A stretch of DNA of 48,779 nucleotides. Source: Rodentibacter trehalosifermentans (lineage in GTDB: Bacteria > Pseudomonadota > Gammaproteobacteria > Enterobacterales > Pasteurellaceae). Below the pieces are notes generated by a model. It saw only the letters and a program-made list of their open reading frames with translations, did not search any database and was not told the DNA's origin. Positions 1 to 48,779 of this stretch are shown one piece after another. The stretch lies in the NCBI RefSeq assembly GCF_002000545.1, contig NZ_MLHL01000040.1, positions 1-48,779 on the forward strand. Reading direction: 5' to 3'. A program made the position numbers and the translations under genes. The first letter of the stretch is position 1, and each line of letters opens with the position of its first letter.

Positions 1-29
1 TGTGCGGCGTATTATAGGGATTTTTTAAC

Positions 30-48
30 ACCACGCAAGTGGTTTTTT
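30..48 (+). terminator. Rho-independent terminator of a gene left of the window
   Basis: The stem ACCAC / GTGGT with loop GCAA is followed by six T. It would terminate a plus-strand gene lying outside the window and faces the 3' end of the helicase gene. Confidence 0.5.
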
Positions 49-110
49 CAAAAAAAAATTAAATTTTTTATCGTTTGATGAAATTTAAAACATTTCGCTC
101 TATTTTAAGC

Positions 111-2594
111 CTAATTTTTATAGTTTTCATAATCTTCACGGGAAATTACCGTACTAAACAACCCAACTCTATTATCTTTCTGATTTGCCTTCGCATACTC
201 CAAACTTGAATCTTCATAGCGTTTGAACTTATAGACCGCATCATTCATCAAACTTTCATTAAACACGTTTAACCGCACTAACAGCTCAAAATCCTTTTGG
301 GTCAATCCTGTTACTTTATGGAAAAGTCGTGGTTCTAGTTGGGTAATTACATCGCGTAGGCAGTGTTCACGATAATCAGTTAAATACATAAACACGGGAA
401 TGCGGGTGGCAAATTTAATCAATTTATCCTGAATTTGCTTTCTAAGAGATTTATATTCTTTCTCTTCCGCAGTCAATACCCTCTTCTCTGTAGGGGTGAG
501 ATCATCGCCTTTCTCTTTTTTCGTTTTTTTAACCGCTTCCGATTTATTGATGATAGTTTCAATATCTTGGTTTAAAGAACGGAAACCCTCAATATTTTTT
601 AACGCTTTCATCGCATCTTCACTGTCCATTAGGCGTTTTAAGGTATCATTATCTACATTCACTAATAAAGCACTTTCCCAACGGCGTGCCAGCAATGTTG
701 CTGTTGTGCCACTCATTGCGATGTCTAGCACGCCTTTTGCGTCAATTTGCTTCATTGAACTGCCGTCATATGCCAACACAGGCAAAAAATGGATAAACTC
801 CGCCACTTTTTGTTCCGGATTAGTATTTTCCGTATCTAAACGGCAACTATATTCAGCAATTTGGCGTAATGCACGGTTTGGGGCGAAATCAAACACATAG
901 CATTGCTGTTTCAAAATTTCCTCATTATTCGGATCGCTCTCATCATAACCTCTCAACACCCAAGGGGTTTGCACGCGAAATGCCGCTTGGAAATAGGTTT
1001 CAGGGCTGGAAGCATTGCGTAACATTAAAATCCCCGTCCACGCTGGCACAGAAACCCCTGTCGTGAGTTTCCCACAGGAAAGCGTGATAGTTTTGGCAGC
1101 AAGCGGATTTTTTGTCATCGCATTTTGCACAGGCGGTAACGCCTCTAGCCCAATGCCTGCACTCGCCCCTGCAGCAACGATAATTTGATATTGATGAAAA
1201 AACTGATTTTGCTTTTCCGCCAATAAATTCCGCATCGCATAGCAACTCGCCACATTTGGTAAAAACCAAAAGGTGTGCAATAAGTTGCCTAACAAATTCG
1301 CATCGGAAAATGGCATTGGTGGCTTTCTCGCCCCCATTTTTAATGTATCCACTGCTAATTCCGGCAATTTATTTTGAATAAAATTCAGCCAGCTTTGCAC
1401 CTCACTTTTGTAAATAAATGAGGCATTTTCACCGCTTCCCTTCGCTTCAAAAAAGCGGTTTAAATCAAATTCGTTAAACTCGCCTTTGCGGGCAATATCT
1501 TGAATGGAATCAGGCAATTGATAGGTCATCATTATCATTTGAGGCAACGCCAAATACGGATTTTTGCCCTGTTCGGTTTGCCACGTTTCTTTCGCCTTTT
1601 GCTCGTCCGAATAGGTCCAATTGAAAATTTGCTCCTCAATAAATTCACCTGAGGCTATCGCCCGAAATGGTGTGCCTGAAAGGTAGAGATAATGGTGAGT
1701 TGTGATCGGCAATAAATCCTCGTCAAAAGATTTGAGCTCATCACTTTCGGCAAAATTCTGCTCCCGTTTATCATCCTCACCTTCAAACAAATCCTTGGCA
1801 TTTTCTCGCCACGCCCCGTAGTGATATTCATCAAACACCACGCAATCCCAATTGGTACTATGTACCCACTCATTTTTTGGCTTAATACCACCCGCTTTAG
1901 TTTTACCCAAATAATCTTGGAACGAACCAAAGCAAACGAGCGGTCGATTTGGGTCAACATTTTGCAAACTGTCATCTTTGGCGAAAAATTGCCAGCCTTC
2001 AAAATCCGTATGGTTAGCTAAATCCTCCTGCCACGCATCTTGCACCGCAGGCTTAAAGGTTAAAATTAAAATTTTCTGCCAACCCATTTTCTTGGCTAGT
2101 TGATAGGTGGCAAAGGTTTTGCCAAAACGCATTTTCGCATTCCACAAAAAGCGAGGAGCCTTGCCACGGTTTGCCTCATCTTGCTTAAAGCTCTCAAAAT
2201 AACGTTGAGTTCTCTCTACCGCTGCAGCTTGTTCAGGACGCATTCCAAACGCCAGCGTGCGTTTTTTCCGATTGCAAATACCCTTTTTCACCGAAATCAA
2301 TGCTACCTGAACTGCTTGCACATCGCATTCAAACCACTCCCCGTTCACTTGGCGAACACCTGCCTTTTTCAGTGCCCGATGTACATCTTTATCGGTAAAA
2401 AGCGTGCCATTATCCCGCACCGCCAATTCTTCCAGCTCGATTTTCCACGTCTGTTCCGGGGTTTTCACTGGGTATTGCTCCCGAACCCGCTGCTCCGCTT
2501 TTTGGCGTGTGGTATATCCCACTTTCAAACAATGGGGAAAAGAACGGTCGGAATAGGCGTAGATTTTGGGAGGGTTGAGTTCATTAAGTATCAT
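111..2594 (-). CDS. SF2 helicase with N-terminal T5orf172 (GIY-YIG-like) domain, restriction-type
   Basis: Large DEAD/DEAH-type helicase, about 827 residues from ATG 2594 (a TTG at 2612 would add six; neither has a strong Shine-Dalgarno). Residues about 10-100 resemble a T5orf172/MUG113 domain, a GIY-YIG nuclease relative: IYAYSD, then KVGYTTRQKAEQRV, then GEWFE. The motor follows: Walker A-like AKMRFGKT (about residue 155), motif II DEYH (about 255), motif III SGTPF (about 306), and a motif VI-like QAAFRVQ. This nuclease-plus-translocase layout suggests the restriction subunit of the operon whose methyltransferase genes lie upstream. It is the last gene of that operon, about 47 bases after the FRG gene from ATG 2594. 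The nuclease assignment rests on motif resemblance; the helicase call is firm. Confidence 0.8.
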   Translation of the reverse strand: MILNELNPPKIYAYSDRSFPHCLKVGYTTRQKAEQRVREQYPVKTPEQTWKIELEELAVRDNGTLFTDKDVHRALKKAGVRQVNGEWFECDVQAVQVALISVKKGICNRKKRTLAFGMRPEQAAAVERTQRYFESFKQDEANRGKAPRFLWNAKMRFGKTFATYQLAKKMGWQKILILTFKPAVQDAWQEDLANHTDFEGWQFFAKDDSLQNVDPNRPLVCFGSFQDYLGKTKAGGIKPKNEWVHSTNWDCVVFDEYHYGAWRENAKDLFEGEDDKREQNFAESDELKSFDEDLLPITTHHYLYLSGTPFRAIASGEFIEEQIFNWTYSDEQKAKETWQTEQGKNPYLALPQMIMMTYQLPDSIQDIARKGEFNEFDLNRFFEAKGSGENASFIYKSEVQSWLNFIQNKLPELAVDTLKMGARKPPMPFSDANLLGNLLHTFWFLPNVASCYAMRNLLAEKQNQFFHQYQIIVAAGASAGIGLEALPPVQNAMTKNPLAAKTITLSCGKLTTGVSVPAWTGILMLRNASSPETYFQAAFRVQTPWVLRGYDESDPNNEEILKQQCYVFDFAPNRALRQIAEYSCRLDTENTNPEQKVAEFIHFLPVLAYDGSSMKQIDAKGVLDIAMSGTTATLLARRWESALLVNVDNDTLKRLMDSEDAMKALKNIEGFRSLNQDIETIINKSEAVKKTKKEKGDDLTPTEKRVLTAEEKEYKSLRKQIQDKLIKFATRIPVFMYLTDYREHCLRDVITQLEPRLFHKVTGLTQKDFELLVRLNVFNESLMNDAVYKFKRYEDSSLEYAKANQKDNRVGLFSTVISREDYENYKN

Positions 2595-2641
2595 AATTTT
2601 TTCTCTTTGCAAATTTTTGTGAAAAGGTTACCGCTTATTAA

Positions 2642-3694
2642 TTAGCTTTTATATTTATTCATAATATCTTGTGCTTGTGAGTCTAATTCTGGAAATAGTG
2701 ATTGATGACTAATACCAAAAGATTTCAATTCATTTAAAATATTTTCTTTTGAATCTTTATCAATAATCAGCCGATGATCTTTTAATACGATCCAGCTAGG
2801 CTCTACTTCCGCTTGCTTTATTTTTTGACCATCAATACCAAAAAGCAAAAATGCTCCTTGTTGCTTTGCTATTCTAGGATTATTTTGTTTTGCCTTTACA
2901 CAAACAACTCGATTAAAATCATTTGCTTCAATGATTGGATTAAAACTTGGTTTATCCTTTCTAATATCATGTAATAATCTAGCTATCTCTGGCAAATCAT
3001 TAAATATTTTCCTAAATGCCTCTCTTCTTTTCTGCATAATACTTAATTTCAATCCCTCATCAAAACTTGCTCCATATTCTTTTAGTTCTTTATTAAAAAT
3101 TTTAATAAAATCACTATCTTTCATTTCTTCATAGTTTTCTCGCTCCTCTATAATATAAGGAGTTATCTCTAAAGCTGATAGAAGATCTCCTTGTTCGATA
3201 TAAGAGGTAATATTAAAACTTTTATTTCTCAAAGAAACAGCTGATAAAATAGAAACCACATCACTATCATCATATTTAATGTATTCGTTAGGAATATCTA
3301 ATACAACAACCTCTCCATCTTCATTCTCATTAGCGACTTCTTGTTTATCGGACTTACCCACAGCAAAATATAAGCCAACTAGAGAATTACTACTTATATC
3401 TAATAATCTTGTTTTATAATCATAATGTTGTAATTTTACTAACTTTTCAAAAAGAGTTTCGTGAGGTAAAAAATAATCTGAGCAATATGTAAAAGCATCT
3501 TTAATAATTTTATCTTCATTATTTATTAGGTAGTTTGGATCACTTGCTTTATCATCTTTACGGTAAATACTCGGCACTAATTCATAGCGTTCATCAGAAT
3601 GCCCACGAAAAAAACGAGTATAGCCCTTTTTAGGTTCTCCTAGTTCTTTTAATCGTTGAGCTAAATGAGCCACATTTTCAATTTTTTCACTCAT
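2642..3694 (-). CDS. FRG-domain protein
   Basis: 350 residues. The N-terminal half has the two hallmarks of the FRG family: FFRGHSDERYELVPSIYR near residues 28-45, and LQHYDYKTRLLDIS followed by LVGLYFA near 92-116. The biochemical activity of FRG domains is not established; they are frequent in phage-defence and mobile loci. The remaining C-terminal part (about 200-350) is charged and I do not recognise it. The gene overlaps the upstream methyltransferase by 8 bases, so translation is probably coupled, and the helicase follows. The context suggests an accessory or effector subunit of the restriction-modification-like operon. It is more AT-rich than its neighbours. Confidence 0.75.
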   Translation of the reverse strand: MSEKIENVAHLAQRLKELGEPKKGYTRFFRGHSDERYELVPSIYRKDDKASDPNYLINNEDKIIKDAFTYCSDYFLPHETLFEKLVKLQHYDYKTRLLDISSNSLVGLYFAVGKSDKQEVANENEDGEVVVLDIPNEYIKYDDSDVVSILSAVSLRNKSFNITSYIEQGDLLSALEITPYIIEERENYEEMKDSDFIKIFNKELKEYGASFDEGLKLSIMQKRREAFRKIFNDLPEIARLLHDIRKDKPSFNPIIEANDFNRVVCVKAKQNNPRIAKQQGAFLLFGIDGQKIKQAEVEPSWIVLKDHRLIIDKDSKENILNELKSFGISHQSLFPELDSQAQDIMNKYKS

Positions 3695-5219
3695 CTTCCA
3701 CCTCCATCGGTCTAATCATTTTTTCAATAAAAGCAATTTCTTTTTCATCTAAGCCATATTTTTCATAAAGCTCTTGATCTGTCCAAGATTTTGAAAAATC
3801 TTGTTGTGGCACTAATTCGTAAACTTTTCTTGTACCGTGCTGTGTATTCTTTATTAGTAATATCAACAATCGAAATAATTTACTTGCCATATAACTCATC
3901 ACATTTTGACATATAGATTTACTTTCAAATCCTCCAATAACTAAATAAGTTTCAGTACAGCAAGTGCCAGGAGAACCATAAAATGAGGTATTTATAACCT
4001 GAAAAGGTTCTTTATTTCCCATACCATAAGCATAAGAAATATATATTTTATGCTCATCTATCCATTTTTTATTTATTAAAACACTTTCTTTTCTGATGTA
4101 TGCTCTCTTCTTATTTTGAATATATAAAATAATATTATCTTTAACTCCAACATAAGGATCTTTATTTCCTTTTACGCTCGTTGTTAGTCCAAAAGGTTTT
4201 CTTGAGCTCACCAACTCACTAAAACTTTTATCCTTAAAGGCTAATACTTTTCTTAAAATTGAAATACTTTCGTTATAGCGAATAAAAATATCCAAACCTT
4301 TTTCCTTTAAAGGTCTTTTCATTTGGGAAACCATTTTTTTATTTTCATAGGTCGTAACCAAACAATCGCCTTGATATTCTTTTTCCCATATAAAATAATT
4401 AACCCCTCCCTCAATAGATACACCAGGAAAACAATCAGCTGCATTAGGGAAATCGTGAATTTCTTTTAATTGTTTATCGTTTAACATTTCATCACGGAAA
4501 TCATCTAAGCCTTTCCCACCGGCGAACCAACGAGACGGCACAATCATTACTAAATATTCAGGGTCGAGCTTTTTCGCCTGTTGGATAAATTCATGATAAA
4601 TCGGGGCGGCACTGGCTTGTGCACCGCCATCGCTTAACTGATACGGTGGATTACCAATAATCACATCAAATTTCATTTTTTCTAACTCTAATTTTGTCCT
4701 TGCTTGTTGGTGAATAAAACCATAGGCGTGGTTTTCCATTGTGATGCGATCATAAACCGCTTGGCTTGCCCCACATTCCGAACATTTTCCGCCCTCCCAG
4801 CTATGCTCCACACGCTGATAAAAAATCTGCCCTTCTTCCGTTTCAAAGGCGGAACAAATGGAGTGTTCGCCGTTGGCTTTTTTGGAGCAATAAAGACTTC
4901 GGCGAGAAATTAAAGCGGTGAGTTCCGTGATGGCGATGCCGTAAAGTTGCCGGGTGAAAATATGGTTGAGCCGTTCGTCTAAATCGGGAATGTGCAATGC
5001 CAGCCCTGAAATTAACCGCTTGGCGATTTCCCGCAAAAACACGCCCGATTTGCACACTGGATCGAGAAATTTCGCATTGGGATTTTGCCAAAGACTTGCC
5101 GGCAAACGGTCGAGCATTTGGTTCACCAGTTCAGGTGGTGTGAAAACTTCATCATTGGATAAATTCGCCAAGCAGTCCAACACATCAGGGTTGTAATTGA
5201 TATTAGTGAGATTGTTCAT
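3687..5219 (-). CDS. Eco57I-type adenine-N6 DNA methyltransferase subunit with NPPY motif
   Basis: 510 residues. The catalytic motif IV, NPPYQL, is at about residues 190-195 (within FDVIIGNPPYQLSDGG), as in N6-adenine methyltransferases of the Eco57I group. A motif I-like DPVCKSGVF at about 53-61 has K where the SAM-binding loop normally has G. Cysteines at about 111, 122, 146 and 149 (ending KCSECG) may form a zinc ribbon. The part after about residue 250 probably holds target recognition. It overlaps the upstream subunit by 17 bases and the FRG gene by 8, so the products probably form one complex. What is inferred is whether this subunit binds SAM alone or shares the site with the 218-residue partner. 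Confidence 0.8.
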   Translation of the reverse strand: MNNLTNINYNPDVLDCLANLSNDEVFTPPELVNQMLDRLPASLWQNPNAKFLDPVCKSGVFLREIAKRLISGLALHIPDLDERLNHIFTRQLYGIAITELTALISRRSLYCSKKANGEHSICSAFETEEGQIFYQRVEHSWEGGKCSECGASQAVYDRITMENHAYGFIHQQARTKLELEKMKFDVIIGNPPYQLSDGGAQASAAPIYHEFIQQAKKLDPEYLVMIVPSRWFAGGKGLDDFRDEMLNDKQLKEIHDFPNAADCFPGVSIEGGVNYFIWEKEYQGDCLVTTYENKKMVSQMKRPLKEKGLDIFIRYNESISILRKVLAFKDKSFSELVSSRKPFGLTTSVKGNKDPYVGVKDNIILYIQNKKRAYIRKESVLINKKWIDEHKIYISYAYGMGNKEPFQVINTSFYGSPGTCCTETYLVIGGFESKSICQNVMSYMASKLFRLLILLIKNTQHGTRKVYELVPQQDFSKSWTDQELYEKYGLDEKEIAFIEKMIRPMEVEDE

Positions 5220-5859
5220 TGCCTAGCTCCAAAAAGTTGATAGGAGGAAATTCTTCAATGGGTTCAGGGATAAAAACGGGTTCGCCGTTTTCATCGGAAA
5301 AGAGCGGTAGATCGCTGAAATTGTTTACAAGATCACGGTAAATAAAGGCTCGGCGTTTGATTTGGTTGCCAAATGGCATTTTCCATTCGCTAAAAATAAT
5401 CTCTTTACCGCTTTCAGTTTTAAGCGTGAGAGCATCGCCGCACAAAATATTGTGCTGCAAAATAAACTCAACGCTGCGGATTGCTTCATTTTTGTAGGTT
5501 TTGGGGAAATGGCTTTGATAATGTTCGATAAATAGAGTGGATAATCGTTTGCGGCACTCCGCCACGTTGTCGGGCAGAAGCTCAATGCCGTATAAACTCC
5601 CCACGGCAATCACAGCATAGCGTTCGTACTCACTTTGAATTTTTTTGTGCTTTTGAGCGATGGCATCCAGTTTACGGCGGAGAATAGCAACTAAAAAATT
5701 GCCCGAGCCACAAGCCGGTTCAAGAAAGGTTTTATCAGGATCGGTCGTTTGATCTTTAACCAAATCCAACATTGCGTTGACTTCACGCTCGTTGGTATAG
5801 ACTTCGCCAAAATCGGCAACACGTTGTTTGGATTTAACTTGCTGAGACTTAACTTGCAT
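5203..5859 (-). CDS. Methyltransferase-fold subunit with motif I but no NPPY
   Basis: 218 residues and first gene of the operon. It shows an intact SAM-binding motif I, PACGSGNF (residues 48-55), an acidic motif II region YGIELL, and an ILCGDALTL stretch like motif III. It ends without a motif IV, giving KMPFGNQIKRRAF where NPPY would be expected. It also carries FGEVYTNEREVNAML, typical of the region before motif I in Type I/Eco57I-like methylases. The next gene has NPPY and a damaged motif I, so the two may form a split or heterodimeric methyltransferase. The start ATG at 5859 follows a purine-rich AAGGGG. Confidence 0.75.
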   Translation of the reverse strand: MQVKSQQVKSKQRVADFGEVYTNEREVNAMLDLVKDQTTDPDKTFLEPACGSGNFLVAILRRKLDAIAQKHKKIQSEYERYAVIAVGSLYGIELLPDNVAECRKRLSTLFIEHYQSHFPKTYKNEAIRSVEFILQHNILCGDALTLKTESGKEIIFSEWKMPFGNQIKRRAFIYRDLVNNFSDLPLFSDENGEPVFIPEPIEEFPPINFLELGNEQSH

Positions 5860-5910
5860 AGGAAAGCCCCTTGCAAGCTAACGAAAAGAAAGGAAAGTTT
5901 AGGCTAGTTG

Positions 5911-5931
5911 TTGTGCGTTGTGCGTTGTGCG
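5911..5931 (-). repeat. Three tandem TTGTGCG heptads at the operon transcription start
   Basis: Three perfect copies of TTGTGCG (plus-strand reading) followed by one degenerate unit. They lie about 52-72 bases upstream of the first methyltransferase start and begin where transcription from the predicted promoter would start. Heptanucleotide repeats are a known phase-variation device in Pasteurellaceae, but three copies is few. Confidence 0.75.
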
Positions 5932-5937
5932 TTAAGC

Positions 5938-5964
5938 ATTATAGAGCCCTCCTCTGATTGTCAA
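5938..5964 (-). promoter_or_regulatory. Promoter of the restriction-modification-like operon
   Basis: On the minus strand there is a perfect TTGACA (plus 5959-5964) and a perfect TATAAT (plus 5938-5943), separated by a short 15-base spacer. It is directly upstream of the heptad repeat and oriented to the four-gene operon. Confidence 0.55.
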
Positions 5965-6090
5965 ATAAAAAATTACGATATTTTAAAGCGTTATTTTTGC
6001 TTTATCAAGCAAGGGCACCGAAAGGTTTTTGATGATTTTTTACTAATCAAAGGTTAAAATTCCGACCGTTTTTTGAAAAAGGAGATCACA

Positions 6091-6918
6091 ATGAACAACA
6101 CCTTTATCGGCTTAGGCGTGGCGGGTAATTTTGCGGGGCATTTGGAGCAGGCGGGTGAGGCGGCGGATTTTTTACAGGTAAAAACCGTGGAAGCGGTGCA
6201 ACCTAAAGCGATTTTTCCCTTTTATGTGCCGAGTGAAAATTTAGAGGAATATCAATTTCTTACCACCTACCCTCTTTCCCCTTCTGAAATTCGCTTTCCC
6301 AATGATGCGGATAATTTGCAAATTGAGCCTGAAATTGCGTTGATTTGTGAGATTCAATATTCTGATGGAAAAGTGACCGCACTTTTGCCTACCTATTTTG
6401 CTGCTTATAACGATTGTTCTATTCGCCGACCTAATGCACGCAAAATTTGCGAAAAGAAAAACTGGGGTGAGAAATCTAAAGGCATTTCGGCAAATTGGCT
6501 GCCCCTAGATCATTTCAACCGAGGTGGTGTATTGGACGATTTTCATATCGCTTGTTTTCACAAACGTAATAGTGTGATGAATGAATACGGCATTGATAGC
6601 CCAGCGATGGGTTATAGCTACTTTCACCAAAAATTGTTGGATTGGATTATCGACCGAATGAATAATCAGCCTGATGAAGGGCCGATGAATCATATTGCGT
6701 CCCTGCTCAAATCAGCAAATTATCCAAAACAAGCCATCATCAGCATTGGAGCCACACGTTACACCGATTTTGGCGAACGCAATTTCTTGCAAATTGGTGA
6801 TACCAGCATTGTGGCGGTATATAACGCCAAACGTTATACTCACGCCCAAATCGCTGAAATGGCGGAAAAAGAACAATTTGCAGAGGATATTTCTGCTCTT
6901 ATCCAGCGGGTGATCTAA
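6091..6918 (+). CDS. DUF5718 family protein
   Basis: 275 residues of unknown function. The start ATG at 6091 has AAGGAG seven bases upstream; a TTG 18 bases earlier is in frame but less likely. The N-terminus GLGVAGNFAGHLEQAGEA and phrases such as KAIFPFYVP and RRPNARKICEKKNWGE match my memory of the DUF5718 family. No signal peptide or membrane segment is seen, so it is probably cytosolic. It is divergent from the restriction-modification-like operon and convergent with guaA, with a bidirectional hairpin between it and guaA, so it appears to be a single-gene unit. Confidence 0.65.
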   Translation: MNNTFIGLGVAGNFAGHLEQAGEAADFLQVKTVEAVQPKAIFPFYVPSENLEEYQFLTTYPLSPSEIRFPNDADNLQIEPEIALICEIQYSDGKVTALLPTYFAAYNDCSIRRPNARKICEKKNWGEKSKGISANWLPLDHFNRGGVLDDFHIACFHKRNSVMNEYGIDSPAMGYSYFHQKLLDWIIDRMNNQPDEGPMNHIASLLKSANYPKQAIISIGATRYTDFGERNFLQIGDTSIVAVYNAKRYTHAQIAEMAEKEQFAEDISALIQRVI

Positions 6919-6970
6919 ATGAAAGTGCGGTTAAAAATCGCAAAAATTTTCACAAGTATGTCGTAAATAG

Positions 6971-6996
6971 AAAAGCCTTGCGATTGCAAGGCTTTT
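6971..6996. terminator. Bidirectional terminator between DUF5718 gene and guaA
   Basis: A perfect 11-bp inverted repeat, AAAAGCCTTGC / GCAAGGCTTTT, with loop GATT. The terminal A/T pairs give a U-run in either direction. It serves the convergent DUF5718 gene and guaA. Confidence 0.85.
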
Positions 6997-7028
6997 CGTT
7001 ATTTTTGAAATAATATGAAGGGCAGTTT

Positions 7029-8588
7029 TTATTCCCACTCAATGGTTGCTGGGGGTTTTCCGCTGACATCATAGACCACGCGGGAAATGCCATCCACTTC
7101 ATTGATTATTCGGTTGGAGATCTTACCTAATAAATCATACGGCAAATGCGCCCAATGTGCGGTCATAAAATCAATGGTTTCAACGGCACGAAGGGAAACC
7201 ACCCAGTCATATTTACGACCATCCCCCATTACCCCTACGGACTTAACCGGGAGGAACACGGTGAAGGCTTGGCTGACTTTGTAATACCAATCCGCTTTAT
7301 GTAATTCTTCAATGAAGATCGCATCGGCACGACGGAGGAGATCGCAGTATGCTTTTTTCACTTCCCCTAATACACGCACCCCTAACCCTGGGCCCGGGAA
7401 AGGGTGGCGGTTGAGCATTTCAGCGGGTAAACCAAGCGCTAAACCGATTTTACGCACTTCATCTTTAAACAGTTCACGCAATGGCTCGACCAAGCCGAGT
7501 TTCATATAATCTGGCAAGCCGCCTACGTTGTGATGGGATTTGATCACGTGGGCTTTGCCGGTTTTGCTGGCGGCGGATTCGATCACATCAGGATAAATGG
7601 TGCCTTGCGCCAACCATTTCACATTCGGTAATTTTTTGGCTTCATCATCGAACACATCCACGAAAACTTTACCGATAATTTTGCGTTTTGCTTCCGGTTC
7701 ATCCACACCGGCTAATTCACTTAAGAAACGATCTTCAGCATTCACTCGGGTGATATTTAAGCCGAATTTATTGCCGAACATTTCCATCACTTGATCGCCT
7801 TCGTTTAAGCGTAACAAGCCGTTATCCACGAAGACACAGTGCAAATTCTTGCCGATGGCACGGTGCAATAATAAGGCAACAACCGATGAATCCACGCCAC
7901 CTGATAAACCTAAAATCACTTCATCATCGCCCACTTGTTCCTTAATACGGGCTACTGCATCTTCGATAATATTTTCAGCGGTCCATTTGGTTTCGCAACC
8001 ACAAATGTTCACCACAAAGTTTTTCAACAATTCCAAACCGCTTTTCGTATGGGTAACTTCCGGGTGGAATTGAACCCCATAGAAATGACGATTTTCATCA
8101 GACATGGCGGCAATCGGGCAAGTTGGTGTTGTGCCTGTCACAGAAAAGTGATTGGGTAAACGGGTCACTTTATCGCCGTGGCTCATCCAAACATCTAATT
8201 TATTATCGCCATCGTTGAGATTGGCAAAAAGTGCGGTCGAATTTTCCAACGAAACGGAGGCGTAACCAAATTCACGGTGATCGGAAGTTTCCGTTAAACC
8301 GCCTAATTGCATTGCCATGGTTTGCATACCGTAGCAAATACCTAGCACAGGCACGCCGGCATTAAATACATATTCCGGTGCACGAGGACTGTTTGCTTCT
8401 GTGGTGCTTTCAGGCCCGCCGGAAAGAATAATTCCCGTTGGGTTAAATTCACGGATTTGTTCTTCCGTGACATCCCACGCCCAAAGCTCACAATAAACCC
8501 CAATTTCACGCACACGGCGGGCAATGAGTTGGGTATATTGTGAACCAAAGTCGAGGATGAGAATTTTATGGTGGTGGATGTTGCTCAT
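7029..8588 (-). CDS. guaA: GMP synthase (glutamine-hydrolysing)
   Basis: 519 residues, the usual length. It converts XMP to GMP using ATP and glutamine, in cytosolic purine synthesis. The N-terminal class I amidotransferase has nucleophile Cys in GICYGMQ and His/Glu in [11 protein letters not shown]. The ATP-pyrophosphatase domain has P-loop SGGVDSS near residue 230, followed by YPDVIES and the C-terminal dimerisation domain ending PATIEWE. guaB lies upstream on the same strand, but three other genes intervene, whereas in many relatives guaB and guaA are adjacent. One uptake signal lies inside it (8229-8237). Confidence 0.97.
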
Positions 8589-8608
8589 TTTTTACCTTAA
8601 TAAAATGG

Positions 8609-9274
8609 TTAATAATGTAATTTTTGAATAATCGCTAAAATTTCGTTCATATCTTTGCCGCAATAATCAGCTTGGGATTGGTCAATATACATTCGTTTTT
8701 CTTCGTAGGCAATCACGGGAATAGCGGCAGATTTCGCTGCTTGAATGCCGAAAAATGAATCCTCAATCGCCACCGCATTTTGGGCTTGAACGCCCAATTT
8801 TTCGAGGGTGTAACGATAAATAGTCGGGTCAGGTTTGCTCCGTTCAAATTGCTCGCCACTGACGATAAAATCAAAGTGTTGAATAATACCACATTTTGTC
8901 AAAATATTTTGGATATGTTCAAGGCGGGAAGAGGAGGCAACCGCCAATTTGATATGGTTTTGTTTAGCAAAATTAATGATACGTTGAATATCCGTACGAA
9001 AAATGGAAGGGTAATCCACGGTCGCAAAGAGTTGATTGAAAAAATCGAAATAACGTTGTTTGATTTCTTCCAAAGGCAAGGAGGAACCACTTAATTTTTT
9101 CACGATTTCAGGAATTTCCGACAGCCCTTTTCCCACCACTTCAGAACGCTCAAGGGGCGTTAAAGTATGGTCGTGTTCTTTGATAGATTCGATAAATTGT
9201 GCTTGCAAATCGTATTCTAAAAATTCCGTATCGACAATCACACCGTCCATATCGAAGATAATTGCTTGGAGCAT
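8609..9274 (-). CDS. HAD-superfamily phosphatase, beta-phosphoglucomutase-like
   Basis: About 221 residues from ATG 9274 (MLQAIIFDMDGV); the longer frame to 9325 overlaps the upstream gene and is unlikely. HAD motifs are all present: DMDGV (nucleophile and acid/base Asp), AVASSS (motif II), RSKPDP (Lys of motif III) and IEDSFFGI (motif IV). An alpha-helical cap between motifs I and II places it with subfamily I sugar-phosphate or nucleotide phosphatases; the substrate cannot be read from sequence. It starts 10 bases after the OST-HTH gene and ends 20 bases before guaA, so it is probably co-transcribed with both. Confidence 0.85.
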   Translation of the reverse strand: MLQAIIFDMDGVIVDTEFLEYDLQAQFIESIKEHDHTLTPLERSEVVGKGLSEIPEIVKKLSGSSLPLEEIKQRYFDFFNQLFATVDYPSIFRTDIQRIINFAKQNHIKLAVASSSRLEHIQNILTKCGIIQHFDFIVSGEQFERSKPDPTIYRYTLEKLGVQAQNAVAIEDSFFGIQAAKSAAIPVIAYEEKRMYIDQSQADYCGKDMNEILAIIQKLHY

Positions 9275-9284
9275 ATCAAATCCG

Positions 9285-9527
9285 TTAATTTTGGGGTTTA
9301 ATAGAAAATGTTTGGTCATCGTCATGAGAAATAATCTCGTATCCTTCTAGATCATTACAGAAGTCAAAAAAACGTTTATAGCCATGAGATTTATATTGAA
9401 ACCCAATTCTATTTAATGATTCAGCAAATGTTGATAATAGAGCAGTCCCATTTTTTTCAACTTTCTCAAATGCTTTTTTTATTTCGTCATAATTAATATT
9501 AGATTCTATATCATCATTTTTTTTCAC
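9285..9527 (-). CDS. Small OST-HTH/LOTUS-domain protein or detached C-terminal part of the upstream NYN protein
   Basis: 80 residues from a GTG at 9527. Almost the whole chain is one OST-HTH-like module (YDEIKKAFEKVEKNGTALLS, then GYKRFFDFCNDLEGYEI), clearly paralogous to the C-terminal module of the gene before it, where GYTTFRTFCKNLDGYEL corresponds. It overlaps that gene by 14 bases across an A8 run (minus strand of 9517-9524). Deletion of one A would join the two frames into a single NYN protein with two OST-HTH modules. Whether it is made separately or by slippage is unknown. OST-HTH domains bind RNA. Confidence 0.6.
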   Translation of the reverse strand: MKKNDDIESNINYDEIKKAFEKVEKNGTALLSTFAESLNRIGFQYKSHGYKRFFDFCNDLEGYEIISHDDDQTFSIKPQN

Positions 9528-10221
9528 TGTCTTGTTGTTTCAACGAGATTGTTGTTTTATCTGGATGTAGATAAAGTTCATAGCCATCCAAGTTTTTGCA
9601 AAATGTTCTAAAGGTTGTATAGCCGTAAGAGCGATGATCGAATTCGGAATCAATTTTTCTTAGCGCCTCAGAGAACTTAGATAGCAGAGCCATACCATTA
9701 TCTGTATCTTCAACCATTTCAAAAGCACTTTTTATCAATGAGTAATCAATAAATTTTGTATTTTTTTGATCATCCAAGGATTTTGCGGTTTTAATGAGAT
9801 TTTCCTCTCTAATAAACTGAGTACAAGCCTTTTTGAATGCTTCTGGGGTATGGCTTTTACCTACTCCAATAATATCTAAACCTTCTTCACGGATTCTATG
9901 TGCAAGTCTCGTATAATCGCTATCACTTGATACAATGCAAAATGCATCGACAGTCTTAAAATGAAGGAGATCCATTGCATCAATAATTAATGCAGTATCG
10001 CTAGAGCTTTTTCCTTTAGTATAGGCAAATTTTTGAATAGGGCTAATGGCATATATATTTAATTGTTCTTTCCATCTTTTGTTCCGTTCTTCCGTCCAAT
10101 CAGCATAAATTCGTTTTACTGTGATCGTGCCAGATTTTCCAACTTCAGCTAAGATTTGTTCGATTGCTGAGCTGTTGGCATTTTCCGCATCAATGAGTAG
10201 TGCAATTTTATTTTTTTGCAT
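9514..10221 (-). CDS. NYN-domain (PIN-like) RNase with OST-HTH domain, LabA/DUF88-like
   Basis: 235 residues. The N-terminal NYN domain (about 1-145) has the acidic residues expected of this PIN-like nuclease fold: LLIDAENAN near residue 10, SSSDTALIIDAMDLL, and CIVSSDSDYTRLA. A C-terminal OST-HTH/LOTUS module follows (about 155-228). Such proteins are thought to cut or bind RNA. The frame ends EKK-stop in the A8 run where the next gene begins in another frame. It lies between guaB and guaA on the same strand, 72 bases after guaB, and has no uptake signal, so it may be a later arrival in this operon. Confidence 0.85.
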   Translation of the reverse strand: MQKNKIALLIDAENANSSAIEQILAEVGKSGTITVKRIYADWTEERNKRWKEQLNIYAISPIQKFAYTKGKSSSDTALIIDAMDLLHFKTVDAFCIVSSDSDYTRLAHRIREEGLDIIGVGKSHTPEAFKKACTQFIREENLIKTAKSLDDQKNTKFIDYSLIKSAFEMVEDTDNGMALLSKFSEALRKIDSEFDHRSYGYTTFRTFCKNLDGYELYLHPDKTTISLKQQDSEKK

Positions 10222-10293
10222 ATATTTCCTTTTTTGTATGCATTCATAACATAAAAAGAGTGGCTAACTTTTTAACCTCTCTTCTATCAACCG

Positions 10294-11757
10294 CTACCCC
10301 ATCCGATAATTTGGTGCTTCTTTAGTAATTGTCACATCGTGAACATGACTTTCTTTAATGCCCGCACCGCTGATACGCACAAATTCTGCTTTGGTGCGAA
10401 GTTCGTCAATGGTGGCACAACCGGTTAATCCCATGCAAGAACGCAAGCCGCCCATTTGTTGGTGGATGATTTCTTTTAAGTAGCCCTTGTATGGAATACG
10501 CCCTTCAATACCTTCCGGTACAAGTTTGTCGGCGGCATTGTCTGATTGGAAATAGCGATCTGATGACCCTTTAGCCATCGCCCCCAATGAACCCATGCCA
10601 CGATAGGATTTGAATGCACGCCCTTGGTAAAGCTCAATTTCGCCCGGTGCTTCTTCCGTGCCGGCGAACATTGAACCGACCATCACACAACTTGCACCGG
10701 CAGCGAGGGCTTTGGCAATGTCGCCTGAGAAACGGATACCACCGTCTGCGATCACAGGAATATCACGATCTTTCAACGCTTCTGCCGCATCGGCAATGGC
10801 GGTAATTTGTGGAACACCGACACCGGTGACGATACGGGTGGTACAGATTGATCCCGGCCCAATTCCCACTTTCACTGCACTCGCCCCTGCATCAGCCAAG
10901 GCGATTGCACCTTCAGCCGTGGCGATGTTTCCCGCAATGATCGGTAGATCAGGGTATTTGGCACGGGTTTCACGCACACGTTGTAACACCCCTTCGGAAT
11001 GGCCGTGTGAAGAGTCGATTAACAACACATCCACGCCAGCTTTGACTAAGGCATCAATACGTTCTTCGTTACCCGGGCCAGCCCCCACAGCCGCCCCCAC
11101 ACGCAAACGCCCAAATTCATCTTTACAGGCATTGGGTTTGCTTTCGGCTTTTTGATAGTCTTTTAGGGTGATCATGCCTTTTAATTTGAAATCATCATTC
11201 ACCACTAAGACTTTTTCCACACGATTTTCGTGCATCAAGCGGAAAATTTCATCACGGGTTGCGCCCTCTTTGACGGTTACAAGTCGATCTTTTGGCGTCA
11301 TAAAGTCCGCAACGGTTTTGGTGAGATCCGAAATAAAACGGGTGTCACGTCCTGTGATAATACCGACTAAATTTTTCTCCCCATCAACTACCGGATAACC
11401 CGCAAAGCCATTTTTCTTTACCAGTTCGGCAAGTTCTGCAAGTGTGAGATTTGGTGAAACGGTAACCGGTTCGGAAACAATACCGCTCTCAAATTTTTTC
11501 ACTTTACGCACACGATCCGCTTGGCGTTCAATGGACATATTCTTGTGGATAAAACCAATGCCGCCTTCTTGTGCGAGAGAAATCGCTAATTTGGTTTCAG
11601 TTACGGTATCCATCGCCGCAGAGAGCATTGGGATATTTAGGCGAATGTTTTTTGTGAGTTGGGTTGAAAGATTTGCAGTATTGGGAAGCACGGTAGAATG
11701 TGCAGGAACAAGAAGAACATCATCAAAGGTGAGGGCTTCTTTTTTTATTCTAAGCAT
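10294..11757 (-). CDS. guaB: Inosine-5'-monophosphate dehydrogenase
   Basis: 487 residues, normal length. It oxidises IMP to XMP with NAD, the committed step to GMP. The TIM barrel carries the catalytic loop GPGSICTT (Cys near residue 304) and the flap near GMGSLGAM; two CBS domains are inserted at about residues 95-205 ([10 protein letters not shown] and GMITLKDYQ). The start [16 protein letters not shown] matches the family. Product feeds GuaA, encoded downstream. The promoter at 11808 has a GC-rich discriminator, consistent with stringent control. Confidence 0.97.
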
Positions 11758-11807
11758 AGCAATATTTCCGTAGTTTAAAAGTGAATGTCAAAAAATATTG
11801 CGGCGGG

Positions 11808-11837
11808 ATTATACAGATTTTGCACCATTTTGAAAAT
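11808..11837 (-). promoter_or_regulatory. Probable guaB promoter with GC-rich discriminator
   Basis: On the minus strand, TATAAT (plus 11808-11813) is preceded 17 bases upstream by a weak TTTTCA and followed by CCCGCCGC. A GC-rich discriminator is typical of ppGpp-repressed promoters for nucleotide and translation genes. Confidence 0.45.
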
Positions 11838-11862
11838 GAAATTTTTAGGTTTTATGCTATGA

Positions 11863-12816
<954 letters not shown>

Positions 12817-12909
12817 AAATATTGGTGTGACAGCAAGCAGTTTTTATTTTTTGAAAATAAAATTCGATAATTCACCGTGTGAAAGTTGGTTTTACTTAAC
12901 CATAAAAAT

Positions 12910-12966
12910 CTGCATCTTAGTCAGTTGAAGTTTAGTCCAACTTTTGGGATGCAGAACGTTTTTTAG
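12910..12966. terminator. Probable terminator between convergent birA and cpdA
   Basis: Outer stem CTGCATC (12910-12916) / GATGCAG (12948-12954) encloses an inner stem AGTTG / CAACT and is followed by AACGTTTTTT. It sits between convergent genes. The nested structure is longer than a usual terminator. Confidence 0.5.
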
Positions 12967-12984
12967 TTGCACTTTGTTCTCAAT

Positions 12985-13809
12985 TTAATACCCTTCTTCC
13001 TGCATATTCGGTAAAAATTTTGCCTGTTTAATCCGTTTTACTTCCGTCACAATCAGACCATCAGGGTGCAATTCAATTTCCCGCCAACCGGGTTGCACGT
13101 CATCTAAAGCAAAATGCTGACTGTCCGCTTTAAATTGAATACAGGTTGAAGGGGTTGCCATCACTTGGTATCCCTGCCATTGACTATCCACTTGCTGATG
13201 AATATGACCGTATAAAATAGCTTTTACATTTTTAAACGGCGCAAGCACATCAAGTAATTCATGGGAATTTCGCAAATTATGCTGATCAAGCCAAGCAGAA
13301 TTTGTCGGTAATACATGATGGTGAAACACAATTAAAGTGTGGCGTTGCGGATAGGCTTCTAATGTCGTTTTTAATAAATCAAGTTGATAGCGACTTAATT
13401 CGCCATGAGGTACGCCGTAAACCTGACTATCCAACAATAAAATTTGCCAGTGATCGCCCAACAAAATATGTTTTGCTTTTTCCATTGGCGGCTGATTTAA
13501 GTTTTCCACCATTTTAGGTTGAAAATCATGATTCCCCGGAATCCAAAATACCGGCAAAGCAAAAGGTTTTATCATCTCGACAAAACGCTGATACCCCTCA
13601 TCGCTGCTATCCTGCACCAAATCGCCGGTTGCCAGTATCACATCAAATTCGCTATTTTCCTGTTTAATTTCCGTTAAAACCTGCGAAAAGCTTGATTGCG
13701 TGTTCACCCCCAACAGCTCGCTTTTTTCATCCTTAAATAAGTGGGGATCGGTAATTTGTAATAATTTTATAATCGGTTTTTCTGCCCGATAAACAAACGT
13801 ATTTTTCAT
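12985..13809 (-). CDS. cpdA: 3',5'-cyclic-AMP phosphodiesterase CpdA
   Basis: 274 residues, family length. It hydrolyses cAMP to AMP in the cytosol and so tunes CRP-dependent genes. Class III metallophosphoesterase motifs run in order: ITDPHL, GDLVQD, GNHD, FHHHVLP and GHIHQQ, which coordinate the two metals. In many gammaproteobacteria it follows nudF, as here (9 bases). The N-terminus MKNTFVYRAEKPIIKLLQIT is in the usual place. Confidence 0.93.
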   Translation of the reverse strand: MKNTFVYRAEKPIIKLLQITDPHLFKDEKSELLGVNTQSSFSQVLTEIKQENSEFDVILATGDLVQDSSDEGYQRFVEMIKPFALPVFWIPGNHDFQPKMVENLNQPPMEKAKHILLGDHWQILLLDSQVYGVPHGELSRYQLDLLKTTLEAYPQRHTLIVFHHHVLPTNSAWLDQHNLRNSHELLDVLAPFKNVKAILYGHIHQQVDSQWQGYQVMATPSTCIQFKADSQHFALDDVQPGWREIELHPDGLIVTEVKRIKQAKFLPNMQEEGY

Positions 13810-13818
13810 AGATGATTC

Positions 13819-14451
13819 CTAACTTCGTTGCCAACGTTGTTGCAACTGAGCATAATTCAATTGAAGCCATTGCAATCCCATCACTGCAATGCCATTATCA
13901 ATTTTCCCTTCGCACATCCATTGATACGCCTGTTCACGTTTCACAACGTGCACTCGAATGTCTTCATTTTCGCAAGCCAAACCGTGAATCCCTTTCGCCT
14001 TTGAGCTATCCACTTCCCCTACAAATAAATGAATCCGTTCAACTACGCCACCGGGGCTATCCCACACACTTAAACAATGCGTGAGATTCTTCACACTCAC
14101 ACCGGCTTCTTCTTCGCTTTCACGCAATGCCACCTCTTCCGGCTGTTCTCCTTTTTCTACCATCCCTGCAATTAACTCTAACAACCAAGGGGAACGATTC
14201 GGCTCGGGATGATAGGCAGCCCCAATACGAACCTGCTCCACCAAAACCACAGAATCTTTTTTCGGATCATAAGCGATTACTGCGGCAGCCGCCCCTTTGA
14301 TAAGCAATTCACGAGTGACCACGCCACTTTCACCATCGGCAAAAAGTTTGTGTTTAAATTGAATTTTCTTGAGCGTGAAAAACCCGTCATACACGACTTC
14401 CTCATTAAGAATTTCAATATCACGCTGATTAAACTGTTGAATTTCAGACAT
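13819..14451 (-). CDS. nudF: ADP-ribose pyrophosphatase NudF
   Basis: 210 residues from ATG 14451 (MSEIQQFNQRD), chosen because GGAG lies six bases upstream; the frame extends four codons further. It hydrolyses ADP-ribose to AMP and ribose-5-phosphate. The Nudix box is complete: GMVEKGEQPEEVALRESEEE followed by AG. The gene is directly upstream of cpdA with a 9-base gap, so they form a transcription unit. Confidence 0.93.
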   Translation of the reverse strand: MSEIQQFNQRDIEILNEEVVYDGFFTLKKIQFKHKLFADGESGVVTRELLIKGAAAAVIAYDPKKDSVVLVEQVRIGAAYHPEPNRSPWLLELIAGMVEKGEQPEEVALRESEEEAGVSVKNLTHCLSVWDSPGGVVERIHLFVGEVDSSKAKGIHGLACENEDIRVHVVKREQAYQWMCEGKIDNGIAVMGLQWLQLNYAQLQQRWQRS

Positions 14452-14559
14452 CTTTTTCTCCAAATACTGCGGTGAAAATCATACGCTCAAAAAACGATAA
14501 AACAAATAAAAGGTTCATACTTTTTGTTGAAACTTTGACATGGCTCACAAAAAATAAAA

Positions 14560-14584
14560 CCTGTGATTGATTTATAATCACAGG
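14560..14584 (-). terminator. Terminator of the metallophosphoesterase gene
   Basis: A perfect 9-bp stem, CCTGTGATT / AATCACAGG, with a 7-base loop. Read on the minus strand it is followed by TTTTATTTTTT, placed 22 bases after the stop of the gene at 14607. Confidence 0.75.
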
Positions 14585-14606
14585 CTTTCTCATTACTCAT
14601 TACTTA

Positions 14607-15347
14607 CTACAGTTCAATTAATAGCTCCGAAATAAAACCGTTTTTTCCGTGTTCATTTGGATAGCCCAATGGATTAATCACTACACGACATCCTTGGAAA
14701 ACAGTATCTACCGCAGAGTGGGTATGCCCAGAAAACCAAAAGTTAAAACCGTCCAAACTAATATCATTGATAAAATATGGATTTAATGGAGAATTATCAA
14801 ATTGAGGGTCTTGGCAAATTAAAGAAGGCGGAAAATGTGTAAGAACAACAGTTTTATCTTTTCCTCGAAACCGATTAATCCAATTTAATTGGTGATTAAA
14901 AAAGCGAACATAATCATTAGCTGTAATTCGCCTTTCAGATTTTTCATTTGCTTGATAATCAAAAATATACCCGAAATCGGCAATACATCTTTCAGATATC
15001 AATTTAAACTTTTCGTGTTCTCGAAAAGCTACCGTATTTTGCCTAAAATTAGTAAATAATGTCCCCCCAACAAAACGCCATCCATCAAACTCAAAGACTT
15101 GATGCTCAAATAAACAATTCAATTTTAAATCCAGAATCTTGCGATAAACTTCCGTCATATTTTCATGATAAAAATCATGATTACCCAGCACAAAAACATA
15201 AGGCTTGCCAAATTTTTTACAATTTTCATGAAATTCAATCGCACCGCTCAATCCATTCCCAAAATCACCAAGATGGACGATTAAATCTGCATTTTGATCG
15301 ACAAAATACGGTGTTCCATGTGTATCCGAAAGTAGCTGTAATTTCAT
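14607..15347 (-). CDS. Metallophosphoesterase, substrate unknown
   Basis: 246 residues. Calcineurin-type metal motifs are clear: LLSDTHG at residues 5-11, HLGDFGNG, LGNHDFY, THFPPS and SGHTHS. No signal peptide or membrane segment, so cytosolic. It is smaller than and distinct from CpdA, and the substrate cannot be inferred. It begins 9 bases after the stop of hrpA, so it is likely the last gene of the DUF441-DUF423-hrpA unit, ended by the hairpin at 14560-14584. Confidence 0.85.
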   Translation of the reverse strand: MKLQLLSDTHGTPYFVDQNADLIVHLGDFGNGLSGAIEFHENCKKFGKPYVFVLGNHDFYHENMTEVYRKILDLKLNCLFEHQVFEFDGWRFVGGTLFTNFRQNTVAFREHEKFKLISERCIADFGYIFDYQANEKSERRITANDYVRFFNHQLNWINRFRGKDKTVVLTHFPPSLICQDPQFDNSPLNPYFINDISLDGFNFWFSGHTHSAVDTVFQGCRVVINPLGYPNEHGKNGFISELLIEL

Positions 15348-15356
15348 TTTTTATCC

Positions 15357-18300
15357 CTAGTACTCTGAAATCAAATTCAAAATCCGTTTATCCGACACCT
15401 GATATTTCGTGCCTAATTGCTGGGCGAACAAGCTCACCCGTAATTCTTCAATCATATAGCGAATTTCAGCCACCTCATCAGAAATCGGCTTAGATTTGGG
15501 TAATTTTGCTAAAAGTTGTTGATAGGCCTGTTGGACTTGATCTACGCGTAACATTGCCGCACGATCACGGTTCACATCTTGAGCCAGCTTGTCGATACGC
15601 TTATCAATGGCTTGTAAATAACGCAATAAATCCGGCAATCGAGAGTAGCCACTTTTTTGCACAAAGCCCTGATACACCAACCCACTCAGTTGCGATTTAA
15701 TATCCGAAAGGGCAAATGCCATCGTAAAATCCATTTTACCTTTTAAACGTTGGTTTAAGGCGTGGTTAAAGGTTAAAATTTGTTCCACTTTTTGGGCGAT
15801 ATCGACCGTAACTTCATTGAGATTTTCACGCACAAAATCCCGTAATTTTTCAAAACCCTCTTCATTCCATACAAAACCGCCAAAATCCGTAATCAGTTTA
15901 TCTACCGCACAAGCAATGCAATCGTCAATTAAATCCAACACCCGCCCAAATGGTGTGAAATATAACCCCAGTTTCGCTTTATTCGGCAATTTTTCATGAA
16001 GATACTTAATAGGGGATGGCACATTCAGTAACAATAAGCGGCGTAATCCCTGCTGCATTGCCACCTTTTGCTCAAATTCCGTTTCAAAGAGTTTGATCCC
16101 GACGGCATCTTTTTCATCCACAATTGCCGGAAAGGCTTTCACACTAAACCCTTGCTTTTTCTGCTCATAAAATTGCGGTAAATCGGCGAAATTCCAAACA
16201 TGTACACCGGTTTGTTCAATGCCGTCATCCGCTACCGCAGAAATGCTCTCTTGTACACGCTCTTTCAACGCAAACTTCAGGGCATCCAAATCCATCGATT
16301 CGGCAATTTTCTTGCCTTTTTCATCCACCACTCGAAACGTCATTTTTAGATGGCTTGGAATTTGTGCCCAGTTCCAATGTTCCGCCTCCACCGTCACCCC
16401 CGTCATACGGCGTAATTCGTAGATGAGGGTGTCCAATAATGGTTTTTCTAAAGGGATGGCACGGCCTAAAAAGGCTTGAGCATAATTCGGTGCCGGAACA
16501 AAATTACGTCGATACGCCTTCGGTAACGATTTAATCAATGCAATGACTAATTCCTCACGCAAACCCGGAATTTGCCAATCAAAGCCTGTCATTTCTACCT
16601 GATTAAGCAATGGCAAAGGAATATGCACCGTCACACCGTCCGCCTCTGTGCCCGGTTCAAATTGATAGGTGAGTTTGAGTTTAAGGTTACCCTGATACCA
16701 AAAGTTGGGAAAATCCAGTTTACTGACTTGTTCTGCCTTATCATTAATCAGGAAAGCCCGCTCAAAATTCAGTAATTCCGAATGCTGTTTTGAGGCTTTC
16801 TTCCACCAAGTATCAAAATGTTTTTGTGAAACGACCTCTGTACCGATACGTTGATCGTAAAATTCAAACAGGGTTCGCTCATCAACCAAAATATCCCGAC
16901 GACGGCTTTTGTGCTCCAGCTCTTCTATTTCATTAATCAACTTTTGATTTTGTTTGAAGAAGGGGTGTTTGGTATGCCAATTCCCCTCAACCAAAGCCGA
17001 TTGAATAAAAATCTCTCGGCTCACAACCGGGTCAATTGCTCCATAATTGACCACTCTTGCCTGCACAATCGGCACACCATATAAACTTACTTTTTCATCG
17101 GCTATCACCGCACCACGGGATTTTGACCAACGAGGTTCTGCATAAGATTTTTTCACCAAATGCTCAGCAAGGGGTTCTATCCATTCCGGTTCAATCTCTG
17201 CCACCATTCGCCCCCAAAGTTTTGAGGTTTCCACCAATTCTGCCGCCATGATCCATTTCGGTTGTTTTTTGAAAAGTGCGGAATTAGGGAAAATCGAAAA
17301 ATGGGCATTACGCGCACCAAGATATTGTTGTTTTTCCACTTCTTTTAACCCGATATGGGATAGTAAACCACTTAAAAGTGCGCTATGAATTTGCGGATAC
17401 TCTGCTTTTTCGGAATTAATCGGCAACCCCATTTCACGCACAGAAAGGCGAATCTGATGATAAATATCTTGCCATTCTCGAAGGCGTAAATAATTTAAAA
17501 AATCTTTTTGACACTGGCGGCGAAATTGATTTTTGCTCAAGATTTTTTGTTGTTCTTGGAGATAATGCCAAAGATTTAAGAAGGCCAAGAAATCGGATTT
17601 TTTATCGGCAAAACGGCGATGTTTTTCATCTGCAGCCTGCTGTTTTTCCGTTGGACGCTCACGAGGGTCTTGAATAGATAGGGCAGAAACGATCACCATC
17701 ACTTCATAAACACAGCCCAAATTGACCGCACTTAGCAACATTTTTGCCAATCGGGGATCAACGGGAAGTTGGGCCAGTTGACGACCAAGGTTTGTAAGAA
17801 CACGTTTTTCTTTTGATGTTGAGGAACGCTCTCCCTCCTCAGCGCTACGGACAGTATCCCTCGTAAATGGAGGGGGCGATTTTCTAATCCTCTTCCACGC
17901 CAACGCCCCCAACTCTTCCAACAATTTCACACCATCTTGGATATGTCGTCTATCCGGGGCATCAACAAAGGGAAAGGCCTCAATATCATCTAAGCCTAAT
18001 GCCATCATTTGTAAAATCACGGAAGCTAAATTGGTGCGTAAAATTTCCGGATCGGTAAATGCCGGGCGGGAATTGAAATCTTCTTCAGAATAAAGACGAA
18101 TACAGATCCCTTCGCTCACCCGACCACAACGGCCTTTGCGCTGATTGGCAGACGCCTGTGAAATCGGCTCAATCGGTAAGCGTTGTACTTTGGTTCGATA
18201 ACTATAGCGGGAAATTCGAGCCGTACCCGGGTCAATCACATATTTAATGCCCGGTACGGTAAGCGAGGTTTCCGCCACATTCGTCGCTAAAACAATACGA

Positions 18301-19334
18301 TTTAATCCGCTAGGATGAAAAATTTTATTTTGTTCCTGTGCAGAAAGGCGGGCAAAGAGCGGGAGAATTTCCGTATGCTTTAAATTTTGTTTTTGTAAAG
18401 CCTCTGCCGTATCACGAATTTCCCGTTCGCCATTCATAAAAATTAAAATATCGCCTTTGCCTTCTGCTTGAAGCTCATCTACCGCATTTAAAATGCCTTG
18501 TAGTTGATCTTGCTCTTCTTCATCCACAATAGGACGATAGCGCACTTCCACAGGATAGGTTCTGCCGGAGACTTCAATTATCGGGGCATTGTTGAAATGC
18601 TTGGAAAAACGTTCTACATCAATGGTGGCGGAAGTAATGATAATTTTTAAATCCGGACGACGGGGTAAAAGCTGCTTTAGATAACCAAGAATAAAATCAT
18701 TATTCAAGCTACGCTCGTGGGCTTCGTCAATAATCAAACAAGTATATTGATTAAGAAAACGATCCGTTTGAATTTCTGCCAGCAAAATTCCGTCGGTCAT
18801 GAGTTTAATTTGAGTATTCTCGCCGACTTGGTCATTAAAGCGGACTTTATATCCCACTAGATCGCCCAATTCGGTTTGTAACTCTTCTGCAATTCGGGTG
18901 GCAACGGAGCGGGCGGCAATTCGACGGGGCTGGGTATGTCCTATCATACCTAAACGCCCAAGCCCCAATTCCAAACACATTTTCGGTAATTGCGTGGTTT
19001 TCCCCGAGCCGGTTTCCCCGGCTACCACAATCACTTGATGCGCCGACAGTAATTTTTCAATTTCCGTTCTGCGTTGGCTAACGGGGAGATCTTCAGGAAA
19101 AACTATCGGATTTTTAACCGCACTTTGGCGCTGTTCCACACGCCATTTTGCCTGTTGAATTTGTTGTTCGATTTCCGATGCGACTGCTTGTTGAGCCTGT
19201 GGATTTTTAATTTTAGCAATACCCTGAATACGCGAGAACAACCGACGCTTTTCTACAAGCATCAGGTTATCGAGTTGGGTGAAAAGAGAATGTTGTAAGG
19301 GCGTAAACTCGGATTTTATTGTGCTTTTCTTCAT
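15357..19334 (-). CDS. hrpA: ATP-dependent RNA helicase HrpA (DEAH box)
   Basis: 1325 residues, slightly longer than E. coli HrpA. N-terminal Walker A GETGSGKTTQ, DEAH box IIDEAHERS, SAT motif, and motif VI QRKGRCGR; then the ratchet/OB region (QLPVDPRLAKML) and the long DUF3418 C-terminal part. HrpA acts on mRNA, including fimbrial transcripts in E. coli and stalled ribosomes. Between ELGALAW and LGRQLAQLPVDPRL there is an extra, charged stretch of about 30 residues encoded partly by an inverted-repeat-ended segment (17831-17876). The start ATG overlaps the DUF423 stop by 4 bases. Confidence 0.96.
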   Translation of the reverse strand: MKKSTIKSEFTPLQHSLFTQLDNLMLVEKRRLFSRIQGIAKIKNPQAQQAVASEIEQQIQQAKWRVEQRQSAVKNPIVFPEDLPVSQRRTEIEKLLSAHQVIVVAGETGSGKTTQLPKMCLELGLGRLGMIGHTQPRRIAARSVATRIAEELQTELGDLVGYKVRFNDQVGENTQIKLMTDGILLAEIQTDRFLNQYTCLIIDEAHERSLNNDFILGYLKQLLPRRPDLKIIITSATIDVERFSKHFNNAPIIEVSGRTYPVEVRYRPIVDEEEQDQLQGILNAVDELQAEGKGDILIFMNGEREIRDTAEALQKQNLKHTEILPLFARLSAQEQNKIFHPSGLNRIVLATNVAETSLTVPGIKYVIDPGTARISRYSYRTKVQRLPIEPISQASANQRKGRCGRVSEGICIRLYSEEDFNSRPAFTDPEILRTNLASVILQMMALGLDDIEAFPFVDAPDRRHIQDGVKLLEELGALAWKRIRKSPPPFTRDTVRSAEEGERSSTSKEKRVLTNLGRQLAQLPVDPRLAKMLLSAVNLGCVYEVMVIVSALSIQDPRERPTEKQQAADEKHRRFADKKSDFLAFLNLWHYLQEQQKILSKNQFRRQCQKDFLNYLRLREWQDIYHQIRLSVREMGLPINSEKAEYPQIHSALLSGLLSHIGLKEVEKQQYLGARNAHFSIFPNSALFKKQPKWIMAAELVETSKLWGRMVAEIEPEWIEPLAEHLVKKSYAEPRWSKSRGAVIADEKVSLYGVPIVQARVVNYGAIDPVVSREIFIQSALVEGNWHTKHPFFKQNQKLINEIEELEHKSRRRDILVDERTLFEFYDQRIGTEVVSQKHFDTWWKKASKQHSELLNFERAFLINDKAEQVSKLDFPNFWYQGNLKLKLTYQFEPGTEADGVTVHIPLPLLNQVEMTGFDWQIPGLREELVIALIKSLPKAYRRNFVPAPNYAQAFLGRAIPLEKPLLDTLIYELRRMTGVTVEAEHWNWAQIPSHLKMTFRVVDEKGKKIAESMDLDALKFALKERVQESISAVADDGIEQTGVHVWNFADLPQFYEQKKQGFSVKAFPAIVDEKDAVGIKLFETEFEQKVAMQQGLRRLLLLNVPSPIKYLHEKLPNKAKLGLYFTPFGRVLDLIDDCIACAVDKLITDFGGFVWNEEGFEKLRDFVRENLNEVTVDIAQKVEQILTFNHALNQRLKGKMDFTMAFALSDIKSQLSGLVYQGFVQKSGYSRLPDLLRYLQAIDKRIDKLAQDVNRDRAAMLRVDQVQQAYQQLLAKLPKSKPISDEVAEIRYMIEELRVSLFAQQLGTKYQVSDKRILNLISEY
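17831..17876 (-). repeat. Palindrome-ended 46-bp segment inserted in frame in hrpA
   Basis: The ends are CTCCCTCC (17831-17838) and GGAGGGGG (17869-17876), an imperfect inverted repeat. A smaller stem CCCTC / GAGGG lies inside. On the hrpA strand it encodes SPPPFTRDTVRSAEEGE, a stretch I do not expect in HrpA at this point. It looks like a small mobile palindromic element kept in frame. No second copy seen in the window. Confidence 0.55.
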
Positions 19335-19711
19335 TCTGATTTACTTTTTATACTACCGCAAGCAAGGCTTAGCCAACCGATTAAAAATAATATACCGCCA
19401 ATTGGTGTGATCCAAACAACCGATTTGCCCACACCAAAAGCAAGAGCATACAAACTGCCACTAAAAAAGACGATGCCTAATGTCCAAGCCAGTGTCGCTA
19501 AATTGGCAAATTTGTTATCTCGCCCGCCTGACAAACCGAGGGCTAAAATCGCTAAAGTGTGAAAGAGTTGATATTTCAGACCGGTGTCAATCCATGCCAG
19601 TGCTTTAGCATCTAACATATGGCTTAAACCATGTGCCGCCAAAGCCCCCAAGCCGACACTAAAAAAACCGCTCAAAGCGGCAATCAATATCCCTTTATTT
19701 TTCATCATCAT
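19331..19711 (-). CDS. DUF423 family small membrane protein
   Basis: About 126 residues from one of three consecutive ATG codons (19711, 19708, 19705; the third has the best distance to GGGA). Four hydrophobic segments are seen, starting [20 protein letters not shown] and including [10 protein letters not shown]. The AAHGL motif and length match the DUF423 (YgdD-like) family. Inner-membrane, function unknown. The first ATG overlaps the stop of the DUF441 gene, and its own stop overlaps the hrpA start, giving a coupled three-gene unit. The upstream extension of the frame to 19906 is a shadow of the DUF441 gene. Confidence 0.85.
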
Positions 19712-20157
19712 TTTCCCAACAGTAATGCCAACATACCGGCTGCGATAAGCGGCCCAACGGGAATCCCACCAAGAAAGGCGACACCTGCCACCGTGCCAAT
19801 TAATAGCCCGGTTACCAACACTGGTTGTTCTCCCATTAAGGAAACCCCTTTTCCGGCAAGCCATGCCACAAACACACCAACGACAACAGAAAGGGCCATT
19901 TTCCAACTGAGGAAATCAGCCCAGTTCGGGAGTTTGATTTTCCCTGATACGAGCGGGCTTAATACCCCCGCAGTAAGAATGACAATGCCGATTTTTAAAC
20001 CGTATTTTTCAACAAATGGAATATATTGAGATAAAAAAGTTTGCTGCATAATTAACAGCACCGCCGCAGAAATGGTGATAGCACTGTTATGGCTGACCAA
20101 ACCGAGAACGATTAAAATAACCAACAACAACGCTATCATATTCAATTGTAATGACAT
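19708..20157 (-). CDS. DUF441 family membrane protein (YeaL-like)
   Basis: 149 residues, nearly all hydrophobic, with about four membrane segments ([17 protein letters not shown], then [28 protein letters not shown] and [10 protein letters not shown]). [13 protein letters not shown] and length match the UPF0756/DUF441 family, whose function is unknown. First gene of the DUF441-DUF423-hrpA unit; stop and next start overlap by ATGA. Confidence 0.85.
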
Positions 20158-20252
20158 ACTCTACCTAAAATTGCAATAACCCTGTCGGGAAAATAAACCG
20201 GTCGGATTATAGCAATTTCTTTATTTTCTGTGTTTTTTATTTTCCCCTCATT

Positions 20253-21932
20253 TCACGCGCCCACAGACTCCAGCATTTCTTTTGCATTGGCTAAGGCAAG
20301 CTCTGTAACTTGGCTTCCGCCGAGCAAACGGGCTAATGCGGGAATGCGTTCATCTTGCGAAAGTGCGGTCATTTTGGTTTCCGTTTTTCCCTCTACGGTG
20401 AATTTTTCAACATTAAATTGATGATGCCCACAGCTGGCAACTTGGGGTAAATGCGTTACACACAGCACTTGGCATTGATGTCCTAATTGACGTAACAATT
20501 TTCCTACCACACTGGCAGTTGAACCACTAATTCCCACATCGACTTCATCAAAAATGAGGGTAGGAATCGCCGATTGATCAGAGGTTAATACTTGAATCGC
20601 CAATGAAATGCGAGAAAGCTCCCCACCGGAGGCAACTTTAGAAAGCGGCTGAGGCTGCTGCCCGAGATTACTGCGTAAAGTAAAAATAACCTGATCTGCC
20701 CCATCTGCTGTGATTTTCTCATTATCGGTTTTAACTTCGATATAAAATTGTGCATTTTCCATTGCAAGCTGTTTAATAGAATCCGTGACTTGTTTTGCTA
20801 AACGCTCGGCGGATTGTTGACGGCTTGCCGTTAATGCACTTGCACTTGCCTGCATTTGTCTAAAGGCCGCTTTTTCTTGTGCCAAAAGCGCTTCTTCACT
20901 TTCCGAAAAATCTAAAAGTGCGGTCAATTCTGCTTTTAATTTTTGATGCCATTCCACTAATTCTTCAGGTTTTACATGATGCTTTCTTGCCAACTGCAAT
21001 GCTTGCCCCATACGCTGTTCAATTTCCTGTAATAGCATGGGATCCTGCTCAATGTTTGATGATAGATGTTGCACTTCATTAGTGGCCTCTTGCACTTGAA
21101 TGAGGGCTTCATTTAATAAATTTTGTACATCGCTATAACGGGGATCAAGCCCAACAAGTTCATCAATATATTGTGTTGCACGATAGAGCATGGTATCGAT
21201 ACTCACCGTTTCATTTTCACTTAAAAGCTGTAAAGCGGATTGAGAAAGTTGGGTGAGCTGCTCACTGCTTGATAAACGGCGCTGCTCTTCCTCTAATTCA
21301 AGGTATTCATTCGGGCGAAGGTTAAATTCGTCTAACTCTTCCACTTGATACTGTAAGAGTTGTTTTCTGGCTTCATTTTCTGCGACTTTTTGCTGAAATT
21401 GCTTCACTTGCGTTTGTAAATTTTTCCATGCCCGATAATCATCACGCATTTGGCTGAGCAAATCCGTATGTTGTGCAAAACCATCGACTAATTGAAGTTG
21501 GTAGTCATTTTTGAGTAAAAGTTGGGAAGCGTGCTGACCGTTAATATGAATTAAATATTGTCCGATTTCTTTAAGTTGAGCCGCAGAAACCGGTGTGCTA
21601 TTGATAAAGGCTTTAGAGCGACCATCGGCATTGATGACTCGGCGTAAAATACATTCGGAAGGATTTTCCGCATCTTGCAATTCCTGTGCTTGTAACCAAT
21701 GATAAGCAAGATTGGTTGATTGGAGATGAAAGCTTGCACAAATTTCTGCGCGTTCCTGCCCTTCTCTTACCATAGCACTTTCGACACGTTGCCCTAAGCA
21801 TAAACCCAAGGCATCAATCGCGATGGATTTCCCCGCCCCGGTTTCACCGGTAATCACAGACATACCTTTGGCTAATTCAATATCTAGCTGACGAACAATG
21901 GCAAAATTATTAATAGTAAGTTGGGTAAGCAT
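20253..21932 (-). CDS. recN: DNA repair protein RecN
   Basis: 559 residues, family length. SMC-like ATPase for double-strand-break repair: Walker A GETGAGKSIAID at about 29-40, two coiled-coil arms with a central region (about 150-350), the ABC signature ASGGELSRISLA, and Walker B LIFDEVDVGISG. Start MLTQLTINNFAIVR is canonical. Two LexA-type boxes lie just upstream, as expected for one of the strongest SOS genes. It follows nadK on the same strand, separated by the SOS promoter. Confidence 0.97.
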   Translation of the reverse strand: MLTQLTINNFAIVRQLDIELAKGMSVITGETGAGKSIAIDALGLCLGQRVESAMVREGQERAEICASFHLQSTNLAYHWLQAQELQDAENPSECILRRVINADGRSKAFINSTPVSAAQLKEIGQYLIHINGQHASQLLLKNDYQLQLVDGFAQHTDLLSQMRDDYRAWKNLQTQVKQFQQKVAENEARKQLLQYQVEELDEFNLRPNEYLELEEEQRRLSSSEQLTQLSQSALQLLSENETVSIDTMLYRATQYIDELVGLDPRYSDVQNLLNEALIQVQEATNEVQHLSSNIEQDPMLLQEIEQRMGQALQLARKHHVKPEELVEWHQKLKAELTALLDFSESEEALLAQEKAAFRQMQASASALTASRQQSAERLAKQVTDSIKQLAMENAQFYIEVKTDNEKITADGADQVIFTLRSNLGQQPQPLSKVASGGELSRISLAIQVLTSDQSAIPTLIFDEVDVGISGSTASVVGKLLRQLGHQCQVLCVTHLPQVASCGHHQFNVEKFTVEGKTETKMTALSQDERIPALARLLGGSQVTELALANAKEMLESVGA

Positions 21933-21948
21933 AATAAAAATCCTTGGT

Positions 21949-21990
21949 TACTGTATATTTATCATATTAATACTGATTTAATATACAGTA
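21949..21990 (-). promoter_or_regulatory. Two adjacent LexA (SOS) boxes in the recN promoter
   Basis: Box at 21971-21990, TACTGATTTAATATACAGTA, is close to the TACTGTATATATATACAGTA consensus. A second at 21949-21968, TACTGTATATTTATCATATT, has one perfect and one poor half. They are 2 bases apart, and the outer halves form one larger inverted repeat. The recN start is 17 bases further on (minus direction). Confidence 0.8.
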
Positions 21991-22011
21991 AAGGTTTTTT
22001 TACGATGTGAC

Positions 22012-22902
22012 TTAGAAATTTTTTAACCAGCCTAATTTTGTACTTAATACATTGTAATAATTATAATTTTTTAGGTGGAGCAGACGTAATTTGTGTTCAC
22101 TTTTCGCAATATGAACAATATCATCCGGTGAAAAGCCCAAGGCAATCTGGCTATCACATCCCACTTCTAACTGTGAGGTGTTATGTTCTGCAAAACGGAT
22201 AGAAATTTTACTGTCGCCATCAATCACCAGTGGGCGTGATGAGAGGGTGTGAGGGAACATTGGCACCAGTGCAATAGCATTGAGATTCGACGTTAAAATC
22301 GGCCCACCGGCTGACAGTGAATAAGCCGTCGAACCTGTCGGGGTGGAGACAATTAATCCGTCAGAACGCTGGGAAAAAGCCAGTTTATCATTAATATAGA
22401 CATGAAAATCAATCATATGGGCAATTTTTGCAGGGTGGATCACCGCCTCATTAATTGCATTTCCTTTAGCAATAATTTCACCATTTCGCTCAATTTGCGC
22501 TTCTAAAAGGAAACGTTCTTCGACAAAAAATTCGCCCCGCTCCAAGCAGGCTTCTAATTGAGCATAGGCATTTTTAGGGTCGATATCGGTTAAAAATCCC
22601 AAATTTCCCCGGTTAATTCCAATAAGCGGAATATTATATTTTGCCAAAATACGGGCACGGCCAAGCATATTGCCGTCTCCCCCAATAACAATCACAAGCT
22701 GTGCCGCTTGCCCGATTTGTTCTAACGTTGCCAAGGCTTGTTCAGGGAGCGACAGTTTTTCTGCCACCTCTTTTTCCACCAACACCTGATAGCCACGCTC
22801 AGTTAGCCAGTGGTAAACATTTTTGTGCATTTGCAGGTTCACATCATTACGCGGTTTTCCTGCTAAGCCGATAATTTTAAAAGAATTGTGTAAATCGTTC
22901 AT
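22012..22902 (-). CDS. nadK: NAD kinase
   Basis: 296 residues. Phosphorylates NAD to NADP in the cytosol. Key motifs: [13 protein letters not shown] (catalytic Asp), NEAVIH, and [21 protein letters not shown] split around the conserved glycine-rich turn. Start [19 protein letters not shown] is standard. Divergent from grpE across 117 bases, and upstream of recN; this three-gene arrangement is common in gammaproteobacteria. Confidence 0.96.
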
Positions 22903-22933
22903 TTGTACTCAATTTAGGCGAATATTGACCGCA

Positions 22934-22961
22934 CTTGAATTCAAAATTTTCGTCATTATAT
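22934..22961 (+). promoter_or_regulatory. Possible heat-shock (sigma-32) promoter for grpE
   Basis: CTTGAA (22934-22939), 14 bases, then CATTATAT (22954-22961) resembles the sigma-32 pattern CTTGAA-N11-15-CCCATAT-like. The CTT is also the end of an uptake signal (22928-22936), so the match is partly forced. The position about 60 bases before the grpE start is suitable. Confidence 0.35.
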
Positions 22962-23019
22962 TACATGGCACTTTAATTTTGCTAAAATACTACCAATTTT
23001 TGAATGAATGGAGAACAAA

Positions 23020-23604
23020 ATGTCTGAACAAGCACAAAAGCCGAATGTAGATGAAGAAAAAGTTGAAGAAATTCAACAGGAAGCGGTTGAAGCAGTTGAA
23101 ACCGAAGATCCTTTAGAAGAGGCGATTGCCCGTGTTCAAGAATTAGAAGAACAACTCAAGGCTCAGGTTGAAGAAACCGCGAAAAAAGAACAGGATTTGT
23201 TACTTCGTACCCGTGCCGAAATTGATAATATCCGCCGCCGTACCGAACAAGATGTGGAAAAAGCCCATAAATTCGCTTTAGAAAAATTCTCAAAAGACCT
23301 GTTAAATACCATTGATAATTTAGAACGTGCGCTGGCTAGTCCTGCCAATACGGAAGATGAAAGTATAAAAGCGTTATTTGATGGGGTAGAACTGACGTTA
23401 AAAGAGCTGATTTCTACTGTGGGTCGCTATGGTGTGGAAGCAGTCGGTGCAGTGGGTGAAATATTCAACCCAGATTTACATCAAGCCATTTCAATGCAAC
23501 CGGCTGAAGGCTTTGAAGCCAATCAAATCACCACCGTTTTACAAAAAGGTTATACGTTAAATGGTCGTGTTATTCGCCCGGCAATGGTGATGGTCGCATC
23601 ATAA
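23020..23604 (+). CDS. grpE: Nucleotide exchange factor GrpE
   Basis: 194 residues from ATG 23020; GGAG (23010-23013) fits this start better than the ATG at 23008. It releases ADP from DnaK in the cytosolic Hsp70 cycle. Acidic N-terminus (about 1-35), a long coiled coil ([17 protein letters not shown] to about residue 90), then the beta domain with GVELTLKEL and INPDLHQA-like [10 protein letters not shown] and the ending [12 protein letters not shown]. The gene is followed by a strong hairpin. Confidence 0.96.
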
Positions 23605-23628
23605 TGCTTAAAATATCATATAAAAGTG

Positions 23629-23652
23629 CGGTCGATTTTTCGGCCGTTTTTT
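23629..23652 (+). terminator. grpE terminator overlapping an uptake signal
   Basis: Stem CGGTCG / CGGCCG (one G-T pair), loop ATTTTT, then six T. Its left arm is part of the uptake signal at 23624-23632. Confidence 0.75.
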
Positions 23653-23676
23653 GTTTCACCCCTTATCAATAAAATC

Positions 23677-23690
23677 TTGATCAAGATCAC
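23677..23690 (+). promoter_or_regulatory. FNR-like site upstream of nrdD
   Basis: TTGAT, CAAG, ATCAC matches the FNR consensus TTGAT-N4-ATCAA except for the last base. It lies about 190 bases before the anaerobic reductase gene, so activation under oxygen limitation is plausible. Confidence 0.6.
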
Positions 23691-23793
23691 GAAAATAATA
23701 TTTATTTGAGATTAATTCTCATACATAAGATTTTTATTCTCCCCTTTGAAGTCAAGGCTCTACTCCATTTTCCATCTATAAAATTGAACAAAA

Positions 23794-23841
23794 ACACTAC
23801 ATATTGTGTGTTGATTATATCTTTTTATCTATATATAGTAT
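23794..23841 (+). promoter_or_regulatory. Pair of NrdR boxes upstream of nrdD
   Basis: Box 1 ACACTACATATTGTGT (23794-23809) is a near-ideal NrdR box. Box 2 TATCTATATATAGTAT (23826-23841) is weaker but shares the CTA-N-ATA core. The starts are 32 bases apart, three helical turns, as in other NrdR-regulated ribonucleotide reductase promoters. Confidence 0.8.
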
Positions 23842-23878
23842 GCGGAAATTTTAGAAATACTATATTTTGGAGCATACA

Positions 23879-26002
23879 ATGAACGGCTTTAGTGTCATTA
23901 AACGTGATGGTTCACGCGTGGATTTTGAAATTCAACGTATTATCCAAGCTATCAAAAAAGCGGCAAGTGCGGTGAATATTCACGATGAATTTTATTGCCA
24001 TCAAATTGGCCATGATATCAGCAATGCGATTTTTACCCACCACCAACAAGAAATCGACATTAATCAAATCCAAAAAATTGTCGAAGACAAATTAATGGCA
24101 AGTCGCTATCCTCAAATTGCACGAGCCTACATTGAATATCGCCATGATCGTGATTTAGCCCGTGAAAAACGCAGTAAACTGACAAAAGAGATTGAGGGGT
24201 TAATTGAACAAAGCAATGTGGAATTGTTAAATGAAAATGCCAATAAAGATGCGAAAGTCATCCCAACCCAACGGGATTTACTCGCCGGCATTGTGGCAAA
24301 ACATTATGCCAAACACCACATCCTGCCACGTGATGTGGTTGAAGCCCATGAAAAAGGGGAAATTCATTATCACGATTTAGACTATGCGCCTTTTTTCCCT
24401 ATGTTCAACTGTATGTTAGTGGATTTAAAAGGCATGCTCTCTCAAGGGTTTAAAATGGGCAATGCGGAAATTGAACCGCCAAAATCCATTGGTACGGCAA
24501 CCGCTGTAACCGCACAGATCATCGCCCAAGTTGCCAGCCATATTTACGGCGGTACGACGATTAATCGTATCGATGAGGTGCTGGCACCTTATGTACAACT
24601 CAGTTATGAAAAACATTTAAAAAATGCACAAGAATGGCAAATTCCGAATGGAGAAGGTTATGCAAAAGCGTTGATTGAAAAAGAATGCTTTGATGCCTTT
24701 CAATCCCTCGAATATGAAGTGAACACCTTGCATACCTCAAACGGGCAAACGCCTTTTGTCACCTTTGGGTTTGGTTTAGGGACAAGTTGGCAAGCCCGTT
24801 TAATCCAACAAGCGATTTTGAAAAACCGTATCCGTGGTTTGGGCAAAAACCATAAAACGCCAGTTTTCCCTAAACTCGTCTTCACTATTAAAAAAGGATT
24901 GAATCAAGCCAAGGGCGATCCGAATTATGATATTAAACAGTTAGCCCTTGAATGCGCCGCTAAACGAATGTATCCGGATATTTTGAATTACGATCAAGTA
25001 GTGAAAGTCACCGGCTCTTTCAAAGCACCGATGGGTTGCCGCAGTTTCTTGGGGGCGTATGAGGAACAAGGCGAGGAAATTCACGATGGGCGTAACAATT
25101 TAGGCGTAGTCAGCCTCAATTTACCGCGTATCGCCTTAGAATCCAAAAACGAGGCAGAATTCTACCGCACTTTAGATGCACGTCTCGCTATTGCCAAAAA
25201 AGCCTTAATGACAAGAATTGCCCGCCTTGAAAACACCAAGGCCCGTGTTGCGCCAATTCTTTATATGGAAGGCGCCTGTGGGGTACGTTTAAATGCCGAC
25301 GATAATGTGGCACAAATTTTCAAAAATGGGCGGGCTTCTATTTCACTCGGCTATATTGGTATTCACGAAACCGTCAATGCCCTTTATAAAAAAGGTCATA
25401 TTTTTGACGATGAACAACTGCGTGAAAAAGGCATTGAGATTGTTCGTCACTTAAACAATGCCGTGAAACAATGGCAACAAGAAACCGGCTATGCATTCAG
25501 CCTTTATTCCACCCCAAGTGAAAACTTATGCGACCGCTTCTGCCGTTTAGATACCAAACAGTTTGGCATGATTGAAGGGGTGACCGACAAAGGCTACTAC
25601 ACCAACAGCTATCACCTAGATGTAGAAAAGAAAGTCAATCCTTACGATAAATTGGATTTTGAAATGCCCTATCCGCCTTTAGCCAGTGGTGGGTTTATTT
25701 GCTACGGCGAATATCCGAATATCCAACACAATTTAAAAGCGTTGGAAGATGTATGGGATTACAGCTATGACCGTGTGCCTTATTACGGCACCAATACACC
25801 GATTGATGAATGTTACGACTGTGGCTTTACCGGCGAATTTCACTGCACAAGCAAAGGCTTTGTCTGCCCGAAATGCGGCAATCACGACAGTAGTAAAGTC
25901 TCTGTTACCCGACGTGTGTGTGGCTACCTAGGCAGCCCCGATGCCCGACCATTTAACGCTGGGAAACAAGAAGAAGTGAAACGCCGGGTGAAACATCTTT
26001 AA
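23879..26002 (+). CDS. nrdD: Anaerobic ribonucleoside-triphosphate reductase
   Basis: 707 residues from ATG 23879, which has GGAG seven bases upstream; a TTG at 23867 is in frame but not favoured. Reduces ribonucleoside triphosphates to deoxy forms without oxygen. N-terminal ATP-cone (VIKRDGSRVDFEIQRIIQAI), catalytic barrel, zinc site CYDCGFTGEFHC...CPKCG, and the glycyl radical motif RVCGYLG near the C-terminus. The activase gene nrdG, often next to it, is not here; tesB follows. Regulated by the FNR-like site and NrdR boxes upstream. Confidence 0.96.
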   Translation: MNGFSVIKRDGSRVDFEIQRIIQAIKKAASAVNIHDEFYCHQIGHDISNAIFTHHQQEIDINQIQKIVEDKLMASRYPQIARAYIEYRHDRDLAREKRSKLTKEIEGLIEQSNVELLNENANKDAKVIPTQRDLLAGIVAKHYAKHHILPRDVVEAHEKGEIHYHDLDYAPFFPMFNCMLVDLKGMLSQGFKMGNAEIEPPKSIGTATAVTAQIIAQVASHIYGGTTINRIDEVLAPYVQLSYEKHLKNAQEWQIPNGEGYAKALIEKECFDAFQSLEYEVNTLHTSNGQTPFVTFGFGLGTSWQARLIQQAILKNRIRGLGKNHKTPVFPKLVFTIKKGLNQAKGDPNYDIKQLALECAAKRMYPDILNYDQVVKVTGSFKAPMGCRSFLGAYEEQGEEIHDGRNNLGVVSLNLPRIALESKNEAEFYRTLDARLAIAKKALMTRIARLENTKARVAPILYMEGACGVRLNADDNVAQIFKNGRASISLGYIGIHETVNALYKKGHIFDDEQLREKGIEIVRHLNNAVKQWQQETGYAFSLYSTPSENLCDRFCRLDTKQFGMIEGVTDKGYYTNSYHLDVEKKVNPYDKLDFEMPYPPLASGGFICYGEYPNIQHNLKALEDVWDYSYDRVPYYGTNTPIDECYDCGFTGEFHCTSKGFVCPKCGNHDSSKVSVTRRVCGYLGSPDARPFNAGKQEEVKRRVKHL

Positions 26003-26070
26003 TTGAAAAAATTATTCTTATGCTAAAATGGCTCACTTTCAATGCGCCATTTTTTGTAAAGGACGTCATT

Positions 26071-26931
26071 ATGCAAAGCAGTCTTGAACATTTACTCAAC
26101 CTCTTAAAATTCGAAAAAATTGATGATTTACTCTTTCGTGGGGAAAGTCAGGATTTGGGGCTTCGTCAGGTTTTTGGTGGGCAAGTGGTGGCGCAGGCCC
26201 TTTCAGCTGCAATGCAAGTGGCCCCTCAAGATCGCCTTTTACATTCCTGTCACGCTTATTTTCTTGCCCCGGGAGACAGCCAATATCCAATTATTTACGA
26301 TGTGGAAACCTTGCGTGAAGGCAGAAATTTCTCCGCATTGCGTGTGAAAGCAATTCAGCATAACGAGCCGATTTGCCATATCACCGTCTCCTTCCAAACC
26401 GATGAAACGGGCTTTGATCACCAAAGTGGGATGCCCGATGTTGGGCTGCCTGAGAATTTCATTGATGAAAATGCCATGATACAAAAAATGGCACTTCATT
26501 TGCCTTCGCCTTTAAAAGAAAAATTTGTGGTAGAGCGCCCTTTTGAGATACGAACAAAATATCTTAATAATCCCTTTAGTGGCATAAGGTTACCCGCTGA
26601 ACAATATGCCTGGTTTAAAACACAGGGAAAGGCGCCGCTTGATTTGGGTATTCAGCAATGTTTACTTGCCTATTTTTCTGATTTTCACTGTATTTTGACC
26701 GCACTTCACCCCCATGAAAAAGGCTTTTTGCAGCAAGGAATGAAAGTCGCCACCATTGACCATAGCATTTGGTTTCACCGCCCATTTGATTTGAATCAAT
26801 GGCATCTCCATGCTATCGAAAGTAATAATGCTTTTGCCGGACGTGGGCTGGCACGGGGACAAATTTTTTCACAAGAGGGAAAACTGATTGCCACCACGCA
26901 GCAAGAAGGGTTAATTCGTTATCAAAAATAA
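26071..26931 (+). CDS. tesB: Acyl-CoA thioesterase II
   Basis: 286 residues from ATG 26071, supported by AAGGACG upstream and by alignment in my memory with E. coli TesB (LFRGESQDLGLRQVFGGQVV). The frame extends 17 codons upstream without support. Hydrolyses acyl-CoA to free acid and CoA; double hot-dog fold with the catalytic Asp region IDHSIWFHRPF in the second half. It starts 68 bases after nrdD and may be read from the same transcript. Confidence 0.93.
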   Translation: MQSSLEHLLNLLKFEKIDDLLFRGESQDLGLRQVFGGQVVAQALSAAMQVAPQDRLLHSCHAYFLAPGDSQYPIIYDVETLREGRNFSALRVKAIQHNEPICHITVSFQTDETGFDHQSGMPDVGLPENFIDENAMIQKMALHLPSPLKEKFVVERPFEIRTKYLNNPFSGIRLPAEQYAWFKTQGKAPLDLGIQQCLLAYFSDFHCILTALHPHEKGFLQQGMKVATIDHSIWFHRPFDLNQWHLHAIESNNAFAGRGLARGQIFSQEGKLIATTQQEGLIRYQK

Positions 26932-27173
26932 CCGCAGTTGAGTTAATAATAAGCAATATAAGGTTACTGAAGTCTTATAGGAAACCGTTCCCAATATAAA
27001 ATAAATGCTTATTAATTGAAATTTTACCCTCAAAAACAAAGAAATTTTACCGCCGTTAATAGTTTAGATATTATTTTGCCGGATAGAATTGGTCTTATTT
27101 ATATCCGCCATTATTGCTATCCGACACTTTCTGCAAACGGCTTTTTACACATAATTTAGAATACCGTTTTTCT

Positions 27174-28118
27174 TTAATTAACTTCCTTAATCCGCAATTC
27201 TTTCGGTACTTCAAAGAACATATTTTCTTCAAGCCCTTGTAGCTCTTCCAATTCCGTTGCCCCTAATTCTTTTAAACGGGCAATAATGGATTGGACTAAC
27301 TCTTCCGGTGCAGAGGCCCCTGCGGTAATGCCAATAGTTTTGACTTGATCAAACCAGTGGGGTTGAATATCCGCCGGGTCATCAAGGAGTTGTGAGAGCA
27401 CCCCCATACGGGAGGCCAATTCCGCTAAACGGTTAGAATTAGAAGAGTTTTTTGACCCCACCACTAAAACCAGATCCGACAATTTTGCCAATTCACGCAC
27501 GGCTTCTTGACGGTTTGTGGTGGCATAGCAAATATCATTTTTGTGTGGGCCTTGGATTGAGGGATATTTTTCTTTTAATGCTGAAATGGTTTCCGCGGTG
27601 TCGTCCAAAGAAAGGGTGGTTTGTGTCATAAAGGTTAGTTCATCACTTTCTTTTACCGGCAAACGGGCAATGTCTTCCACACTTTCAATGAGATAAATCC
27701 CGCCCTCTTCATTGCTATATTGACCCATTGTGCCTTCCACTTCCGGGTGGCCCTTATGCCCGATAAGAATGGCTTTTGTCCCTTTACGACTTGCTCTTGC
27801 CACTTGCATATGCACTTTGGTCACCAACGGACAGGTGGCATCGAACACTTTTAATTGACGATCTTTGGCTTCCTGACGTACCGCTTGAGAGACACCGTGT
27901 GCAGAGAAAATCACAATAGCACCGTCCGGCACTTCGCTCAATTCTTCTACAAAAATCGCACCACGTTCACGCAAGCCATTGACGACAAAACGATTATGCA
28001 CCACTTCATGACGCACATAAATCGGCGCACCGTGAATTTCGAGGGCAAGTTCTACAATGCTGATGGCACGGTCAACACCGGCACAAAATCCCCGTGGATT
28101 GGCTAAAATTATCTTCAT
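27174..28118 (-). CDS. ispH: 4-hydroxy-3-methylbut-2-enyl diphosphate reductase
   Basis: 314 residues. Last step of the MEP isoprenoid pathway, giving IPP and DMAPP. The three Fe-S cysteines are in [11 protein letters not shown] (about 12), [12 protein letters not shown] (about 96) and [13 protein letters not shown] (about 197). Family-typical start [15 protein letters not shown]. It is 14 bases after lspA and ends the murJ-ribF-ileS-lspA-ispH series. Confidence 0.97.
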
Positions 28119-28132
28119 TTTTGACCGCTCTT

Positions 28133-28633
28133 TTATGCTTGTTTATCTTGAATTTTTTTCTTTTCGGTTTTAAAGGCATCGATCATTAGTAAACCCGCCC
28201 CAATACAAATTGCCACATCGGCGATATTAAATACAGGGTAATGATAAATATCCCAGTAAAAATCTAAAAAATCCACCACAAAACCGTGATAGGTGCGATC
28301 CACCATATTGGCTAATGCGCCACCAATGATGAGGGCATAGGCACTATTTTGGAGCTTTTGATCAGCGGTATTTTTCTTTAAAAAATACATCAACATCAAA
28401 GAAATACCGATAGCTAATACAATAAAAAAGTATTTTTGCCAGCCATCGTGATCCGCTAAAAAGCTGAATGCCGCACCGTAATTACGCACATAAGTGAGAT
28501 TAAATATCGGCAAAATATTCACGCTCTCGTAGAGGGCAAATTTTTGAACCACAAGATATTTGGTGAATAGATCAAGGGCGAAAGCCAGCACGCTGAGCCA
28601 AAGAAAGGAAAGTCCGGATTTTGTTTTAGCCAT
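28133..28633 (-). CDS. lspA: Lipoprotein signal peptidase
   Basis: 166 residues from ATG 28633, with AGGA in front; the 15-codon upstream extension is not supported. Cleaves signal peptides from prolipoproteins at the inner membrane. Four membrane segments; the catalytic Asp pair lies in NMVDRTYHG and FNIADVAI. It starts 65 bases after the end of ileS, and that gap holds an inverted pair of uptake signals. Confidence 0.96.
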
Positions 28634-28653
28634 AAAAATTCCTAAATAAATGA

Positions 28654-28681
28654 AAAGTGCGGTCAAAATCAACCGCACTTT
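28654..28681 (-). terminator. Inverted uptake-signal hairpin between ileS and lspA
   Basis: AAGTGCGGT (28655-28663) and ACCGCACTT (28672-28680) form a 9-10 bp stem with an 8-base loop. On the minus strand it is followed by TTTTCATTTA, a weak U-run. As it lies inside an operon of an essential gene, it may be a partial terminator or an mRNA-stabilising hairpin. Confidence 0.5.
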
Positions 28682-28698
28682 GAAGATGACAAATCACA

Positions 28699-31524
28699 TT
28701 ATGCGAAATGGCGAATTTCACCACTTCCTACTACATTTTCCACACAACGTGGGCATAATGCCGGATGTTGAGGGTTGATGCCGATTTTGTCGGAATAATG
28801 CCAGCAACGTGGACATTTTTCACCGCTTGAACGCACCACGCTTACCGCAATGCCCTCAAGTTCTCCTTCTGCGACCTCAGCCGGTTTTTCCGCAAGTGGT
28901 TTGACTATGGCTTTTGAGGTGATTAACACAAAACGCAATTCATCCCCGAGTTGATCGAGTAAGGCACGGTATTCGTCATTGGCATAAAGGGTCACTTCCG
29001 CTTCTAATCCGCCACCAATGACTTTCTCATTACGGGCGATTTCTAGCACTCGGTTCACTTCAGAACGCACAGTGATGAGTTTTTGCCAATAGGTATCGTC
29101 TAATTTTTCGTTTTCACCTAATCCGAATAAGCCGGTGTAAAATTCTTCAGTGAAGACAAATTCCGCACGCTCATTTTCGGTTTTTGGTAAATATTGCCAA
29201 ATTTCATCCGCGGTGAAAGATAAAATCGGTGCCATCCAACGCACTAAGGCTTCAGAAATGTGCCACAAGGCAGTTTGACAGCTACGACGGGCAAGACTAT
29301 CTGCTTTGGTGGTGTATTGACGATCTTTGATAATATCTAAATAAAATGAGCCCATTTCCACCGAACAGAAACGCATTAAGCGTTGTACCACCGTATGAAA
29401 TTGATAGTTATCATAGGCTTCAATAATTTCTTTTTGTGCTTCTAAGGCACAAGCTACAGCCCAACGATCTAAGCTAATCATCTCTTCCGGTTTGACTAAA
29501 TCACGTTTTGGGTCAAATCCGTTAAGATTCGCTAACAAGAAGCGGGCGGTGTTGCGGATGCGGCGATAACTGTCGGCAGCACGTTTTAAAATTTCATCGG
29601 ATACGGTTATTTCACCGGTGTAATCCGTTGATGCGACCCATAAGCGTAAAATATCGCCACCGAATTTATCCATCACTTCTTGTGGGGTGACTATATTACC
29701 GATGGATTTTGACATTTTTCGTCCTTGACCGTCCACCGTAAACCCATGAGTGAGCACTTGTTTATAAGGCGCTTTATTATCCGTTGCAGTGGAAAGCATT
29801 AAAGAGGACATAAACCAACCACGGTGTTGGTCTGAACCTTCCAAATACATATCCGCACTGTGTCCTGCAAATTCCGGGCGATTAGCCACTACAGAAGAAT
29901 AGGTCGAGCCGGAATCAAACCACACATCTAAGGTATCCGGCACTTTGCGATAATGCTCTGCATCGGCACCGAGTAATTCTTTTTCGTCTAAATCCCACCA
30001 AGCTTGAATACCGGCTTTTTCCACACGTTTTGCCACTTCCTCAAGTAATTCCAAGGTACGAGGGTGTAATTCTTCCGTTTCTTTATGGACGAACATCGTC
30101 ATCGGCACGCCCCAAGTACGTTGACGGGAAATACACCAATCAGGTCTATTTTCCACCATTTTTTCAATGCGTGCTTGTCCCCAACTTGGAATCCAACGCA
30201 CCGATTTAATTTCACCTAAGGCTTGCGGGCGTAGTCCTTTCACTTCCATACCGATAAACCATTGTGGTGTCGCACGGAAAATAATCGGGGTTTTATGACG
30301 CCAACAATGCGGATAGCTGTGGGTGATTTTTTCTACTTTTAATAAGTTACCGGTTTCTTGCAATTTTTCTACGACAAGGGGATTTGCCTCAAAGACACCT
30401 TTGCCGGCAAAAAATGGTGTAGTGGAAATAAATTTACCATCATTTGCCACAAGACAAGCCATCGGCAAATTATATTTTTGACCGACAATAAAGTCATCTA
30501 AACCGTGATCCGGTGCCGTATGAACCAAACCCGTACCGCCATCGGTGGTGACATGATCGCCTAAAATCACCGGTACGCAGTAATCATTAAAAGGGTGACG
30601 GAATTGAACTAATTCAAGGGCCTGACCTTTCACCGAACCTAAAATTTCGACCTTCTCAATGCCGGCTGCTTTTGCTACAGATTCCACAAGATCTGCTGCC
30701 AAAATGACACGCTCATCGCCTAATTGCACCAGTTGATATTCCAACTCAGCGTTTACTGCAATGGCACGGTTAGAAGGCAGGGTCCAAGGAGTTGTTGTCC
30801 AGATCACGGCAGAAAGTGGACCATTTCCTTTACCTTTGGCATTAAATTTGGCTTCAATTTCGTCCGCACTTTCTGCCGGAAAACGCACATAAATAGAAGG
30901 TGACACTTTGTCTTCATATTCCACTTCGGCTTCCGCTAAGGAAGAGGCACAGTCCAAACACCAATGTACCGGTTTTGAACCCTTATAAAGATGACCGTTT
31001 TCAATCACTTTGCCTAGGGTTCGGATAATATTGGCTTCTGTATCAAAATTCATAGTGAGATACGGATTATCCCAATCACCTAACACCCCTAAACGGATAA
31101 AATCTTTCTTTTGTCCTTCCACTTGTTCTGCCGCATATTCACGACATTTTTGGCGAAATTCTGCAGCTGAAATTTTTTCGTTCGGTTTGCCCACTAAGCC
31201 TTCTACTTTCAGCTCAATCGGTAAACCGTGACAGTCCCAGCCCGGAATATAAGGTGAGTCAAAACCCAATGCGGTTTTGGATTTAATAATTATATCTTTT
31301 AAGATTTTATTTACCGCATGACCGATATGAATACTCCCGTTTGCATAAGGAGGGCCATCGTGCAAAATAAAGGATTTTTTGCCTTTTGAGGCTTCACGAA
31401 TTTTTTGGTAAAGATTTTTCTCATACCAGTTTTTTAACATTACAGGCTCGCGTTTGGCTAAATCACCACGCATTGGAAAACCGGTTTCCGGTAAGTTAAG
31501 GGTGTTTTTGTAATCGACTGTCAT
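28699..31524 (-). CDS. ileS: Isoleucyl-tRNA synthetase
   Basis: 941 residues from ATG 31524 ([15 protein letters not shown]), with GGAAG upstream; four extra in-frame codons precede. Class I synthetase: HIGH motif SIHIGHAV, editing domain (about 190-380), KMSKS motif [10 protein letters not shown], and C-terminal zinc finger CPRCWHYS...CPRCV. Essential. In most relatives ribF precedes it directly; here a DUF4160/DUF2442 cassette stands between. Confidence 0.97.
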
Positions 31525-31550
31525 TTTATCTTCCAATTTTTAGAGTAAAT

Positions 31551-31799
31551 TTAAGCAACTTTTAAAGGGTGATGTGTGACATCACCACGTCCGGCAAGCA
31601 ATCCATCCACCGAAATATCTTCATCTAAACAATCCCAATGGATTCCTCGACGGCTTAATTCATAACTTTCTAACTCACTTTTACTTGCATGTAATAATTT
31701 GGGGAACCATGCTAAAGGTACACCTAAAATACGCGCATCATCCAATTCAACCCACATTGTGTTTTCATCAAAGCGAATTGTTTTAGCTGAAATAGCCAT
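31551..31799 (-). CDS. DUF2442 family protein, partner of the DUF4160 gene
   Basis: 82 residues. Motifs ARILGVPLAWFPKLLHAS and GIHWDCLDEDISVDGLLAG are typical of DUF2442. Such genes are usually paired with DUF4160 genes and are often considered toxin-antitoxin-like, without a settled mechanism. Here it overlaps the DUF4160 gene by 17 bases, so the two are translationally coupled. It lies 26 bases upstream of ileS on the same strand. Confidence 0.85.
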   Translation of the reverse strand: MAISAKTIRFDENTMWVELDDARILGVPLAWFPKLLHASKSELESYELSRRGIHWDCLDEDISVDGLLAGRGDVTHHPLKVA

Positions 31800-32025
31800 A
31801 CCATGCCTCCGTAAATTGTGTTTTATTGTTTTCGATAATAATAAAAATTTCTCTCAATTCTTTTGCGTTGAATCCATCGTTTCTTCCTAGAGAAATTTCC
31901 GGCTCCAACCAAAACTTCGCCTCTGATTCTGCATGACGAACGTGAATATGTGGCGGTTCTAAAGGGTTGCCTTCGTTTGAATAAAAGAAAAAAACATAGC
32001 CTTTAAAACGTAAAATTACCGGCAT
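31783..32025 (-). CDS. DUF4160 family protein
   Basis: 80 residues. MPVILRFKGYVFFFYSNEG and PPHIHVRHAESEAKFWLEP are diagnostic of DUF4160. It starts inside the end of ribF (10-base overlap) and overlaps the DUF2442 gene by 17 bases, so the pair has been fitted tightly into the ribF-ileS operon. A toxin-antitoxin-like role is inferred from the pairing only. Confidence 0.85.
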   Translation of the reverse strand: MPVILRFKGYVFFFYSNEGNPLEPPHIHVRHAESEAKFWLEPEISLGRNDGFNAKELREIFIIIENNKTQFTEAWYGYFS

Positions 32026-32954
32026 GGTTTTCTCCTAAAAAACGCTTTTGCCGTTTCAGCATCTCGTTTAATTTGTGCTTTTAAATCATCAAACGAAGGG
32101 AATTTCATTTCTTCTCTGATCTTATGGCAAAATTCCACTTCAACCAGTTCGCCATAAATGGTTTTGGCAAAATCAAATAAATGTACTTCCAACAATTGCA
32201 TAACGCCGTTAATGGTTGGGCGTTTTCCCATGTTGGCAACGCCGTTAAAAATTTGGCCTGATTTTAACCGCACTTTGACCGCATAGACCCCTTTAATGGG
32301 GTTAACTTGGCGATGTAAACGGATATTGGCGGTAGGAAATCCCAATGTTCGGCCTAATTTATTGCCATGAATTACCCGCCCGAAAATACGATAAGGTTTA
32401 CCTAACCAACTTTCTGCCAGGGCTAACTCATCTTTTGCTAAGGCTTCCCGAATGGTAGTACTGCTAATGCGTTGTTCATCCAAACAAAAGCTGTGGTTGT
32501 CTTCCACAGTGAAACCAAAACGCTCACCCGATTGTTTGAGCATAGCAAAATTGCCTTGGCGGTTAGCACCAAATTGAAAATCATCGCCAATGCTTAAAAA
32601 TTTAACGTGGAGCTGATTGACTAAGGTTTGTTCAATAAATTGTTGTGCCGATTGCGCTGCTAAAGTGCGGTCAAATTTCGCCACAATGACGATATCCACC
32701 TTGGCTTGTTGTAAGTAATAAAGCTTATCACGCAAACGCATTAAACGGGCCGGCGCATTTGCCCCCATAAAATATTCTCGGGGTTGGGGTTCGAATAACA
32801 ATACCGCCACGGGTAAATGTAATTCGTCGGCTTTTTGGCGAAGGTGGCGCAACACAGCTTGATGTCCTAAATGTACACCGTCAAAGTTACCGATTGTGAG
32901 CGCACAACCTTGTAAAACCCGACTTGCATGATGTAGCCCACGAATTAATTGCAT
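32016..32954 (-). CDS. ribF: Bifunctional riboflavin kinase / FAD synthetase
   Basis: 312 residues from ATG 32954 (MQLIRGLHHAS); four in-frame upstream codons are not supported. Makes FMN from riboflavin and FAD from FMN. N-terminal nucleotidyltransferase with TIGNFDGVHLGHQ and the ISSTTIREAL motif; C-terminal kinase with GRTLGFPTANI and GVYAVKV. Followed, with overlap, by the DUF4160 gene; murJ lies upstream on the same strand. Confidence 0.96.
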   Translation of the reverse strand: MQLIRGLHHASRVLQGCALTIGNFDGVHLGHQAVLRHLRQKADELHLPVAVLLFEPQPREYFMGANAPARLMRLRDKLYYLQQAKVDIVIVAKFDRTLAAQSAQQFIEQTLVNQLHVKFLSIGDDFQFGANRQGNFAMLKQSGERFGFTVEDNHSFCLDEQRISSTTIREALAKDELALAESWLGKPYRIFGRVIHGNKLGRTLGFPTANIRLHRQVNPIKGVYAVKVRLKSGQIFNGVANMGKRPTINGVMQLLEVHLFDFAKTIYGELVEVEFCHKIREEMKFPSFDDLKAQIKRDAETAKAFFRRKPCR

Positions 32955-33000
32955 CACCTTACCCACGAAAATTTTAGAATTTCGGCATTATAGCGGTTAG

Positions 33001-34575
33001 TTAGTTTTTTGTCAGCAAATGGTGGGGGCGAATCCCTAACAAAACCAACATACCGCCATAAACGATCGCCGCAAATGTGATTAACCAAGCCAGCCAATGA
33101 ACCCGTTTTATAAAACTCATTATAGCCCATTCATTAATCGCAGGTGTGTAATGCCACACCGCAGCCCCCATTACACAGGCAGCCAATAAAACTTTTACAA
33201 AAAAGACCGCACTTTGGCGTGAAAAACGGTACACATCGGATTTTGCCAAGCCACGATAAAGCAGATAGGCATTCAAGGTTGCGGACATGGCAGAAGCCAT
33301 GGCCAATCCCACATAGCTAAAGGGTATAGCGAGCACATTAAAGCCCATATTGCTTACCATCGCGATAATGCCGATTTTGACAGGGGTTTTGGTATCTTGC
33401 CGTGCGTAATAGCCGTTTGCGAGAATTTTAATCAGCATAAAACTTAACAGGCCGGCATTAAAAGCCCATAAGGAATAGGCGGCAGCGTGCACATCGCTAA
33501 AGGTAAAATTTCCCCGCATAAAAAGGGTGAGTAGCATGGGCTGTGCCAGTACGGCAATGCCTATCGCCGCCGGTACGCCAAGTAGTAAAATCATCCGTAC
33601 TCCCCAATCCATGGTGTGGCGAAAATTGAGCGCACTTTGTTCAACATCCTCTTCTCGATTGACGTGATGGCGGGCAAGCGTGGGTAAAATCACCGTGGAA
33701 ATGGCGATGCCAAATAACCCTAGAGGGAACTCTAACAGACGGTCGGAATAATAAAGCCAACTAATAGAGCCGGTCATTAAAAAACTGGCAATAACGGTAT
33801 CCAGCAATAAATTGATCTGGCTAACCGATACACCAAAGAGTGCCGGAATCATCAGTTTACGAATTTTTGCCACCCCTTCATCGTGCCATGCCCATTGGGG
33901 TTTCACCAAAAGTCCGGCTTTTTTCATAAAAGGAATTTGGAATAAAAATTGTAATAAACCGCCAAGAAAAATCCCAATAGCAAGGGCGAGATCCGGGTTG
34001 TCCATTTGGGGGGCTAAGAAAAGTGCGGTGGCAATCATCGCAATATTCAACAATACCGGTGAAAAAGACATCACACCAAATTTGCCCAGCGTATTCAACA
34101 CCGCACCGGAAAGGGCAACAAAGGTGACAAACCATAAATAGGGGAAGGTAATTTTTAACAGCAAAGAGGCTTGTTCAAATTTATGGGCATCAGGGCCATT
34201 GTTTAGCCAGTCGGTAAACCAGCCTACCCCAAATAATGCGGCAACAACCGGTGATCCCACCATTGCTAACAAGGTGACGATACTCACTAATCCACCTAAT
34301 GTGCCGGAGACTTTGCCAATAAATTCACGGGTTTTATTTAAATCACCATTTTTACGGTATTCTGCCAATACGGGAACAAAAGCTTGGGAAAACGCCCCTT
34401 CGGCAAATAAACGACGGAGAAAATTAGGAATACGGTTGGCAAATAAAAAGATATCTGCGGCGGCGCCTGCGCCAATCAGATGGGCGATAACGACATCACG
34501 CACCAAACCTAACACGCGCGATAGTAAGGTCATACCACTGACAATAACACCTGATTTTAAAAGTCGTTTACTCAA
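33001..34575 (-). CDS. murJ: Lipid II flippase MurJ
   Basis: 524 residues, about 14 membrane segments. Moves lipid II across the inner membrane for peptidoglycan synthesis. Start MSKRLLKSGVIVSGMTLLSRVLG and the conserved early Arg-rich loops (RIPNFLRRLFAEGAFSQAFVP, here quoted in parts) are diagnostic of MurJ/MviN. Gap to ribF is 46 bases. Divergent from rpsT. Confidence 0.96.
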   Translation of the reverse strand: MSKRLLKSGVIVSGMTLLSRVLGLVRDVVIAHLIGAGAAADIFLFANRIPNFLRRLFAEGAFSQAFVPVLAEYRKNGDLNKTREFIGKVSGTLGGLVSIVTLLAMVGSPVVAALFGVGWFTDWLNNGPDAHKFEQASLLLKITFPYLWFVTFVALSGAVLNTLGKFGVMSFSPVLLNIAMIATALFLAPQMDNPDLALAIGIFLGGLLQFLFQIPFMKKAGLLVKPQWAWHDEGVAKIRKLMIPALFGVSVSQINLLLDTVIASFLMTGSISWLYYSDRLLEFPLGLFGIAISTVILPTLARHHVNREEDVEQSALNFRHTMDWGVRMILLLGVPAAIGIAVLAQPMLLTLFMRGNFTFSDVHAAAYSLWAFNAGLLSFMLIKILANGYYARQDTKTPVKIGIIAMVSNMGFNVLAIPFSYVGLAMASAMSATLNAYLLYRGLAKSDVYRFSRQSAVFFVKVLLAACVMGAAVWHYTPAINEWAIMSFIKRVHWLAWLITFAAIVYGGMLVLLGIRPHHLLTKN

Positions 34576-34761
34576 AATGTGCTTCTCTTGGCTAAAATTT
34601 TTGCTTAATTGTATAGAAATTTTGTTTTTACGCTATATTCCAAGTAAAAAAACTGATAAAATTCGCCGCACATCGTTTGTGTGAGCCCCTATTGAAAGCG
34701 GTTGTAAAATAACGATGCTTACTTTCGGTTGTGTCTCACCGAAATCAACACAAATTTTCCA

Positions 34762-34790
34762 TTGACAAACGTATAAAATATCGTCATATT
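34762..34790 (+). promoter_or_regulatory. rpsT promoter
   Basis: TTGACA (34762-34767), 17-base spacer, CATATT (34785-34790). It lies 50 bases upstream of the S20 start. A 7-bp hairpin, TTTCGGT / ACCGAAA (34723-34744), lies just before it. Confidence 0.55.
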
Positions 34791-34840
34791 GACGCCCTTT
34801 ATTTTGTCACACTAATTAACAGAAATTTAGGAGTTTGACC

Positions 34841-35104
34841 TTGGCTAATATCAAGTCAGCAAAAAAACGTGCGGTACAATCTGAAAAACGCCGCCAACAC
34901 AACGCAAGCCAACGCTCTATGATGCGTACTTATATCAAAAAAGTTTATGCTCAAGTAGCAGCAGGTGAGAAAGCAGCAGCTGAAGCCGCATTCGTTGAAA
35001 TGCAAAAAGTGGTTGACCGTATGGCTTCAAAAGGCTTAATCCACGCTAACAAAGCAGCAAATCACAAATCGAAATTAGCTGCACAAATCAAAAAATTAGC
35101 GTAA
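34841..35104 (+). CDS. rpsT: 30S ribosomal protein S20
   Basis: 87 residues. The start is a TTG at 34841, giving [18 protein letters not shown]; an in-frame TTG six bases upstream is too close to the AGGAG (34829-34833). E. coli rpsT also starts with UUG, where the weak start takes part in autoregulation, so the same may apply. Highly basic, binds the 16S rRNA 5' domain. Single gene with its own promoter and terminator. Confidence 0.96.
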
Positions 35105-35117
35105 TAAAACAGCTTAA

Positions 35118-35147
35118 AAAAAACCGCACTTTTATGTGCGGTTTTTT
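35118..35147 (+). terminator. rpsT terminator formed by an uptake signal
   Basis: Stem AAAAAACCGCAC / GTGCGGTTTTTT with loop TTTTAT. The left arm contains the uptake signal ACCGCACTT (35123-35131). Confidence 0.85.
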
Positions 35148-35278
35148 ATTGTCATAAGTAAAGAAGAGCACCGCAATAAACGGCTAAGCAAAGCACAATT
35201 GATTCTTTAAAGTTTTTTAGAAATTTGCCAGATTAGATCCTAAAGAAGAAAATATTTTTATAGAACTGAAAGATAAAG

Positions 35279-35354
35279 TGGTGGGCGATACCGGTCTCGA
35301 ACCAGTGACCCCCTCCTTGTAAGGGAGGTGCTCTCCCAACTGAGCTAATCGCCC
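35279..35354 (-). tRNA. tRNA-Val(UAC), copy 1
   Basis: 76 bases with encoded CCA. The minus strand begins GGGCGATTAGCTCAG; the anticodon stem CCTCC / GGAGG holds loop CTTACAA, giving UAC. T-loop GGTTCGAGACC is standard. Last of three identical copies in the transcript. Confidence 0.95.
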
Positions 35355-35397
35355 GATGAAAAGCCTTAAGGCTATCGGATAATTCTAAGTGACTAAG

Positions 35398-35473
35398 TGG
35401 TGGGCGATACCGGTCTCGAACCAGTGACCCCCTCCTTGTAAGGGAGGTGCTCTCCCAACTGAGCTAATCGCCC
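35398..35473 (-). tRNA. tRNA-Val(UAC), copy 2
   Basis: Identical 76-base copy with anticodon UAC and encoded CCA. Its flanks hold ATTCTAAGT and ACTTAGAAT, which can pair around the tRNA in the precursor. Confidence 0.95.
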
Positions 35474-35524
35474 ACTTAGAATCGCTTAGAATTTTGGGGT
35501 GACAACAGAGTACCTAAAAATAAG

Positions 35525-35600
35525 TGGTGGGCGATACCGGTCTCGAACCAGTGACCCCCTCCTTGTAAGGGAGGTGCTCTCCCAACTGAGCTAATCGCCC
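35525..35600 (-). tRNA. tRNA-Val(UAC), copy 3
   Basis: Identical 76-base copy, first in transcription order, directly downstream of the promoter at 35617-35644. Confidence 0.95.
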
Positions 35601-35616
35601 TCTGTTGTGGGAGGGC

Positions 35617-35644
35617 ATTATAGAGATTTTCGAATTTTCGTCAA
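35617..35644 (-). promoter_or_regulatory. tRNA-Val operon promoter
   Basis: Minus-strand TTGACG (plus 35639-35644), 16-base spacer, TATAAT (plus 35617-35622), then a GC-rich discriminator GCCCTCCC as in stringently controlled stable-RNA promoters. Confidence 0.7.
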
Positions 35645-35759
35645 ACTTTTTTTTCAAAACTTGATTTAACTGATGTTTTTTTAATCTTGATACTTAATTT
35701 TTCAATAAGATTATGGGTATTTAACAACCAAATTAAAAATTGCTTAAACGAAAGTAAAA

Positions 35760-37714
35760 TCAAGTATTTTTTCCGGATTGAACAAGATAATTAATCTGCC
35801 AATGTAATAATTTTTGATAATCTTTAATTTTTTGCTTTTCTTCGGCTGTAGCATATACGATATTTTCCATTGATACATATCGTTCATCTTTCCACAAATA
35901 CTTGATATCATTTTCTCCTGCCAAATCAATCACACCCGAATTATCCGCCCATGCCCAAGGTGTAACCGCAAAAGCATATTGCGGTTCATCTTGTAAAGCC
36001 AACATATTTCTTCCACCGACAGTCCAATATTCCGCTTCGGATAAACTCGCAGAAAAAAGTGTCGGCATAATATCTTTATGAGATCCGATTCGATTTTCCT
36101 CAAAACAAATTGGCAGATGTTTTTTTAAGCTTTCAGGTAAATAGATTAGAAAAGGAACAGAATTTGATGAAAAGATTTCTTTTGGCATATCTTCCCTTAG
36201 TGAACGGACATGATGATCGCCTGTTGCAGCAAGAATAATACGATCTTGTAAAGATCCCTTAGTGAGATTATCAAAAAATTCACCTAGAGCATTACAGGTA
36301 TATTGATATGTAGCCAAAGTATTGTAGCGTTCTTTATCATTATTACCGTATTTTTCCTTTAATAGTGAAGGCGTCAAATTTTTAGGTATATAGGTTTGAG
36401 GAATTTGGTAAGGCGGATAATTTGTCATTGATAATATACTAATAAAAAGCGGGGAATCACTTTCAATTAATAATTTCTCTGCTAACTTAAAGGCATATTC
36501 ATCCGCAATCCCCCAATAGGATAGGGTTTCCTTCGCTTCGGGAAACGCATCAATAATACTATTTTGATCATAGACCTCATCAACGCCCTGTCTAAGAAAA
36601 TAATTTCCAAAATTTCGCCACATCATATTACCGGATGTAATAAAAATAGTCCGGTACCCCTGTTTTTTATAGGTTAAATAAGTGCTGAAAGGTAATGATA
36701 TTTTTTGCGCGATAGATTGTGATATATTTTCATATCGGACTATTAAAGAATAAGTTAGATACCGTTGATGCAGTGCCGACATATTCCGCAAGAAACCGCT
36801 TAAATACAAATCCTTGATGAAAATAAGGGCGTAACTTACCTAAGAGATCATTATTATTAATGTTGTCATATTCTAGAAAATTAAAGCCAAAACTTTCCAT
36901 TAATGCAAATACAACATGAGGTTTATTATTTTCTAAATAATCATTTTTATCTGTCTTTTTTATTAGCATTTCTGAATTAAAAACAGATTTTATTAGTTTA
37001 ACACCATCCTCTTTTTCTACATACTCGAAGCTAATTTGTTGTTTCTTATCGGAAAAAGCCCATTGCATAGCAATTATTCCATTCGGCACCATTTTATTAA
37101 TAATTGTATTATCACTAACCTGTGCATGATTTCTTCCCAAAGGTTCTGAACGCAAAGTACCACGGGAAAATAAAAATAGTAGCAATGAAATAATAATTAA
37201 AGTTATATAATTGACAGAAGGATTCCATTCAAAAATATAGCCATTATTCAAAATTAACACCTAGAAATAATAACAAATAAAGAAATAATAGGGTAATCAT
37301 CATAACTATTTTTAACAATCGCTTCTGTATCATCCTCTACCAATCCAAAAATGAAAAGATCATAATGGTTATTATAGGTTTTATAATAGAAATTTCCAAT
37401 TAAAATACCGGATAATAATAAAGACATTAAAGCAATGTATGATAACAAACTATATAACAATAAATGAGTGTTGATAAAAACCGTTATTAAGCCTAATAGA
37501 AAAAAGGTGAGAGAATAACAGCAATAATTTTTAGATCAAAACGTAATCCCCCAAAAAAAATAGAGGCGTTTAAATGAGGAAGCGTATTTACTATTTCCAC
37601 TAATTTCCATTGGAATAAAATTATTCACCATCAAATATAGAATAATAAAAAAGATAGAAGAAAAAAATTAACAATAAGGTTAATAGATATTAATTGAATA
37701 TAATTATGAATCAT
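35760..37714 (-). pseudogene. LTA synthase / sulfatase-family membrane protein, multiply frameshifted
   Basis: Fragments in different frames line up as one protein. From ATG 37714: MIHNYIQLISIN, then frame changes near 37640, 37530 and 37505; a piece ends at 37254 and joins NNGYIFEW at about 37260; the next piece ends NSPI at 36730 and continues VRYENISQ in the frame that runs to 35760. The N-terminal part is hydrophobic (membrane segments). The C-terminal part is a periplasmic sulfatase/phosphoglycerol-transferase domain: VVFALMESFGFNFL, ILSMTNYPPYQIP, AATGDHHV. Family members modify envelope lipids or glycans. At least four or five frameshifts, several near homopolymers (A8, A6), make it inactive unless the sequence is faulty. 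Confidence 0.8.
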
Positions 37715-37993
37715 AGATTCGCTTAAAATATTTAAATTAATTGGATAACTAATGAGAAATCTTGAGTAGATAGCACAATGACCTTTTCTAAAACCTTAAT
37801 TAAAATGTACAATCTTTATCCACTCTAGATTAGAGGTAAATTATAGAATGGTGAAACCTTTCGTCAAACAAATTTTATCGTTTTATGCTTATTCGTTAAA
37901 TTTTTCATCTTAATTTTCAGTTTTTACTATTATTCGGCTTGAAGCATCGCTAAAATAGCAAAGTTTTATCTCAAATTTGTAGGTGACAGTAAA

Positions 37994-39436
37994 ATGAAAA
38001 TTGAAACGCTTTTTCCTTTTGATCCAAATATCAAAGTGCGTACAAGATTTGCGCCGAGTCCAACGGGCTATTTGCATGTGGGAGGGGCTCGCACAGCGCT
38101 CTATTCTTGGTTATTTGCCAAACACAATCAGGGCGAATTTGTGCTACGCATTGAAGATACGGATTTGGAACGTTCAACACCGGAAGCAACGGCTGCGATT
38201 TTAGAGGGAATGGAATGGCTTAATTTGGCTTGGGAACATGGCCCTTATTATCAAACCAAACGTTTTGATCGTTATAACCAAGTGATTGATGAAATGCTTG
38301 AGCAGGGTTTGGCTTATCGTTGTTACTGCACGAAAGAACGCTTGGAAGAATTACGCCATAAACAAGAACAAAATAAAGAAAAACCACGTTATGATCGACA
38401 TTGTTTAAATGATCATAGCCATTCACCCAATGAACCTCATGTAGTGCGTTTTAAAAACCCAACGGAAGGCTCGGTAGTCTTTGATGATGCGGTGCGTGGC
38501 CGTATCGAAATCAGCAATAGTGAATTAGATGATTTAATTATTCGCAGAACAGATGGCTCGCCAACCTATAACTTCTGTGTGGTGGTAGATGACTGGGATA
38601 TGGGTATTACCCATGTTGTTCGTGGGGAAGACCATATTAATAATACCCCCCGTCAAATTAATATCTTAAAAGCGCTTGGCGCACCAATTCCGGTGTATGC
38701 CCACGTTTCTATGATCAATGGCGATGATGGGCAAAAACTCTCCAAACGCCACGGCGCAGTGAGTGTTATGCAATACCGTGACGAAGGGTATTTACCGGAA
38801 GCCTTAGTCAATTATCTCGTGCGTTTAGGTTGGGGACACGGCGACCAAGAGATTTTCAGCCGTGAAGAAATGATCAAGTACTTTGAATTGGATCACGTCA
38901 GCAAATCTGCCAGTGCATTTAATACCGATAAACTTTTATGGTTAAACCATCATTATATCCGTGAATTACCGCCGGAATATGTGGCAAAACACTTGCAATG
39001 GCATTATCAAGATCAGGGGATTGATACCTCAAACGGCCCCGCATTAAGTGAAATTGTGACAATGCTTGCTGAACGTTGTAAAACCTTAAAAGAAATGGCA
39101 ACCTCAAGCCGCTATTTTTTTGAGGAATTTGAAACCTTTGATGAAGCGGCAGTAAAAAAACATTTTAAAGGCAATGCGTTGGAAGCACTTGAAAAAGTAA
39201 AAGAAAAATTAACCGCACTTTCCAATTGGGATCTCCACTCAACCCACGAAGCCATTGAGCAAACAGCAGCGGAACTTCAAGTAGGTATGGGAAAAGTCGG
39301 TATGCCGTTACGTGTAGCGGTGACAGGCTCAGGACAATCTCCGTCAATGGATGTGACGTTAGTAGGAATTGGACGTGAACGGGTACTTGCCCGTATTCAG
39401 CGTGCGATTGATTTTATTAAGTCTCAAAATGCTTAA
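37994..39436 (+). CDS. gltX: Glutamyl-tRNA synthetase
   Basis: 480 residues. Class I synthetase charging tRNA-Glu: HIGH-type motif [15 protein letters not shown] and KMSKS-type motif [30 protein letters not shown] is typical. ATG 37994 has GGTGA nine bases upstream. Flanked by the decayed sulfatase-family gene and tRNA-Ala; an uptake signal lies near the 3' end (39212-39220). Confidence 0.97.
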
Positions 39437-39472
39437 TATTTAATCGTCTGATTTTTTCATGATAATTTCATA

Positions 39473-39501
39473 TTGACAGCTGCGGCGGTAAAATTTAAGA
39501 T
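39473..39501 (+). promoter_or_regulatory. tRNA-Ala promoter
   Basis: TTGACA (39473-39478), 17-base spacer, TAAGAT (39496-39501), then GC-rich ACCGCC. GGCGGTA / TACCGCC (39484-39490 / 39501-39507) is an inverted repeat covering the -10 box, which may also serve as a gltX terminator-like hairpin. Confidence 0.6.
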
Positions 39502-39514
39502 ACCGCCATCTTTC

Positions 39515-39590
<76 letters not shown>

Positions 39591-39597
39591 AATTAAT

Positions 39598-39627
39598 AAA
39601 GCAAGGTAAATCACCTTGCTTTTTTTA
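39598..39627 (+). terminator. tRNA-Ala terminator
   Basis: Perfect stem AAAGCAAGGT / ACCTTGCTTT, loop AAATC, followed by T-rich sequence. Confidence 0.85.
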
Positions 39628-39660
39628 TGCTTAAAATTCAGCAATTTAGCGCACTTAATC

Positions 39661-39752
39661 GCGCTATTTAACGCATAATAGCGCATAATGACCGAGAATT
39701 TTAGTAACAAATAAGGGAACAAGATGATAGACTAACGCAAAATCTTGTTACC
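39661..39752 (+). promoter_or_regulatory. Integrase leader with inverted repeats, possible Int/Xis sites
   Basis: GCGCTATT (39661-39668) / AATAGCGC (39677-39684) is an 8-bp inverted repeat. GGGAACAAGAT (39715-39725) faces ATCTTGTTACC (39742-39752). The first of these, with GTAACA 11 bases before, recurs at 47954-47975. Suits arm-type or excisionase sites. Confidence 0.45.
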
Positions 39753-39766
39753 AAAAGGGCGATTTT

Positions 39767-41002
39767 ATGGCAATCATTACTAAGCCTTTGACAAATACCG
39801 AAGTAGAAAAAGCCAAGCCAAGGGAGAAAGAATACAACCTAATGGACGGGCAAGGGCTTATGTTACGCGTTAAGCCCACTACCGCCAAAACATGGCTTTT
39901 TAACTATTACCACCCCACAACTAAGAAGCGCAAAAATATCACTATCGGAAGTTATCCCGAAATATCCATAGCACAAGCGCGACAATGGCGGGAAGAATAC
40001 CGCGCCTTAATTGCTCAAGGAATAGATCCGCAAACCCACAAAGAGAAAGTAAAACGGGAACAAGAACTTGCCGAGGCTAACACCTTTCAGGCGGTGGCGG
40101 AAAAGTGGCGGGATAAAAAACGCGGGGAAATAACCGAAAAGACACTAGCCAAATATTGGGGAAGTCTGAATTTACATATTTTTCCTTTTATTGGGCGTTA
40201 TCCGGTGGCGGATATTGTCCCCACGCTTGCGCTTTCTCCTTTGCAACGCGTAGAACAGCGCAATAATATTGATATGGCAAACCGTTTGGCGGGCTATATT
40301 AATGAAATTCTAAATTTTGCCGTGAATGGCGGGCTTATTCCTTTCAACCCTTGCGCGAAGATAGGGCAAGCACTGAAGAAGCCGAAAAAGCGGAATAATC
40401 CGCATATTGAAATTGATGAATTACCGCAATTTATGAAAGATTTGGCAAATGCTAACATAGAAACGCAAACGCGCTGGCTTGTTCAATTTCAACTTTTAAC
40501 AATGACCCGGGCAAGCGAAGCAAGCGGGGCTAAATGGGCGGAAATTGATTTTAAAAATAAGATTTGGATTATACCGGCGGAAAGAATGAAAGCGCGGGAA
40601 CCGCACGCCGTCCCGCTTTCAATCCAAGCCGTTGTTTTATTAAAACGCTTGCACGCCATTAATGGGCGTTTTGATTATGTGTTTTTGAAGCGCGGGGATA
40701 ATAGCGCACCAATGAACCCTTCAAGCGTGAATATGGCGATAAAACGCTTTGGCTACGGTGGGCGACAAACCGCGCACGGATTCCGAGGGCTTGCGCGTAC
40801 GTGGTTAGCCGAAAATGGCGTTAATTTTGAAATTGGTGAAGCGTGCTTATCCCATAGGATAGGTAGCGCAGTGGCTAAAGCCTACAATCACGCCTCCTAC
40901 TTAGCGCAAAGAAAAGTGATTATGCAACAATGGGCGGATTTTGTAGAACAATGCAGTGCGGGCAGTTTACCGCAAAACCATTTAAAAATAGTAAACAGTT
41001 AG
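39767..41002 (+). CDS. Tyrosine integrase, P4 type
   Basis: 411 residues. N-terminal DUF4102 arm-binding domain (LTNTEVEKAKPREKEYNLMD, GLMLRVKPTTAKTW), SAM-like core-binding domain, and C-terminal catalytic domain with Arg in TMTRASEASG, HGFR, LSHR and Tyr in KAYNHASYLAQR. Catalyses site-specific integration and excision. Placed directly downstream of tRNA-Ala and pointing away from it, the usual geometry for islands integrated in tRNA genes. Ended by a strong hairpin. ATG 39767 has AAGGG upstream. Confidence 0.95.
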   Translation: MAIITKPLTNTEVEKAKPREKEYNLMDGQGLMLRVKPTTAKTWLFNYYHPTTKKRKNITIGSYPEISIAQARQWREEYRALIAQGIDPQTHKEKVKREQELAEANTFQAVAEKWRDKKRGEITEKTLAKYWGSLNLHIFPFIGRYPVADIVPTLALSPLQRVEQRNNIDMANRLAGYINEILNFAVNGGLIPFNPCAKIGQALKKPKKRNNPHIEIDELPQFMKDLANANIETQTRWLVQFQLLTMTRASEASGAKWAEIDFKNKIWIIPAERMKAREPHAVPLSIQAVVLLKRLHAINGRFDYVFLKRGDNSAPMNPSSVNMAIKRFGYGGRQTAHGFRGLARTWLAENGVNFEIGEACLSHRIGSAVAKAYNHASYLAQRKVIMQQWADFVEQCSAGSLPQNHLKIVNS

Positions 41003-41018
41003 CCGGGCAATGGGGCGA

Positions 41019-41050
41019 AAAAGGGCAGTCAATTTTGACCGCCCTTTTTT
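41019..41050 (+). terminator. Integrase terminator
   Basis: AAAAGGGC-A-GTCAA pairs with TTGAC-C-GCCCTTTT (one mismatch, loop TT), ending in six T. Confidence 0.8.
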
Positions 41051-41089
41051 GTATCTTGTGAAAATTTTTCCTATATAACAAAAAACTAA

Positions 41090-41241
41090 TAGGACACTAA
41101 GGACAACAAGGACACTTTTTTAAGATAAAGAATAAAAATATAATTATTTCAATAAGTTATTAAATATTACTTAAACACTGAATCATAAAAGTGTCCTATT
41201 TTTTTATCAAAATGTCCTATTTTTTGGGGTAAATGTCCTAT
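41090..41241. repeat. Left iteron cluster (AGGACA / TGTCCT repeats)
   Basis: Six copies: TAGGACAC 41090-41097, AAGGACAA 41099-41106, AAGGACAC 41108-41115, then in the opposite sense GTGTCCTATTT at 41191, TGTCCTAT at 41213 and TGTCCTAT at 41234. The inner interval (41116-41190) is nearly pure A/T. The same order, reversed, occurs at 47240-47362. With the terminators at 41019-41050 and 41356-41373 it fills the 440-base non-coding gap 41003-41442. Confidence 0.8.
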
Positions 41242-41355
41242 TTTTTTCCTATTTACCGCCCATTTCTTACCAAATAAAGAACAAAAAACAACCCCAAAAC
41301 ACCATTTTCCCCCGTCATGAAAATGATAAGCAGGCAATGATGAACAGACAACAAA

Positions 41356-41373
41356 AAAGGGCTTGCGCCCTTT
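41356..41373 (-). terminator. Terminator of the Mor-like gene
   Basis: Stem AAAGGGC / GCCCTTT, loop TTGC; on the minus strand it runs into TTTTTT. 70 bases past the Mor-like stop. Confidence 0.7.
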
Positions 41374-41442
41374 CTTGATTTATCTTGCGCTACTGTAAAA
41401 ATGAGTAGTACCCCTAAACCGTCTTTCAAATATCGCCATTTT

Positions 41443-41928
41443 TTAGCGTAAATCCCGCATAATTTGCCAAATTGTTCTATCGGATAACTGATATTTTGGG
41501 GAAAGTAGCCGCACTGTTTTTCTTCCGCTTAGTCCTTCTTCTTGCGTGTAATAGTCAAACTCCGCTTTAATTTGATAATTGCGCAAAACTTTTAAGGCAA
41601 TATGGCAAAGGGGAATATAAATATCCTCACCGCTAAAATGGCGTTGCAATTTTTCCGCTAATTCCGCCCCTAGCGCATTTTCTAATTCAGGAAAATAAAC
41701 TTTACCATTTGAAAAACGAAAGCAAACCCCACCAAAATTTTTTAGAAATAATTCTAGATTTTCCATACCGATAATCTCTGCTATTTCTTGCATAATTTCC
41801 GGTAAATAACACCGCACATCTTCCAGTTTTAACACCTTTACTTTTCCCCTTTTTTGCCGAATTTTTGCCAGTCTAACGGGAAGTTGGGGCAAGGTTAAGG
41901 GTGGGCAAAGGCTAGGAATAATCATCAT
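41443..41928 (-). CDS. Mor/C-type transcription activator-like protein
   Basis: 161 residues. The C-terminal two thirds resemble the Mor family of Mu-like phages: IAEIIGMENLELFLKNFGG, then ALGAELAEKLQRHFSGEDIYIP, and a C-terminal helix-turn-helix (LLSPKYQLSDRTIWQIMRDL). Mor activates middle transcription in phage Mu. Start is uncertain (two adjacent ATG codons at 41928 and 41925, no clear Shine-Dalgarno). Read opposite to the rest of the element across a 498-base control region. In a satellite, such an activator could switch on helper-phage genes, as Delta does in P4; that is inference. Confidence 0.6.
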   Translation of the reverse strand: MMIIPSLCPPLTLPQLPVRLAKIRQKRGKVKVLKLEDVRCYLPEIMQEIAEIIGMENLELFLKNFGGVCFRFSNGKVYFPELENALGAELAEKLQRHFSGEDIYIPLCHIALKVLRNYQIKAEFDYYTQEEGLSGRKTVRLLSPKYQLSDRTIWQIMRDLR

Positions 41929-42426
41929 TTTGAAGCGATTTCACACAAGCGGGGGCGTGTTGCTATGTTTAACTGGTTAAGCTTTAATCAATCGAAAGGT
42001 TTTTTATAGTCCCTTTTCTTTCAACTAAAATACTGTAAATCACTGTAAATTTGATTTAGTAAAATCAAAAAAATGAGAAATACCGCTTAAAGATATAAAA
42101 ATTCATTTTTTATGCAAAAAATTCTTCTTTTTTGCCTTTATTTTCCCCGACGTTCGCCGAAATTTAAACAAAACAGGCGTTTTTAAAATTTTTAAACGAA
42201 ACTTAAAAACATTTACGCATTTTTCTTTAAATTGAATATTTAATTTTAAAAACGCATAAATATTCATAAGGGACTATTATTTTTTGCGTGCGAGTTGAAA
42301 AATATTTTGCATAAAAATAGTGGTTTATTTTGCATAAAATCAATCACTTAAATAAAAATTGGTGCATTGCGTTATATTGCGCCTTGTTGTAGCGTATTAA
42401 ATAACAATTCACACCAAGGAGGCGAA
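41929..42426. promoter_or_regulatory. AT-rich divergent control region with three TTTTGCATAAAA sites
   Basis: No gene is seen in these 498 bases. TTTTGCATAAAA occurs at 42305-42316 and 42328-42339 (within 14-base direct repeats TATTTTGCATAAAA, 23 bases apart) and inverted at 42108-42119. ATAGTCCCTT (42006-42015) and AAGGGACTAT (42268-42277) form an inverted pair 250 bases apart. These look like operators for a repressor acting on the divergent Mor-like and HTH promoters. Confidence 0.55.
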
Positions 42427-42624
42427 ATGAGCGACTTAGTTACATCAGAATTTGACGGAATAGAAAAACATTACACCGTGCGGGAAATTAAAAATATTTT
42501 GGGCATTTCCCGCAGTAAATTAGACCGAATGGCAAAGGCGGGGAAATTGACAAAAATCAAAATGGGGCGCACAACGCTTTACCCTGAAAGTAGCCTTAAA
42601 GCCTGTTTAAAAATGGCGAGATAG
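42427..42624 (+). CDS. Small helix-turn-helix protein (AlpA/excisionase-like)
   Basis: 65 residues from ATG 42427, with an excellent AAGGAGGCGAA in front; the frame extends 20 codons further without support. The core YTVREIKNILGISRSKLDRMAKAGKLTKIKMGRTTLYP is a MerR-like winged HTH typical of AlpA/Xis proteins (quoted here only by its parts: TVREIKNILGISRSKL, GKLTKIKMGR). First gene of the rightward operon; likely controls it or excision. Confidence 0.75.
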   Translation: MSDLVTSEFDGIEKHYTVREIKNILGISRSKLDRMAKAGKLTKIKMGRTTLYPESSLKACLKMAR

Positions 42625-42635
42625 CGGGGGAATTT

Positions 42636-42965
42636 ATGCAATACGAAAGTTACCGGAAAGAATTTCTACAAGAATTTATCAGAAATGGGGGATTTGCAAC
42701 GCGGGCTTTTCGTGCGGTGGTGGATTGCGCCGATACATTACCGGCAAACACCCTACGAGCGCGAGCAAGTGATTTACTGAATAACCCTATCACGCAAAAG
42801 AACCTTAAAGCCATATTAAAACGCCGCATAGAAAGCGATAAGCGTGTAACTATGCGCCTTTTGGCAAGTGCGGGGCTGGTGGAGTTTGCCGTTAAAGCGT
42901 GGGGAATTGCCGACACGTTCGCCTTGTATGAGCGAAAACAGCGCGAAAATTGGGGGGAAGAATGA
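42636..42965 (+). CDS. Hypothetical element protein, 109 aa
   Basis: Not recognised with confidence. Basic and helical; TRAFRAVVDCADTLPANTL and ARASDLLNNPITQKNLKAIL recall the N-terminal HTH of phage small terminase proteins, but this is weak. It starts 11 bases after the HTH gene (GGGGG upstream of ATG 42636) and overlaps the antirepressor gene by ATGA, so it belongs to the same operon. Confidence 0.65.
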   Translation: MQYESYRKEFLQEFIRNGGFATRAFRAVVDCADTLPANTLRARASDLLNNPITQKNLKAILKRRIESDKRVTMRLLASAGLVEFAVKAWGIADTFALYERKQRENWGEE

Positions 42966-43687
42966 AAAACGAAATTTTAAACCTACTCCAACCTGGACAA
43001 GCGGAAGAGGGAGAACACTATATCAACGCCCGCGAAGTGCATAGACTTTTACAAGTAGGGCGTGACTATTCAAACTGGATTAAGGCACGAATTAAACAAG
43101 CGGGATTTATTGAACATCAAGATTTTGAGATTGTAAAAAATTTGAGCTCACCCAAATTGGCGAGCGCAAATAATGAACAATCTTCACCAATGGCACGGCC
43201 TCAAAAGCTCATTGATTACATCATCACCCTAGACACCGCTAAGCATCTTTGCTTAATGGAGAAAAACGAAATAGGACGGGCAATTCGCCAGCATTTCATC
43301 GAGGCAGAAAAACAGCTTAAACGGATTGCGCCAAAGATTTATAAGAACACTCTGGCACAAACCCGCGCACGGTTGGAAAGTATCGACCGTAACCGCGAAA
43401 TGACGGACGCCATCAAAGCGCAATTAGCCCGCGCCGGCAAAACGCCCAAGCCGTTTTATTACAGCCGTGAAAATGAAATGCTTGATAGCCTAATTTTGGG
43501 CGTGAATGTGCGGCAATGGAAGAGCGCGCGGGGATTTATGGGCAATGTGCGCCAGTCGTTTAATGTGGCGCAACTTAACACCTTAAAAACCTTGCAAGCA
43601 ACCAACACCGCGCTAATTAATCTTGATTTAAGTTATCACGAAAGAAAAGGGCATTTATCCGCACTAGCCAAACGCACACGTGCTTAA
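42962..43687 (+). CDS. AntA/AntB-type antirepressor
   Basis: 241 residues from ATG 42962 (GGGGGAAG upstream). N-terminal AntA domain: INAREVHRLLQVGRDYSNWI and ARIKQAGFIEHQDFEI, followed by TLDTAKHLCLMEKNEIGRAI and a helical C-terminal part. Such proteins inactivate phage repressors. Ends just before a strong hairpin (43713-43735). Confidence 0.85.
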   Translation: MKNEILNLLQPGQAEEGEHYINAREVHRLLQVGRDYSNWIKARIKQAGFIEHQDFEIVKNLSSPKLASANNEQSSPMARPQKLIDYIITLDTAKHLCLMEKNEIGRAIRQHFIEAEKQLKRIAPKIYKNTLAQTRARLESIDRNREMTDAIKAQLARAGKTPKPFYYSRENEMLDSLILGVNVRQWKSARGFMGNVRQSFNVAQLNTLKTLQATNTALINLDLSYHERKGHLSALAKRTRA

Positions 43688-43712
43688 AACGCTATATTTT
43701 GAAAACAAAAAG

Positions 43713-43735
43713 GCCCCAAAAATGGGGCATTTTTA
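43713..43735 (+). terminator. Terminator after the antirepressor gene
   Basis: GCCCC (43713-43717) / GGGGC (43724-43728), loop AAAAAT, followed by ATTTTTAT. Confidence 0.8.
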
Positions 43736-43951
43736 TAGAGTTGATTTTATGAAAAAGTTACAAACCAAACACTCAAACAAACGCGCGCATTATAGCGCAT
43801 TTTTACGCCTTGCGCCGTCTTTTTGTACGCTTGTGCGAAATAGTTTACAAAATAATTTGCAAACTGCGGTCAATTTTGGCATTATTCCCACGCAGTCGCA
43901 AAAAACGACCGCCGAGCCTGGAAACTCGAACGATAAATCAACGGCGCATAG

Positions 43952-43973
43952 CACGCCTCAAGCGTGTTTTTTT
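43952..43973 (+). terminator. Leader terminator
   Basis: CACGC / GCGTG, loop CTCAA, followed by seven T. Lies upstream of the icd-like gene, where P4-type premature termination would be expected. Confidence 0.75.
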
Positions 43974-44177
43974 ATGCGTAGTTTACACACACCTAAAGAA
44001 CGCCGAGAAAGTCTTGAACTTCAAGAGTGTCTATCTATGGTAGCGTGTAATGGGAAAGGTTCCGCCCTTTGCTGTGTTCCGTTGATCGCAGTTTTCCAGC
44101 CCGTTACACGTTACCGCCCAAAGCCTGGAAACTTCCGAGCGGTAACTCTTAAATCTATCATCAACGGAGTTACGCAA

Positions 44178-44723
44178 ATGTACCAATTCATTTTTGCGGC
44201 TATACGTCGCACCGATTTAACCAATCATATCCAAAAAATCCGCATTAATGCCGACAGCGAACAACAAGCCCGAGCCATATTAGCCCGAGAGTTCGTGTTA
44301 ATCCTTGCCGGCAAAATCAATCTTAAAAATGACCGCACTTTTTCCCCTGAACAAAATCACAGCTTGCAAAGTTCGGTGATGATGGGTAGTATCTGCGGCA
44401 CTACTACAAACGAGGGCAACCGCAACCCTTATCTATGCGGTATTTTTTTATCTCAAATTCCTTTCAAGGGCTTACTACGCCCTAAAAATATCGAATTTGC
44501 GGTAAGGGCGACACCCCGAAATAAGGCTTTATGCACGAATAAGGGGGGCTATTCGTTTGTAGCAGTTGAACCCTTATCGCACCCACTCAAGGGCGATAAT
44601 TCTTTACTTACTAAACAAACGAGACAATTCAAAATGACAACCTTTCAAACCCTAAGCGGAAACACCGCCCAAACTGTATCTATTGCATTCACTTCCAACC
44701 GTACGGAGGTGGTTTATGCGTAA
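44178..44723 (+). CDS. Host cell division inhibitor Icd-like protein
   Basis: 181 residues from ATG 44178, with GGAG nine bases upstream. The first 60 residues, YQFIFAAIRRTDLTNHIQKI and ADSEQQARAILAREFVLILA, match the Icd-like family of P4-type satellites and prophages, named from phage P1 Icd. The rest of the frame (about 65-150) looks like translated structured RNA, with a strong terminator at 44419-44449 and several hairpins, so a functional protein may be shorter or the tail may be incidental. Its stop overlaps the start of the next gene. Confidence 0.65.
   Translation: MYQFIFAAIRRTDLTNHIQKIRINADSEQQARAILAREFVLILAGKINLKNDRTFSPEQNHSLQSSVMMGSICGTTTNEGNRNPYLCGIFLSQIPFKGLLRPKNIEFAVRATPRNKALCTNKGGYSFVAVEPLSHPLKGDNSLLTKQTRQFKMTTFQTLSGNTAQTVSIAFTSNRTEVVYA
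44380..44610 (+). ncRNA. Candidate structured regulatory RNA
   Basis: Dense hairpins: GTAGT / ACTAC (44386-44404), ACCGCA / TGCGGT plus seven T (44419-44449), GGGC / GCCC (44468-44482), ACGAATA / TATTCGT with G6 in the loop (44535-44556), and TTATCGC / GCGATAA with a CCC-containing loop (44574-44599). G-rich and C-rich loops could kiss. Resembles the logic of P4 CI RNA, but no homology is claimed. Confidence 0.35.
44419..44449 (+). terminator. Terminator inside the icd-like frame
   Basis: ACCGCA (44419-44424) / TGCGGT (44436-44441), then A and seven T. It would cut transcription before the downstream replication genes unless antiterminated. Confidence 0.65.
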
Positions 44724-45039
44724 TATTCTACATAAAGCCTTGAGCGAACATTTAACCCAATTCATCCACGACCGCGAGCAATTAAACACGCTTTACACAA
44801 CATTCAAAGAGCAAGAAGAAAGCACGGCAGAAGCTATTTCAATGTATGCCAACTTAATTTATAACTATGGCATTCATGAAGATTGCCATTTATCAAAAAT
44901 TAATGCACCAACCGTGATAGGCATAGGACTAACCCTAAACAGCCTCGCTAATGATTTAACGCTGGCGCAATATGGGAGGGATTTTACTTCTATCTCACTT
45001 GACCGCTTAAGCGTACCGCAAGGGGAAGAAAATGAGTAA
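44716..45039 (+). CDS. Hypothetical element protein, 107 aa
   Basis: Not recognised. ATG 44716 has GGAGG eight bases upstream; it overlaps the previous stop and its own stop overlaps the DUF927 gene start (ATGAGTAA). Helical and acidic, for example LTQFIHDREQLNTLYTTFKE. Position right before the helicase suggests a replication accessory or control protein, as in other P4-like modules. Confidence 0.75.
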   Translation: MRNILHKALSEHLTQFIHDREQLNTLYTTFKEQEESTAEAISMYANLIYNYGIHEDCHLSKINAPTVIGIGLTLNSLANDLTLAQYGRDFTSISLDRLSVPQGEENE

Positions 45040-47188
45040 CTACCGAAAAAAAGCCCCAAACTTGAGGGATAACAAAGATCCTTACGTTGAGTTATTTATT
45101 CTTGCCGGTTCGCACGCCTGGCAATCGTGGGGAAAAGGGCAAGGAATAGAATGGCATTTGCTGGCGCAAGCCTTAAAAACGCCCACCAATGAAAAACCCG
45201 TTATTTTAGGCGAAAGCCAGTTAAAAGAACTGAACGGCTTGCGAATTGCGCACAAAGAACAAGCCTATATTCGTATTTTTCAATGTGGCGAACTTACCGA
45301 AGCGCAAATCACGGCAATTTGTCACAATATCGCCGAAAGTACACAGGCGGAAACTGTAAGACTATGTGACAGCCTGGGCAATTTGAAAGAGGATTTATCA
45401 AATTACATTCAACGCATACGCAAAGGGGAAACCAACGCGGAAATTATCGCTAAACACGCCATAGACGAGCAAAACCGCGACAACGCGAACAAAACTACGC
45501 CTTACATTGAAGAGCGCACAGAACAGGGCGAAAAGGGGCTATTTTACGTTATCCCAAAAATAGACAAACAAACGGGCGAGCGCACCGGAGAAACATTAAA
45601 ATGGCTTTCCGACCCCGTGCAAGTGATAGGCGAAGGCGCAACGGAAACGGACAGCTATTTAATTTTACAATTTACCCCGCAACACAAAAGTGCGCCGGTT
45701 ATTGAAGCGATTACAAGTGCAAATATGGGCGAGCGGGAGGGCTGGCGACAGTTACGCCAAAAAGGGCTTAAAGTCACCAGTGAAACAAAAGCACGCACCA
45801 TTTTAGCCGACCACTTAATGCGGGGCGTGCGCCCGAATTGGACACTCACCAACCGCACAGGCTGGCAAGGCGGAGCATATTTATTACCCAATGGGGAAAC
45901 CCTAGGCAAAACCGAAACCCCCGTTTTATTTGTGGGGCGTTCCGCTGGTGGACGGGGCTATCAACAAGCCGGCACGGTGGAAAGCTGGCGGGAAAATATC
46001 GCCGACAATATCAAGGGAAATTCATCAATGATGACCGCGGTCGCGGTGGCACTCTCCGCGCCATTAATTGGCATTCTTGAGGCGGATTCTTTTGGCGTGC
46101 ACCTTTTTGGTGGTTCAAGCACCGGCAAAACCACCACCGCCAACATAGCCAGCAGTATCTACGGACACCCGGAACACACGCGTTTAACGTGGTATTCAAC
46201 CGCCTACGGCATTTTAAACGAAGCACTAGCCCATAACGACGGCTTTTTAACGTTGGATGAAATAGGGCAAGGCTCAAGCATTAAAGAGGTAAACACCACC
46301 GCTTACGCGCTATTTAACGGCGTGGGCAAAATCCAAGGGGCAAGAGATGGTGGAAACCGTGACTTAATGCGCTGGCGCACGGTGGCTTTTTCCACCGGCG
46401 AAAAGGACGTAGAAACCTTTTTACAAGCGGGCGGGATAAATGTGAAAGCGGGGCAATTAATCCGCCTTTTGAATATCCCTATCAGAAAGGCGCATTTATT
46501 CCACCAACACGGCAACGCTAAAGCCCACGCAGACGGACTAAACGAAGCAACCCGCCTACACTATGGCGCGATTGGGCGGGAATGGATTGGCTATCTTAAC
46601 GAACACCAAGAAAACGCCCGCAAAACCTACCGCACTTTAAAAGCGAAATGGGCGGAAAGAGTACCGCAAGAAGCGGATCCGCAAGTGTACCGCGTGGCGG
46701 ATAGGTTCGCTATTATGGAAAGCGCGCTACAACTGGCACAACTTTTTACCGGCTGGCAAGAAAGGGAAAATAGCGAGGCGTTAATTTGCGCGTTCAATGA
46801 TTGGCTTTCCGTGTATGGCGTGAAAAGTAAGGAAAGCGAACAAGTTATCGAACAATTCACCGGCTGGATTTTGAAATATTCAGAAAGCCGATTTATTGAA
46901 ATACCCGATAACCCTTACCGCACAATTCAAGAGGTGGCGGGCTTTCGGATATTAGCCAATGAGAAAACAGACGAGCATTTTTATTTGTACCCGCACGCTT
47001 TCACCGAGGCAACCAACGGACACCCCAAAACACAGGCTTGCGAGATATTACTCAATGCGGGCATATTACAACGAGGAAAAGAAGCGCAGTACAAATATTT
47101 AAACCGTATTCCCAAAAAATACGACCCGAAAAGACAGCGCGCCTATTTCATCATTTTACCCGCCGAACAGGACGAAGAAGAGGAATAG
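45032..47188 (+). CDS. DUF927-type replicative helicase/primase-like protein
   Basis: 718 residues. An unrecognised N-terminal region (about 1-190) is followed by a DUF927 AAA-type ATPase: GRPNWTLTNRTGW-like NWTLTNRTGWQGGAYLLPNG, Walker A GGSSTGKTTT (about residues 360-369), Walker B FLTLDEIGQGS (about 404-414), sensor-like VAFSTGEK, and a C-terminal wHTH-like part (about 620-718). DUF927 proteins replace P4 alpha in many satellites and plasmids as origin-binding helicase. No TOPRIM or zinc primase motif is seen. The repeat clusters on both sides are its likely binding sites. Confidence 0.85.
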   Translation: MSNYRKKAPNLRDNKDPYVELFILAGSHAWQSWGKGQGIEWHLLAQALKTPTNEKPVILGESQLKELNGLRIAHKEQAYIRIFQCGELTEAQITAICHNIAESTQAETVRLCDSLGNLKEDLSNYIQRIRKGETNAEIIAKHAIDEQNRDNANKTTPYIEERTEQGEKGLFYVIPKIDKQTGERTGETLKWLSDPVQVIGEGATETDSYLILQFTPQHKSAPVIEAITSANMGEREGWRQLRQKGLKVTSETKARTILADHLMRGVRPNWTLTNRTGWQGGAYLLPNGETLGKTETPVLFVGRSAGGRGYQQAGTVESWRENIADNIKGNSSMMTAVAVALSAPLIGILEADSFGVHLFGGSSTGKTTTANIASSIYGHPEHTRLTWYSTAYGILNEALAHNDGFLTLDEIGQGSSIKEVNTTAYALFNGVGKIQGARDGGNRDLMRWRTVAFSTGEKDVETFLQAGGINVKAGQLIRLLNIPIRKAHLFHQHGNAKAHADGLNEATRLHYGAIGREWIGYLNEHQENARKTYRTLKAKWAERVPQEADPQVYRVADRFAIMESALQLAQLFTGWQERENSEALICAFNDWLSVYGVKSKESEQVIEQFTGWILKYSESRFIEIPDNPYRTIQEVAGFRILANEKTDEHFYLYPHAFTEATNGHPKTQACEILLNAGILQRGKEAQYKYLNRIPKKYDPKRQRAYFIILPAEQDEEEE

Positions 47189-47199
47189 AAAAATAGGAA

Positions 47200-47226
47200 A
47201 ACGCCTAAATTTTAGGCGTTTTTTGT
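47200..47226 (+). terminator. DUF927 gene terminator
   Basis: AACGCCTAAA / TTTAGGCGTT followed by TTTT; 12 bases after the stop. Confidence 0.85.
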
Positions 47227-47239
47227 CTTTTTAAGCATT

Positions 47240-47362
47240 GTGTCCTTACTTTTTAGGACAAATGGCCTATTTTTTTCTGGCAAAATAGGACACTTTTCAA
47301 AATCTAACCTTTTGAAAATAAACAATAATTTTCGCCGTGTCCTTGTTGTCCTATGTGTCCTA
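47240..47362. repeat. Right iteron cluster, inverted copy of the left one
   Basis: GTGTCCTT 47240, TAGGACA 47254, TGGCCTAT 47263 (variant), TAGGACAC 47286, GTGTCCTT 47337, TGTCCTAT 47347, GTGTCCTA 47355. The reverse complement of 47337-47362 matches 41090-41115 at 24 of 26 positions, and AAAAGTGTCCTATTTT is present in both clusters. The two clusters thus have the same internal order in opposite orientation. Confidence 0.8.
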
Positions 47363-47455
47363 GCCCTTTTTGCTTATATATACAAAAAAATTCAGAAAAT
47401 CCGCCCGCACTTTCCGGCAAAAATTCCCGTTTTTTTCATTTGACCGACAAAAAAC

Positions 47456-47490
47456 CGCCCCAAAAAGTGCGGTTAAAAATTGGGGCGTTT
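47456..47490. terminator. Bidirectional hairpin containing an uptake signal
   Basis: CGCCCCAA (47456-47463) / TTGGGGCG (47480-47487) flanked by AAAA and TTTT. A competing stem AACCGC / GCGGTT uses the uptake signal at 47465-47473. Confidence 0.5.
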
Positions 47491-47953
47491 TGCTGGTGGA
47501 TAGCCTAAATTTTCCGCTTGATAATTCCGCCGTTGTTTTTTCGCATTTTGGGAACAATAAAACCAAGGCAATAACCACTAATAAAAAACGGCTGGCAAAT
47601 TTGCCGGCACAAAGCCCAAATTTTTACCCGCAATTATTCCACCACCGCAAACCACAACATCACCGCCCGAAACATTGCCATATTTTCCCAAATTAGCCCC
47701 AAAACAACGCCATAGACGAACGAAAACTAAAAAGCCGTAAAAAGATACGCCCACCACAAAAAACGTAAAAACACGCGTTTTTTTAATGCAAACTCAAAAG
47801 CACCGAAAAAATTACCGGTAAAACTACCACCACCAAAACACACCAAAAAAACAAAACCACCCAAACCCAATTTTTTAAGCAAATTTTAAAGGGGCTTTAA
47901 GGGCAATTTTACAGTACAAAAAACAACATTTTTTTAGATGACTTTTGAAAATG

Positions 47954-47975
47954 GTAACAGGAATGGGAACAAGAT
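47954..47975 (+). repeat. Second copy of the integrase-leader repeat
   Basis: GTAACA, five bases, GGGAACAAGAT, matching 39704-39725 at 18 of 22 positions with identical spacing and orientation, 8.25 kb apart. Candidate att or arm site. Confidence 0.5.
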
Positions 47976-48228
47976 TTGGCTATTAAGAAATTGACTGTCA
48001 ATAAAATCAAATAGTTAAAGCTCAAGTTCGATAGTGATTATCGCAAGCAATAAAAAAACAATATTTAAATCAAAGCCTTACATCTCTTGTTCAATTTTTG
48101 TGTAAAGTCTAAAACAGCCTATTACAGTCAGTTATCATTTATTACTGTCACAAAATTGACACAGCCATATAACCTACAGTCCAACACTCTCGTCAAACTA
48201 CCAATTCACTCTTCCCCCTTAAATAATG

Positions 48229-48258
48229 AAAAAAGCACGGCAAAACTACCGCACTTTT
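48229..48258 (-). terminator. Terminator of the YiiX-like gene
   Basis: On the minus strand AAAAGTGCGG pairs with CCGTGCTTTT (two G-U pairs), followed by TTTT; the left arm is an uptake signal (48248-48256). Confidence 0.6.
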
Positions 48259-48265
48259 CCTAATC

Positions 48266-48736
48266 TCACCGATCCACTTGATACATCACCGCCAACTGAT
48301 TCGGGCTAAACCTCCATCCTTTATCGCTATTTTTAATGGCATTAAAACACCACTCACTACAAAAATATTTAGAGTGTTTTTGTTTGATTCCCAACACAAT
48401 CCCAATCGCTCCCCACCAGTCATAAGCCTTGCCGCAAGTGCGGTGGAAATAGGCTTTAATTTGTTCTTCGGTGACGTTATCAAGGAGGATTAAATCCCAT
48501 TTGGTACTATCGCCCACATCAATCTGCTTGCAACGCACACCGCCATCGCGGGGGCTTGAAGTGTAGCAATCATAAGTGGGGCGATAATCGTACTGCCCCC
48601 ACTGTTCCAAACGTTCAATGGCGATTTCACAATGGGAATATTGCCCTTTAGTAAGAAAGCGGATAATCCCATCCTGTAGCTGTTTAAAGCGGTTTTGCGC
48701 ACATCCTTTGTAAAAGGCAAGGTAGATTTTATTCAT
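48266..48736 (-). CDS. YiiX/YebB-like permuted NlpC/P60 (papain-fold) protein
   Basis: 156 residues. Permuted papain-like arrangement: His in GQYSHCEIAIE (about residue 34) before Cys in KYFCSEWCF (about 126). YDWWGAIGIVLGI lies between. Such proteins are often called enoyl-CoA hydratase by error; a peptidase or amidase/acyltransferase activity is more likely. They are common in prophage regions of Haemophilus relatives. Its start overlaps the stop of the preceding gene (ATGAATAA), so it is in an operon continuing beyond the window. Confidence 0.7.
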   Translation of the reverse strand: MNKIYLAFYKGCAQNRFKQLQDGIIRFLTKGQYSHCEIAIERLEQWGQYDYRPTYDCYTSSPRDGGVRCKQIDVGDSTKWDLILLDNVTEEQIKAYFHRTCGKAYDWWGAIGIVLGIKQKHSKYFCSEWCFNAIKNSDKGWRFSPNQLAVMYQVDR

Positions 48737-48779
48737 CGCCTGTCCCCGCCAAATATTGTAGATAGGTTTTACTCCAACC
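48729..48779 (-). CDS. C-terminal end of a gene continuing past the window
   Basis: The minus frame from the window edge reads GWSKTYLQYLAGTGDE-stop and overlaps the YiiX-like start by 8 bases, the overlap style of the operons here. Too short to identify. Confidence 0.5.
   Translation of the reverse strand, partial: GWSKTYLQYLAGTGDE

Follow-up and report, generated by a model that had tools for sequence, protein, structure and literature searches.

A conserved three-gene restriction-modification-like core with an exchangeable FRG gene in an operon of Rodentibacter trehalosifermentans

Type ISP restriction-modification (R-M) systems, such as LlaBIII and LlaGI, combine an SF2 motor with an adenine methyltransferase that has its own recognition domain, and their nuclease is of the Mrr type. 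Nuclease, motor, methyltransferase and recognition domain lie in one chain in these systems. Classical type IIG enzymes also unite endonuclease and methyltransferase in one chain, but are not known to have a helicase-type motor. The embedding of extra genes in R-M operons is already published for other systems; excerpts of the respective papers describe PrrC embedded in an R-M operon (PMC3710099, PMC12707154), and DarTG2 and TgvAB embedded in type I operons (PMC12255303, PMC11411939).

The window analyzed here is a stretch of 48,779 nucleotides from R. trehalosifermentans (contig NZ_MLHL01000040.1), and the features of its operon are collected in Table 1. Four minus-strand genes, with overlaps of 17 bases (M1/M2) and 8 bases (M2/FRG), had been proposed in a sequence-only reading, and the coordinates of the ORF list confirmed this layout. 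Four Pfam families scored above their cut-offs in the operon: FRG (PF08867), T5orf172 (PF10544), Eco57I (PF07669) and MmeI_Mtase (PF20473).

Table 1. Features of the operon and its surroundings, in positions of the window
Feature	Position	Strand	Description
M1	5203..5859	minus	218 aa; methyltransferase-like subunit; ORF, Pfam, motifs
M2	3687..5219	minus	510 aa; predicted Eco57I-type N6-adenine methyltransferase with C-terminal recognition half; Pfam, motifs, model
FRG-domain protein	2642..3694	minus	350 aa; embedded cargo at the M2/R junction; Pfam, PADLOC PDC-S15
R	111..2612	minus	833 aa from TTG (ATG at 2594); T5orf172/GIY-YIG nuclease fused to SF2 helicase
T5orf172/GIY-YIG domain of R	2304-2564	minus	residues 17-103; Pfam above cut-off
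Promoter-like site TTGACA-15-TATAAT	5938..5964	minus	hexamer match; putative function
Stretch missing from the empty site of relatives	85..6026 (approx.)		bounds from L198; also L199, L204, L207

The operon shares with type ISP the SF2 motor and an adenine methyltransferase with its own recognition domain, and M2 matches LlaBIII in fold. In contrast to the single chain of type ISP, the operon distributes these parts over three chains, with a GIY-YIG nuclease and M1 as an additional protein. PDLC03626, a PADLOC model of one chain of 1359 aa ('Type IIG REase_MTase'), matches R over profile positions 167-800 (E 3.6e-36) and M2 over 862-1346 (E 7e-54), whereas R and M2 of the window are two separate chains, accompanied by M1 and equipped with a helicase-type motor.

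Compared with the type I systems that host embedded genes, and which likewise carry a foreign defence gene (PrrC, DarTG2, TgvAB) among R-M genes, the operon has another nuclease and another guest, FRG, and no HsdS match was found among the four proteins by Pfam and PADLOC. Instead of an HsdR with a PD-(D/E)XK nuclease, for which Pfam gave no match in R, the protein carries T5orf172. In type I systems of Pasteurellaceae, FRG itself occurs between hsdS and hsdR.

Two rearranged relatives (L053 and L054) contain all the corresponding parts, namely an M1-like protein (profile match at E 4e-8 and 2e-7), a GIY-YIG helicase, a KSG half and an NPPY half. They differ in that the KSG half of M2 is fused to R, while the NPPY and recognition half forms a separate protein; in addition, the M1-like protein of L054 is without the EPACGxG motif. 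Three plasmid matches annotated as Eco57I methylase proteins (H13-H15) may be of this rearranged kind or of a fused kind.

An R-M-like system in which the helicase carries a nuclease domain had been suggested from the sequence, and both the domains and the gene order support it. Besides the T5orf172 domain, which is counted as a GIY-YIG member in an excerpt of PMC8263062, R gave a ResIII helicase match of 21 bits, just under the Pfam cut-off of 22.5. The helicase motifs NAKMRFGKT, DEYH and QAAFRVQ were largely conserved in 14 aligned relatives, and residues Y18, Y20, G32, R42, H78 and E92 were invariant in the 14 sequences. Of the 25 R genes from Pasteurellaceae, this alignment (A1) comprised 14, the others being omitted as broken or for brevity.

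M2 carries DPVCKSG as motif I (5043-5063) and NPPY at 4641-4652. Its predicted structure (pLDDT 86) matched the DNA adenine methyltransferases CamA, BrxX, M.BseCI and type ISP LlaBIII, with E values of 2e-18 to 6e-12 at 12-14% identity. The C-terminal half was more variable among relatives (38-71% identity) than the catalytic half (61-85%). Judged from the fold with NPPY and the recognition region, M2 is predicted to be an N6-adenine DNA methyltransferase with its own recognition half, with a motif I that deviates at K57. By sequence, no solved relative of either R or M2 was found at E 0.01.

M1 shows a different set of motifs, with motif I as EPACGSGNF (5695-5721), FSEW at 5383-5394, and no NPPY. 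These patterns held across the wide-scan set, window included: EPACGxGxF was present in 64/64 M1 proteins and [NDS]PP[YFW] in none of the 64, while all 67 M2 proteins carried NPPY and a lysine replacing a motif-I glycine. The counts were taken from M1 proteins of 180-330 aa (64/68 kept) and M2 proteins of 450-650 aa (67/75 kept), and alignments A2 and A3 took in every other locus left after this length filter, A3 also without L134. Because of the lysine in M2, either subunit may be the one that binds SAM; the KSG was kept in L053 and L054 as well. M.TaqI, too, lacks the glycine that normally comes first in motif I.

The split of the methyltransferase, pointed out from the sequence and right in substance, is the normal arrangement of the family. 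A frameshift or assembly error was rejected as its origin, as M1 and M2 were separate genes in 64 of the 65 checkable wide-scan loci. The order M1-M2-R on one strand was likewise observed in 64/65 checkable loci of the 80. Of 24 further Pasteurellaceae genomes in which R had a match, 20 showed this order too. R identity in the wide-scan loci was 61-68%. These 80 loci are the best of at least 586 matching stretches and thus a biased sample, and one of them (L074) is a Pasteurellaceae contig also present as L041.

The core was found in many bacterial phyla; an additional short contig carrying it is assigned to an archaeal MAG and may be a contaminant. Among 398 genomes sampled from the phylum, there were two matches, both in the genus of the window. 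Among the 20 Pasteurellaceae relatives, at least five (L036, L044, L048, L049, L052) had a broken core gene. A description of the M1-M2-R core was not found in the literature searched, which excluded subscription papers and REBASE. M1, M2 and R form a three-gene core of the operon, and FRG is optional.

The gap between M2 and R exceeded 300 bp in 27 of 74 wide-scan loci, and in 16 of these 27 gaps a gene could be assigned to a named family, most often one of defence or toxin type. Across the wide-scan loci the slot was either tight or filled by YhcG, Bro-N, RhuM, AAA+DUF4276, AlbA, HEPN or other genes. FRG occupied the slot in 6 of 25 Pasteurellaceae genomes with R, window included; a search with an FRG profile found none in the 80 wide-scan loci, and Pfam found none in the slot ORFs scanned (23 + 31), the scan being confined to these ORFs. 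The profile was built from 31 Pasteurellaceae FRGs including the slot ones, so its recovery of five slot FRGs is by construction. No Rfam match was obtained for four DUF5718 loci or for the contig-end repeats L170 and L171.

The six slot FRGs fall into three lineages that are 23-31% identical, while the R proteins beside these lineages are 76-86% identical (64-68% to L052). G+C content was lowered in all six, with 29.3% for the window FRG. The slot between modification and restriction genes holds exchangeable extra genes, and FRG is one guest.

The FRG match of the window reached 59.3 bits against a gathering score of 25. The protein also matched PADLOC candidate PDC-S15 (E 1.4e-89), which we take to be a single-gene candidate; in the window it sits inside an R-M-like operon. 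At E ≤ 0.001, neither a solved PDB structure nor an ART fold matched its predicted structure (pLDDT 86). The reading of FRG as an ADP-ribosyltransferase consequently rests on PMC9503650, an excerpt of which classes FRG in the ART (ADP-ribosyltransferase) superfamily.

In four genus relatives (L198, L199, L204 and L207), the operon site was empty, with the flanks 32-113 bases apart; these flanks matched window positions 1-63 or more, followed by a match starting at 6027, 6077 or 6106. This supports gain or loss of the operon at this site. Recent gain had been proposed from the absence of uptake signals, and indeed no copy of AAGTGCGGT was found before position 6376 of the window. That absence is weak evidence of gain, because only 3.7 copies are expected in the operon's length (P of none about 0.02) and a second gap of 5.8 kb exists at 11936-17725; the empty site is the better evidence, for gain or loss alike.

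As for the single promoter that had been proposed, both hexamers are perfect, and their 15-base spacer is shorter than the usual 17. The claim stays at plausible, since the promoter scan, which requires spacers of 16-18, did not list the site and found 19 sites against 18.7 in shuffles.

With a probability of roughly 60%, we read the operon as a mobile ATP-dependent R-M system of three core proteins with FRG as an embedded guest effector. M2 would recognize its site through the C-terminal half and methylate adenine, with M1 as its regular partner, presumably a sister protein in which the SAM-binding motif is retained and the catalytic NPPY is lacking. On unmodified DNA, R would join the methyltransferase, its SF2 motor acting on the DNA and its N-terminal GIY-YIG domain probably cutting it. 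FRG would stand outside the core, its gene lodged in a recombination-prone slot and presumably expressed with the core genes. By analogy with PrrC, FRG, which lies inside an R-M operon, would most likely provide a second line through ADP-ribosyl- or NAD-type toxicity once restriction is overcome, and is perhaps a guard of the core.

It is also possible, although rather unlikely, that FRG is a self-sufficient abortive-infection gene in a tolerated spot with a borrowed promoter, neither sensing nor guarding the restriction system. Of the 31 Pasteurellaceae FRGs, 11 stand alone, some at hisF-hisIE, glyQ-glyS or carA-carB, and the restriction system is therefore not needed by FRG; one match below the cut-off (G115) was dropped from these counts. 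Slot FRGs resemble those from hsdS/hsdR junctions or solitary ones, and the window FRG is nearest to L032 and then to solitary FRGs (38-47% for nine, 28-30% for two). In addition, TgvAB protects without HsdR although embedded in a type I operon, according to an excerpt of PMC11411939. However, with six of the 31 in one slot and another 13 within type I operons (12 between hsdS and hsdR; one FRG unplaced), the distribution looks, from the counts alone, unlike random placement.

The sequence-only reading joined all four proteins in one complex, in which FRG adds an activity to restriction, and offered conserved order of the four genes as its own refutation test. M1, M2 and R stay together in order, and FRG does not. 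Despite its 8-base overlap with M2 within one gene run, an obligatory fourth subunit is very improbable, as FRG is absent from all 64 wide-scan loci with the core in order and from 15 of the 20 such Pasteurellaceae relatives, and its place is taken by unrelated FRG lineages, other genes or nothing. That the core is modification-dependent, or acts through a BREX-like block without cleavage, is likewise very improbable; it would fit the closeness of the M2 fold to BrxX/PglX, but hardly the nuclease-type domain with invariant residues fused to the motor, nor the lack of PglZ and BrxC among the matches listed for the five proteins scanned (M1: best 25 of 27).

Returning to the R-M reading, a bolder version appears doubtful to us: an undescribed, widespread ATP-dependent class in which M1 (SAM motif kept, NPPY lost) and M2 (NPPY kept, SAM motif altered at K57) would methylate adenine jointly as complementary sister subunits, a GIY-YIG nuclease would translocate, and a cassette-like slot would swap FRG and some ten other effector types, each guarded by the core. 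On the R-M reading itself, the operon would represent a restriction system present in many bacterial phyla, one in which a methyltransferase is paired with a methyltransferase-like subunit and sequence comparison gives no solved relative for R or M2. Through their embedding, the genes in the slot become ready candidates for anti-phage effectors, and the occurrence of several effector types beside one core makes the guard idea directly testable.

Four ORFs, the first three of which overlap by 17 and 8 bases, fill positions 111-5859 of the minus strand at the start of a contig from a Pasteurellaceae-type genome. With a probability of about 0.6, this operon is best explained as a mobile, ATP-dependent restriction-modification core, formed by M1, M2 and R, which carries an exchangeable guest effector in the stretch between M2 and R (the slot). 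Pfam assigned M1 to MmeI_Mtase, M2 to Eco57I, the third ORF to FRG and R to T5orf172, with the ResIII match on R slightly under the cut-off. In PADLOC, R and M2 matched two parts of a single fused 'type IIG' model, and the FRG protein matched PDC-S15. The Pasteurellaceae-type assignment is supported by 1647 occurrences in the genome of AAGTGCGGT, the Haemophilus-type uptake signal, compared to 50 for the reversed control.

Operon features in the window, and contents of the slot in related loci (slot counts include the M1-M2 gap and loci with a cut-off M2; families were assigned by Pfam on representatives and by blastp)
Feature	Position (minus strand)	Loci
M1, methyltransferase-like protein	5203-5859	
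M2, Eco57I-type methyltransferase with C-terminal recognition half	3687-5219	
FRG-domain protein	2642-3694	
R, T5orf172/GIY-YIG nuclease and SF2 helicase	111-2612	
CGCACAA, three in tandem, between a promoter-like site and M1	5911-5931	
Slot: YhcG/DUF1016		9
Slot: Bro-N		7
Slot: RhuM		4
Slot: PDDEXK_3		3
Slot: AAA_15/21+DUF4276		2
Slot: Y1 transposase		2
Slot: Fic, AlbA_2, HEPN_Apea, SMC-like AAA, ORF6N, DUF433, 23S-IVP		1 each
Slot: without Pfam match (number of ORFs)		seven

R was matched in 25 of 140 Pasteurellaceae genomes, including that of the window, and all 24 other loci were compared. M1, M2 and R lay in order on the same strand in 20 of the 24, at least five of which had a broken core gene (L036, L044, L048, L049, L052). 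In L051, no more than a fragment of R was visible, and L050 had R in two distant parts: the split was at about residue 247, the first part being on the strand of M1-M2 and the last roughly 10 kb distant on the opposite strand, an arrangement that an inversion would leave. Two loci showed a divergent form (L053, L054), in which an M1-like protein preceded R, R carried the KSG half of M2 as a fusion, and the NPPY half formed a protein of its own. In L044, an IS-like transposase ORF of 320 aa, presumably of IS110 type, interrupted M2 near the gene end (7394-8356, oriented).

Outside the Pasteurellaceae, a species-collection scan yielded at least 586 related stretches. In the best 80 of these, with R 61-68% identical, the M1-M2-R order was kept in 64 loci; in 15, the contig end cut off before M2 or M1 was complete, and one (L070) was without M2 and most of M1 despite 8 kb of upstream sequence. 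The sources were mostly MAGs, from phyla (inferred from record titles) including Bacteroidota, Chloroflexota, Planctomycetota, Cyanobacteria, Patescibacteria, Spirochaetota, Clostridia and Proteobacteria, among others; one locus (L074) was the same Pasteurellaceae contig as L041. Near full-length relatives of R were also observed in two records of a phage collection, both from human faecal samples (PV036449.1 and MT835565.1, 59% and 55% identity).

Among the 74 best-80 loci with M2 visible, the M2-R gap, measured between matches, was tight in 47 and exceeded 300 bp in 27; the M1-M2 gap exceeded 300 bp in 8 of 64. The 27 wide gaps held a Pfam-family gene in 16 loci and, in 6, an ORF of 120-240 aa that matched no Pfam family; no convincing gene was assigned in 5 (L075, L077, L085, L102, L127), the rest of M2 accounting for part of the gap in L077. 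Scanning another 31 slot ORFs with Pfam gave the same picture and revealed, in addition, a single PemK-like toxin as well as HTH domains of antitoxin type. FRG was absent from all 80 loci by profile search, and from the scanned slot ORFs by Pfam. In L056 and L057, the pair of AAA_15/21 ATPase and DUF4276 precedes R and is reminiscent of PARIS-type pairs.

In the 140 Pasteurellaceae genomes, 31 FRG matches above the cut-off were found in 27 genomes. Six were in the slot (window, L031, L032, L033, L049, L052), and none of the 24 loci with R carried FRG outside it. The other 25 comprised 13 in type I operons (including L174, whose Hsd proteins shared just about 28% identity with the queries), 11 without an Hsd gene nearby and one at a contig end. 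Twelve of the 13 were located between HsdS and HsdR, at times with further ORFs; the thirteenth (L189) followed HsdS at a contig end.

The FRGs of the window and L032 grouped with solitary FRGs, those of L031 and L049 were closest to the type I FRG of L189, and those of L033 and L052 had their nearest counterparts among other type I FRGs, for example L178 and L172. Slot FRGs were 23-31% identical between lineages and 56-71% within them. The R proteins of five of the six loci shared 76-86% identity with one another and 64-68% with that of L052; R of L049 and L052 was incomplete. G+C was 27-30% in these FRG genes versus 34.5-48% in core genes. The pattern suggests that FRG has been replaced repeatedly at a single slot.

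Solitary FRGs were found within housekeeping operons or next to them, with the same junctions recurring: at hisF and hisIE (L173, L192 and, by resemblance only, L177), at glyQ and glyS (L193 and, by resemblance only, L194), at glyS (L182), and at carA and carB with another ORF between (L184). The gly cases had a YhcG/DUF1016-like gene nearby, labelled by resemblance only. Passages of PMC9503650 assign FRG to the ART superfamily and propose an effector or NADase; the predicted FRG model matched no ART-type fold in the PDB.

Four genus relatives (L198, L199, L204, L207) were operon-free at this site, with window 1-63 or more lying within 32-113 bases of a match starting at window 6027, 6077 or 6106. 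The same DUF5718 gene adjoins the operon in G120 and in G099, a genome of another genus. The operon therefore comes and goes at this site. The repeat at window 1-84, without a match in Rfam, also occurred at or near the ends of two other contigs of the genome, C53 (86% identical) and C30 (94%); the contig break therefore coincides with a repetitive element immediately beyond R.

M1 and M2 are sister proteins, aligned by hhalign over 84 columns with a probability of 97.7. M1 showed motif I EPACGxGxF in 64/64 sequences, [NDS]PP[YFW] in 0/64, and a conserved E-W pair at residues 158-159. NPPY was present in M2 in 67/67 sequences, in which the motif I columns D53, P54, K57 and G59 were invariant and the usual G-x-G form occurred in 0/67. 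The predicted M2 model resembled CamA, BrxX, M.BseCI, MmeI and LlaBIII, and its C-terminal half was 38-71% identical versus 61-85% for the other half, as would be expected of a recognition domain. M2 therefore probably provides both catalysis and specificity.

In R, Y18, Y20, K30, G32, T34, R42, H78, E92 and W93 of the nuclease part were invariant in 14 aligned sequences, and the helicase motifs that follow were conserved. T5orf172 is a member of the GIY-YIG superfamily, as described for the phage nuclease Gp88 in PMC8263062.

The conservation of M1 suggests that it has a role. The M1-like protein of L054 was without EPACGxG, which argues against the simple view that the SAM site comes from M1. 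Together with the broken core genes of relatives, this makes a restriction-modification core with a guest effector slightly less likely.

Embedded defences are reportedly treated in a 2024 preprint by Payne et al. PrrC is described as a guard system of restriction (PMC3710099, PMC12707154), DarTG2 is located between hsdS and hsdR (PMC12255303), and TgvAB is embedded in a type I operon (PMC11411939). In view of these precedents, the embedded arrangement is of a known kind; as far as the literature searched shows, the novelty lies in the core type and in FRG being its guest.
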